Assembly (NCBI GenBank): GCA_000697475.1
Contig: JNEU01000711.1
Location: 1 to 64,000, forward strand
Length of the DNA: 64,000 nucleotides
Reading direction: 5' to 3'
Source: Lichtheimia corymbifera B2541
Lineage: Eukaryota; Mucoromycota; Mucoromycetes; Mucorales; Lichtheimiaceae
This document shows, piece after piece, positions 1-64,000 of the stretch. The notes beneath the pieces were generated by a model. The model was not told where the DNA came from, searched no databases, and saw nothing but the letters and a program-made list of their open reading frames with translations. Every line of letters starts with the position of its first letter. Position 1 is the first letter of the stretch. Made by a program: the position numbers and the translations under genes.

Positions 1-221
1 ATATTGCTCGTCGGGGTGAAGCGCACCTTGGGTGCAAGTTTCACGATCAACCTCGCCGATCCCAGATTCACCCAATGTCACCACCAGCCAAAGTTGAAAA
101 AAAAATTCAAGAGGTCGACCCACGATCCACTTTGGCTGGTGGTGACATTGCGAAATTTAGGATCGACGAGCCTGATCGTGAAACTTGCACCCAAGGTGCG
201 CTTCACCCCGACGAGCAATAT
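1..221. repeat. Inverted repeat, ~92 bp arms, 36 bp spacer
   Basis: Bases 1-93 and 130-221 are reverse complements at roughly 90% identity; the outer ~49 bases (ATATTGCTCGTCGGGGTGAA onward) match exactly. The spacer at 94-129 holds an A-run. The left arm begins at the window edge, so the element may extend further out. Parts of the arm (the CAAGTTTCACGATC segment, then CCAATGTCAC) recur near 50320-50365, and shorter pieces resemble the monomers at 490-1100, so this is one dispersed family. The form is MITE-like or a foldback element. No gene is carried and no target duplication can be judged. Confidence 0.85.
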
Positions 222-479
222 TGTTCGATTGAAGACCCCATGTTTCATTGTAAAGTTTTGAGATAAATGCACCTTTATGTTTTACATATAGCTGTAAGCG
301 TGATGCTATATGACAAGTGATCTTTGTTCATTGTCAAGTAGGTAGACCCCGATAGAGCCGAAGATGCAGACGGACTTCTTTGTGCAACACAGCTCATTGC
401 ATGATACTTCACAATGAACAAACACCACTCTCCTATAGCATCACTCTCATCACAGCATATGTAAATCATAAAGGTGCCT

Positions 480-2190
480 GTTTCTTCAAAGTGTCATATG
501 AAGTGTGGCGTCTTTATGAGACCAAAGTTGATCAGCGTGGCCGAGAGCACCTCCTGACCAAGTTTCATGTTCGTGATGGCCAATATCGGCGGGCGCGGTC
601 GGTACATCTTATCTATGTTCCCGTCCATACATTTGGTCGCTGTTATTCAAAATCTTCATAATGAAGCGTAGCATCTTTATGAAGACGAAATTGCTCGTCG
701 CGGTCCAAAGTACCTTGCATGAAATTTTCAGGCTCGAGATGGGCGATCTCGGGCTTAGGGAGCCCCGACCTTACTTTTGTCATCTTCCATCCTACATTTG
801 GGCTCGCCCGCATTCAAAACTTTTATAGTGAAGCCTGCGATTTTTAAATGAATGGAAGTAATCAGCATGAAGCAACGAACCTTCTGACCAAGTTTCAAGT
901 TCAAAATGAGGAATCTCGAGAAAGTATCTACTAATTGACTTTTTCACAAATCCGGCGCTTTCCCAATTTCCATCCATCATAGTAAACCCCACATTACACC
1001 CTCCCATTCAAAATCTTTGAATGAAGCGTGTGTTCTTTATTAAGACAAAGTTGATCGGCATGCCCAAAGAGCATCTTGTGTGAAAGTTTCAGGTCTGAGA
1101 GAGGCAATCAAGGCCATGGATCTATTTACAGTGTGCATAGATTTGTAAGGAAGTGCCTGACCGATTTAATTTCCAGCTCTTCCACTTGCAGTTTCCTGCC
1201 TCTTTCTCCCATTCTCGACTGTTGCCCCATTCACGTACAACTACCACCTGCGAACGATTGTCCTGCTTCAACCCGTCATGTCAAGCCTACAACTGTCTTG
1301 ATCCTATTGTCTTTGACTGAATGGCAAGTCCCATGGCTTGTACACTCCACTACAACACGTATCTTCCTTGATGGACAACACATGGTATTGGAAACCTCCT
1401 CTCCACCACGACCAATCGTAGAAACGATCAATTCAGCGGTTGCCATTAGCAAGTTCATACTCCCTTGTCTCGAACGGCGTTCTCTTTACTTGCAGCAACC
1501 AGCCTTACAGCCTTCCTTTACATGGACAGCAGATAGCCATTGTATAGAAGCAACTTTATTTACGTGTAGCAGCTTTTCTCAATACATTCGACTTCTAATG
1601 GATATGGATATGGATATGGATATTGCTTTGGTGCATGGGATGGAAGGAATTGGATATATACAACGCGTGGAAAAAGAGTGTATCCTCTGTCAACTTGATT
1701 ATTATGCTTGAAGCTGTCACCCTTAGCGATATTGGCGCATCCAGTTATCATGCTTTTAGACGCTATTGCATGGCAACTACTATCATCATCCTCTGTGCAA
1801 CCTGTCAGCCATCATCATCCAACTGCATAGTTCAATACGCCATGGATATAATCCGCCACCTCACGTCCAACCATTCATATTTGTCGCATGTGGATGTATC
1901 CCCCTTTGAAGCAATTCATTGTACCTCTCTGTCTATCTCTTGTGAATGACGTTGGATTAAAAGGGAGACTGTGTTGACAGCCATTTATGAGCCTCTATTG
2001 TATAAGACACCTCACGGATCTTGTTGCATGTGGGCAATTGGTGCATTGTATTGCATAAAGATTGTAAAAGTACAGACACTCGTCAGCCATATTAATGGGA
2101 AAAAGGGGAAGGGAGAGTCTGGTTGATTCATTGTGTCTTGGAACATCTTCGATAGTACAACTCATTTCCTTGTGATTAAATCTTGCCGGC
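480..2190 (+). repeat. Dispersed repeat block, copy A (monomers plus unique tail)
   Basis: Four diverged monomers start near 492, 660, 826 and 1018. Each has a core like AATGAAGCGTG...TTTATGAAGACAAAGTTGATCAGCATG...CAAGTTTCAGGTTCGAGATGGGCAATCTC. They are followed by ~1.1 kb that matches 26600-27790 at high identity, including a TGGATA hexamer microsatellite at about 1599-1622. The open frame at 1076-1711 lies wholly inside this repeat and shows no recognisable domain, so I do not call a gene. Copy B is at 25630-27795 in the same orientation. Confidence 0.8.
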
Positions 2191-2490
2191 AACATCACAA
2201 CAACGTTCCTTTTAGTGATCTAGATCCTATGTATCAAGCAGGATATTACTCATTGTTCAATGGTCTAGTTGACTGCTTATCACCAAGGAGTCCCACATAT
2301 GTATTAAGCACTTGTTAATTACGGATGATTATATATGCGTGAGCAGATTAGCCACATCTACTTTATGAAATAACGTGATGAATGCAAATACATAATAATA
2401 GGTGGTGGATGAAAAAAACAATAGTACTAACAAGATCATCTATGATATACTCGTTTCACAAAGGCTCAAGGTAAATATAACATGATAAAT

Positions 2491-5400
2491 TCAGGTCCTC
2501 TTAGCCTTGCTAGTAGTAGTTGCAGAAGAATCGTATTGATGCGATGGATAGCGTCGTCGACTTGCTCCTCCAATGGAAGTGAAGAAACGATACGAGATAG
2601 GTTGTCGTTCTTTTTGGGATGATAAATTAATACCGATATGAAGCGAGAAAAGAGATTCATATACCTGCTCTGCTAGCCGTGTTTTGAATAATTGCCCCAC
2701 TCGATCGGGACGCTGTCAGCATGGGAGACTGCATGAGATCCTGCTCTGAGCGACTCCTCGATTGTTGCTGTTGAGGTACTACACACATAACCCAACATCA
2801 TCAGTCAGCCATCCTGATCTACTATGCAACCCCACACCATTTTTACCATTTGACAATCGTGTTGCCTTTCCCTTTCGTAGCTTGACAGCTTTTGCAGTTT
2901 GTGTTCTAGATTCGGATGGTTCGTGTCCACTGCGTCGACGAGCAATACCTGCTGATATATTCTCAGATAGATCTCGCAGGATACTCGATCGCGATGGTGT
3001 TGGAGCAATGAAATCGCTCGAGTTGCTACGTGTGCTTTTTGAACTGCGATCCGATGATGTGGAGGGGGTCTTGTTGAATCCGGAAAACCATGAAATCTCG
3101 GGATCCTTGGCAATCTTGTATCCACGATCCACAATGCGTGTAAGAATGCCTTCACGTGCTCGAGCCATGGGTTGCATAAATTTGGGTGATTTGTATGCGG
3201 CGTATTCTGCGTTGATCACTAATGATGATGTGAATTCCCATGTTCCAATAAAATCAAACGACTTACGCTTTGCCAATAAGAAGGATTGTAATTCAGATTC
3301 GTCAAAAAAGATAGCATTGGCAGGCAATGGGGGACCAAAGCTAGGTACACTGTCAATTGTCACCACCTCAACCCTGGTAATATGCACATATTAGTCAATA
3401 ATCATGGTTAGGAATGCATATATAGCTTATATTTTACCTCCACCCGATTTGACCTTGCCACGTGTCTTCATGCACAACAATGAATACATGCAGAAATTGT
3501 GACTTGATAGCTGCAGGATTGAATGGCTGTTGCCCCTTGACAAACACAACACAGACAATATCTAGATCCTCACGTGTGTAAGTTGTTGGCTTTTCCATTT
3601 CGAATGTTGCCTATTTGCTCACCATTTCCGATATGTCGTTTCTTTTGTATTTGCTGCCTATCTCCTGGGCGGGATGGAATCAAGCTCGACACATGGTATG
3701 CAATCTCGTGGCCATGCCATTCATTGACATAGGTATATTCCCCTGAATCCCCGCCTAAAAAGCATAACAATCAATAAACCGTGTTTGGTGTCCAATGGTA
3801 TTGGTGCACGTACTTTTGGTATCAAGCCCACCAGCCCATCCTGTGTATCCATTCAATTCGACCTTGTGACCAAGAATGCCCAAAAATCGGTCAAATGCTT
3901 CCGAGTCATCTGTATTGGCGAGCCATTCTTCCTCTTTGGTTTGTCCATCCTTGATGTATAGGACACCGCATTTGTATCGGCGATGAACCTGGAATACACG
4001 TTGATGAACAAAGAATCACTATGATGTGCATGTGTGTGTGGCACTTACAGCTTGCTCATCAAGCATTAACAACTCCTTTTCCAATCCGGAGGATACCATG
4101 GTAGCAGCGTCTATTTTCTTCATGCGATCAAACGGTAAATCGAGCATGGTCTCTGCAATCGTTTTCCAAGTGCCATCAGGAACATGGAGGCTTTTGGCGG
4201 GTACTGCACGTAAAAGCAATGCATCATTGATTGTCTTGCGTACATCGGGTCCCTGTTGTTGTTGCAGAACAATGAATACACTACGTCACTCCATCACCAT
4301 CACTCCAAACACAGACACGTACTTGCTTGTCTCTCACAATCAAACGAAAGAGCTTCTCGTTTTGATCACAAAGAGCAGAGAACATGATGGGTTCATTGTC
4401 GCTCCGGTAACCGAGAAATGTCGCATAATCCTTGTTGACAAAATGGTTTCGAAACCAGCAAGCATCATGATCCATGTGCTCCAACTTGCCATCCAGATAC
4501 TCTTGTAACAGGGAATTGGCATCTTGATCCACCACATAGTCATCCATCGTAGACCCAAACTTATTCTTGCCCTCGACCTTGTATCCTTTGCAAGGAATCA
4601 CCAATGCCTTTTCGGAAACCTTGTGGTATTGACATATACACAATTCGACCATTTGCTTCATAGAAGATATCTACAAAACGCCAAAAGTCAGACCATTGTA
4701 AAATGGTGTTGTTGAGGAACTTACAATCTCCTTGACAAGAAGCTGGATGTCATGTTGCTGTTTTTCTCCCTTACGTGCCTTGCTTGTGGTTGAAGAGGGA
4801 GAAGGAGAAGGAGCATATGATGTGCCTTGGGAAATCTTATCATTGAGCGCCTGGAAGAATTGAATCACAGATTTTTGGCTAACGGGGTTGTTGTCATCAT
4901 TGGATGCTTCCCAGGTGACCATATCTGACATTTTGCGTAGGTCACTTGCGATATTGAACAAGGCGTCTTCGGGAAAGATCCGACGTGATTCCGCGTTGGT
5001 GGAAGAAGGAGGAAGCATAGTAGTCTCGAGCAGGTGGTCACAATCGCTGATCAATTTACTGTGTAATGTTGTGAGGGTAGCAGTGACAAGAATGGTGTGG
5101 TACGAGGCATTGTTGTTGTTGTTGTTGTTATGTTTGGCAACAGCTGTCTTTTGAGAAACAAAGGGAGGCACGCCGTCATTATCGTTTGTTGAAGATGACT
5201 TCATACTGTTCACAGTTGTAGTAGGGATGGGTGGTATATGCGTGTCCAATACAGTAGTGTTGTTGTTGTTGGACGATGCTGGATATTGTCCGTTGGCAAG
5301 TTGCCTAAGAGAAGGAATCCTTCCAGTTTCCTATGCCGTAATATATTTATATAAGTAATCGAATAATGATCATCACCCCCTTTGCCCTATTATCGCGCGC

Positions 5401-6600
5401 TTCGTCCAATATTTCTGCATGACCCCCTTTTTTTCCTTCACCTACCTGGTACGACTTTGCCCGCTTATGCTGATCCCAAATCACCTCTTTTGATGAGGAT
5501 GATGCTGTAACGTGATCACTCTTGGCATCTGTAAATAGAGACATGTATTAATATAGCTTATTGTTGTCATTTACCTCCAATGAAACATTACCTGATATGA
5601 TACTGGATGCTCTTGATCTTGACAGATCTTGGTCAAAGAATTCCAAGTTTTCAATGTCAACTCCAAATAATAGTTTTCCAATGGCCTTTTCATCATATGC
5701 TGCTGTTGCTGCCTTTTCTTGTTGGATCACATTGTTGAGTTGACCATTTCCCCCCTCCCCCTCGTCATCCACTTTCACGTCATCCGGTGTCACTCTTACG
5801 TCGCCAAAAGCAGATGATGATACTGGACGATGGTTGTCGCGTGGTGTTGCATGTAATAATCTGGCAGCCACATCAAGTACGCTATTCCTCCTTTCAGCCA
5901 ATCGTCGTTTTGATGATGATGGAGGGCGTTCTTCATCGACAGCAGCAGAATGAATTGAAGAAACACTTGGGCTGACGTTGCTATTTGCACAAGACGCTTG
6001 GGCATTTTCTTTGGAAAACATGCTCGATAAACCCATCACACTAGGAGCTCGTCGCCGGAATCGTGAAGCGAATGAATGATGCTCATGATTGGATGATGAT
6101 TGTGGGCTTTGTCGACCATTGATAATAGCGGTGGTGGTGGTTGGGCTGTGAATCATTGTACGTCTACGGTGCGACTTTGCAGCCACATAGTCTTTGACTG
6201 ATACAAGCGACGACTTTACAGCATGTGGAAACTTTGATATCTTACTGGCGGTACTGAAGACCGAGCTGGTCGATGAAAAGTTGGATCGTATGGAGTCATC
6301 CGATGGTCGTTTATAAATGGCGCGATTAGGGGACTGAGGAGGTGGTGGTGAAACAGTGCGTTGTTGGTGTCGAGAAACCTTGTTCCCCAATGCGTGCAAT
6401 GAACGACGTAACGATCGATGGCTGGATTCGGGTGGTGATGCATTGGGGGGTTGTTCTACAAGAGAGTCGTTTGGGTCGCCATGGCAATCGTCGTTTGAAG
6501 CAAGGTCGTTATGGTCCTTTCCAACAACAGCAGCTGTAGCTCTATCCAGTGTTGACTGGGATGTAGCCGAGTTGGAACAAGAACCTTCAGCAGTCAACAT
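2491..6600 (-). CDS. Rap/Ran-GAP domain GTPase-activating protein
   Basis: Predicted GAP for a Rap/Rheb-like small GTPase. The GAP domain is spread over exons at about 4660-3440. It contains HDACWFRNHFVNKDYATFLG, then EIAYHVSSLIPSRPGDRQQ, then KKRHIGN^DIVCVVF. The intron splits the HIGND motif whose Asn is the catalytic 'thumb' of this family; using the acceptor CTAG near 3560 restores the frame. Exon 1 (6600-5592) is a Ser-rich, disordered N-terminal third. I chose ATG 6600 (MLTAEGSCS); an upstream in-frame ATG at 6795 would add residues read from CA-repeat leader. After the GAP domain (end of exon near 3435) come a Ser/Arg-rich tail and two small exons ending at 2491. The last two exons are the least certain. 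About ten exons in total. Confidence 0.85.
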
Positions 6601-8390
6601 GGAAGCGTACCAGAGTGGAAAATGAACCACAAAGGGGAAAAAGAAGAATATGTGTACACTGTCAAGGAAAGGAAAAAGAGAGGAGGAGGATATGAAAAAA
6701 GTGGTGTCAGGAACTTGTAAGAGAAGTAAAAGAGATGCACACACACACACACACAACTTGGTATCTCCGGTGAACCAAACTTGATCTGTACACACGCACG
6801 CTACTTGCTGTGCATGACCTACTACTCTGATAGCGCGCTACCCAATAATGATTTGTATTCCAGACTAAGAACACGTGCACTTGCCCTACTACTACAACTA
6901 CTGCTTTACCGCTGTCATCTTTCATCATGATAATAATGCAACAAGGATATCTTGTCACGTAGTATTCAACCACCATGTGCTTCTACTAAACAAATGGATC
7001 GTGGGTATCAAACAATAATACAAATAGTTAGGGACCATTTTTTTGCCACCCACCTCGTTTTTCGGGTTTCATCCGAGCACAGGAACGGTCCCTTGAACAT
7101 TAGACATATTTGTAAGGAGAGGGGAGGCATAAGAGGACTGTTTGGTTATACCGCACGAGACGCTCACACACACGCACAAGGCAGGACTTGCCATGATATA
7201 CTTGCCGAAAATGTCGTTGAACAAGATCAACCCCCTTGAAGGTGTTCCAATTATAGATGCTTCATTATCCTTTAAAAATGCTAGAAACAGAATATAGAAA
7301 AAGCAATTGGAATTGTAATTTTGTGTCAATGTTACACGTCTCGGCGATCCATAAAGAATACGGGGCCATCTGATCTCACACACATAGCACTCAAAGCAAT
7401 CATAGTCCATCATGTGCCTGAATAGATTGTATCCAGCATTGGGTTTTAAATGGCTGGCTGACGCACAAGTTGGTTTGTTGGGCTGCATGGTCGATCGGAG
7501 TGCTTTCCTCGGATTCGCTTCTTATGCACACTAGCCATGCTTTGTTACACCAGCCTTACATAGTTTCTCTCACACGCACACAAATGTCAGTCAACTCTGT
7601 AGCTCCGACCCATCATTTGCTTACCATTAAAGGTGCTGATCATTATGATAGCGATGGGATTAGCAACGACAACAGTTTTACCTTTGTGATCAGCATGTGT
7701 ATCCTCATTTGAGGAAGTTTGGGATGGGTTCCTGGATTCAGGATTTTTGTAACACGTATACCAGCAGTGGTTGCTGCATGTTTAATTATCACAACATGTA
7801 CACTTTTTACTCTTCTTATCGTTTCAAATGATTACCATATGGGTCATGTATACATCTTTGACTACTACGCAAGATATAACCTGTGAGAATATAATGCACG
7901 CGTGTGCGCACTGGCCATTGGGGCTATGTATGCGGGGCTTTGAGCGGCATGAAGAAAAGAGTGATTTACAACCACCTCCTTTTATGCATGAATGACAGGT
8001 TGCTGCATGACAGGTATACAAGATGGGATTTATCACAGCGTTTTACCACATGAAGCACAAGTATGTTTATCTTGAAAATGATTAATAGGGATAACAGGTT
8101 TATAACGGCAGTAGTACTATAACTATAACTACCACTACTAGGACGCTTCTTCACTTGGGATTGGACGGTGGTTTGTGGTATAGAAAAACAAGAGAAGATA
8201 GCAAAAGTGCTACATATGTTTTAGTGGAATGAAAAGCAGACCCATACATTTATCACACATTGCATCATGGCTGTAAACAAGGACGTGCATATAGTGTGTG
8301 TGTGCGTGTCTATGCATGGAATTTTATACGCGTCGACCACATTTTTACTTTGTTGCTCTTCTTCCCATCCTTTTTTTCCCCTTCCCCAAA
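6601..8390. other. Intergenic, divergent promoters
   Basis: This is the shared upstream region of the RapGAP gene (leftward) and the F-box gene (rightward). It contains a CA microsatellite around 6739-6755 and CT-rich leader just before 8391. Open frames here (for example 7069-7488 on the minus strand) have no family features and I read them as chance. A near-match to the I-SceI homing site lies at 8086-8103. No RNA gene was recognised. Confidence 0.6.
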
Positions 8391-11331
8391 ATGATCACTG
8401 AGGAGAACTTGCTTTCTGGCTTGACATTACACGGTCCAAAGTGTTTGCGATTCCCGAATGGTGTACTTGAAAGGATCTTTGCCATGCTGCCAACGCAACG
8501 CGATCTCCGCGAGACTTGTGTTGTCCATCGGTCGTGGACCATGGCAGCCCTGAATGTGCTTTGGAGAGAACCCCAGTTTGCAGGACCTGTTGCGTTTCGA
8601 GGTTTCTTGGAAGCTATCCACAAAAACAAGCAGACGGCGTTACGTGTGAGGAACTTGAATCTTTGCCTATCCTCTGCTGAGCAGCAGCAGTCTCGTTTCG
8701 TAAAGAATGGATTTCGTGCTTCTATGAGGGTCATACAACAATCACACGTCAACCATGCTCGATGTCCACTCGCCAGTCCTCAGATCATCTTTGCAGTATT
8801 ACAACAATGCGAAATGGTGGATACTCTGAGCTTGTATGGGTGGCATTTACAATCGACACATTTACGGCTGATTGCATCTCATCTCCCGCGCTTGAAAAGT
8901 ATCTGCATCATTGGTTCGCCACAAGACAACAGTAATCAGCAGTCATCATCATCATCATCATCGCCAACCATGGTACCACTTTTACCTGCATCCGTTACAC
9001 ATATCGAGTTGTTTGGCAGTTACTTTCTTCATCCATCGCGCTATCCAGCTCTCAAGGTATTGCGCTTATCAATCGCCACCCAAACAAGCATTGAAAAGTT
9101 CTTACAAGGGGGATTGACCACTTTACAAGAATTGACGTTATCCGGCGCCACCGATATAAGAGATGGGCACTTATGTCAGCTCTTTGATGCATTCCCGAAC
9201 TTGCACAGCTTCTCGCTTGAAGATTCTCGACACATCACAGCTCAGGGGATTATAATGGCTATCAAGGATGCACAATTTCTCACGGACTTGCTGATACGAC
9301 AACATCCTGATGCTCCAAAAAAACAACCTATTTATCAACAATACGATCACATGGTGTCCAACCACATGACATTTAGTTTACGATCCATCACTCTCGCACA
9401 ACTCCACATTGACGATCATCAACTATGCCAGATCCTTGAATCATCCTTGTCACATATTCAGCACATTTACTTGTCCAATTGCACCTATCTCACAAATCAG
9501 GTCGCCACACGTCTATTACAACACGCGTCTCGCCTGGAAACATTGACCATCATTCATTGCAAAGGCGTGGGACCAAAAGCACTCAATATCTTGCAAGATT
9601 CTCCTGCAGCTCACAGTTTGCGTATGTTATCTTTTATCGGTAATGGGAATAGCCTTCAACCTGCTGACATTCTCAACTTTGTACGATCTGCTGCTCCTCA
9701 TCATCTCCAACAACTTGTTTTACGTGGATACGATAATATGGTCAATACACCTTTTATCGCTCGACACGCACGCATTTACCGCCATTCACGCTCGACACTC
9801 GACACAATGGATTTCGATCGGGATGGTTTACTGGAACTTGCCAAAGAAAGATACATACCAGAGGATCGTGTAGTGACGGGAAAGGAATTTGTGGAATTAG
9901 CCAATGCTTTGAATATGGAGGTGTCCGAATTGGAAGCAATCATGGATGGTATCAAGGTAAAGGCTTTTATCATTACAGTTGCACTGTTATCTTACACATT
10001 TGCGATTTATAGAAAAAATCAGGACAACAGCATGACCAATACCCTTTGACAACAACGACCCATGCAGAGGATAGTGCAACTAGCAGCGATCTTCAGTCAG
10101 CGACCTCCAATAATGCACCACCAGCATTGAATACACCATCCTTGGAAGGGGCAAAACGACATGCAATTCTGGAAATTGAGTCGTCAGAGGATACTGATCG
10201 TAAGTTGGCTACAAACATACATTGGTAGGTGTTAATCAGGTTACATGTAGCAACCTCATATACTTCACCCGAGCCGGCATCCACCTGTGAAGAGGATGAT
10301 TATCACGAGCCAATCACAAAGCAGCAGCACCTTGACAACACGGTTGGGCAACAACAACAACAGCAGCAGCATGAAGAAAAGACAACATCACCATCCGACG
10401 ACAGCACCCATCACGAGGATGAATCAACATTTGTATCTTCAACATCTGGTGGAGGTGATCTTGGAGGCTGGGGATCCACACTTGACATTTCATGGCAATC
10501 GTCACGTTCGTCGTTTGGTTCTCGGTCAACCAGTGATACTAGTTCCAATGGATCATCTGGACATCCTTCAACTGCTGCTGCCGCCAGTTACGAACATGCA
10601 TGGCGTCAAGTTGCTAAAGAGGCACCTATCATTACTGGCAAACGTGTCCCTATGGCGGATGACATGATGCCGGATGGCTGGGGAACACCCAAACAAGTGG
10701 TACAATGGGAGGATGCACGACTTGCCTATGCGCATGATGTTGTGGAGAAACAAAAGAGCACGACTTTTTGGATTAAGCGTGATGATGGAGGATGGATCAA
10801 GGCAGCTGATGAGGCTGCTACTACTACTACTACTACTACTACTCCTGGTGCTGCTACTGCTAGTAATACCCCTCGACCACACCGTAAGTACTACGTTGAG
10901 GAGAAGAGCCCCTTTCCCGGATTCGGATGGGAAGAGTCGAAGAATGTCCACCACTCAAGCTTATGGGAACTTCCAATACAACCACAGGAACAAGAACAGA
11001 GCCCAGTAAACACGCCCATTCCCGATCCCACAAACGTGTGGCCAACACGGCGGAGACACAACGAAAAAATGCATCAGAAATCAACATTACGGGATCAGAA
11101 GTTTCAGCAAGATGGGTTGATTTCGCTGCAGGACGGCCTGGCTCACAACAAATCCCTGATTTGATTAATCTCGGTTCAAAGGATGACGCTCTATTTTCAT
11201 TTTCCCCAACAACACCCATTCCAACGTCAAGTAAATCACTCCAACCAGTATCATCATCATCTGCATCATCATCATCAAAATTGAGTCAGCTCCATCATGC
11301 CAAAGATGACCTTGACGAACTTCTTCATTGA
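8391..11331 (+). CDS. F-box / leucine-rich-repeat protein
   Basis: Likely SCF-type ubiquitin ligase adaptor. The N-terminus has an F-box (FPNGVLERIFAMLPTQRDLR ... CVVHRSWTMAALNVLWREP), followed by ~450 residues of irregular LRR-like repeats, typical of fungal F-box proteins. I start at ATG 8391 (MITEENLL); the longer frame from 8298 would add a hydrophobic leader translated from CT-rich UTR. Introns: GTAAAG at about 9957 to about 10013, and 10200-10250 (acceptor GTTACATGTAG keeps the frame). A third probable intron, about 10884-10998, switches to the frame ending at 11331; without it translation stops at 11164. The C-terminal ~400 residues are Ser/Gln/Thr-rich with a WGTPKQVVQWEDARLAYAHD patch of unknown function. 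The C-terminal half could be a separate gene, but spacing argues against it. Confidence 0.75.
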
Positions 11332-12303
11332 CAACATGTAACTACTCTATGCGATGGTGTGCGCACAGTAGACTGTATACTAAGCTCTCTTTTTTACCCC
11401 TTGAAGGTATCATCCACATCATTCATAATAACAACAGCAATTTTTTTTCGATCGAATGCAACGAATCGCTCTCTCATCATACATAATCACATCCAGCTAC
11501 AGGTTATAGCTACTTTTTACCATGACAACACTGCCGCTTTGAGGTCCATGTCTAGGAGAAATTTTGAATCACGCGTCACCATCAAGATGACATTTAGCTC
11601 TATCAATATGCTTATTGCTGCTGAATAAAAGCCATGGTTACCAAGTACATATTATATCATTGAGGATCTTTGATTTAGTCAGCACAGGATTCAGGGGTGT
11701 TTATCGGGTGGTGATCATAGATTTGCTTTATGTCTCGTGTTAGATCATGAGATGCCATCTTGTTACTGCATCTGATGAATGATAATGGCAAGAAGAACAA
11801 GTTACCCACCAAAGGTGGTAATTCATTGGCAAAAGGCTAGGCAATGAACGCGGATTTTCAATCCCAAAATATCCCATTCACCATAAATTCAATGTGATAC
11901 AATCCATGTCAAGTCCCGACACGGCCATTTTGTGTTTTGCTCATTAAAAAGTACTCGCACACACACACTCCTTTGAGCTATAATCAGGTCAATGCAAATG
12001 ATATAAACCAGCCTTATATAATTGCATTCAAAATTAGCATGGTTGACATTTCAAGGGAACTACAATGGCTGAGAATGCATCTACCATAATACCACCAATG
12101 CTGTCATTGTCGGTTGCCAATTAACACACCTGCGCATGTTGCTCAACTTGTGCGACATTAGCGGTCAACATGCGCTATTTCTACTACAAACAGGTGGTTT
12201 CTCTTTTTTTCTCTTTATTCTTCTTTGTTGCTGCACACACAAACACGGATATCCTTCAAGGGTCCTCCTTCTCTCTTTCACTCTTTTCACATACATACCT
12301 ACA
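11332..12303. other. Intergenic
   Basis: AT-rich spacer between the F-box gene and the secreted-protein gene. A pyrimidine-rich stretch (about 12200-12300) directly precedes ATG 12304, as expected of a highly expressed fungal promoter/leader. No further gene or RNA was seen. Confidence 0.5.
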
Positions 12304-13425
12304 ATGAAGTTCTCTCTCGCTGCAACTACGACTCTTTTGTTATCGACATTCGCTTCCTTGGCTAGTGCTGACGCTTACGCTGATGCCATTGCCGAGTGGT
12401 GTAATGGTAATTGATTGTTTGCTTTTGACCACGGGTCCCCCAAACTCAACGCCATTTTTAATCGTTGCCTAGGCTTGAATGTGACCACACCCACCAACGA
12501 GACTGTAGTTGTTGCTGGTAGCAATGCCACGATCACTGTTAGTAAGTGAGAAAATCTATAAAACAAACAAACAAAGCAAGCAGCGATGTTTACCGGTGAA
12601 TGCTTTATAGCTCGCGAACCCAATGACCATCAAAAGACCATTACTGGCCTCGATGTAAGTTGACAAAATGTTTTTGTTTCACTGGGTTTTGAATGATCAA
12701 GCTAACCCCTTTTACTAGTTATACTCGGTGATGCCCAATGGTACAGCCCAATATGTGCAAAACGTGTGGGCAGGCGAATTTGAATTGAACAAGCAAGCCA
12801 GTATCAATGACACGATGCCATCGAATGCCACGGCTGGTCTCTACTACTATCGGTATGTGACACAAATGCACATGTTGTTGTAGCAACGACTGATATATAT
12901 ATATATAGCGTATGGGTGACCAACCAAATTAACGGCATGCATGGTCCTGATTGTCTTGAAATTTCGGATACCTTCAAGGTGACCTCGGGTGTGCATCAAG
13001 ATGCTGCTGGTATCAGTTATTACACCGAGTCGTTGAATGATGTTCAATTCTATCGCCCTGAATACTTTAAGGGCTGCTTTGGTCTTCAAGTGACTCAACC
13101 CAGCAAAGATAGCACTGTCCAACTTGGCAAGCACATTTCCATTACTGCCAAGCGTGATCGTAACACCGCACAAACCGGCATTGTCAAGCAAGTGGATTTG
13201 TACAAGGCTACCTCTGATGATAAAACCAAGGCCGACTTTGTTGACACCGTCTGGACTGGCAACACTCGCTTCACAAATGAATTTACGCTCTCGGATCATT
13301 TCGTCCTTGATGATGAACATATCGACCATGATGCTACCTATTATTACACGCTCACTGTTTCATCCAACAAGAACTCGGATGAAGATTGTACTTTCCATTC
13401 TGAAGGCTTCAAGATCAGCGCCTAA
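12304..13425 (+). CDS. Small secreted protein, unknown family
   Basis: Five exons whose phases close: 12304-12406, 12473-12541, 12611-12654, 12719-12852 and 12909-13425. The N-terminus MKFSLAATTTLLLSTFASLA is a clear signal peptide with likely cleavage after ASA. The mature part has several N-glycosylation sequons (NVT, NET, NAT, NGT, NDT) and few Cys (one near the N-terminus; C in GPDCLE, GCFGL and DEDCTF). A predicted beta-rich fold has alternating YYYRVWVT and YYYTLTV strands, as in Ig-like extracellular domains. There is no GPI-type hydrophobic tail; it ends FKISA. It is probably a cell-wall or extracellular glycoprotein. I do not recognise the family; a Kre9/Knh1-like or other Ig-like wall protein is possible. 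Confidence 0.75.
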
Positions 13426-13601
13426 TATATCTGAAGATTCCCTCTCTCTCTCCCACCCCCATCAATTCATCCCATATCGATCCTTTTCTTTGTAAAACCA
13501 ATTATTCATCTGCTTGTACCAATATACATAAATCCCAATATATCTCACAAAAACAGATGCAAGGGTGTAGTTTTAATCGCACGCACATTGAGTATGTAAG
13601 A

Positions 13602-14641
13602 TTAAGGAGATCTTGAGCTTTGACGTGGAACTGATGAAGAGTGTGGTGGTGGCGGTGGTGATGAAGTCGAGTCATGATAGTGAAGATAAGAAGGAGGAGG
13701 AGGAGGAGGAATATCATCAGGAACATATTCACCACGACGAACAGGAGAACGCGATCGATAACGATAAAGAGGTGGTGGTGGTGGAGAACGACCTCTTGGA
13801 GAAGGTGATCGACGATAATATGGACTACGTGATCGACGACGGTTATAACGAGCAGGTGGTGGTGGAGGAGGACTTTGTGAATGCAAACGACGATTTGGAC
13901 GTGGTGAAGTAGCACGATCGAAACGCCAACGAGCACTTGGTGCATTCCTAGCCCACTATCATCATAAAAAATAAGTTACAACATATCATGGAATCCTTGT
14001 ATACCCATTTACCTGGACACTAATGGTACGACCATCTATGCGACGACCATGCATTTCATTAAACGCATCTTCAGCATCGCGTTCATCTTCAAATTCGACA
14101 AAGGCATAACTATGATTCTTCCAGATGAGTTCCATGGATATATAGACGCGATGTGATCTTTTGCTACTTACGGCTTGGATGATGCACTCTTGGGTGCTGG
14201 AATATCACAACGCACCAAACGGCCATATCTTTTCCGTGTCATGTCGTTAGTCGTATGGGATCATCATTCGACATCGAGTAAACAAAAAGGGAAAGAGAAT
14301 AGAAGGGAATAGGGTCGTTCGTCCGTTTTTCCTATAGTTCGTCGTTGTCGTTGTCGTCGTCTTTGTCAGGATATCACGTTGCATAAAGCAGACGATGGCA
14401 AGATAGCTGATCGAGCGAGCATTCATTGACCGTTTCCATCTCGATTGGCATGCATTTCCTCGTAGTCGCTCAAGCTGCGTCGACAATGCACAAGACGATA
14501 TATGTGTGTGTATGTGTATGGGTGGAAGGGTGACGACAAAGGGAAATGTTGTTGGTTGGCTTAATACCTTTCGAATTCGTATGCGAGATCTCTAGCACGT
14601 GTTCTGGATTCAAAGCCTGCAACAAACAGAGTTGTTTTCAT
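13602..14641 (-). CDS. SR-type splicing factor, Srp1-like RRM protein
   Basis: RNA-binding pre-mRNA splicing factor. The RRM is split over four exons: 14641-14568, 14228-14172, 14109-14013 and 13955-13602. RNP2 is TTLFVAGF, the RTRARDLAYEFERYGRLVRC helix region resembles fission yeast Srp1, and RNP1 is YAFVEFED. Helix 2 is DAEDAFNEMHGRRIDG. The C-terminal domain is rich in RS/SP and poly-Pro (RRRSRSPYYRR, RYRSRSPVRRG), the expected phosphorylated RS domain. The first intron is unusually long (~340 bp) for this locus; long introns in SR genes often carry regulatory exons, which could be the case here. The start ATG 14641 is the nearest upstream of RNP2, and another 5' exon cannot be excluded. 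Confidence 0.88.
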
Positions 14642-14888
14642 TGTTGAAATGGGATAGAAAAGAAAAAGTAAGAGTCCTCCCAAGCCGATCTCCTCCATTT
14701 TATCATACGCGGAGTTACCTGATGATGATGATGCGTCAGGCCACGCGTTATGCATGTGATGAATTTAATGATATTTGCAAAAGTCAAGTTGTGGGAATGA
14801 AAAAGTAATCAAAGGGAAGAGTTGGAGGGGGGGTGGATGATGGTGGTGGTGGTAGAGGTGGATGAATAATGATGAAATAAGGCGAAAA

Positions 14889-16260
14889 CTATTCTCGCCA
14901 TCCAGCATTCAATTGCATCAATGTAAGAACAGCATCCATCGGATATTCTGGCTTCTTATCATCCTGCTGCTGTTGTTGTTGACCTTCTTTTGATTCCTCT
15001 TCTTCGCTCTTGTCTTGTAATGGAGAATTATGCGCGCTATTGGAAGCACTGGTAGATGATGATAAACCTTGCTCTTCATGTGTGGATTCTTGATTGTTGG
15101 GTGCAACTTGATCTTCATCCTGTGGTTGTTGTTGACTTGATGAATCATCATTTGACGTGTTTGATGATGGTAACTTTCCCCCATTGTTTGTCATAGCCTA
15201 AAGAGAGAGAGAGACGATCAGTACAATGACTCATTTTATCCTCCTCATGTTGATACGTACAATCATGTTATTCAATTGTTCAAGTAATTGTCGTTGCAAT
15301 TCGGGAGGGAAATCCAACATTTTGGCAGCAGCAGCAGCAGGATCCACTAAGGGTGCAGCTTGTTGTTGTTGTTGTTGTTGTTGCATGTTGTAATAACCAA
15401 GCTGATCTGATACACCATTTAATACTGAATCCGCTGATAATGATGGCATATCTTGGGGCTTGTCAAGGTGAGGACTACCAGGAACACTGAGTACGTTGTC
15501 AATGGCATTCTTGCGTCGTTCCTTTTCCATTCGCTTTTGCCGTCTCTTTTCAAACTCTTCTTGTGCCCATGCTTTCTTTTCTGGAGTATCAGCAGCGCCA
15601 TACAATTTGGTTGCTCGCTTATTGACTCGGCATCTTAGATCATTGTCTTTGTCTGGATATAACATATATTTGGTCAATGCAACCATGGACACACATAGCG
15701 GTGACTCAACCCCCCCTCCATCCAAGACCCCTCCTCCTCCTTCTCATATGTTGTAAACTGGACTCACTTCGCTCTTCATTATGAATACGCCATTTCTTTT
15801 TTCTTTCTCGATTGGCTGCCCGAATGCTTTCTCTCTTTGTGACATCCAATTCATGCAACGGTTTGTGTTTGCTGTGGTGCACTTGTGGTGCTGCTGCTGG
15901 TGGTGTTGTTGTTTCAGACTGGGTAATGGAGGCGTTTGCTGTAGGTGAAATTGACGATGCGTTGGAAGTTGAAGAAGGAGCCCCTGCCGCTGCAGCTGCC
16001 ATTGCCGCTGCCGCTGCTGCAACAAGACCATGAGGAGAAAGAGAACCCACCCCGTGACTGTTGACAGCTGCTGGCATAGCTTCGTGGAGCTGCTGATAGG
16101 AGGGTTGCTGGATCGACTCGGACGTAGGATTATTACTAGTCACGGCTTGGTGATGCTCGTCACTAGGATGGGCGGTATTGTTGGCGTTGCTGTCAATAAA
16201 CGACGACGTCTCATGGGATTGGATTTCCGTATCTTTTGCATTGTTGTTCTCGTTGCCCAT
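14889..16260 (-). CDS. DUF3020-type fungal nuclear protein
   Basis: Exons 16260-15768, 15652-15261 and 15197-14889 join in frame. The join reconstructs a basic block, RESIRAANRERKKKWRIHNE then ERNKDNDLRCRVNKRATKLYG, which I recognise as the Arg/Lys-rich core of the fungal DUF3020 family (function unknown, probably nuclear). Flanks are low complexity: an Ala run and Ser/Thr-rich N-terminus, a Gln run in exon 2, and an acidic, Gln-rich C-terminus. The short element PPELQRQLLEQLNNMI could be an amphipathic interaction helix. Start ATG 16260 is the first in the frame and follows A-rich leader. The family name is from memory; the splice joins are well supported. Confidence 0.75.
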
Positions 16261-17146
16261 GGTTACGTGTTATGAAAAAAGAAAATAAAAAAGTGAAAGA
16301 AGGAAAGCGGAAAATCTTTCACGGTGTTGGTCTGGTCAAGAAAGTGTCCAATGCCTCTCATTCACCCTCACAATCAAGCGATGGCAGCCTCTGAAATTGG
16401 AATCCAGTAGCCAATGATATCTATTCATTTTCTCTTCACTTTCTACTTACCACCACCACCACCATTACCATCACTACCCACAACTACCATTACCACGATG
16501 CTCCATTATTTTTAAATCATGGATAGCATCTTGAATTATAAAAGATGACGCATGTAAAATATGAATGGCTTCATGAAGTGTATTGATTAGAAACGGGATC
16601 AGATGCCCTCCCAACGTGGTGGATTACATTCAATAATGGCTTTCAGCATGTATCATCAGCCAGTGTGTTGATAGGTTGGGTTACTCAATCATCGCATTAG
16701 AGATGTCCATAATGCTGTGAAAGGCTTCAGATTGCAAATGTGATAAGAACATTATCTCCATGAATCGAACACATCTCCGCCCATAGAACAAGTACAAGCA
16801 ATGATTGCCAATCTCTCTTTCTCTCTCCACACATGCACACGCACACACTCCCGTATCCATCCAACCTGCACATCCATAGCAACGTGTACTACCCAGAAAC
16901 CAACCGCCATGATCCATTGACAACATTTCATCCATTGTGATAGCATCGAGACAGGGAACGAATCAAAGACGGCCACGCTTGGTATTGAGTGGATATATAT
17001 ATATATATATAATATTGAAATCATCCTAAAAAGTTGACGCAAAAGAAATGGAGCAAGAGAGAGCACACAACAAAGTCGGCAAAGGCACTAATGATCATAT
17101 CCCGGCATTAATGTCTTGCAAGAAGCTGCATATCCATGGATAACAT
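16261..17146. other. Intergenic
   Basis: Promoter side of the DUF3020 gene and 3' side of OST2. It holds an AT dinucleotide microsatellite near 16993-17012 and a CT-rich patch at 16816-16836. The two minus-strand frames here (16681-16935, 16752-17066) are low-information and lack homology features. No RNA gene was recognised. Confidence 0.5.
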
Positions 17147-17480
17147 TTACCGTTCAGGTGACACAGTCTTAAACATGTCCTTGTTTTGGGAGTTGGTTTG
17201 GATACGCAAGTTGGCTATAATTGATGCACGTGTTAAGAGTTGCTAGCCTATACAAAGTAAATAATAATGTACCTGCAAGCACAAAGCTGCCTACAGTGCT
17301 AATGAAGCCCGAGAGGAAAGCATTGTAAGGAAAGGTGCCAGCTGCCAGCATATAGATGAACTGAAAGATGCCCGAGAGCATGATGTAGGCGAGATAAATG
17401 TCGACGATCTTCAAGTTGGTAGGCGTGTCCCGTTTGTAGGCCACCAAGAATTTATGTGATGCGCTCGCTAAACCGTCCAT
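17147..17480 (-). CDS. OST2: Oligosaccharyltransferase subunit OST2/DAD1
   Basis: Small ER membrane subunit of the N-glycan oligosaccharyltransferase complex. Exon 1 (17480-17273) begins MDGLASASHKFLVAYKRDTP and contains LKIVDIYLAYIMLSGIFQ plus further hydrophobic helices (YMLAAGTFPYNAFLSGFIST, VGSFVLA), the DAD1 pattern of three membrane spans. The intron 17272-17215 is removed, giving the conserved tail LRIQTNSQNKDMFKTVSPER, then stop at 17147. Total ~91 residues, slightly shorter than metazoan DAD1 (~113). Reading straight through the intron gives a non-conserved tail, so splicing is well supported. Confidence 0.93.
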
Positions 17481-17740
17481 GTTGATAAAAGGGTGTTCCG
17501 TGGAAGCGAATAAAAATGGGGGGACACTTGAAGAGCACCGTGTTGGTCTTGAAGGTCGCCAAAACTACTCCGAGGTACTGAGTGAGCACAGGTGGCGCTC
17601 CTTGAGCCTAATATAGTCCCATCATCTGAGGATATAAGTGGGGTGCTTCTATCGAGATCTTTTCATATTACAAGTAGCCTTCTTCCCCCTTCCCTCTACT
17701 ATTTTATCTTGTTTTTTTTTCTTCTTGCAACTTTACAAGA

Positions 17741-20084
17741 ATGCAATTACATCGTCGACCCAATTCTATTGCATGTAGTAGCGATAATCACCATCAAGAG
17801 ACTAGGACTAGGACCATGGACGAGGATCAAGCTGTTATCCAGTTGGATGATTGCCCCTATCAAGCGCTTCAACAGACATTACAGCATCGATCTGATCCTA
17901 GCATAGAGCAACAAGACCTTCATGGCATCTCATCAAATAAATCACGGCATCAAACTGCTGTTGTACCCATCACCACTACAGCTCCCCGTGAAAGAACCAT
18001 TAAACATGCTAGTCCTGGCCCTATCTCTGAATTCGTACAAAAGCTCTTTCGGTAAAATATCAAAGCGATATGCGAGAGGCCCGTGCAATGTTACAATCAA
18101 GCATCTTGTCAACTCACACTCCTTTTATTGCTTTTTTTATCGTTTTTGTACTATATAGAATGCTTGAGGAGAGCACATCTAATCAAGATACTTTATGTTG
18201 GGGTGCAGATGGTGCTTCTTTTATTGTCAATGACGTTGATGAATTCTCAAGGACGATGCTTCCCAGACATTTTAAGCATGGCAACTTTGCTAGCTTTGTC
18301 CGTCAATTGAACAAGTATGGTTTTCACAAAGTTCGTCATTCAGATGTTCATGGGCGGCGTATGAGGGCGACAGGCCGTGATCAGGTGAGTGTACTACATG
18401 CACCCTTTTCCCCCTTTTCTTTTTTACAAGTTGTGATACACTCCTACTTTCCCGCGCCCTTATCCAATTAGCCGCCATTATTTCTTTGTATCATTGTTCA
18501 TTTCGACCAACCAGAACAGAGGTCATGCTTTTATTATAGGTTTGCGAGTTTGCACATGTAAACTTTAGACGAGATCGTAAAGACCTCCTTGGTACCATTC
18601 GTCGCAAAACATGCTCTGAAAAGACAAAGCGGCGTTTAATGTATGCCACCACGGCCACCACAAGCAATCCATATCCAACAAGGCAACAACGACAACAGCA
18701 ACAACAACGTACTGCTGCTGGTGCTGCTGGTGCTGAAGACATGGATCAAGATCATCAACAGCATTGTAAAAAGGATGTTGAGACGCTGCGGGACATGGTG
18801 GAAAAGCTAAACAACCGCCTTGACGGGCTACAGGAGTCGCACAATCAAATGGAGTCTAACCTGGCGCAGCACAGTGAACGAGGAGCGATTGTATTAAAGG
18901 AATTTCTAGAACTTGAAAAGACAATGGCCACTCAAGACACTTTGATTCGCCAAATTTTGAAACTTGTGGGCAATACAGATGACCAACAGCAAGGTACAGT
19001 AGTAGTATAACTTGATTAGGGGTATAAAATGATAGTCCATGTAATAGTAAGCTGATATACTCCTCCCTCCCTCATTACAGATACTACTCCAAGTCTTTCT
19101 GGTTTGTTGCACAATAATGTATCGGTGTCATTGACGACAACACACACGCTTGCAAATGCGTACAACAAGGTTTCACAGTTGGGATTCGATCAGCTAAAGT
19201 CGATTGTCAAGCACTTGGGTCAATCACAATGCAGCGATCCGTCTTCTCCGTCGTCGCCGGTAAAATCACAACCGGCTGTATCGGCTGGCTGTGTTGTGGG
19301 GGAAATGACGCCTGAGACACCAGAAACAACCCAGGGCTCAGCTTGTGTTACACCGCCTGGTCTTGTATCACCTGCACAAACTTGCATTGACGACAACAAC
19401 ACCAACGACCCAATGACATCAGTTCCCAATGATTCACCAACCACACCTCCCTCCCCCAATGTCGAATGGACAGTGCCTCCTCATGTATTACTTGTGGACG
19501 ATGATCGTGTGTGCCGTGATTTGAGTGGCAAGCTCTTACAATTGGTGGGCTGCACTATTGACCTTGCCAAGGATGGCGTCGAAGCGCTCCACAAGCTCAC
19601 TGTCAAGAAATATGATCTGGTCCTCATGGTATGTAATGACATACATACATGGCAAACAAATCGCTAACATGATGTTATATAGGACATTATGATGCCAAAC
19701 TTGGACGGCATTTCTGCTACTCGCAATATCCGACAATATGATAACTTCACACCCATCGTTTCTATGACATCCAATTTTACCGATAAGGACATTATGTTAT
19801 ATGCTGGTAGTGGCATGACCGATATTCTTCCAAAACCTTTTACTGCCGATACCTTGTACAGCATTTTGGAAAGGTATTGTGCCCATCTCAAGGAAACTGA
19901 AGCCCTATGCCATCAACAACAACAGCCACTACTGGATCTCTCCTTGAGCAAAGACAAATCAAACCAGGACCTCGATACAGCGCTTAGTTTGCTCGCAAGC
20001 ATGACTCATCCTGACACTGGTGACACTGCACCACAAACCGACGCCCTGTATTCTGAGAACATTGTCAACGTCATCGACAGCTAG
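17741..20084 (+). CDS. SKN7: Skn7-type response regulator with HSF DNA-binding domain
   Basis: Stress-response transcription factor, terminal regulator of a fungal two-component phosphorelay. Exons: 17741-18051, 18159-18384, 18540-18993, 19081-19628 and 19683-20084. The HSF-type DNA-binding domain spans exons 1-3 ([10 protein letters not shown]^[10 protein letters not shown], then [20 protein letters not shown], then [17 protein letters not shown]). A coiled coil follows ([18 protein letters not shown]), then a Ser/Pro-rich linker. A receiver domain has the acidic pair LLVDDDR, phospho-acceptor Asp in LM^DIMMPNLDG right at the last splice junction, Thr/Ser in MTSN and Lys in LPKPF. All receiver residues are present, so it should be phosphorylatable. 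Start 17741 is the first ATG; 17815 (MDEDQAVIQ) is an alternative. Its 3' end faces the Dna2 gene with 200 bp between stops. Confidence 0.94.
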
Positions 20085-20284
20085 CAGCTAGTGCATTATT
20101 GCTCTTTTTTTTTTCTTCCCCCAATCTCCATTCACTTCATAGCCCATCATAACCCATGTTGTATATACAAACACATCTATTCATTTGCAAAAGCTGCATA
20201 ACAAAAGAGAAGCGTAGAACCAACTATACTAGTTGCACAAATTAAATATAAAAAAGAGGCGTATATACAAATAAGAGAAATCAA

Positions 20285-23200
20285 TCATGATGCATTGTAT
20301 ACATCCCGAAGTACAGGTCTGTGTTTGAGGAATGCATTCAGGGGTGAAAATGTCTTGTGTTCTTTGCGTTGCTTGCTCGGTGGAGATGATGGTTCAATAG
20401 TGTGAAGTTCATGGGCCTTGGATTGCAATTCATAAATCTAATACGCATCACGTATATCAGCACGTTTTAGTCGTCATCTTGTGAGACAATATAGACCACT
20501 CACCCATTCGTTTGACGCCATCAAATCAAGAAAACTCTTAAAGAGAGCAGACGTATGCAAAGTTTGCCTCGATCCAAATACAATCAATTTGCTTTTTGCT
20601 CGTGTGAATGCCACATTGATACGACGCCAGTCTCGGAGTAAGTCACCAGTCTGGAAAGAGAAAAAAGTGTTAATAATAGAGATGCCACACACATACACAC
20701 ACATGTGCACATATCCTCACAACCACACACAAAGAGATACTTACATTGCCCTGCTCATTGCTTCGTACAAGCGATACTAGAATACATTCCTTGTCACGTC
20801 CCTGGTACTTGTCAATGGTAGCAACTTCAACATCAGGTGTTCCGCGGAGCCCAGGTGAAATAAGTCGCAGCTGGGATCGGTAAATAGAAATGACGGCCAG
20901 CTCTTGTTGAGGAACGCCCGCTGCAATAAGCGTCTCAGCTAACTGAAGAACCATCTTGGCTTCTGATGGATTTTGCACACGCTCCATTACCCGTTCCTCC
21001 AACGCTGGAATCCTGTCAGTGTCGACAAATACCACTTTACGACTAGAATGAATGAATGAATGATGAGCATCCAAGTAGAATGAAACTAAAAGCGTGCATC
21101 TTACCTCGGGTCAATAACATCTTTGATCCAACACGGCGATTGTGTGCATTCATTAGGGCCTGTGTGAATTTGGCCCAAGGCTTGATTCAATTTTGGCAAT
21201 TTGATCTGACGCGCGGCAACGGCTGGATTGGCGCATTTAAGTTTGTGATCGTAAACAAGGGAATTGGTGATTGACATAATGTCACGATTCATCCGATACT
21301 GGTATTCTAGAACAGCCACAGCTTCTGGATGATCCTCTGAGAGTAATTGGAAAAGCGACTTGTCCATGCCATGTTCTCTAGCAACGTCGTTTCGAATCTA
21401 TAACACACGTGGATACGTCAATTGGATAAAGACCAACATGAACATTTTGGAGCACAATCTTACCAAAGGAGGAAGTTGATATTGGTCACCCACAAGCACA
21501 AAGACATCTGCACACCGCAATGGGCCAACACATGCAGGTAACGTAATCTGGGAAGCTTCATCAACAATACAATAATCAAATCGCCTTCGTTGCAAAAGGT
21601 TGCTATTCATCATCATAATTGACTTAGTTCCTTGATGATATCACCATGCTCGTAAGATTCCACTTACTGTCCAATTCCAAGGCAAGTGACACCCACCACC
21701 TTTTTGGAGCTGTAAAACTGTTCTAATCGCTCAACAGTGGTCAAAGTAGGATTTCCATTAGGCATACAACCACGGAGGGATGGCATGACCTGATTGTGAC
21801 ATGAGTTGTGTAAGACATAGTCGATAAAACATGGGATCAATGCACTTACTTTTTCAGGATTGCCTAGTCGAAGGACATCGATACCGGATGCATGGACTTT
21901 GGATAGCACATTGTCAAGAGCGCTGTGGGTATATGAGGTCAAAAGCACCGTTTTTCCTCGTTCAACAAGCGTGCGGATAATATGGGATGTGGTGGTTGTC
22001 TTGCCTGTGCCTGGCATACCCAAAATGATGGCATAATCCTTGGCTATGATTGCAAGGTTATCAGCATGTATATATATCCACTGATAATATATCTACTTAC
22101 CACTCAAGACTTTTTGTACCGCATTTTGTTGAGCTGGATTCAATGTTGCTGGCAATTCAAGAGGTGGCAAAGGCATAAAGCTTGGCTTTTCACGATCGAC
22201 GATCAATCGCTTGTGTCTTGTATTCTCGTCACCTTCATTTGGAGCAAGCAAGCCGACAATATTGCGTCGCATCAAGGCAATACCAGAAGCCATCTCGTCT
22301 TTATCGATCCGGTAGGTTGTTGGATTGTATGTATGTACGAAGACCTGGTTTGTCTCCTTGTTGAAACCATTGTCGCGGCGTGGTATTTGACGCAAAGGTG
22401 AAGTGAGATTGACCATGATATAACGCTGATCCAAGCGAAGAATAAATCCCATTCCAAGATTGATATGGCCCTCAGTGCTGGATATAACGATAGGATCACC
22501 GACATTCAAACTCGAGCTTGTAATGAATTCGCCACTGCCATCTTGCCGAATAAACTTGTACACGCTCTCAGAATCTTGTTTGTATGATGGATCGATAATC
22601 ATGTTGCTGAGACATCTAAACGAGAAGACATATTAGTCCCTATCACATCATGAACAGCGACAAAGGATAACATACTTTCCGGATAATTCACGCATTTCGG
22701 CCGGCTGTCGCCAGATATCCTTACGAACATAGTCGATATCCTCTTCTTCAAGATCAATGAGTCTTAGCCAATGTCGGAAAAAGTTGCATGCCGCTTCATC
22801 CATATGTTCGATCTTTTTGTCAAAGTAACCGCCAAGGCCACTTGAGTCCCCATCACCGTTCTCCACCGCTTTGTGATATTGCAAACAAGCGTCATTCATG
22901 GTACAGCTTTGACAATGGTGCAAATTCTTCAACATAGGTGGTAAGCTGTGTTTTGATTGCATGGCTGAAGCAAGGTTGTTACGCGTCGTTAACAGCAATC
23001 GTAGGTCGTTGCGTACTGCTGGGACGATATAAAGACTGTTCATTTTCGAGTAGTAGAGTGCAGCAGCATCGATATCAATACCTATCATTCATCCCATAAG
23101 ACAATTGTCCCATATTTGGTCATACAACTCAAAAGCTTACCATAACGATCACTCATCAGAAGAATATACAATGTCGTCTGAGCACGATGCGAAATAAAAC

Positions 23201-24882
23201 GGGTACTCTTGCCAGTTTTGAGCTCAAGAGGCAATGTCAGCACCTTCGTATTGGGATACATCTTCATTTCCACTGATACGTCGATCATGCCTTTGAGACC
23301 AAATGTCGGGCTCCACAAGTGCTCTTCCACGTCCAGAATTTTGCTGAATGCCACCGTTCTGCATCCCATCACCTTGGCAACGTCGACACCCATATCCATA
23401 GCAACCCGTGCATTGGGCTTTGGCTGCTGACCAACAAATGTATCACCAAATGCTTTGATCCCAGGAAGCTGCTGTTGAATGATCTGAAGTGCTGTTTCCT
23501 CTTGTTGATCGATTGCATATAACTCATCCAAAGACGAGTAAATCACACGTCGTGCTTCTTGTTCCAAACCCTTCATGCTGAAATCATGGGTGCTGAGCGC
23601 ATGCTGGATAATTCGGTGAATCATGTTGCCATGTACCAGTGCCTCGCTGTAATCTCCAATCGCTTTGATCTTTTGCTGTAGTACAGATTTACGAAGACAA
23701 AATGTACTTTCGGCGACGGCAGTGCTGGATAATAATCGATCAGGGTGCACGACAATAAAGCCTTGTGTGTTGTTGATTGTCGTAATGATGCCGCTTTTGG
23801 TATTGGTGTGCAATGTGGGTATATGAACAATGTCGCCTGGTTGTATAATAGCATGTGAGTACCCAAATGCATGAATTCACGTAGTACGGAGATAGCTTAC
23901 CGATCTTGATAACAGTATGCAGCCATCCTTCTCGAAGTGTCACAGTAGCAGATTGCTCCTTGTCATTGATCAAATGCAATATCTAGGTAGCAGCGTATAT
24001 ACGACGTATGAATATCACTTGGAATGAGTGCAATGGACCATCACGAACCTTTTCAGGCAACCGTTTCTCAGTCTCTGTGTCGTAGCATGAAGTTTGTATA
24101 TTGGCAACCATGTAACGATGGTATCGCGCAGGATATTGATCAGCTGACTCTTCACGTGATGTTGTGCATGCTAATAAAGCTTCATCCAAGAGCTGTGTGG
24201 GTATATCATCACCAAACATGTCATCGTCATCATCGTCATTGTTGTGATTCTGAGAAGGGATAGGCGTTGCAGGCGTTGCAGGCGTTTTCTGTGGTTGTTG
24301 TTGTTGTTGCTGTATTGGATGTCTAGCTTCAGTGATAACAAGCGCCTCTTCAAGATCTTCTAAGGGTATATCGTCACCAAACATATCATCGTCGTCCTCA
24401 TTGTGGTTGTTGTCGTTTGTTGTGTCTATGGTAGCATTGCCTGCAATGCGTTCAGTTGCACGCTGAGTGCTGTATTCTGGTGGATTATTGGAATAAGCAA
24501 TACTGGAAGGTGAATTATTGATTGCTGCTTGTCGTTCCTGATTCAGCTTTTGCAAAAACCGTTGCTGTATATGTCGTGGTTGTAGTCGTCCGTTGACAAA
24601 ATGCTCACGCCCTGGGCTTTCTACTTCATCGCTTTGAAACCATGAGCCAAAGAGTGATTCACACGCTCCCTGTTCTATATCCACTTACTCATCGAACAAT
24701 GGTGTTGAAGCATTACGGCTTTTGCCCAAAGGACTAGGAGTCTTGCATTCCGCGTTGTTGGTACGGCCTTGAATGTCTGTTTGTTAGCAATGAGTCGGTG
24801 GAACCAGTTATTTATTGTTACCATAAACCCGCTGTCGTTTGGCTATATTGTATGTGGGCGACGTATAAGCATGATTTGACAT
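20285..24882 (-). CDS. DNA2: Dna2 replication helicase/nuclease
   Basis: Okazaki-flap and end-resection nuclease-helicase, about 14 exons. Start ATG 24882 (MSNHAYTSPTYNIAKRQRVY). Exons 1-3 join via introns 24821-24777 and 24687-24632. Acidic repeats DDDMFGDDIP occur twice in the N-terminal region. The RecB-like nuclease has TFCLRKSVL (first Fe-S Cys), KILDVEEHLW, GLKGMIDVSVEMK and PLELKTGKSTRF, then the CQSCTMNDAC cluster giving the remaining Fe-S cysteines. The SF1 helicase has LNPAQQNAV, Walker A GMPGTGKTTT, SYTHSALDN, Walker B DYCIVDEASQ, VGDQYQLPPL, EYQYRMN, VATIDKYQGRDKECI and RRINVAFTRAK. The final exon ends FLKHRPVLRDVYNAS at 20285. All catalytic motifs are intact. Confidence 0.95.
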
Positions 24883-25629
24883 TGCAAAAGAGTTGAGTGA
24901 AATGGGACGTGGAGGAGGTTGTACAGGAGATAAAGAAAGGGAGGGGAAAGTTACAGTACGCGACAAGTCGCGCTCTAATCAACGCGCCTAACATTTTGAC
25001 AACCCGCAACACCATCATGCAACTTGCATAAAGGGTTCCCTTCTCCTTGCCAACAGCATCCCATATCAAGACAGCGACCCATTATATCCATAGCAAACCA
25101 TTTCCCATTTTGATAGCTGCTGTCATCGCGACCATCATGTACACTGCTCTGTATATAAATAGCGTAGGAACCAGAAACAATGTTGCTATGGACTTTCACC
25201 ATTATGATATAAATGACTACCGGTCCGACTTGCTCGCTTCGGTCGTGAACTTTGGTTTCTCGTTGAATGGCTTAACACTGCTACCTATGGTGTAATGATT
25301 GACACGTTTACGCAACCACATTAAATCTCATCAGTATTTACACCTTTCCATGAACCTGCAACCCTTTGCCACACATATATACAACACGAGAATATATCAA
25401 TGTGATAAATTGTCCTGGAACAATTTTCAGGGAAGCGAACACAACATTTCATTAGCAGTATATGCCTATTAACCATGTCCAACAGTTGCCCAATCCACCG
25501 CATGTGATCAATTCTTCTTCTTCAGCTCGTCATTGTCATCCTTCACGTGTTGTGATCCAAGAGGAGGATTTCACTGAGTAACGCTGGAACCGGGAGCATA
25601 TCATTCCACGAACCGTCGTCCGTTCATCG
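24883..25629. other. Dna2 promoter and spacer
   Basis: No gene is supported. The frame at 25047-25295 (+) lacks features of a real protein. The right edge merges into the monomer repeats that begin near 25630. Confidence 0.5.
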
Positions 25630-27795
25630 CCTCTCAAAATTTTATTATGAAGCATGTGGTCTTTATATAAATGAAGTTGATCAGCATATCCTACCGAACC
25701 TTCAGACCAAGTTTCATAATGGAGGTGCGCAATCTCGGGGGCGTTCCCATCCATCCATCGTTTCTCCTAGATTAGGACCGTCCGATTCATAAAAACATCA
25801 TAATGAAATGTGCACTTTTTAAATGAATGAAGTTGATCAGCATGACTCAGCGAACCTTCTTGCCAAGTTTCAAGTTCAAAGTGGGCAATACCAAGGAAAT
25901 GCATATTGTGTGGCATTTCAATGAATTCCGACAGGTGCGGAATTTCAGTCCACCATAGTAAACCCCACATTACACCCTCCCATTCAAACTTTTAAATGAA
26001 GTGTGGGTTCTTTATGAAGACAACATTGATCAGCATGATTCAGAGCACCTTTTGTGAAAGTTTCAGGTTCGAGAGAGGCAATCTCCAGTTTCTGGGCCAT
26101 CCACAATATATATATTCCCATCCATTCATCGTCCGGCGCCCCCATTTTATTTCTCACAATGAAGCCTGCGGTTTTTATTTGAATGGAGTTGATCAGCATA
26201 TCGAAGCCCACCGTCCTGACCAAGTTTCACGATGGAGGTGGACAATGGCGGGGGTGTGCACTATGCACCCTACTTGCGCTCCATCCGTCCTATATTTGGG
26301 CCGCCCGATTCATTGAAACATCATAATGAAGCATACGGTTTTTAAATGAATGGAGTTGATCAGCATGTCCCAGCGAATCTGCTTACCAAGTTTCAAGTTC
26401 AAAGTGGGCAATCCCAAGGTAATTCATACTAAATGGCATTTCAATAAATCCGGCGCTTTCCAAATTTCCGTCGGTTATAGTAAACCCCACATTATACCCT
26501 CCCATTCAAAATTTTCAGATGAAGCGTGGGTTCTTCATTAAGACAAAGTTGATCAGCATGACCGAGAGTATATTGTATGCAAGTTTGAGGTTCGAGATGG
26601 GCAATCTCAATATCATGCATTAATTACAGTGTGCATGGATTTGTCTGACGATGCCTGACCTATTTAATTCCCAGCTCTTCCACTCCAACTTCTTCCCTCT
26701 TTCTCCCAATCTCAACTGTTGCCCCTTTCAAGTACAACTACCACCTGCGAACGATTGTCCTGCTTTAGCCCATCATGTCCACCCTACGATTGTCTTGATC
26801 CTATTGCCTTTGGCTGAATGGCAAGTCCATGGGTGAACACTGCCTACTCAACACACGCGTCTCTTGACACGACACCTTCTCTTACACAATCCTCTGCCAC
26901 AACCAATCGTAACAGCATTCATTCCAGCAGATACTATTAGCGATGACTCTATTGGCTTAAACAACATCCGCAATCTTGTCACTCTACTACGACACACGCT
27001 CGCTTGCACGCTCCTTTGCCACAACCATCCCGTAACAGCAGCTGCCATTAGCAAGGTCTCCATTGTCTCAAGTTACTTGCGGCCTCTTTACGTGAACAGC
27101 TGATAGTCATTGTATAGAAGCAGCTTTATTTACGTGTGGCAACTTTCTTCAATACATACGACTTTCAATGGGTATGGATATGGATATGGAATGGATATGG
27201 ATTATGGTTTTTTACATGGAATGGAAAGGATTGAGTGTATACGGCACGTGGAAAAGGAAGTGTATCCTTTATCAATTTGATTATTATGCTTGAAGCTGTC
27301 AACCTGAACGATCGGTGCATCCAGTTATCATACTTCAAGCCATTGCATAGCAACTACTATCATCATCCTTTGTGCAACCTGTCAACCATCATCGTCCGAC
27401 TGCATTTAACACGCCATGGGTATAATTCGCCGCCACGCATCAAGTGCCTCCTCGTCCATTCATTCACCTTTGTCCCATATTGATGTATCCCCCTTTGAAG
27501 CAATTCATTGTACCTCTCTATCTATCTCTTGTGAATGATGTTGAATTTATGAGGCTTTATTGTGAATGAGACCTCACCTTCTTCCTGGATTGGATCTTGT
27601 TATGTATGGGTAATTGGTGCACTGTATCACAGAAAGATTATAAAAGTATGGCCACTTGTCAGTGCTATGTTAAGAGAAAAAGGGAAGGGAGAGTCTGATC
27701 ATTCATTGTGTCTTGGAACAAAGGCTCTAACCGGTTGCGTAACTCGCCTATTTTTGTGAGTAGATCTTCCCTTTCCTTGTGGTTTAGATTTTATA
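25630..27795 (+). repeat. Dispersed repeat block, copy B
   Basis: Six monomers begin near 25647, 25800, 25994, 26158, 26324 and 26517. Their spacings of ~153, 194, 164, 166 and 193 bp end in the same 166/192-193 order as copy A. The tail 26600-27795 aligns with 1100-2190: both carry AGCTCTTCCACT, the TGGATA microsatellite (about 27171-27203) and AGGGAGAGTCTG near the end. There are small indels and no shared long open frame. No terminal repeats, transposase or polymerase were seen, so the class is unknown (non-autonomous element or satellite-derived). Confidence 0.8.
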
Positions 27796-27922
27796 ATAGA
27801 ATAGTTCTTTTATTAATATACGGTGGCGTACTTCTATGGTGGTAAAAAGAAGACTCTTGAATATATTGTGTTGTTGAAATACATAGAAGAGATCGTATTA
27901 CTATTTGTAGTTATTGGGATCC

Positions 27923-30112
27923 TTAATACATTGCTGTCTTTTCACGATAATGACTCTGATTAAGTGAAGCAATATCGGTAGTTGCATCTGCTATGCTACC
28001 ACCATTGTTGACAACGACGTCGTCAGGGTGTTCCTTTTCGTCGTCAGAGCCGAAATCCAAATCATCTTCGTGCCATGGAATAGGGTTGCCAGTGAAACGG
28101 CCATACAAATATCGAATCCATTGTGGGACAAACGAACGACTGAAAGCTGCTGTCCACCAGTCTTCGCGAAGGCTATAATCAGGGCGAATGCGACCGAACG
28201 AGATCAAGTCCAAGAATAGAATGATACCATTGATGACAATGTAGCTGAGAATACCACCGATCATACCATCTAGAGGTTGAAATAAAGTCAGCATTACCAA
28301 TAATTAGGAAAGATATGTACTATAGCCACTTACACGCGATATTGTATGAGAAAGACATGACAGCTATGGTAATGAACGCGGGTATAGCATCTATAAAAAA
28401 AGACAGTTCAGTGATGTGCACGACCGCAAGGTACTGATGTATCATACAAACCTCCAGGATAATCCCAGTTGATATGGCGAACCGATGTTGTCATCATGCA
28501 TCCTACAACAACCAATGCTGGACCTGTAGCCCATGGAGGGAAACTAGCAAAGATTGGAGAGAAGAAAATGGAGACAAGGAAACCAAAGGCGATAGTAATG
28601 GCAGTGATACCCGTACGACCTATTAAATGAGATGGATGAGTACAAAGCTGATTTTTAACGCGTTTTGCATAATAAGACTAACCTCCTTCAGCGATACCAG
28701 TGCCTGATTCAACATAAGCGGTACATGGTGAGCTACCAAACACTGCACCGATAATAACAGAAAAGGCATCAGCAATAAAAGCACTGCCAGAGTGCTCGAA
28801 ATCACCAGACTTGTCGGTGAAGCCACCATAGCGAGCCATCGAGTACATTGTACCGGTGGTATCGAGGATGTCAACATAAATAAGAGTAATAAGGGCAACC
28901 CAAATCTCACGTGACGACAAGTCGAAATGGAATCGGGCAAGGACACTAAAGAAAAAAGTGAGTGACATGATAATCTTTTTTGACGTATACACATACTGGT
29001 CAATAGGGTGGATGGTAACCACCTTTCTAAAGTAGTCAAACATCTGGTCGCCAGCCTCGGTGTAAGGAAAGTAGGTGACGGTATTGACGCGAGGCCAAGC
29101 GGTGATGGAGATGAAAATGATACCAATCAAAATGGCACCACGTACACGGTACATTGTTAAGATGACCATAATAACAAGACCGAGGATACCCATCCATGTG
29201 GTAGGATTCTCCATGGTATGTCCTGTGCATACCCCGGCTTCATCTTTGTATTCGGCAGGGCAAGCAGCTATGTAAAAGATAGCACATTAGTGGCTCAATT
29301 CTCCTTGTAGTTATAAACAGCTACCTAAAGCAACGAGCGTTGATGGGTCAGGGCCAATAAGACCAATGCCAGCGGATGATTGGAGACCAATAAAGCACAG
29401 GTACAAGCCAATACCACAGCCCATGGCCACCTTGATGCTCATTGGGATAATGCGGGCCAGCCACTGTCGGATACCAAAAATCGAAAAGATCAAGAAAATG
29501 ATTCCTTCAATGAGCACAGCTGCCACAGCGGTCTCGTATGCAATGCTGCCACTGCCATGGTAACCAACAACGTTGTAGGTGAAGTAAGCATTCAAGCCCA
29601 TACTATAAATGTGCACAGGTGGTAAGCGTATGCAGGTATTTTGGAAGCAGTGATAGGATTATGAATACTAACCCAGGGGCGATACCAAGTGGTAAATTAG
29701 CCATGACACCAATCAAAAAGGATGAAATCATAGAAATAATGGCAGTAGCAATAATCATATCGAGCTTGACTTGGAAGACACAACTCATGTATTCGGCATT
29801 GTTGTCACAAACGGGATCATCGGCTGTTGGTTCGCAGACACAAGGACCACCGCTATCACTGATGATACTAGCGTTGACCGAAATGATGTAGGCCTGCAAA
29901 GAAGTCTATGTCAATACAAGGTGCGATGGCGTTTTGCAAATGGTGTTGTTTACCATGGCGAAAAATGTTGTGAGACCTGCACGAATCTCGGTCAGGAAAC
30001 GGGTGCCTTCTCGTTCACGATAAGCACCCGAGCCTTCTAACTGAAAGAATCGACCGACTCGTGAGCCAGCGACAGCGTTGTTGATTCTTTCAGACAAATT
30101 AGCCCAACCCAT
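27923..30112 (-). CDS. AzgA-like hypoxanthine/guanine permease
   Basis: Plasma-membrane purine:H+ symporter of the NCS2/AzgA family. It starts MGWANLSERINNAVAGSRVG, followed by the AzgA-type REGTRFLTEIRAGLTTFFAM^AYIISVNA segment and a Cys-rich loop (GGPCVCEPTADDPVCDN). Multiple hydrophobic helices follow, including NLPLGIAPGMGLNAYFTY (the signature substrate-binding loop), CGIGLYLCFIGLQ, LIYVDILDTTGTMYSMA, and SSPCTAYVESGTGIAEGGRT near the second substrate site. The C-terminal ~100 residues are cytosolic and acidic (EDDLDFGSDDEKEHP). There are about eight exons. The frame is intact from 30112 to 27923. It should supply purines as base or nitrogen source. Confidence 0.93.
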
Positions 30113-32745
30113 GTAGGTGTTTGTAGTGTGTAGAAAAAGGGAGTGGAAAGAGAAAGGTTACAGATGCCCTTGAAAGATCAGAAATGCAAACAAGAAGAAT
30201 CGAATAAACCCGGTGCAACACTCAATATAAAGAATGGGTGCCACTTGCGGATAGGGAAAAAGGAAAGCTAGGGTACACAAACGAAAGGCAATTCGTCCGG
30301 TTTATCAACGTGACAATAATGCCCATCCTCGGACTCATTCTTGTCGTCGTCTTTGTGTCTCTTGAATCTTTCACACACAATCAAAAACCATGCATGCACG
30401 ATGCCAAAAATTCACTCTCATTTCTTTTGTGGTCCCGATTCGCTGAACGATCATAGAACACCATGGCGTTGTATTTCTTTTTCACCAGGTACGCTTGTAG
30501 ATAAGATGGCAAGTAAGGCCTTGCTTGGCTTTGGTCAGTATAACGGTGGTGGATTGTGCACTGATCGGAGGGACCACCAGGCGAGTGGTAATATCTCCGA
30601 TGGCCAACGAGAAAAGCTTAAATGGGTTATGTGCTGGCAAGCACTTGTATATTTTGGGTGAAATGCATATCCTTAACCAATGTCAGACAAGTGTAGCCTC
30701 CCAGGAAAATATGCTTTTTTGGGTTCGGATCTGTGGGTGGTACATACAACATTCTATAGATACCTATTTCACTTGTATAGCCTTCGGTATATCTTTTTAC
30801 ATTCGACTTGAGAAGCATATTTATGATTTGAGTTATGTGGCCCATCTCGATGGCGAAGATGGTGGGGCACAGTTTTGAAACATCAAGATAAGATCCACAT
30901 TGGTGGTTTCAGTGCGTTGCAGCATCCTGCATTAGCACATCCATTAGCATGGGATCAATGTTTGATTTCGGATGAGACACAAAACATCTATAGGGAGCAA
31001 ATAAACATGAGGATAGCTATAGGGAAGCATCGTGCCTATTGCATACCCATTGCAAATGCCTTTTTTGGGTCAACATTGACTATTGAGTGTATGACAATCG
31101 GCAAAACACGAGGTGTTTTTGTTGTTGCCATTTGCTCAATGCGATCTAGATCCATGCTAGGCAACGCATCTTTGCAACATCAATTATTTTGGCGGGGACA
31201 ACCTCCGGTTAGGTACCACATTGATAGCGATAACCAAATACAAATGTTAACAATGACCTGTATTCAAGAACACAGCGCCGCTTTTTCCGACCAATGAAGA
31301 TATCGATGCTTTGAATCAAGAAGGTTGTGGGGCGGTAGTCAAAACACCGCTCTGTCCTTTGTCTCACAAATAACTCACTTTAACAGGTACATTGACCACC
31401 ACTACCACGTAATTTGAGACATCGGGATGTACTTATTCTTGGGCCGTCTTGTTCTTAACCCCTTTCGAGTGTCATCTACTTTTATCACGTTGCCCATAAC
31501 AAGGTATCAAATATGCATGTCATTTGCTCATTTATATAAGGATAGCGTTGGTCACTCTTCTTTCAGCTATGTTGTACACATGCCTCAAAGTTAGCATACC
31601 GCAATGCACGGATCAGCCCGATAAGCACGACCCTTCTTTATTTTGCCACATGGCCATGCGTACTTGAACCAAGGCACTCTTGCATTGCATCGTATCATAC
31701 CGTGCAAGATTGCATCATGCTGCATCATGTATGAGCATGTATTCATAATCTCGATATAAAAGGTGAAAAAAGTCATCCGAGCGTATATTTTGTTGTGTTG
31801 CATAGCACAGGGAACACATAACACGGCAATGCAATTGTATAACGATTGCATGTAAAGTCACACCACAGCTTTTTTCTTGTGGTCAAAAATTGTATGCATA
31901 CGTCCACATCCAGAAACAAGATGGATGAGTGTCTGAAAACGAAAAGCATGGCCAAAGCGTGGTGGCGAACCCAGATTTTGAATTGGGGCCCAAGTACTGC
32001 TTGCTTTAATATCTTTTTCTTCTGATCCCGACCCCCACCGGCTTTCATTTTGGCCACAACTGCATCAGTCGTTGTCTTTGTGGGGCAACAATAGGCCAAC
32101 ATGCCATCTTTATCCAACCCCCAGTAGTTGCATTGGGCGAAGGCTCGCTTTTTTTCTGTTTCTTTGTTGCCAACGCTGCCTGACGACAGCTCCACGATCT
32201 TTTTAGCTCATGTATGAAGCAGTCAGGTTTACCAGTATGATGGGTTTTTGTAAGCGTGGAGGTCAAGCTACATATGCACTATGATTGACCAGTGCCAGTG
32301 AAGCTGAAATGCCGGTGTACTCAAGTTGTTTGGGATAGTGCAGTATGCAAAAACCATTAGGAGGGTGGTTTAAGCGTAGGTTGGATCAATGGTAGATAGC
32401 GCTGTAGCATACCAACGATGATTGTCCATTAAAACTTTACCCGTCACATGGCAACAACAACGAGGTTTCCAGAGTTTATGAGTTAAAGGGTATGAAATTC
32501 TTGTTTTCCAATTTTCTTATCTTGTTGCATGTATTACTCCACAGCTTGTCAACAAAGAAATGGGCAATGTGCATGAATGTTTTGGTCTGCGTGATATACC
32601 AGGGAGGGACCTGGTGTGTCACTGACTACTGTGTGGGGGAAATAGATCTCCGCATTAAACAAGGTTTAGATCGATTCAAGTTGTTCGGGATGTTTATCTT
32701 TTTTCTTTCGCTTCTCCTCCCTACTTCTTTTCTGCAACCATATCC
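30113..32745. other. Long intergenic region without a supported gene
   Basis: 2.6 kb between divergent genes (AzgA and D-amino-acid oxidase). The longest frames, 30875-31297 (+, 140 codons) and 31773-32195 (-, 140 codons), lack recognisable domains. The latter has a basic, Cys-containing N-terminal half (CNYWGLDKDGMLAYCCPTKT) that could be transposon debris. Pyrimidine-rich leader lies at 32690-32745, just before ATG 32746. No tRNA was recognised. Confidence 0.5.
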
Positions 32746-34231
32746 ATGTCCAAAGTTGTTATTCTCGGTAATATTGTTCATCCTTCGTGCATGCAATAGA
32801 CATGGGCTCATTGCTCCCCTTTCAACAGGCGCTGGTGTGAGCGGCCTGACATCGGCTATCGCCTTGTTGCAAGCTGGCTATAAGGATGTCACCGTTATTG
32901 GTCAATACATCCCTGGTGATATGACTACAGAATATACCTCACCATGGGCCGGTGCCTCTGTTCTTAGCTTTGCCTCGGCTATGGATAAGCGTCTTATCGG
33001 TAAAATTCAATGGTTGATTATGCAACAGCAACGTTTTATTCACCACATGTCGTGTGATACTACTAGAAATTGATACTGATACACACAAGGTGTTCAAGTA
33101 CCTTGCTAACAATGTTCCCGAATCGAGTGTCCAACATTGCCCAGGAATCCAATTTTACGACACTGAAGATGAGCCTAATGAAGATAACACCTGGGTTCGC
33201 CAGCTTTATTCCAACGTATGATATGTGACGAAATTGGATCGTGATAGCAAATGCTAATTAATGTATTGTTACGAATCCAGTTTGAAGTCATCCCCAAGTC
33301 CAATCTCCCTGCTGGTGCCAAGTCGGGCTATACCTTTAATTCATGCAAGTAGAATTTGCCTTAAAGGATGCGTATTGATATGTATTCTCACGCTTCTATG
33401 TTTGTGCACCATAGATACGTTGAGCGTTCCCAAGTACCTCAAGTGGCTCGTGGGACGAATCACATCTCTCGGTGGTCGCGTATTACGTGATCATCGCGTG
33501 GGAAGTCTCCAAGAAGTGGTGGATCGCTATCAATGCGATATTGTGATTAACTGCACTGGTCTTGGTGCAGGCCAACTGAATGATGTTCGTGACAGCAACA
33601 TGCACACCATCCGTGGTCAAACTGTGCTTGTGGATGCACCTCATATCAAGAAGCAATATTATCGTGATGGTAAGGATGATACAATGGTGGATCAATGAAT
33701 GGGCGGATCAGCTGATATATTATATATAGCTGGTGATGTGATGGCATACATTATCCCTCGCGGTGATGGTACTGTCATTTGTGGTGGTACATACGACAAG
33801 ACCAACAAGGATCTTAATCCTGATCCAGCCATCGCCAAGGGCATCTTGGAACGATGCTATGACTTGTGTCCTGAGGTTGCATACAACAAGGGCGTCGAAG
33901 GCTACAAGATTATTTCCCACAATGTCGGCTTTAGACCTGGTCGTCATGGTGGCATTCGTCTCGAAAGAGAAACTCGAGGTATGTTATCATGCATTGTTAA
34001 GCGTAGCATTCTAACTCCATGCTGCATATAATAGTGGATGCTGTTCGTGGTAAAAAGTATACCGTGGTGCACAATTATGGCCATTCTTCTCATGGTAAGC
34101 AAATCATACTATAGCATGCATCAATGATTGGATTGATTTATTGTTTACAAATAGGCTATCAATCGAGCTGGGGCTCTGCTGAGCGTGTGGTAAAACTCGT
34201 AAAGATGGATACATTGATGGCCAAACTATAA
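32746..34231 (+). CDS. Peroxisomal D-amino-acid / D-aspartate oxidase
   Basis: FAD flavoenzyme oxidising D-amino acids to keto acids, ammonia and H2O2. Eight exons close in phase to 348 residues: 32746-32767, 32829-32999, 33067-33215, 33281-33344, 33415-33669, 33730-33978, 34035-34094 and 34155-34231. The start MSKVVILG^AGVSGLTSAI is the Rossmann GxGxxG dinucleotide fold. WAGASVLSFA, NCTGLGA, GFRPGRHGGIRLE and HNYGHSSHGYQSSWGSA are the family's FAD and active-site motifs. The protein ends in AKL, a canonical PTS1 signal. Intron 33345-33414 starts with GC (GCAAGT), a GC-AG intron; it is needed to avoid an in-frame stop. It could act on D-Asp or neutral D-amino acids; the sequence alone does not decide. 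Confidence 0.93.
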
Positions 34232-34334
34232 ATAGGAAGGATATAATAAAAGCCATTAATTACGTTGTATACAAGCACATTTGTATTTTGTGTCTATGTT
34301 GTAACTTTATAATATGATGATGGATGTAAAAAGA

Positions 34335-37014
34335 CTACACGGGTGGTGACAAATGCTCGTCGTTGTTAAGTGGGGGAGGTGCCAGCCATGTTTCCTCAGC
34401 TGAACGGAAAGGAGTATTAAGGGGTGATCGATTAGGGCTTCCCAAAGGTGTACGTGTAGGGCTGTGGTTCATGCCTTCGACTGTCGATCCAATCCGTGTC
34501 ACCGCTGCACAAACACTGCCGTTACGTGTGAGATTGCGTGCCACCATGACTGATGAACGACGACGTCGCATAAGTTCTTCTTCTTCTTCAGGTGTTCGCA
34601 GATGGCTTTCACGAGCAAGCGCCTTTTCAAAGAGCAAATCGGGTACTGTGCATGTGCCAAGAGCACGCCGTGCGTGTGTGTTAAGGTACCCAAGACCAAG
34701 TTGATATGATGAATTCATCCAGCCAAAGCCTTCTCGAGGAACGTATTTGAAATCCACACCAACATTGCCATATTCAACCTCAACCTTGTGTGATAAACCG
34801 ACCACATCAAACTTTTCTGGTACAACTCCATTAAAGTCGACAAAACTCTTGGTGATGCTAATAGAAATGTGTGTTAGAGCCTCATGCATCAAATAAATAT
34901 GTAATGTCAAAAGCAAACTTACGTGTAAAGCCAACGATAGGCCAATCTCCGTGCGATATCCTTCATACCATAACGTTCAAATCCTTCCCAAGCCATGATC
35001 TGATGAGGTGCCCAGCCAAAGGGGAAATCCCACTGACGATTGGGTCGATCGATGGAAATGTTGCCACGTGATTCCTCTGTACCTGACACCAATCCACCCA
35101 ATACTTCAAACTTGGACAATGAATGCTTAGCCATAGCCTTCGCTTGATGTTGACTAGCACAACCAGCCCACATGGCCCAGAACGTAGTGACCGTTTCATA
35201 GCTTTCTTGCTTCTCAGTCACCGTATTATAATCAAAGTACAGGCTCTTTTCCTCGTTCCACAGGTATCGATCAATCCGTTCACGACGTTCCTCGGCACGT
35301 TTTTTCCATACGCTAGCACTTTGCTTTTCACCATCGAAATCGGTCAAGTCGCCATCCAATACGTGCTCGATAATATAAGCGAGATCAACCTCATACTTGT
35401 ATAGCAACGCATTCAAATCAATCGTCGCGAGGTTGGCACATACACGATCAAATCGGTAGGTGGTGTCGTGTCCAGATTCACGTACAGCGCGATCGTGTAA
35501 GAAATACTCGTCAAGTTCAGGCTCCTTGATCTTTCCATCGTTATACAACTGGTCAAACTCGGAGATGGATACGCCATGCTTTTTGGCATAGGGTGCAATG
35601 ATATGATCAAAATGGGATGCTTCGGTTTCAGGAGGGATGCCTACACCATCAGGACGATATCTTGACAACATGGTCTTTTTGTCGAGGCGTGGTTCACACA
35701 TCCACACGGTATGATACTCTTTGATGGCTGATTTGAGCACCGTGCGTAGCCAATCCTTGTTCTTTTGCTCATTGCTCTGTGGCATGCGTTCATACACTTT
35801 GTGTGCCATATCCGTGAGGAAGGGTGGTTGTGATCGAGTGAGATAATAAGAGCGATTGGCGTTCAATATTTTTCCATAATGCTTGATCTCATATGCAAAA
35901 TTCTCGACCATGCCTTGTGCAAGCTCACGTCGACCATCCGCTAGCAAACCCAATGCCACGAAATAGGAATCCCAACCGTACATTTCATTGAAACGGCCAC
36001 CAGGAACAGCAAATGGAACACCATGCAGCGTCTTTTTGCCGAAAGGATCGATATGTGATTTCATGGCCAATGTCAATAGACCTGGTCGATCATTGATGCT
36101 TTTGACATATTCAGGAGTGATGTCTTTGGGCAAATAAACGACTTCCAGGTTCAGGTGAGAGCGTTGTCGTGCCACCTCTTGGTAATACTCGTACACCTCA
36201 GTCTCAGAATATGGAATATAGATGCGTGGATTGTGGTTGGCGGATCGATTCTTGGGATCTGCACAAATCACCTCGATGGTATCGGCATCAATACGACGTG
36301 TAAGCCCATCCCAGAAATGATGTCTATTATTCATGTATATAAGTAACAGTATATGATTATATATATACTTGATCCAACATTTACCTAATCATGCGTGAGA
36401 GACGATCCACTGGGTTCTCATTGAGACGAGCTTCGTCAAGAACAATGTGCTTCCTTCCATAATCATTCGCCAATGCAAGTTCTTGCAAGAGATTGGAGAG
36501 CATATACGTGCCACGAATATCAATCTTGCGATAGCCACCAGAATCTGCAGTGCCAAGTTGCAATGTCTTTGGACCAAGGTCGTTGATAGTAATTTGAAAG
36601 TCGCCGTCAGTGTCTTCTTGTTCCAAGATCAACCGTTGTGTCTCTTCCACGTCAATAAGGAACTTGGTTGCTTTGTTCTTATCATCTATATCACATGAGA
36701 ATATCATAAAAGGAAAGAGACAATGAATGAGCTTGCTCGTCATTTGACGTCATGATTCTAACACATACCGTGCGAAGCTCGACGATAGGGTGGCAACTCC
36801 ATTCCACGAGGTGGCAATTGTAAACGCCCTTTCTGTTGTAACGATCACGCAATTAGCTTCATTCGATTTGACCAATGTGGGGAATGAGAGAGAGCCTTAC
36901 AGTATATGTCCTTGTACGTTGTCTTGCATTTAAGCCAGTGGTATAATAAGTGGAAGCGGGGGCATGCACATCCGGATCATCTGAATTGATGCTGGGGATA
37001 CGTTGTTCAGCCAT
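34335..37014 (-). CDS. NTH1: Neutral trehalase (GH37), cytosolic, Ca2+/PKA regulated
   Basis: Hydrolyses stored trehalose to glucose on germination or stress recovery. It starts [20 protein letters not shown] at 37014; the longer frame from 37101 adds a hydrophobic run from UTR. Exon 2 carries RRAS (PPYRRASH^DDKNKA), a PKA consensus as in fungal Nth1. The next exon has the Ca-binding loop [15 protein letters not shown]. The catalytic domain (about 36335-34922) has both GH37 signatures, [15 protein letters not shown] and [12 protein letters not shown]. The last exon holds [20 protein letters not shown], then a Ser/Pro/Arg-rich tail of ~90 residues that is not part of the core family and may be regulatory. 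There is no signal peptide, so it is the neutral rather than the acid enzyme. Confidence 0.95.
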
Positions 37015-38209
37015 AATGAAGCAAAGAGAGAAAGATTGGAGGGAAAGAAAACAAGAGATAATCAAGTGGATGGGTAGAAAAAAAGAAAAAAGCGAAACCA
37101 AACTTGCCAGCCAATGTTTCAGGCTTTTATTACTTTTGCATAAATTCCTTGTGTTTGTAGTGTGTGCAACTCATGATGCATCACCTTTCTCCTCCGATGA
37201 ATGGATCCTTGTACATATCTAGTCATCATTTCCCCCCAATCTCATTGACCTTTGAGTCTATGTAAGCGTGATCAACATTGCATTATACCCACATTATACT
37301 ATTTTTATGCAGGTCTGTGCTTGTTTAGACACCGACCTCTTTCTTTTTGCTGCAAGGGATTCGTTTGTTGTTGCTGAGATCATGCATTTCTATGGGCCAA
37401 GTTGCTAACTCATTGGCTGAGCGTTAACTTTTTACCACTTTGCTATGCCTTTGACGCAAATGACGTATTATATCAAAGCTGATCTTTTCAAGCAAACCAG
37501 TAGTGCTACCTGTGTAACCTACTAATGGAATCTGACTACTACTGCCAGTCAATGGTTAACCCCCCAACCAACCCCATTTCCCATGATCAAGCATATGTGC
37601 TATCTTGCGTCATGAACAATCAAATACCAAGAATAAGTTGCTGCGATATTTCCAATTGTGTCTTTTTTGTATCCGCGGAATCCACCCCTTGTTCTGTCAC
37701 CTGTGGTGGCTGTAACTGATCTCTCAAGTTGAGGATAGTTAATGTCTTTCAACCAACAACTGTAATCTCTTGATCGATTCTAGATACAATGATGCATCGT
37801 TGATGGAAATGCAGCCCCTAGTGCATTATTGCGTTTACACGCAACGTATTATGTGAAACTGTTCCATGATGACAAAGACATGGATCGGCGGCATCATACC
37901 TACTGATCAAGGCAAGATCATCGTCGGTCAACCATTGTCAAGGGTAGTCTGCTGAGCATTGGACAACGTCAGTTCCTGTGTTGTCATGGGGATACGTATG
38001 ATGTGTCATGGTGATGGTGGGGCAAAGATTTCCTGATATGCCGAGTACTTGGTAACCAATGCCACCATATTATGTATATTCAGAGTAGATGACGTGTCTT
38101 TTATTTGCTTACTTTATACAAACTATACTACACTAAAGGAATGGAGAGTCGACAACATATGCTGGGTGCTGGAATGTGTGAAACGTAACAATGATCATGC
38201 TCTCCAAAT
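37015..38209. other. Intergenic, divergent promoters
   Basis: 1.2 kb shared upstream region of trehalase (-) and the FHA/G-patch gene (+). It is AT-rich with no long open frame beyond 64 codons (37525-37719). I see no convincing stress elements (AGGGG clusters), RNA genes or repeats. Confidence 0.45.
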
Positions 38210-39544
38210 TTGGGTCTTGGTTTATACACAGCTCTTTCACTTGAAGCTATGGATACGCAGGGCAGGCTGCAGGAAGACAACGACGATCCCTCCGATCCCA
38301 ACCAGCTTGGCGTTCCAGGATCCACTTTTCTACAAGCACAATCGATGACGACGTACGATGCAACACTAGACGACGATTCACGTTACCTTTACAACTCACA
38401 TGACGATCTATGGTACGATTGGACTACTGGAGAGTTTTCTCGTTACGATCCCGACAATCGAGTATACATTGCAGTTACCGGCAAAGAGGAAGAAGAGGAA
38501 GAAGACGACAAACAAAAAGATGATACATTATCCATTCATGAAGAAGAATACGATCCGTTCGATGATGACGATGATAATGATAAGCCAGTGAAAGCGGATG
38601 CACCATTACTGCGGCTGGTGGTACTGGAGTCGACCTTGTTAACGGTTGGACACGTGGTGGAAGTGGATTCATCAGGGTTGACGGTGGGCCGTGATCGTTC
38701 GTGGGATCGACATCGTCTTCGTCTTGCCGAGTTGGCTGTGAGCAAGTTTCATTGTCAAATCTACTATGATGGGGGATCGTATCATATCACTGATCAAGGA
38801 TCGAAGAATGGTACTTTTGTTAACGACGAGCGACTTTGTGATCCAAAGACCAGCAGCATTCCACGTGTCATTCGAGACCTTGACAGGATACAAATTGGGT
38901 CATCTCTATTCCAAGCACATCAGCATAAACATGGATGGCAGTGTGATTATTGCATGACAGGACCCGAGAATACCGTGGACATCAGTCAAGGCAGCCGTGA
39001 AAAGAATACCAACAGCAACCAAAGCGATAATAACACGACGACGACGACGACAGCGATTGATTTCAAAAGCAAAGAACAACGAGAAAAAGAGTGGATGGAT
39101 GAATTAAGAAGGAGGAAACGAATGTATGCACCCAAGGCTAATCCTGCAAAGAACGTCAACGACGCTGCTGAACGACGACGTAAACTTTATGCATCCACCA
39201 CAGTACCGAGCTATTTAAGAATGACATCGGCATCACCACAACCATCAGAACAACACCAATGGGATGATGACGAAGAAAGGCGGGCAGCAGCAACCATTGA
39301 ACGTGCTACGGTCCATACACCAGTAAAAGGCATTGGCGATTCTATGTTGAGAAAAATGGGGTGGAAACAAGGCCAAACACTGGGTCGCACAGGCACAGAA
39401 GGCATCACCGTTCCAATCACACCAAAGACACAAACCCATCGAGCTGGTCTCGGCAAGAACTCAACAACCGAAACGCTAAGCTATGAATCTCCTAAATCAA
39501 AGATCCCACGAATTACACGTGAACGCTATAACGCACTTAATTGA
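38210..39544 (+). CDS. FHA and G-patch protein, AGGF1-like
   Basis: Single-exon gene of 444 codons from 38210; ATG 38249 (MDTQGRLQ) is an equally good start. An OCRE-like aromatic segment (residues ~47-90, SRYLYNSHDDLWYDWTTGEF ... YDPDNRVYIAV) is followed by an acidic linker with an E/D run. The FHA domain (~135-213) has LTVGRD, the serine-turn region KFHCQIYYD and SKNGTFVN, the phosphothreonine-binding residues. A basic coiled segment follows, then a C-terminal G-patch (~370-415; GIGDSMLRKMGWKQGQTLG). This domain order matches AGGF1 (angiogenic factor with G-patch and FHA) and predicts a spliceosome-associated RNA-binding protein. Confidence 0.88.
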   Translation: MGLGLYTALSLEAMDTQGRLQEDNDDPSDPNQLGVPGSTFLQAQSMTTYDATLDDDSRYLYNSHDDLWYDWTTGEFSRYDPDNRVYIAVTGKEEEEEEDDKQKDDTLSIHEEEYDPFDDDDDNDKPVKADAPLLRLVVLESTLLTVGHVVEVDSSGLTVGRDRSWDRHRLRLAELAVSKFHCQIYYDGGSYHITDQGSKNGTFVNDERLCDPKTSSIPRVIRDLDRIQIGSSLFQAHQHKHGWQCDYCMTGPENTVDISQGSREKNTNSNQSDNNTTTTTTAIDFKSKEQREKEWMDELRRRKRMYAPKANPAKNVNDAAERRRKLYASTTVPSYLRMTSASPQPSEQHQWDDDEERRAAATIERATVHTPVKGIGDSMLRKMGWKQGQTLGRTGTEGITVPITPKTQTHRAGLGKNSTTETLSYESPKSKIPRITRERYNALN

Positions 39545-39709
39545 TACTACTATATACCCATGCATCATCATCATCATCCCCCATCATCCAATAAACCATT
39601 GCATCGTGATGTAAATCGTGATATGTTTATAAAAAATGTGACCTGTGTGGATGAATAGCTTTCCTCATATCCCGCCTCAGAGCATATTACAGATAATGAT
39701 AATGACTAC

Positions 39710-41184
39710 TTAGGCAATGCCTTCCTTCTTCTTTACGATGTCTATACATATAACACGTATGAATAAGCATTGGTATTTGGTATCTTCCCTTAAATCATAG
39801 ATACATACCAAAATAAGGATGCGCCATGGCCTCTTGGGCTGTTAGTCGTTCTTGATGATCGTATCGCAAAAGATGATCCAAAAAGTCCATTGCTTCATCC
39901 GAGACGAAGCGATGATTATCACTGGTGATGAATTTTGACCATGGCTTGCGTGGATATCTAGGGGAGGAGGGAGCGTAACAATCAGCATTCTTTTTCCTTG
40001 ATGACTCATTTCCCCCTTTTCCTCACCTTCCAAGAATATCGTGATATTGCTGATCGAGTTCTATATCGTACTTGTCCAAGTATGCAAAGAGCTCATCTGT
40101 TCCTAATACCCGAGCAATCTTGACCAATTGATCATAGTTGTCATGTCCATGGAAGAAAGGTTCTTTGCGGAAGATCTAATAGATGGATCAATATTCTTTG
40201 CCGCTTGCACACGCCTCGCTACTATCTCCTCATGTACTTACCATGCTAGCAAACATGCACCCATAACTCCACATATCCAAGCTGTAATCATATTCTTGAA
40301 AATCGACAAGTAGTTCAGGACCCTTAAAGTAGCGTGATGCGACACGGACATTGTACTCGGTCCCAGGATGATAGAATTCAGCAAGACCCCAATCGATCAG
40401 CCGTAACTATATCATGCAATGTGTATTAGTTTTATGTCCCATGATTGAATGTGATCCTGTCCATCCTTACCTGACGTTTTTCATGGTCGATCATCACGTT
40501 ATGCGGCTTCACGTCACGATGCATGATTCCCCGTGAATGGCAAAAGTCAAGAGCCTAATCTCTCACATTTGTTGGAAAACCATATCATGGATGGGCCCCC
40601 CTTTCCCTTTCATACCTTGAGTAGCTCATACATATAGAATCGAATATCGTAATCGACAAATCGTGGATAAAGAATCTTGAAGTCCGTATTGTTGACATAC
40701 TCGGAGATCAGAGCTGGTGTCTTGGACTAGATGATGATGATACCATGGTTATCGCTTGGCAACATATGAGCGCTCTATACTCCAACCTACCTGAGGATCC
40801 CTCACGACGTCCAACAAACCAACTACGTTGGGTCCACCCGCAAGATTCTGGAGGATCTTGATCTCACGTTTGATTTTCTTCTTCTTGACGGGCTTGAGCA
40901 CCTTAATGACACACTTTTCCCCATTTGTAATGTTGATGCCTTCGAACACTTCTGAATATTTGCCACGGCCAACTTTGCGTATGATTTCATAGTTGTCTTG
41001 AAGTCTAAAAAAGAGTATTGGTTCAATAAAGGATATCTCCAAATTTGCCACCCCAACCATGTTCCGAATGGACTTACCCCCATTGCACTTGAAGATTGTC
41101 GTAATCTGAATAGCTGGGAGGCATCTTGGCATTGGCGTCGACGTAACATCGTGCCACACTTGTGAACGGGGTGTTCGTGGACAT
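39710..41184 (-). CDS. CKA1: Casein kinase 2 catalytic subunit alpha
   Basis: Acidophilic Ser/Thr kinase, cytosolic and nuclear. The start [20 protein letters not shown] is at 41184. Exon 1 ends VQWG and joins [20 protein letters not shown] (Gly loop) after a ~65 bp intron. CK2 hallmarks follow: basic helix [38 protein letters not shown] catalytic loop, DWG instead of DFG in [27 protein letters not shown] and [18 protein letters not shown] short last exon gives [15 protein letters not shown], stop at 39710. There are about nine exons. All catalytic residues are present. Confidence 0.96.
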
Positions 41185-41417
41185 TGGACTGAAATGGAAC
41201 CGAGTGTACGAGCAATTCTATAGGAGACGAATAAGGATGAGAACTTTTATATTCTTGGCGGACTTTACATACTTTCAGCTCTGCATAGCGATGATGCTGT
41301 TAGCCTGGTTCCTCAATCCGGCTTGTTAGCAAATAAGCTAAGACCAAGCTACCTACCACGGCAAAAGACCCAACAGAGTCTCTGCCATGGTAAGTGATGA
41401 TGGAAATGACCGAAATG

Positions 41418-41592
41418 TCAAGAAGTTAGCGATAAACCGGTATAATACTCATAAGAATTCCTTACGTTGCAATGAATCAGCGCTCTATCCAAGCACACCT
41501 CGACCACCAAACAGCCAAACATGCGAACATCAGTTGGGGTAACAACGATATCAAACAACTGACTGAAGGTTATGGACAAGGTGGCAACCATG
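41418..41592 (-). CDS. Possible small protein gene, 3' end unresolved
   Basis: From ATG 41592 the frame reads MVATLSITFSQLFDIVVTPT then DVRMFGCLVVEVCLDRALIHCN. A TATA-like element TATATAAGGG at 41675-41666 and a pyrimidine-rich leader precede it. A GTAAGG donor follows HCN at about 41465, with a CTAAC branch-like site downstream, so one or more small exons between 41465 and 41280 are likely; no join was decisive. Read unspliced, the frame stops at 41418. The product would be a small hydrophobic protein of 50-80 residues. I do not recognise the family, and the start and TATA are the main support. Confidence 0.35.
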
Positions 41593-41665
41593 GTATCAAC
41601 TTGGGGAAAAGAAAGAGAGAAGATAAAAAGTGATACTTTGAGAAATGAAAGCAATAAATCGAAGC

Positions 41666-41675
41666 CCTTATATAT
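41666..41675 (-). promoter_or_regulatory. TATA-like element
   Basis: TATATAAGGG on the minus strand, about 75 bp upstream of ATG 41592 of the possible small gene, followed by CT-rich leader. The match to the TATA consensus is good, but its use is inferred from position alone. Confidence 0.4.
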
Positions 41676-42269
41676 TAGATTCAGTCAGGGAGAGGCGATG
41701 CTCAATCGATACAGCTTTCATTTCAACCGGATTTTGGCATTGTGCGCAATGTAATCTCATTGGTCAAATCTCTCAAAGGGATCTTGTGGCAATCTTGTGG
41801 CAAACAAGACCCTATAGTCGGTATTTGCCTTTTTCTAACGAACAAATGCAGCTGACAACCAATCTTTTTATTGTTTGCAAGGAAACTGATCATGCTTCTG
41901 GATAACAATTTATCAAGGCCAGATCTTGTTTTAGATGTAGACATAGGGCTTTTGAGAAGCCATTTCCTTTTACGTTTTCCGTACAACAAATACTGCAGTT
42001 GGATGCTACGCATCAATCCGGACTATAACCATATTTGGCGAACAAATGCAAATGTAGGCGATACCTTTGGGAATCATAAAACAATCTACAACTCTTACGG
42101 GTCATATACAGGTGTATGCAAACAAACCAATCACCCTCCTACAGGTAATAAACCTGAGCTTATTCCACACGATATTCAAATTGATCAAGTAATTCTTCCT
42201 TTACCCTCCTATCTCTCTCCCTCTCTGCAAACGAATCACCCTTACACATAACATCCCTGTTGTTTCTCA

Positions 42270-45200
42270 ATGGCATATCCACTAAGGCTCGATGATCTCG
42301 TCCCTCGTGTCGAACGGTTTCCCGATGAGCAAGATATTACTCCAGAAAATCCATTTCCAGCACGCAGAGCACCTGCGAGATGTACGTACGTTACCCGAAG
42401 TTGTAAACTCAGAGGAATTCTACAGGATGATTTCAAGTATTTGGTGGTAAGGAATAGACGTCGTGATGAAAAGTCGTATCATAACTTGAATGTTGTAAAG
42501 GATGATTTTCGCCGGGTTGCAGAAGATTTCCAAGTACTGCGGCGTGATGCTTTACTCCTTGCCAATCTACATATCAGGCGGTTATGTGAATTACGTGTAG
42601 ACAACGGCAACGTAATCAATGGCGACATCGTACCGGACTTATTAACGCTGGCATTCTGGCGTCATTGCCTAGAACTTGTGGCATCTCCGTATCCAGGGAC
42701 GAGTCGTTTTACTAGAGTAAATGTTATAAATGGTACACCTTATCGATTATTCTGTTCTAATGACTGGATTGAAAGTTCCATGCAGAAGAATGGCATCAGC
42801 AGCTAGTCGTGACCTTCAATAATCACTACAATCCTTGTCGCCGCTATGACAGTAAGAAGATACTGGTATCACTATAAGGAATATATCTAAAACTTTACTT
42901 TAGATACTATGCAAATCGACCGGTATGACATACCATCGTATACATCTTTGGTACAGTATATCGTGGCAGATACATTCACAACGAGCGCTATCACAAGTAA
43001 GCATTATTTACCCAAATCATTTCGAGAAGAGTAACCATAACCATTACTATGGCCATAGACGCAAAGCAACACCTGTGTGGGAATGTACTCATTTATATGA
43101 AGAGATCTTGGGAAGCATTGTTCCTCCATGTCCATCCGAACCAGCTGCCTAGAAAGCCATCTGCATTAGGTATTCATAATACCTATAACAAAAGACTATT
43201 ACTGACCACTATGAATGATTAATAGCAACCATGGCAACACATGCAATCAAACATCATCTTGAGTTTGATAACGCCTTCGATTGGCTACAAAATCTACCTG
43301 AGAATGTGGTGAATCAAGCTGAACAATTCTACAAGTAAGTGTGATATATAATATCATCGCATTGGTATTCAAATTACATAGCCTTATTCTACCACGCTAC
43401 ATTCAAATTGTTCCCCCTGCCATGAATTTGGAGGATCTGGAAGATGAGGCTCTCGATCGAATCACCGTGATGCGGATAATGGATCTGTCGTTTATCATGC
43501 TTCGTCAGGCAGAAACTCATCCATTGGCAAAGAAGTGGTCTATCCTACCATTAGCGAAGCATCAAATTGGTAATCTCCTGAGTCAAATACAAGAGACGGT
43601 ACGCTTATAGGGTTATAACATATAGGCTTTGTTGAATACGACACGGAAGGATTGTTCAAGTTTTTCAAGTTACTGTATGGCCAAACAGGTTCACATAATC
43701 TGATCCCTCGGCCTATGATGGTAAGAGAAGGTACACTGAAGGAAAACGGACCCACCTCATTATTATCCATGTTACTAGAGTATCATTGGCCAAATGCATA
43801 ACAGAACAGCATACATGATGCATATGGATGATTACGGGAATCAAGAGCAGCTATGGAATCAACTATTCCAACTGAACAAGATTGCGCCATTTGATAACAG
43901 GCGCTCATTTAGTCGAACAAGTAAGTGCTATAACACCACATGGTAACATGGAAAATGCTGTCGTTACTCAACAAGCGGTATATAGTTGATGAAAACCGAG
44001 CCATAAAGCCATTCGGATTTGCATTTGCCATGCAGACCGATGGACACAGTGCGCGTTTTCGGTTTAAGATCCGTCGTGTCGGTGAGTGTCTGAATACATT
44101 GAAGGATTTGCGTTGAGGTTATTAATCATTTTATCGATTAGAGCAATACCCCTCCACGAAGAAGGAATTTTGGATGTTGACACCAGGAGGAAACATGTCA
44201 GGATCTTACCTTGGAAGAGGGATATATCACACCAACAAAAACCCTACCCATTTGAATGATGGGATACTTGCCAATGCCCGCGTAGTTGGCATCGATCCTG
44301 GTAAGGGAAAATAAAATGAAAAGACATACAGCAAGACTGACACCTTTCTTTGATAGGAATTCGTGATTTATTCACCGCGGTATCAACAAGCAACGGGGAA
44401 CAGTTATCCCGTGACAATAGAAAGGTTGATGGTACCATAACAACAATTTCGAACCGCGAATACCAGTAAGTGAACGATGCATGATAAAGGACGTACATAA
44501 AAACATCATTAAATAGAGAAAGGTCGGGATTTCAAGATTCGTTACGAACCGAACTCAAGGCGCGGGAGCATTCTGGCATACAAACATCATACAATGAGCT
44601 CACGATGAATCCTCCAACTGTCAGCTCTGTGCAAAGTTTCCAGCAACATATACGAGCCATAGCCCGTGTACATGACGAGTGAGTGTTCCTAAATGGCAAG
44701 TAGCCAAGGCGTTAATCAAATTAAATTACTAGTATACACGGATTCAATATCCGATACCGCCATCGCGAACGGCGAGAACGGAACCTAGCAAGACGCCAAT
44801 CAACATTGGATACATTGGCTATCAGTATATCAAGATCAGTTCCTCGGGTAAAGATATGATTTCACCAAGCAATGAAGTAATGTACTTAATCGCATAACAA
44901 ACAGGGAAAGCTACCAAGAAAGCATGCATCAAAAAGAGAACGCAGACGTATACGACGATCGGCTCGACGGTCAGCACAATTACAGCAATATGAAGATCTA
45001 CTCAAGGAGCAACTCAATGCACAGCATCAACAAACACTACAGCAAATGCAAGAAAACGGTCAACAACTAAATCAACAGCTTCATCAACAACAAGCTATGT
45101 TAGACGCTCTCGCATATCAGCAACGAGTTATCCAAAACCGGAGACATGATGCCATCCAACAAGGAAACCAGCTCCTTGCACAAATGGAACAAAATCATTT

Positions 45201-46113
45201 GCAAGCTCTTTGGGTTGCGTATCAGGATGAATTAGTTGCAACGAACCAACAACATCTTGAGCAACGAGTACAATTGAGACAGGAACATGAGAACCAGAGG
45301 CAAATCATGCAAGCAGAACAACTACAACAGCAACAACAATTCATTCAACAACAATTCATTCAACAACAACAGCAACCACCTCCTACCATCATATCCTATG
45401 GAGATGCCGATTTACGTGGTACAATGCGTGGGCATGCACCTCTCCCAACAAAGGTATATCATACAATTTATGATCGTTATCCTCGCAGCTTTCTCACAAT
45501 GTCAATAAGACCTTCAGACAATACTTGGCGAAATACTGTCTTGTGATGTGCGTTGACGAGTTTAACACATCACAAATTTGCTCGCAATGCGACAATCGAC
45601 TTGTCAATATTGTAGAAAATTACTATCGATGCAATCATAGGTAATGTGCATAGCATTTCCGTTACATCGCCTCTTACAGAAAAACACCTTCAACTTTAGA
45701 ACCAAAGTCTTCAATATTACATTCAGAAACCACCATCGTCGTATACGATATTGTCTAAACGATGCGGGTGAACGTATGAATAGGACATCCGAATGCCAAC
45801 AAGCGCTTGCTGCAGGTAACAAGAGAAAGAGAAAAAGCAATAAAAACCATGCCATTCACCACCAATATAATAGATCCCATTCCCAAGCAAATATGGCCTT
45901 TGAAGGTGTGCACGAATTGTATAAGCGTCCATCCGAGAGCGGGTTCCAACAGGCCACTTGTAGGTGTATTTCATTGGTACTAAGCTTCAGGAGCTAATTG
46001 TTTTAAAGATTGTGAACAGGGATATCAACGCCGCTGCGAACATGCATAGGATTTTAACCCAGTACATCGAAAACGGGGAGAGACCATTGGCGCTCTCAAG
46101 GGCAAACACGTAA
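42270..46113 (+). CDS. Fanzor (eukaryotic TnpB-like RNA-guided nuclease)
   Basis: Seventeen exons, all phases closing, 970 residues: 42270-42716, 42776-42851, 42904-42996, 43059-43169, 43226-43334, 43382-43569, 43626-43730, 43810-43920, 43986-44081, 44142-44300, 44357-44465, 44517-44678, 44733-44847, 44905-45453, 45489-45640, 45727-45963 and 46020-46113. The N-terminal region has FQVLRRDALLLANLHIRRLC, as in TnpB/Fanzor wedge regions. RuvC-I is VVGIDPG^IRDLFTAV (Asp ~497). YGDADLRGTMRGHAPLPTK (~792-810) is the RuvC-II block without the usual Glu. VDEFNTSQICSQC (~832-844) begins the zinc finger and supplies the candidate alternative Glu834. RuvC-III is RDINAAANM (Asp ~941). Odd points: a ~130-residue Gln-rich coiled insert (~650-785) and ~70 extra residues between the second zinc half and RuvC-III. 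No recombinase was found beside it. All expected catalytic acids are present, so it is plausibly active. Confidence 0.92.
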
Positions 46114-46260
46114 AGACCGAGACAACGCCATATAGCTTATACGTCTACATATATAAATACTCTTGTCATGTGATTATGTTTTGAGGGTCATTCTCCCAGT
46201 CGGTGGTTTTAAAAATGTTTATTTCCCTGTGGAGATCTTTTACTTTAGCTTCAAAACGAA

Positions 46261-47466
46261 ATGAGCAACCAGTCATCAACTCCAATTGACGAAGACATTG
46301 ACCCTCGTACCCATTTGCTAATAGCGTTGGGTTATATTGACAATGGCGAGGTAAAAATTTTCTTTCTTTATCACAAGGAAACTGAAATACGTTATACAGC
46401 ATGGTGACTATATTAGAAGGCATACTAGTCTGAATTCGGTAAAGAATATCATGCAGAACGTCTGCCTCAATGCGTTAATCTTTGAATGTTATTCCTTCAG
46501 GTACCACCAGCACATCTTGAGCTGTTTATGAGAAGCAACCGGAACCTGGCAAGATATGGTGAAGAAACAAGCCCATCACCTTCCGCTCAGCTGTCCATGT
46601 CAAGTCGAGGTCATCCTCATCCACAACAACAACAACAGCAGCAACCACTTGCAGGAGCACCTATGGGTTTTGCCAATCAACCAGAAGACGAGGAAACCGT
46701 TGATGAAATGGAAGAACGAATGCGTCGTACAATGATGATCCCATTCATCATGTACTCAGGGGTTAATGAACACAACAAGCAATTGTTACGGCATCGAATG
46801 GGTCAAAGTGATTTGGAAATGATGGAAGTCGACGACATAGCCAACAGTTTCAACTCCGTCACGCACATCATCGCGTCTATCAATAACAGGCGCCGCTGTG
46901 AGCGAACCAGCGAATACCTGTGTGGTCTCCTACAAGGAAAGTGGATTATCGACGAGACATGTATGAAAAATATTCTTAATACAGGGCATGCTTTAGATAA
47001 GAGGCTTATTGTATATAACAGGGATTACCGATAGCTGTGACCGAGGATATTGGTTACCAGAAGAGCCTTACATTGTACACGGGGATACTGATAGCGAACA
47101 CATCGGTGCGCCTATGCGTGCACATCGGGCATTGGTTGAAGGAAGGGTATAAAAGACTAACATTGATGATTGTAACGATTTTATATATACTAAACATATA
47201 GATAGGCATTACCTTTCAATGGCTTATATTTCTACTTGCATGGTAGCTTTAGAGGGCATATACAAATGAGAGACATTACACTTCTTTGCGAAATGGGAGG
47301 AGGAACCGTGGTTGATCACCCTCACGTGGAACGGTGCGTGGCAATAATCAGCAACGGAAATGAGCATATAGCTACCATAAGAGACTTAAATCCTTATGCT
47401 CAAATACGGACTGTTGAATGGCTCATAGACACTATCAGTAGAGGCATTGGTAGAGGTCCTCCTTAA
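46261..47466 (+). CDS. Tandem-BRCT protein, BARD1/BRCA1-like C-terminus
   Basis: Five exons closing in phase to 324 residues: 46261-46350, 46400-46438, 46501-46960, 47022-47146 and 47206-47466. The N-terminal ~120 residues are disordered with a Gln run and a PEDEETVDEMEERMRR helix. BRCT1 contains FNSVTHIIASI, SEYLCGLLQGKW and, across the exon 3/4 join, IIDETWITDSCDRGYWLPEE. The linker YIVHGDTDSEHIGAPMRAHR resembles the BARD1 inter-BRCT segment. BRCT2 contains FNGLYFYLHGSFRG, LLCEMGGGTVVD and IRTVEWLIDTI (the conserved Trp). No RING or ankyrin repeats are present, unlike full BARD1. Tandem BRCTs usually read phospho-proteins at DNA breaks. The gene starts 147 bp after the Fanzor stop on the same strand. 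Confidence 0.82.
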
Positions 47467-47668
47467 GATTGAATTAAATATGTAGCATGTTGTATTAAAA
47501 TATTGTTTATTTCATGGGGTACACAGACATATTGTCCTGCTGCTGTTGTAAAGCCCGTTAATCGACAGCACTTGTATTGTAGATCCAATGCTATACATAC
47601 CAATGAATCTCCAAAGGAAAGGGGCTATACTTGACGATGAATGCCTTGAGCAATAGATAAACCTTGAT

Positions 47669-48490
47669 AGCACCAAAAAGACACATGGACATCATTGCTT
47701 GCTGCTGATATGATACACCCGTAAAAGACATGCGCTGCTGAATGCACTTGAAACCAATTGGCCAACAATGAAAACCACCAGAGAATCGAGTAAATGTCGC
47801 TGCCAATAAAAACCGGGACTCTGCTGCTCATTTCTGCGTCTTGCTTGTTGCTGATATGACCCACCGATAATACACATGCGTAGCAGGATATCCATCAAAG
47901 AATTGGCGACCGTTAGATGACCTTAGTAGCGCCGAAGATGTTGACGCTGGCTCTCATTGCTTGTTCATGACATGGTCCATCCATAAGGCACGTTGAGTTG
48001 TAGAGATCCATCAAAGGAATTGCCAATAACCCGAACCACCAAGAGATTGAGCGTTTGCTGACACCAAAGATATACAAGCTGCCCCTTGCTGCTGATGTGA
48101 TCAATCGATAAGAGACCGTCATTTCAGGATGCCCACCGAATTGCGCGTAACGAGAAGCACCAGATGATGAGATAAAGCTTGAGATGACACCAACGATATG
48201 GATGCTGTTGCTTGTTGCTGATACAATCCATCCACAAGAGACGTGCATTGCCTGACACCCTTCAGAGAAATCGCCCGTTGCTTGGTGACCAACAACCAGA
48301 AACGGAATAAAGATTGACGGCACCAAAAGATATAAACGCTTTTCTTCCTTATGGCTGGCATGGCTCACCTACATATTAAAGATGCACGGTAAACGAAGTT
48401 TTCCAATCCCACCCAACACTTAGCAATCGCACAGATGTGATCTTGTAAACTTGAAGACACCAAAAGACAAGTAGCTCCCTGCAGTGGTCC
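47669..48490. repeat. Degenerate ~130 bp tandem repeat
   Basis: About seven diverged units. Recurring landmarks CACCAAAAGATAT-like then TTGCTTGTTGCTGATA..ATCCATCCA are near 47669, ~47800, 47932, 48061, 48188, 48321 and 48459, spacing 127-138 bp. On the minus strand two units are near 126 bp and stay in one frame (47913-48368), giving repeated TSA..S.HI/YIFG.S-like peptides, but other units are out of frame. I do not call a gene. It could be a decayed coding repeat or satellite. Confidence 0.65.
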
Positions 48491-51082
48491 CTCTAAATAA
48501 TAGTGGCCGTTTCAGCAAAGTTTTCTAAAAAGCACCAGAATCATACATACCTGAATCACCCAATCATCACGCAGGCTTGGGACCAAATAGACCATCAGGA
48601 TGTAAAGTAATAATAAAAGCGCACAGTCAAGGAATGAAGCACCCGCACTGCCTTCTAGCCTCCCGGAGGAACGTGGCATCAAAACGCCGGTTTCAGATGA
48701 CCCATATGAGCCCCTCCCCAGCTGACTTATCAACCACTTGCCGTAGGTCCAGCCACGTTGCCATGAAGATAAGCACCATCTCTCCAAGTCGAGTAACGTA
48801 TAGCCCTGCAAAGGGTGGAGCATATACGTTGTTCTCCAATAACGATCAGGGGATGCATTTTAAACCGAAGTCGCACCATGAGCCGTACATGATTTCCGCT
48901 AACACACCGTGGCCTTCCCCCTTAAGACAGTACACTCCATCCCTCGACGTGCTGCTATGATAATGATAATATCGCCGAAAGAGTCTGTGCCATTCTATTT
49001 CTTTCATCAGTACACTTGAAGGCGACAAATCCTAAATGACCACATTACCTTCTGGTATTCCCAATACCCATTTCTTGACGCTTGCAAACAACCATCTATC
49101 CATCCGGCCCAGTATGTGCTGCTGCTATTTCATTGTAAGGCTGGTTAGCTAAGTGGTCCTGCATTGTAGATCCAACACCATGCATACCATTGAGCCAGCC
49201 ATGCAGCGTTCTTGCTTTGAGATCCATATCTTGTTACTGCCCACAAGTACCATCATCCAACGTATCCAAGCTACCATAAACGCAATGTGAGATAACAAGG
49301 AAAACCAATCTAAACGCGTCTTCTTGTCAACATACCCAAAAGAGGCAGCGTGAAGACTTGTTGTTATGGACAGCTTAGGAAAGAACACACGCGACACCCC
49401 ATTAGATCTTGTATAAACGAGCGAACAGTAATCTACACGTGAACATTAGTACCACAATGTCGAACTTGAATAATAAAAAGCTGCAGCGATTGACTATACC
49501 TTTTGCACTGGAATGGAAGCTTGAGTCATGGGTAGATCGCGCCCCTACTTGTTGTAGCTGAAAGTGCCGCCAATGACCACCTGTTCACCCAGTTGAGGCT
49601 GCACAATGAAAGGAATGGCAGCCGTTAATGCGTCGTAGCTTGGGAATGGAGACACCTCTTACCTTGCGTTGTGGGAAGTGGAAGTGAAGAAGGGGCTCTT
49701 TATCTTCCCTCTCGCTGTTCCCAATACTGTATGTGCACCACACCCCACCCCGCCTGCTGCAGTTACTGTAGTGAATATGTACCTCAACAATAGCCTATAC
49801 ACTTGGGTCAATAATAAAGACCACTGAATACATTCCTTGTAATTAAGCTATACATACAGTATTTTCCTGTGGTGGGATTGGCGTCTATCAAGTCCGTGCA
49901 CATCAATGCAGATCGACAGCTCCTGGATTTGTGAAACCCAATCCATGATTGACTCGCCTGCCATATATATAAAATATCCCTGGACAAATTCATTGTCATT
50001 GTCATTGTCATTATCATTGACATAATGAAAAGACCTTTCATGATTACATGCTGTTTACGTACTCCCTAAAAGCAGATGTTATTCATTGATACAGTAACCT
50101 GTCAATGGTTCGTGCGCGTAATCATCACGTGCCATGTCACACAGTTCTTCACTTTGTCTATAGTGTTCTCGGCATGACCCGTTTACATGTCGTAACTCCA
50201 TCACGCTTTCAACATAGATAAAACACAAAGACAACCATATCCCAAAATCTTACAATGAAACGCGGGTCCTTAATAGAACAAAGCTGTTCGTCAGGACCGA
50301 AAGTGTTATGTGTACAAATTTCACGATCCAGGCTGACAATCTCATATTCATCCAATGTCACTTCCGGCCAAATTGGATCAGGTCGATGACCAAAATTATG
50401 TAGGCCGCTCTACCATGTAGGAAGATCATGTACAAAAATAACATCACAGCGTGGGAACAATGGCACAAGATGATGTGATACATAGGAGTTGGTTGAGTGA
50501 TATGGATGAGGAGGAAGGACCACGATCAAGAACATATAAATCGTACACTCTTGTGTTTCATTGGTTCTTTTTATCTTTATGGAGTATTCTCCATTAAACA
50601 GCGTCGAGACTATGAACACAATGAACACAATTAACTGGTTCACTGGGTAGGTGGTAGATTAATAAAACAATAAGGCATGGTAGTAGGTACACGTGTAGGA
50701 TGAAGCATATGGTTTGTTTGGTATAATACCAAATGAGAGAGTGAGGATAATGTGGGTAATTATGGATTACAAGGACCAACTTGGAAGGAGATGCGAAAAT
50801 ATGATCCAGATCTTCGTCGACACGAAGGATAAAGGATGATGGACAAGCGTATTGAAAGTTAAAAATGGCTATCAGGCCTTATTATAATGTCAACGTGATG
50901 TGTGTAGCAAACAGTTAAAGCGTTATCAAGTGCCATACAATTTCTTATAATAAAGCAATCATCGCTAATATGTGGAAAACGGGTAGTCCGTCATTTTCAC
51001 ATCATATATGTTAATGAATACAGACACAAGGGCTAGTTACTAGTTACATCCACTCATCATCAAAAAGAAATCCACGCTCCTA
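48491..51082. other. Intergenic, no supported gene
   Basis: 2.6 kb with only short, unconvincing frames. It includes a CATTGT/CATTAT microsatellite-like run at 49991-50020 and a relic of the dispersed repeat at about 50250-50400 (separate entry). No RNA gene was recognised; a tRNA box A-like string near 49143 has no matching box B. Confidence 0.45.
50250..50400 (+). repeat. Solo relic of the dispersed repeat family
   Basis: ACAATGAAACGCGGGTCCTT ... AAAGCTGTTCGTCAGGACCG matches the monomer start of blocks A and B. The following CAAATTTCACGATCC ... CATCCAATGTCACTTCCGGC matches the arm of the inverted repeat at 1-93. One copy therefore links the monomer family and the foldback element. Confidence 0.65.
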
Positions 51083-52009
51083 CTACTCTTGTTGGTCATT
51101 ATCATTGTTTGCTGCCTGTGGGTGTCGATGCCGGTATTGCAATAGACCGTTGATTCGATGGAGCCGTTTTCTCAACCACGTCATTACTACCTCGGGATGG
51201 TATCCTTCTTGGTGTATGAAATCGGTGATCATATCGTCTTCTATTATTTGTTGGTGGACATTTTCATATACAGCAACACCATCGTTGATGTTCAAGCCGG
51301 TCAGATGTCGTCTGAGCTGTAACTGTTGACCAGCATGTTCAAGAGCAACACCACCCCCAAAGGGAGCTCCTATCTGCTGCCTTTGTTGGTATCCTTTTGC
51401 TTGGATAAATTTTCTCAGACACTGATCAATTGTTGTGGGCGGGTGTTTATCTAGATATTCCAAGACAAAGTGATGCATTTTTAAACCCACTTTTATGTTG
51501 CATTCCATAAATACGCGGGTGATCGTTTCTTCGTCGTAGTAATTGGTCAGCAATTGGTGGAGATGATCGAAATTCATGATATAAGCCGCGGCTATCAGCA
51601 TGAATTCATGCATTGGAGGGAAAGGATTGTCAGGATCAAGCCCTCGGTAATAACGCAAAGCAGGATCAAGCCGTCGAGCATGCTGCGTAATTGTGTTCGT
51701 CATGAAGTTATCGATGGTTGTAGATAATACTCTTGTGAACAGAGCACGAAAGGACTCAGGTATACGATTATCCTCAGGCTCTTGGTACGGGTCGGTATAG
51801 TTATTGTTGTTGAAGCGTTGTGTTATCCAAGTTGTAACAGCCGATATAACCGATGGTAGTGCTTGTAGGTCTCTCCCTTGTCGATCAACAATCGCTTCTT
51901 CGCTGTGAGTCAATGTAATCGGTGTGTTGGTTCGTAGCCATTGTAACTCGTTGTGCTCTTGTTGTTGTTGTTGTTGTTGTTGCTGTTGCTCCTGCTGTTG
52001 CTGCATCAT
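51083..52009 (-). CDS. Orphan protein with N-terminal Gln tract
   Basis: An uninterrupted frame of 308 codons starting MMQQQQEQQQ at 52009; in-frame ATGs after the Gln run are few, so this start is likely. The body is folded-looking, with alternating helices (VISAVTTWITQRFNNNN, FRALFTRVLSTTIDNFM, FMLIAAAYIMNFDHLHQLLT, TIDQCLRKFIQAKGYQQRQ, EVVMTWLRKRLHRINGLLQ). I recognise no domain. The late HQEGYHPEVVMTWLRKRL segment is basic. Length and composition differ from chance frames, so I believe it is expressed. Its Gln-rich style resembles the Fanzor insert and the orphan at 59092. Confidence 0.6.
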   Translation of the reverse strand: MMQQQQEQQQQQQQQQQEHNELQWLRTNTPITLTHSEEAIVDRQGRDLQALPSVISAVTTWITQRFNNNNYTDPYQEPEDNRIPESFRALFTRVLSTTIDNFMTNTITQHARRLDPALRYYRGLDPDNPFPPMHEFMLIAAAYIMNFDHLHQLLTNYYDEETITRVFMECNIKVGLKMHHFVLEYLDKHPPTTIDQCLRKFIQAKGYQQRQQIGAPFGGGVALEHAGQQLQLRRHLTGLNINDGVAVYENVHQQIIEDDMITDFIHQEGYHPEVVMTWLRKRLHRINGLLQYRHRHPQAANNDNDQQE

Positions 52010-52943
52010 ATAACTTCAAGAGAGAGGTTACAGATTTATCATATTGAAAATGATTTTATCCTAAGTCAGATCGCATTTTCTCACCAAAATACTCAGCTTA
52101 GAAATGATATCATTCCATCACTCAAAAATATCACTTTTTGTCAAGTGATCCACTCTCCAGGAGCAGTTGATGAAATGCAATGGGTTGAGCTGCTTTATTG
52201 ACGTGCACAGACCTGATAGACACCATCCATCCCAGAGTAAAATCACAAATAACTTAATTACAAGGGCGAGTGGCGTTTATTTATGTTCTATTGTATAGGA
52301 TATAGGATATTGTTGAGGTACATTTATCCACAACAGTAGCTGTAGCGAATGGAGGTGGGTGGAGATGCATAAATTAGGAACAGGAGAGAAACGGAGCAAT
52401 GTGAGCTTGTATCCATCTGAGATCAACGAATGACTTTGTCTTAAAAACACCCTTTTAATCCATCTTCAATCACAAGACGTGATACAGCGGGCATAGCATT
52501 GAGAGTAAATTACTATAATGGGGAGGATAATAAATCGATATGAGATCAAGATGAATGGCTACGTATAAGGTAGCACTTTATGCCTGGTGGTCAAAACATA
52601 TACGCTTGACTGGTTACATGAAAGATGATGTTTGGACATATACTCTCTAACGACACTTATGCATGAGAGTGATATAACACTTTCTCCATAGTTACACAAT
52701 GTTCCTACAGCCAACAATCCTATTCACTCTTTTTCCAATGCGTTCTTTTGCGCCATAATCATAAACCCTTCCATAAAAAATCGACGTTTACGAGCGAAAC
52801 GACTCGGAGCCGCTAGTATATCACTTAAGGGATCAAAGCAATCTAGTATATTAATTCATTTGGATAACATAAAGCTATTGTCTACCATCATTAGTTTCAT
52901 GCGCATAATTTGATATGGTTTTTGAGTGATTGCAAACATACCT
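52010..52943. other. Intergenic
   Basis: AT-rich upstream region of the orphan gene, and 3' region of the C2H2 gene. No convincing frame longer than 82 codons and no recognised RNA gene. Confidence 0.45.
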
Positions 52944-53297
52944 TTACTTATTACGCTGATGAGTTTGCATATGCCTATTCATGTTACGCCGCTGAGCGAT
53001 GACTTTGCCACAGATTTGGCATTGGGCAGGGAGGTCTGATGGTGGTCGTGGTTGTGGTTGTTGTGGTTGAGTCGATGATGGAGGCGATGGCGATGATGGA
53101 GGCGATGGCGATGGTGGAGGCGATGGCGATGGTGGAGGCGATGGCGATGGTGGAGGCGATGGCGATGGTGGAGGCGATGGCGAAAGCAGATGCGGTGCAA
53201 TGGGAAGGAACTCGGCCAACGCCTCAGATACGGCTTGCAGTCCTCTTTCTCTTCTGATTCGTATTAAGTCTTGTAGCTCCTGAGGTATATTTGACAT
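52944..53297 (-). CDS. Small C2H2 zinc-finger protein with SPPP minisatellite
   Basis: 117 codons, single exon, starting MSNIPQELQDLIRIRRERGL. The N-terminal ~38 residues look helical. Residues ~39-78 are (SPPPSP)n followed by SPPSSP repeats from an 18 bp DNA repeat. The C-terminus QCQICGKVIAQRRNMNRHMQ then THQRNK is a complete C2H2 finger (CxxC, HxxxH). One finger with a Pro-rich linker suggests a DNA- or protein-binding accessory factor, but a single finger rarely gives specificity alone. No close family was recognised. Confidence 0.65.
   Translation of the reverse strand: MSNIPQELQDLIRIRRERGLQAVSEALAEFLPIAPHLLSPSPPPSPSPPPSPSPPPSPSPPPSPSPPSSPSPPSSTQPQQPQPRPPSDLPAQCQICGKVIAQRRNMNRHMQTHQRNK
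53080..53182. repeat. 18 bp coding minisatellite
   Basis: About six tandem copies of GGCGATGGTGGAGGCGAT or one-base variants, inside the C2H2 gene, encoding Ser-Pro-Pro-Pro repeats on the minus strand. The unit is a multiple of three, so copy-number change keeps the frame. Confidence 0.85.
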
Positions 53298-53696
53298 GTG
53301 AAAGACAGGAAGCTGAGTGTGAATTTGAATACGAGAAAAGGAAACAAGGCAATGATTACGAAGGCCAAACTGATCAAATAGAATATGACGAGCGAAAAAT
53401 GAATGGGTTGGACGTCTTTATAGCCTTCATAAATATGGTTATGGTAAGACCTTCTCTTTTTTTTTTTTTGCTTCTTTGTGTGTTTCCATTGCTATCATCG
53501 ACAATAAAGACAGCAGGGAAAGGTCATCAGTTCCTTCTTTTTTCTATACACACACATATACATGTACACATAATCTCTTTCCATCTTCATATCAAATGTT
53601 GTTTTATATGCAATCGAAAAGTAATATAAAGAGCTACGTGCTTTTGACTTTTAATTATACTATCTGCAATGTACAGTTGTTGCTATGGATATGTAG

Positions 53697-56600
53697 TCAA
53701 CCTTGAATGCGAAGGGGTCTTTGGTATATACGTTTGATTATCTTTTCGGGGTGGTCCAAGCCGATGGCTGTATCATGTAGTGGAGTATAAGGTCGGTCAG
53801 AAAGCTCGTCATTGTCTTGCAATTCTTCTATCACAAAGTCGTCTTGTATAAAGAAACACTTGACCCTGCCCCATTCTTCGTTGGTCAATCCGGTTCGTGC
53901 TTGCAGTCGCTTTTTGGTATCAGAAAAAAGTTCACCCTAAAATGGTTGCATGAGTACAATGAAATCCCTGCTATACAATGCATTACCTTTTTTATCAGAA
54001 GCTGGAAAGGCACTGAGTGGGTGCGGCGGATATCGCCATCGTAATGAAAGACGGGGATCCATGTATTGTCCGGGTCCACGTTTTGTTCATCCTCAGGTAT
54101 AGGCTACGTGTAATGACGCAAATAAGTACACGTTGTTGGTGGATGTCATTGTGATAATGATACAACCTCTGTATAAATCTGGTACTTGTCTCCTTCCGGA
54201 ACGTAAGCATTCAAATCATCCATTGTAAAGGCTTCGTAAAAGCGGTGACGGATGCCCACGACGAAGCACATGTTGCCGGTATACTTTGCTAGATCATGGT
54301 TGGTCTCCAATGTGATTTTATCCCAAAGCTCTCGAAAGGATAGTGATTGTGCAATGGTCAATTTGACAGTATGCATGTTGCTGCTGGCTAGGTTTTCCTT
54401 GCAAACAATGACGCTGATTTCCCGGTACGATTCATATTCATCCAAGGCGACATCCAGCAATTGGTATCCCAAGCAAGGTTGTTGTCGATCGGCAAAAGTC
54501 AACAAGTCCTCCAAAGTACATCCTTCATAACGTCGTACAGCGACCCATGGTGTTTCTCGTTTTGCGTACCCAGGTCTATAAAGTAGCACGTGGTTGGAGT
54601 CCATACTTGCATGATAACCCAATTCCTCCACAATTTCCTCATAGCTCGTTGTATATAGCAAGCGCAACATGATCGCCGGGAGCTGTTGTTCTTGCCCACT
54701 ATGCGGCTTAAATAGGACATTGATATGGTCCGCAAGATATGTAATGTATTCCCGAGCAGTAGGCCACATACCCCTTTCTCGCATATGCTCCATCCTAGTA
54801 GTATAGGGATCACGATCAATATCTTTCTCAATCCATCATCCCTTGTGTCACTTACTCTTGTTCTGATAATTGCTTTTGTACACAAATGATGTCTCCCGTT
54901 TCAATATCAGATTCTTCAAAGGTGGAATCCGTCTGAAGTGCCTTGACAGTATACGGTGATTCCTCCTAATATGTAATAACACACAGCTTGCATTAATGAT
55001 CTCCATACTGTAACACGTGTTTGTACTTATGCACTATACATACCTTATATAGAGCCAGAGGGGTAGTAAAAGAGAAACGCGTCAAACATCGTATGCAATC
55101 CAAGACAGACTCGATCTTTTGATGCTTGTAAGCGTACATGGTGCCTTGACCGCTTTGGTTTTCAATTAATCATCCAGCACATGTCACATAAAAAGTATGC
55201 AATACTTACCATAGTTCTTGGTTTTCAGGGATAAAGCTTTTGACGAATAGAAACATGCGGTTGTCTTCCTTTGGTTGGGTGGAGAGAGTGTCTTTCGAGA
55301 ACCCGATAATATCGTCATTCTGATCTTCTTTGTCACCATCATAGTCCACGGTATACAACCACGGGTATGTAGTTGCACTGGGGATCAGTTCAAATTCTTC
55401 AGTACGTTCGACATAGAGAGAAAGAGAATCGCCGGACATGTATTGCATCAAATCGTCCACTCCTACACCGATAATTAGAAAAGCCATCGCAGTGCCAAGG
55501 CGTAGTAATTACTTACTGGTATTGCTGTTAGCTACATCTTCAATGCATCTATCGACACGAAATGTTTTGTTGCATCGAGTAATCAGCGACCACAGCTTGA
55601 TTTTTGAAGGAGACAAAGCGAAGCTCTCTGCAATGCTGTTCTTAAAGTCATGGTAGAAGTCGTTCTTTGGTACCGACATGGACATTGCCATAGGACCTGG
55701 GTGACGTTCATTGATGATTCCGCATTGCTTGTTTATGAGGAATGAAGATGACGGATAAACCTGCATAGATAAACATAGCACCATTGAATACACGCTAGTA
55801 GCAGGGAAGAGAGACTGGCATGACATACCTTTGCGTTCAAGTCGATTGGTTGAGTTTCTCGTCTTCCTTGTGCTTCTTGCCATCGTGTTTCCTCTCCTTT
55901 CAATCGTTTCCCTATTCGTATGTTTTTATAAGCAGAGGTTATCATAAGAGCCATCAAAAACCCGATACTTACATAAATGCCGTGGTATGTCACAATCGTC
56001 AACCGCGTCCAAGATATCATCCTCCATGCATTCACGGATGTAAACCAGCATATACGCATTGGAAGGTGGCTGAAAACTCTGAGAGTTTAAATAACCAAAG
56101 GATGTACGTTTTCCATAACTGTGTTCCAGGACATCATCGAGCGTAGCACGTGTAACGCGTTCGTCGTCAAATTTTAGCCTACACCAACATGGTTCATTGT
56201 AAGAGGAGATCCATATACCAGTAATGGATCAATGCCATATACGTACCATGTCTCATCCTTGGTCGGCCTTATGAATGCAAAATAGTGACCGCTGCTCACA
56301 TTTCCAGAATGCACAAGCACACTACACAAAGATATAAACAATCGATCTTCATTGGGGTCCCTCTCTCCGGCATCTTACCCGTGTAATGCATATGCGTGTG
56401 ACGATGAACGATCTGCAGTTGGGGACAAATACGGTTCCAAGTCGATCTTGAGAGGAAATTCATAGCGATCGTTGATCTATATACATACCAACCAGACAAT
56501 AAGAATCTCATCATCCAACTTTTGCCCCCTTTTGTCGTTACCTTAACCATGGCATTCAGTCTTCTATCATGCTCGAATCGTTTGAGTTGCAGGTGGAGCA

Positions 56601-58298
56601 CAGGCGGAAAAGATTCAAAGGTCACTCTTTTCTTTGCATCTTGTAGTCCATAGTCTCCCGCCATGTACTTGTTGTCACCATCCATTGTTTCCTCAGCCAT
56701 ATAATCCTTGAAAGATTCCTCCAGGTCCTTGCATCCTTTGACATTCAATTGTATATCTGAAAAAGGGAGGCTTTAGTGATGTATTGACTTTCACATGTCA
56801 ACTCCTTGTTTACCATAATAATCCTCGGGATGATTCGACCGGTAATCAACATTGATGCATCTGATATAGTTTGTCATTCGCCCGACAAAAAGTCTTCGGA
56901 TAGTACCATCCGCGGGAGTACCCTATGAAAGAGGATTATTAGCATGAGCGAGAATATGTAATACCTCGATCTTGTTAGTATGTACCACCATCCTTTCCTC
57001 CAATTCGTCTTGAAGAAGGCGGTTGAACTCTTGAATATCTTGTTGTATCGACGTGTCAAATGAATCCCATCCAAAGGATTTTGTCACTTCCACCGTGTCT
57101 ATAGGATTATGATATTAGCATTGGACCTGAAGAAGAATTATGGATGATGATGTTGGCTTACCTACTGCACTCTTTGAGAATTGAAGATTGTGAAAGAGAC
57201 GTTGCATCGATAGAGCAATGCTATCCGTGGGATTGTCATTGTCGGTGGGGATTTGATAGATAGCTTTGCGAAATGCATTGGTGCAATAGAGCGATTGGAA
57301 GAGCGAATTCATGTAGCAAGTGGCGCCTTGGTTCCTCAAACCCACGAAGCCTGTATGGTCGCTTGAATCGTGGCTAAAGAACAAAGTATGTCAAGGTACA
57401 TATATACACCCTCGCTCGTATCCTATTCACTTACGTTTCAAAGTCTGACATCCATAATACACCCGTTGGATCACGCATCACATTGACAATGACTGAAAAG
57501 CGGATACGGCCGTTTTCCAAGAAAGGTACTGATACGTGTTCCTTATCGTGTTTGAAAGAGAGCAGATGTTCATGGGATAAAAAGTCGTTGAATCCCCAAT
57601 CCTTAGAGTAACTCGAGAAACGACCCTGACCCGCTATATATATGTGTAAGCGAAGGTACATATATTCATTGTCATCACTTACATTTGCAATAATAGTTGG
57701 TTGGGTCGGACATGGATGATACAAGAATGACATATTGAGCACATGCATGTAGATTGGGACGACAGGCTTCTTTGGCTTTGGTCAATTCGAGATACACGGA
57801 TACACGAGAAACGAAACCCTGATTGCCTCGAGGAAATAAGAGAAGATTCCTATACGACAAAGTCAGATTGAATGGAAAAACACATATCGAGGCATATAAT
57901 ACCATCGATGACCACCTGCTTCAAACACAGGTCCACGCGCCTCGTGCGGTAAATTGCTCCAACTGTCGATTTCCCAGTGAAAGCACTTTTGCTCGATAGT
58001 ATCCTCCTCCACAGGTATCATTTCCTCCATAGCGATCCACTTGTCTATATACATCCGATGTAAAAGGATCAGGATCAGTGATGAACCCATCAATGTAATA
58101 ATGCAGTATATGGAACGTACCATCCTTCAATATTGACTTTCCTTGTCGCTTGTTTTCAGGCCCCAAAGTTGTCATGTTGGCAGATCGCCAATCGATAGGT
58201 TCAACAGTACGACGCGATTTACGTGGCTTACAGTTGTCATTGTCGCCGTCAGAGCCAATGGGCTGGGCATTGTTGTAAATGAGATTCAAGCTAGTCAT
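53697..58298 (-). CDS. UBP15: USP7/Ubp15-type deubiquitinase
   Basis: Cysteine protease removing ubiquitin, nuclear/cytosolic. Many exons. Start 58298 (MTSLNLIYNNAQPIG); 58382 is an alternative. The MATH/TRAF domain has CFHWEIDSWSNLPHEARGPV, LLLFPRGNQG and DWGFNDFLSHEHL. The USP catalytic domain has HTGFVGLRNQGATCYMNSLF (nucleophile Cys), TKSFGWDSFDTSIQQDIQEF, PPVLHLQLKRFEHDRRLNAM, VLVHSGNVSSGHYFAFI (His), KFDDERVTRA (Asp) and SNAYMLVYIRE. Ubiquitin-like C-terminal domains follow, ending with DVALDEYESYREISVIV and LGLDHP-like GLDHPEKIIKRIYQRPLRIQ, the typical USP7 C-terminus. The catalytic triad is intact and the full domain order is present. Family substrates include DNA-damage and ubiquitin-ligase regulators. 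Confidence 0.94.
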
Positions 58299-59091
58299 TG
58301 TAGTAAAGCGTACTTGAGAAAGAAGCGAACGATAAAAGACAGCAGTAGCTGCATGATGTAACTGCAAGTTTAAAGTCAACACGGAAGCAATTTCAATTTA
58401 TGATCACGCGTTGCCGTATTTGTATTTCAATGACAGGACCACCACTTTGAAGCACCATCCCTTTGGTGTAACAGTTTTAGTGCGATGTCATTTCCTTTAT
58501 GGCTCATCACTCTGAACTCATGAAACGAGAGGAAAATCAGCAGCAAGGTCTAAGTCTGAAAACCCTGCCAGGCGAATCGATGTGTAATAAAAAGGGGTCA
58601 TCTATCCTAGTACATGTACCCAATGATCTGTTGTAGCTGTTGTATATAAAATGAAGGTCTCAAGAAAGGTCTCAATAGCACGATGTATAAAAGCCAAGGA
58701 TCAAAGCTCGTTACACTATAAGAAAACATGCTCATACTCACAAGCAGGAACCCCAACTAGGTCACTCTGAAACAAGAAGCTCACTATTGATATTTATTGA
58801 TAATGTGGGGTATTTATATGTATTCTGATTAAGATTTGGGTTGTGAGAGGGATGGCGGTACTTGTGAACATTGTCAAAAAGATAGAATCAGCGAGGGGAA
58901 AATGGTCGAGTCTCTTGTCCGGGTTGCGGGGTCACATGGTCATTGGCATCCTCCAGCAAAACTCCAAGCTGTGGTTATCATATGTTCATTGTTGCTCTTG
59001 TGATATTCGAGTTTTATGTAAATATGACGATCTGTTAGGAGATTTGGTCCTGTGGTTCACTATGAGATGTTCTTTAAAGATAAGTAAACAC
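58299..59091. other. Intergenic
   Basis: USP7 promoter and spacer. The only plus-strand frame of note (58843-59166) overlaps the 3' end of the orphan gene and has no features. Nothing else was recognised. Confidence 0.45.
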
Positions 59092-59547
59092 TTATCCCAA
59101 CGCTACTGTCGGCGAGATACCTACATGCCTCAATCTCGGCCGCTTTATCGTACGATCTTCATGTAGTAGCTGTAGTCGACCATCAATAATTTCCCTTTTA
59201 GTTCTTCGAATAGGCATGGGTTCGACGTCGAGTTGCATGTCATCCACCAGCTCGTCTTCATACATATCGAAAGGTATTTGCGTACCTCGACGTTGCTCCT
59301 CTTCCCGTTCTCTCGCTACCTCTGTACGAACTTCGGCCTCAGTTGGCTTACGAGCCAATATGTTGTGCAATTTCGATCTCGTTTGCAATTTCCAATTGGG
59401 CATTCTGCTTCTGAAGAACTGTTGTACTTTGCGCACTTTTTCACTTCTTTGTTGTTGTTGTTGTTGTTGTTGCTGTTGGTTGATAATTTCAACTGCCTCA
59501 TCTGCTGCTTGATTATTACTACTCGATGCTGAGGATTGCTGTGCCAT
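59092..59547 (-). CDS. Small Gln-tract orphan protein
   Basis: 151 codons, single exon, starting MAQQSSASSSNNQAADEAVE with a 10-Gln run, then basic/acidic helices (RSEKVRKVQQFFRSRMPNWK, RKPTEAEVRTEVAREREEEQ) and a basic end (RRTKREIIDGRLQLLHEDRT). I recognise no domain. Coding is inferred from length, composition and the absence of stops. The antisense frames over the Gln run are shadows. Confidence 0.5.
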   Translation of the reverse strand: MAQQSSASSSNNQAADEAVEIINQQQQQQQQQQRSEKVRKVQQFFRSRMPNWKLQTRSKLHNILARKPTEAEVRTEVAREREEEQRRGTQIPFDMYEDELVDDMQLDVEPMPIRRTKREIIDGRLQLLHEDRTIKRPRLRHVGISPTVALG

Positions 59548-60003
59548 TTAAAAAAGTGTTACGTCAACCAATCATCTTCTTGACACCCCGATTTATTTCA
59601 AGAGGAGGGGATTCCCACCGCAAAAAGGGAAAGAAAAAATGGCGCTGTACAACAATCACTCTCAGGGCATGAAACGAAAAAATAACAACACACATATTTT
59701 TTCTACCCATCTCTCTCTTTTTAATTAAGAATATGTCTTGAGTTATTTTGGTGTCACAAACTCAAAAAATGAAATCGGAATGGCGATCTCGAGACGGAAA
59801 ACCTTCACGACCACAAACAATAAAAGCAATGACAGACGTTGAAAGAGACCTATGTACGGCATAGTGTTTTAAAGCTTGCATTGCATGAGGAAGAGAGGAG
59901 AGGGGAGAGGAGAGAGAGAGAGATACACCAATCACCAATACCACCACCAAAGGTACACCATGATCCTGGTTCTTTGTGTGATCAAGTAGTAATCAAATAA
60001 AAG

Positions 60004-60326
60004 ATTACATACTTGATCAAGGATGAGGAAGAATTGTTCGATATCATCGCTACTGAGCCCAGCCCCACTTTCACTTACAGCTATCCATCCATGTACATGC
60101 GTGGCCTTGTCGCCTGGTTGCTTGATGAGGATGCACACAGCAGACCCAGTGCAAAGGATGTGCTTTTGGTATGTATACATACATGCGAGCAAGCGACATG
60201 AATGAATCGATAGACTCACATACTTGTCTATAGGAAATCGATGCCCATGTCAAGAGCAAATTGTTGCAATGCGCATCATCCGCTGAGCTCGTGCGTTTCC
60301 TCAACCACGTCTTGCCTGCTCACTAA
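60004..60326 (+). pseudogene. 5'-truncated protein kinase C-lobe fragment
   Basis: Two exon-like pieces, 60004 to about 60168 and about 60235-60326. They join to read ELFDIIATEPSPTFTYSYPS, MYMRGLVAWLLDEDAHSRPS, AKDVL, then EIDAHVKSKLLQC and a stop. The LVAWLLDEDAHSRPSAKDVL part is a kinase subdomain XI with its conserved Arg. No ATG opens the frame, and the 400 bp upstream encode neither the Gly loop, the HRD nor the DFG motif. It is therefore a remnant, or a 3' portion separated from its body by rearrangement. Which kinase family (NEK- or STE-like) cannot be decided. Confidence 0.6.
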
Positions 60327-61040
60327 ATCAACCTTTTTCACTCATATTCCCCCAATCGATTCTCTATGCAAAACTTCCTAAGTTATGTTTCACCAGCCAC
60401 TGCTTTTCTCTTCTCCTCCTCCTCCTCCCTACCCTTTTTATTCCATCATCTTTCGCACAACGTCTTTTTTTAAGGACGACCTTTTCATGATTTCTTCTCC
60501 ATTCTACCCTTTATAATATTGTTGTTTTGTATGACCTTTTTTGACACTTGTTTCTGCATTCGAATACCATTCATGGATATAGCACTATATAAACCTTGAT
60601 ATCATCTACCTTAATTGGCTTTCAAAGTAAAAAAAGAGAGCGAGAGCGAGAGACCACCGTCTCAGATCATCAAGACTCGTATTCTGTTTTGCATGGTGGC
60701 ACACCACAACAAACATATCTTGTATCAAGAATTACTATCAGTTCATCATCATCATTTAATAAATGTTGCTTATCATTCTTATCTGATAAAGTAGGTTGTT
60801 GGCATTGATGAATCCTACTATCGTTGTTGATTATCATCATCTTTCGGCTATCATGATAAGATGCTGTTGGTTTAACATACCCCCTCAACATTGTATGACA
60901 ACATCCTTGTACTCCCCTTTTATGTTTCTTATACATCCCTTCATTTCAAGAGATTTATTCTTTCAACAATGCGATAAATGTATGTAAAGGAGATACAAGA
61001 TGATGGGTGGTGATATGTTTGTGTGTACTCCCCCCTCTCT
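60327..61040. other. Intergenic
   Basis: T-rich 3' region after the kinase fragment and 3' region of GFA1. It contains GA-rich simple sequence near 60636-60652. Frames up to 88 codons (60670-60936, minus) have no features. Confidence 0.45.
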
Positions 61041-63579
<2,539 letters not shown>

Positions 63580-64000
63580 TGTAAGCTGTCAAACGAGTCT
63601 TGATGAATGGAAAGTGGAAGAAGAGAAAAGGCTCGTGCCCTTGAGATGCAATGTGAGCACTTAAATGCGAAAGAGGAGTAGTACGGAGTTTGAGCCATAG
63701 GAGGAGGAGGAAGGCGTTTGCATATGCTGATTTGTTGATGGAAGGCGTTGCTGCATTTTTGTGTTGCTCAACTCGGACCGAGTACTCCAAAGTACACACG
63801 CGTTTGTTTGTGTTTATTCATTATTGATGCGTACTATGTACTACTATTACTACAACTTGTACAAAGAGCGGGATATTTCCTTTGCTTGGGGTGGGGTTTT
63901 AACATAGATCATCTTGGATTGCCCTTGTGTGTGTGTGTGTGTGTGTCAAGATCAGATTGATATACAAATGGTGGACTATGTGAAGCGCACGTGAACATGG
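63580..64000. other. GFA1 promoter region with GT microsatellite
   Basis: Upstream DNA of GFA1; (GT)n at about 63925-63946. No further gene was seen before the window edge. Confidence 0.5.

Follow-up and report, generated by a model that had tools for sequence, protein, structure and literature searches.

An intact, intron-rich Fanzor1-type gene without recognisable transposon ends in Lichtheimia corymbifera

Fanzors are the eukaryotic cousins of CRISPR-Cas12 and TnpB, the RNA-guided DNA cutters, and are known mainly as transposon cargo. In the window (the whole 64,000-nucleotide stretch of Lichtheimia corymbifera contig JNEU01000711.1 analysed here), positions 42270..46113 of the + strand, on which all features described below lie, hold one intact Fanzor1-type gene. 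The predicted model consists of 18 exons and 17 introns and encodes 954 amino acids, with an ATG at 42270, a stop codon ending at 46113 and no internal stop in the 954 codons of the spliced model. The predicted exons are located at 42270-42716, 42800-42851, 42904-42996, 43059-43169, 43226-43334 and 43382-43569 (exons 1-6), 43626-43720, 43779-43920, 43986-44081, 44142-44300, 44357-44465 and 44517-44678 (exons 7-12), and 44733-44847, 44905-45453, 45510-45640, 45700-45815, 45874-45959 and 46009-46113 (exons 13-18). All 17 predicted introns, 47-83 nt in length, have GT-AG borders; 13 have a length that is not a multiple of three, and the other four contain in-frame stops. Retention of a single intron would introduce a stop after residue 927 at the latest for 16 of the 17; with intron 16 retained, 952 residues stay open, yet the frame is shifted and the CTNC and NRD motifs are lost. 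GC content was 0.445 in the exons, versus 0.342 in the introns. The final model was corrected by hand with guidance from the motifs, ab initio splicing alone being insufficient to reach it. Consensus splice sites and the open frame support the model, as do the introns of a paralog in the same genome (C174, 31% identity): 12 of the 17 intron positions match, in the same phase and within three alignment columns (in 5,000 random placements, the mean was 0.59 and no more than 5 matched), although the comparison is not fully independent, because the window protein served as guide when C174 was modelled. The complete, intron-rich gene proposed in the preliminary description was thus recovered with its start, stop and open spliced frame, and the TnpB/Fanzor signature strings quoted there all lie in one frame of the predicted spliced model; the multi-exon frame was as described, but not its size, given as 970 residues and 17 exons.

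Two Fanzor fingerprints are described in the excerpt of PMC10711439 used here: a DPG motif at the RuvC-I Asp, and an alternative Glu (Ealt) six residues before the zinc finger, with the canonical Glu missing. Both are present in the window protein. The predicted first catalytic Asp, D496 (44294..44296), lies in GIDPG and is kept in the paralog models C174, C278 and C412. The predicted alternative catalytic Glu, E826 (45558..45560, in VDEFNTSQIC), lies six residues before the first zinc-finger Cys (E826-FNTSQI-C833), and Glu is absent from TIISYGDADLRG. A split C4 zinc finger (45579..45920; CSQC at residues 833-836 and CTNC at 904-907, with two introns in between) sits between RuvC-II and RuvC-III and is followed by RD at 924-925, in which D925 (46021..46023, in NRDINAAANM) is the predicted third catalytic Asp. 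The protein keeps a complete catalytic triad and all the zinc-finger cysteines. It also contains a TDG motif (residues 430-432; 44036..44044), a hallmark of the WED domain in Fanzor1s according to the same excerpt; its location in this domain is assumed. The rearranged RuvC-II Glu anticipated from the sequence is borne out by Ealt: the YGD block does lack the Glu, but E826 is 35 residues past the YGD Tyr (791), rather than about 42. An older spacing rule, D-X(125,275)-[TS][TS]-XX-[C4 ZF]-X(5,50)-RD, taken from the part of PMC3627910 available to us, is not followed by the window protein, in which the D-to-TS distance is 332 residues. This distance exceeds the allowed range because of a 133-aa insertion: it is 216 and 218 in insertion-free paralogs, and 199, inside the range, in the window protein minus the insertion. 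As the 2013 rule is a description of the proteins then known, the 2023 fingerprint was given more weight. On the basis of these motifs, the gene almost certainly encodes a Fanzor.

Profile and structure-database searches gave a more graded picture. Searched alone, the window protein was borderline for PF07282, the TNB/OrfB zinc-ribbon (E 4e-4; 20.9 bits, under the curated cut-off of 26.3), so that the profile match expected from the preliminary description was obtained above the cut-off for the paralog C278 (27.9 bits) but not for the gene itself. A phmmer search of the PDB with the window protein alone yielded no Fanzor match. A C-terminal profile built from the window protein, C278, C174 and C362 retrieved PpFz1, the Fanzor1 of Parasitella parasitica (PDB 9cf0-9cf3; PMC11423790, in excerpt), as the first PDB match (E 2.7e-6) and SpuFz1 of Spizellomyces punctatus (PDB 8gkh) as the third (0.003). 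Without C362, PpFz1 was still the top match (E 0.0073), with SpuFz1 at 0.7. The profile including C362 was aligned by hhalign with a SpuFz1 fragment at E 8.2e-9, and the window protein has a C-terminal RP..SR tail in common with SpuFz1. The full-length family profile (A1) matched TnpB/Cas12-type chains in the PDB weakly (best 0.021), and no Fanzor; PADLOC gave weak Cas12f/Cas12u4 matches, and the NCBIfam search was unproductive. Neither of two protein searches, one starting from the window protein (7,995 candidates scored) and one from alignment A1 (7,992 scored), identified a relative, and so no independent ortholog was obtained. In viral contigs, profile A2 gave 37 pattern matches, none of which was confirmed.

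The insertion (residues 651-783; 44977..45375) is 37% Gln and has no counterpart in the paralogs C174 and C278. It lies inside a conserved exon, exon 14, immediately ahead of the RuvC strand that runs into the lid; in SpuFz1, according to the excerpt of PMC11423790, the lid acts as a gate to the active site. AlphaFold2 run on exon 14 alone, from a single sequence, predicted one helix spanning exon residues 10-155 (mean pLDDT 87, pTM 0.43). A single helix of 146 residues would separate its two ends by about 20 nm, which makes a hairpin or a flexible arm the more likely form. A proven coiled coil was rejected on a non-significant heptad test, in which 27% of 300 shuffled sequences reached the score of the insertion, and the insertion is therefore called helical. 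It is most likely a protein-binding or oligomerising arm outside the catalytic core. So large an expansion beside the lid might also be expected in a decaying relic, intact in appearance but neither expressed nor active. We consider this quite improbable, given that at 27-31% identity to its relatives the gene retains 954 codons without stop or frameshift, 17 consensus introns, the catalytic triad and the zinc-finger cysteines.

Large RuvC insertions are not restricted to this protein. PpFz1, which has a DEFRTS..C motif resembling DEFNTSQIC of the window protein, is likewise a Fanzor1 with such an insertion, the FRI, of about 100 aa; in the excerpt of PMC11423790, the FRI is reported only from Parasitella and Rhizopus, members of the Mucorales like Lichtheimia, consists of three helices, three beta-sheets and a loop, and binds cyclophilins. 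The window insertion differs from it in being 133 aa long, rich in Gln and predicted to be helical, the two being compared by description. The Gln-rich arm at the lid is also a natural test case for the ways in which RuvC insertions, the cyclophilin-binding FRI of PpFz1 among them, regulate Fanzors or tether them. SpuFz1 (PMC10432273, in excerpt; SPu-1 in PMC3627910) has the same D-E-D layout with Ealt, with 36 residues between lid and Glu by derived numbering, or 35 by the published E541, versus 34 in the window protein. As described in the available part of PMC3627910, SpuFz1 is encoded by one ORF of about 640 aa, in an element with 33-bp terminal inverted repeats (TIRs), unlike the window protein, with its 954 aa, 17 introns, RuvC insertion and lack of recognisable TIRs. 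Intron-containing Fanzor1 genes are already known: the same part of that source describes CRe-1 to 3 of Chlamydomonas, which are Helitron-borne and have five and ten exons, whereas the window gene has 18.

The genome contains a second Fanzor family, with 27-31% identity to the window protein, and this family is mobile. It has MuDR-like TIRs, and in two copies 8-9 bp target-site duplications (TSDs) match across the contig ends; no obvious transposase ORF is present upstream of the gene. The Mucorales MuDR-like Fanzor1 elements ROr-4, PBl-3 and MCi-4 are similar in having TIRs, 8-9 bp TSDs and, in the part of PMC3627910 available, no obvious transposase ORF. The window gene itself shows no such ends. 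Its best TIR score was 10 (null mean 11.5; 25 Markov shuffles) and its best score for TIRs with a 9-bp TSD was 13.0 (null mean 13.3; 25 Markov shuffles); TIRs with 8-bp and 10-bp TSDs scored 11.5 and 14.0, the null having been computed for 9 bp only. The conserved 3' end of the paralog family, searched for with a 3'-end model, found no match at the window gene. There was no second copy of the gene at the DNA level in 35 Mb, and no close protein match. The gene was therefore rejected as a copy of the mobile family, and the term "mobile", offered for it in the preliminary description, is not supported by recognisable transposon ends or by a DNA paralog.

An ordinary transposon copy with unseen ends, either a recent single-copy arrival or an element of a TIR-less type, would be in keeping with the cargo status typical of Fanzor1s in the available part of PMC3627910. 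A repeat about 2.8 kb long and dispersed in the genome (47546 to about 50386) starts 80 bp past the neighbouring gene and also speaks for such a copy. This repeat was rejected as the terminus of a Fanzor element: it is present at dozens of sites (at least 124 matches with 40 of 82 candidates scored, and at least 81 with 40 of 631 scored) and is therefore read as a repeat family of its own. The absence of a second copy in 35 Mb, TIR and TSD scores no better than those of shuffled sequences, and a BRCT gene beginning 147 bp past the Fanzor stop all weigh against this explanation, which we regard as rather unlikely.

The 147-bp spacer (46114..46260) separating the Fanzor gene from this neighbour has no match to the 3'-end model of the mobile family. 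The fold of 46114-46264 was not more stable than those of shuffled sequences (z +0.89; 168 of 200 folded at least as well), but the paralog 3' end did not beat its shuffles either (z -0.33), which leaves the fold test without power; a guide RNA recognisable by folding was rejected on these values. RNAalifold on three sequences gave a slightly unfavourable covariation term (+1.12). No omega/reRNA was identified at the window gene by the 3'-end model or by folding of the spacer, and scanning the window for Rfam families and tRNAs gave no matches.

The neighbouring gene (46261..47466), which is context outside the Fanzor gene, is a BRCA1/BARD1-like tandem-BRCT gene with a predicted five-exon model, supported by Pfam (BRCT_2, 2.2e-7, and BRCT, 7.5e-6, both above the cut-off) and PDB matches (BRCA1, 2.5e-8; BARD1, 3.4e-5). 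Beyond the window, a protein search matched only contigs C88 and, weakly, C349. The C88 match is a 414-bp fragment of the BRCT gene (78%), with Fanzor and kinase sequences absent from the surrounding 2.3 kb, and on the basis of these matches, with C88 as the one inspected, joint movement of the BRCT and Fanzor genes was rejected. Its position 147 bp away would suit host domestication, in which the fungus captured the nuclease and selection retains it for a cellular job. This job could be to defend against elements, or to make a programmed break that is dealt with jointly with the neighbouring BRCT repair gene, and the Gln-rich arm would be a newly gained surface for interactions; yet this adjacency may be due to chance. 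Domestication would also fit a single-copy gene with intact frame and catalytic residues, versus an in-frame stop in C174 and only partial models for C67, C252 and C432, and the lack of TIR or TSD signals beyond shuffles. Codon usage is host-like, but no more so than in the mobile C278, for which the mean RSCU difference is 0.066, versus 0.085 for the window gene. In open-licence literature, as far as the listed titles and abstracts show, no Fanzor stood out as domesticated. Host domestication in this general sense, the other option named in the preliminary description, is a tentative explanation, on the doubtful side; its fuller form, in which a fixed, host-domesticated Fanzor left its transposon, gained a Gln-rich helical arm at the lid and possibly works with the BRCT gene, seems to us unlikely.

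With no recognisable transposon ends and a long Gln-rich insertion, the gene may represent a nuclease of a normally mobile kind, in a copy that was stranded or adopted by the host. We consider it quite probable that the locus carries an intact Fanzor1-lineage nuclease gene from an intron-rich lineage, no longer movable in cis, and either stranded or kept by the host. The locus suggests that the gene would descend from an intron-rich lineage still moving in this genome inside MuDR-like elements, would have lost movement in cis, and would persist as a stranded old copy or a host-kept gene. From family membership, we infer RNA guidance and DNA cleavage: the protein would bind an omega/reRNA guide via the REC/WED lobe, and its cuts in double-stranded DNA would fall beside a short adjacent motif. 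D496, E826 and D925 form the putative single RuvC active site, and the zinc finger is the putative target-binding domain. An intact single-copy Fanzor gene without recognisable ends, alongside mobile relatives with clear ends, provides a direct within-genome contrast, with a fixed and a mobile copy that can be set against each other for expression, guide RNA and selection. Predicted XPG-TnpB-like fusion genes were also found elsewhere in the genome.

The rebuilt splice model of the window Fanzor gene extends from an ATG at position 42270 to a stop codon at position 46113 on the plus strand, and predicts 18 exons encoding 954 residues, with no internal stop codon. All 17 introns have GT-AG boundaries and are 47-83 nt long; the lengths of 13 of them are not multiples of three, and the remaining four contain in-frame stops. 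Retention of any one of 16 introns would result in a stop after residue 927 at the latest, whereas retention of intron 16 would leave the frame open to residue 952, with loss of the CTNC and NRD motifs. G+C content was higher in exons (0.445) than in introns (0.342). The preliminary description had proposed a complete, intron-rich gene, and the motifs it quoted do indeed lie in a single frame of the spliced protein. Its counts of 970 residues and 17 exons differ slightly from ours, which we prefer because most boundaries agree with those of a paralog.

The Fanzor fingerprint, as defined by Yoon et al. (PMC10711439), consists of a DPG motif in RuvC-I together with a Glu that precedes the zinc finger by six residues. 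Both are found in the window protein (GIDPG, with D496, and E826-FNTSQI-C833, containing the displaced catalytic Glu), in agreement with the earlier Fanzor call. The TDG motif, a Fanzor1 characteristic of the WED domain (PMC10711439), is present at residue 430, as are both zinc-finger motifs (CSQC and CTNC) and the last Asp of NRD (D925). In the profile check proposed earlier, the window protein alone fell below the Pfam cut-off (20.9 versus 26.3 bits) and phmmer with this protein alone returned no Fanzor match, but a C-terminal family profile did find Fanzor1. This profile, built from the window protein, two paralogs and C362 (another Fanzor of the same genome), ranked the Parasitella Fanzor1 first among PDB sequences (E 2.7e-6), followed by Cas12m (4.1e-4) and SpuFz1 (0.003). 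With C362 removed, the Parasitella protein still ranked first, with a weaker value (0.0073; SpuFz1, 0.7). Profile-profile comparison with the SpuFz1 C-terminus, with C362 included, gave an E value of 8.2e-9. By contrast, the full-length family profile matched TnpB/Cas12-type chains only, weakly (best 0.021). The motif spacing of 332 residues lies outside the 125-275 range of Bao and Jurka 2013 (PMC3627910) because of a Gln-rich insertion.

Outside the window, the 35-Mb genome (432 contigs) also carries a related Fanzor family (C174, C278, C412 and other contigs), whose proteins are 27-31% identical to the window Fanzor. For twelve of the 17 window introns, a C174 intron of identical phase lies no more than three alignment columns away, whereas 5,000 random draws gave 0.59 such matches on average and at most 5; the paralog splice models were guided by the window protein, so that the comparison is not fully independent, and the paralog introns are also required for open frames in these models. 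Intron 1 is offset by four columns in C174 and by two in C412, with the phase conserved, and introns 2 and 17 probably match C174 too, shifted out of register by gaps in the alignment. No counterpart was seen in this comparison for introns 6 and 16, and the C174 intron at its residue 59 is absent from the window gene. The many introns thus most likely date back to a gene structure common to both lineages, which supports the splice model without recourse to RNA data. Taken together, the motifs, including TDG, the profile matches and the shared introns make it near certain that the window gene belongs to Fanzor1.

The Gln-rich insertion (37% Gln) occupies residues 651-783 (44977-45375, plus strand) within exon 14 and has no counterpart in C174 or C278. 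Exon 14 is 549 nt long in the window gene versus 198 nt in C174. Because both of its flanking introns are shared with C174, the gene models indicate that the insertion is growth of an existing exon, with no exon gained. In the alignment with SpuFz1, its C-terminal end is about eight residues short of the lid (506-522 in SpuFz1 numbering), which gates the active site (PMC11423790). AlphaFold2 prediction for exon 14 alone, from a single sequence, placed exon residues 10-155 in one unbroken helix (mean pLDDT 87, pTM 0.43); a heptad test on the insertion was not significant, and we therefore make no coiled-coil claim. PpFz1 also carries a RuvC insertion (FRI), of about 100 aa and of a different sequence type, which binds cyclophilin (PMC11423790), and by analogy a protein-binding role is plausible for the window insertion.

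The paralog family is mobile in this genome. Its terminus, GGTGCAAATAGTAAAGCCCC, was found at all five right ends examined (C19, C109, C278, C174 and C67, the last with one base difference), with different flanking DNA beyond it in each case. At the left end of C412 the terminus recurs in inverted, diverged form; the end was visible in two of the three left-end contigs inspected (C412 and C279), and not in the 71 bases fetched from C124. The 9-bp flank AGCAGCCAC is common to C279 (left) and C109 (right), and AAAATGGG, of 8 bp (9 with one mismatch), to C412 (left) and C19 (right); we read these matches as target-site duplications (TSDs) of elements split by the assembly. Within the approximately 1.45 kb upstream of the C412 gene, open frames were short, at most 157 aa from stop to stop. 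These features fit the MuDR-type Fanzor1 elements with terminal inverted repeats (TIRs) and 9-bp TSDs described from Rhizopus, Phycomyces and Mucor (PMC3627910). C278, C19 and C109 are 99.9% identical across a shared 1.8 kb, and C412 and C278 are 99% identical, so movement was recent. C174 contains an in-frame stop, and C67, C252 and C432 gave partial models only. An approximately 85-bp tandem repeat (L031:2540-2811) lies immediately upstream of the C174 start codon.

No DNA paralog of the window gene was found. A joint search for inverted ends and 9-bp duplications in its flanks (40600-42269 and 46114-48100) performed no better than 25 Markov shuffles (best TIR 10 versus a null mean of 11.5; best TIR plus TSD 13.0 versus 13.3). 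The family terminal motif was absent from the whole window with up to three mismatches allowed. A covariance model built on the family's 3' ends, which recovers five of five right ends, three of them used to build it, had no match in the window (filters off near the gene, best 4.6 bits, E 0.98). A predicted tandem-BRCT gene, BRCA1/BARD1-like (46261-47466, plus strand), starts 147 bp after the Fanzor stop; a degraded, 78% identical copy of 414 bp of its 3' part is present on C88, with a weak protein match on C349. Upstream, on the minus strand, lies a protein kinase exon (Pfam Pkinase, 1.1e-10), which we take to be casein kinase II alpha. Beyond the BRCT gene, a dispersed repeat of about 2.8 kb (47546 to about 50386), present at dozens of genome sites at least, with internal tandem units of about 125 bp and inverted parts, is followed by a USP7-type ubiquitin hydrolase gene. 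The codon usage of the window Fanzor was indistinguishable from that of a mobile copy and of host genes. The window copy may simply have been left stranded, or the host may be retaining it.

By analogy with SpuFz1, PpFz1 and GtFz1 (PMC10432273; PMC11423790), the window protein would bind a guide RNA, which such nucleases usually encode close to their own 3' end, and would cut double-stranded DNA beside a short motif with its one RuvC site. Folding revealed no guide RNA at the window gene; this test is uninformative, since the control, a mobile relative, failed it as well. Fanzor1 in Mucorales, RuvC insertions (PpFz1) and intron-bearing Fanzors are already known, the latter including Chlamydomonas Fanzors with five and ten exons (PMC3627910). 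What is new is that 17 introns, a Gln-rich insertion beside the lid and a lack of recognisable transposon ends come together in one gene, in a genome still containing mobile relatives. Among the open-licence papers listed on Fanzor, introns and domestication, no title or abstract described a domesticated Fanzor.

As judged from sequence, this one fungal genome contains several distinct Fanzor/TnpB-like lineages: C363 (stretch L033), C362 (L036), C312/C364/C281, C174/C278 and the window gene. A six-frame search of the genome identified five loci matching the TNB family over the cut-off; its list included neither the window gene nor the C174/C278 family. A predicted XPG-TnpB-like fusion gene on C364 (L035:2217-7085, plus strand) has three introns and encodes an intact 1,566-aa protein; it has a paralog on C281 (L037:1370-5844), which was not spliceable ab initio, and a 3' part on C312 (L034:1979-2878, minus strand). 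The XPG/FEN1-like N-terminus scored below the Pfam cut-offs (C364: XPG_I 4.8e-4; C281: XPG_N 6e-4, XPG_I 9e-5), and this region had no nuclease match in the PDB. The C364 C-terminus has a TnpB/Fanzor-like RuvC and zinc finger (PF07282 over the cut-off), with the displaced Glu (RIDEYLSSKTC) and DIG instead of DPG. The C364 gene is a possible dual-nuclease fusion; no paper joining Fanzor and XPG was found among open-licence papers. Relatives of the RuvC part include a metagenome protein (70%) and Apophysomyces proteins (42-43%). Copies of the dispersed repeat lie 1.4 kb from the C364 fusion gene and 6.7 kb from that of C281.
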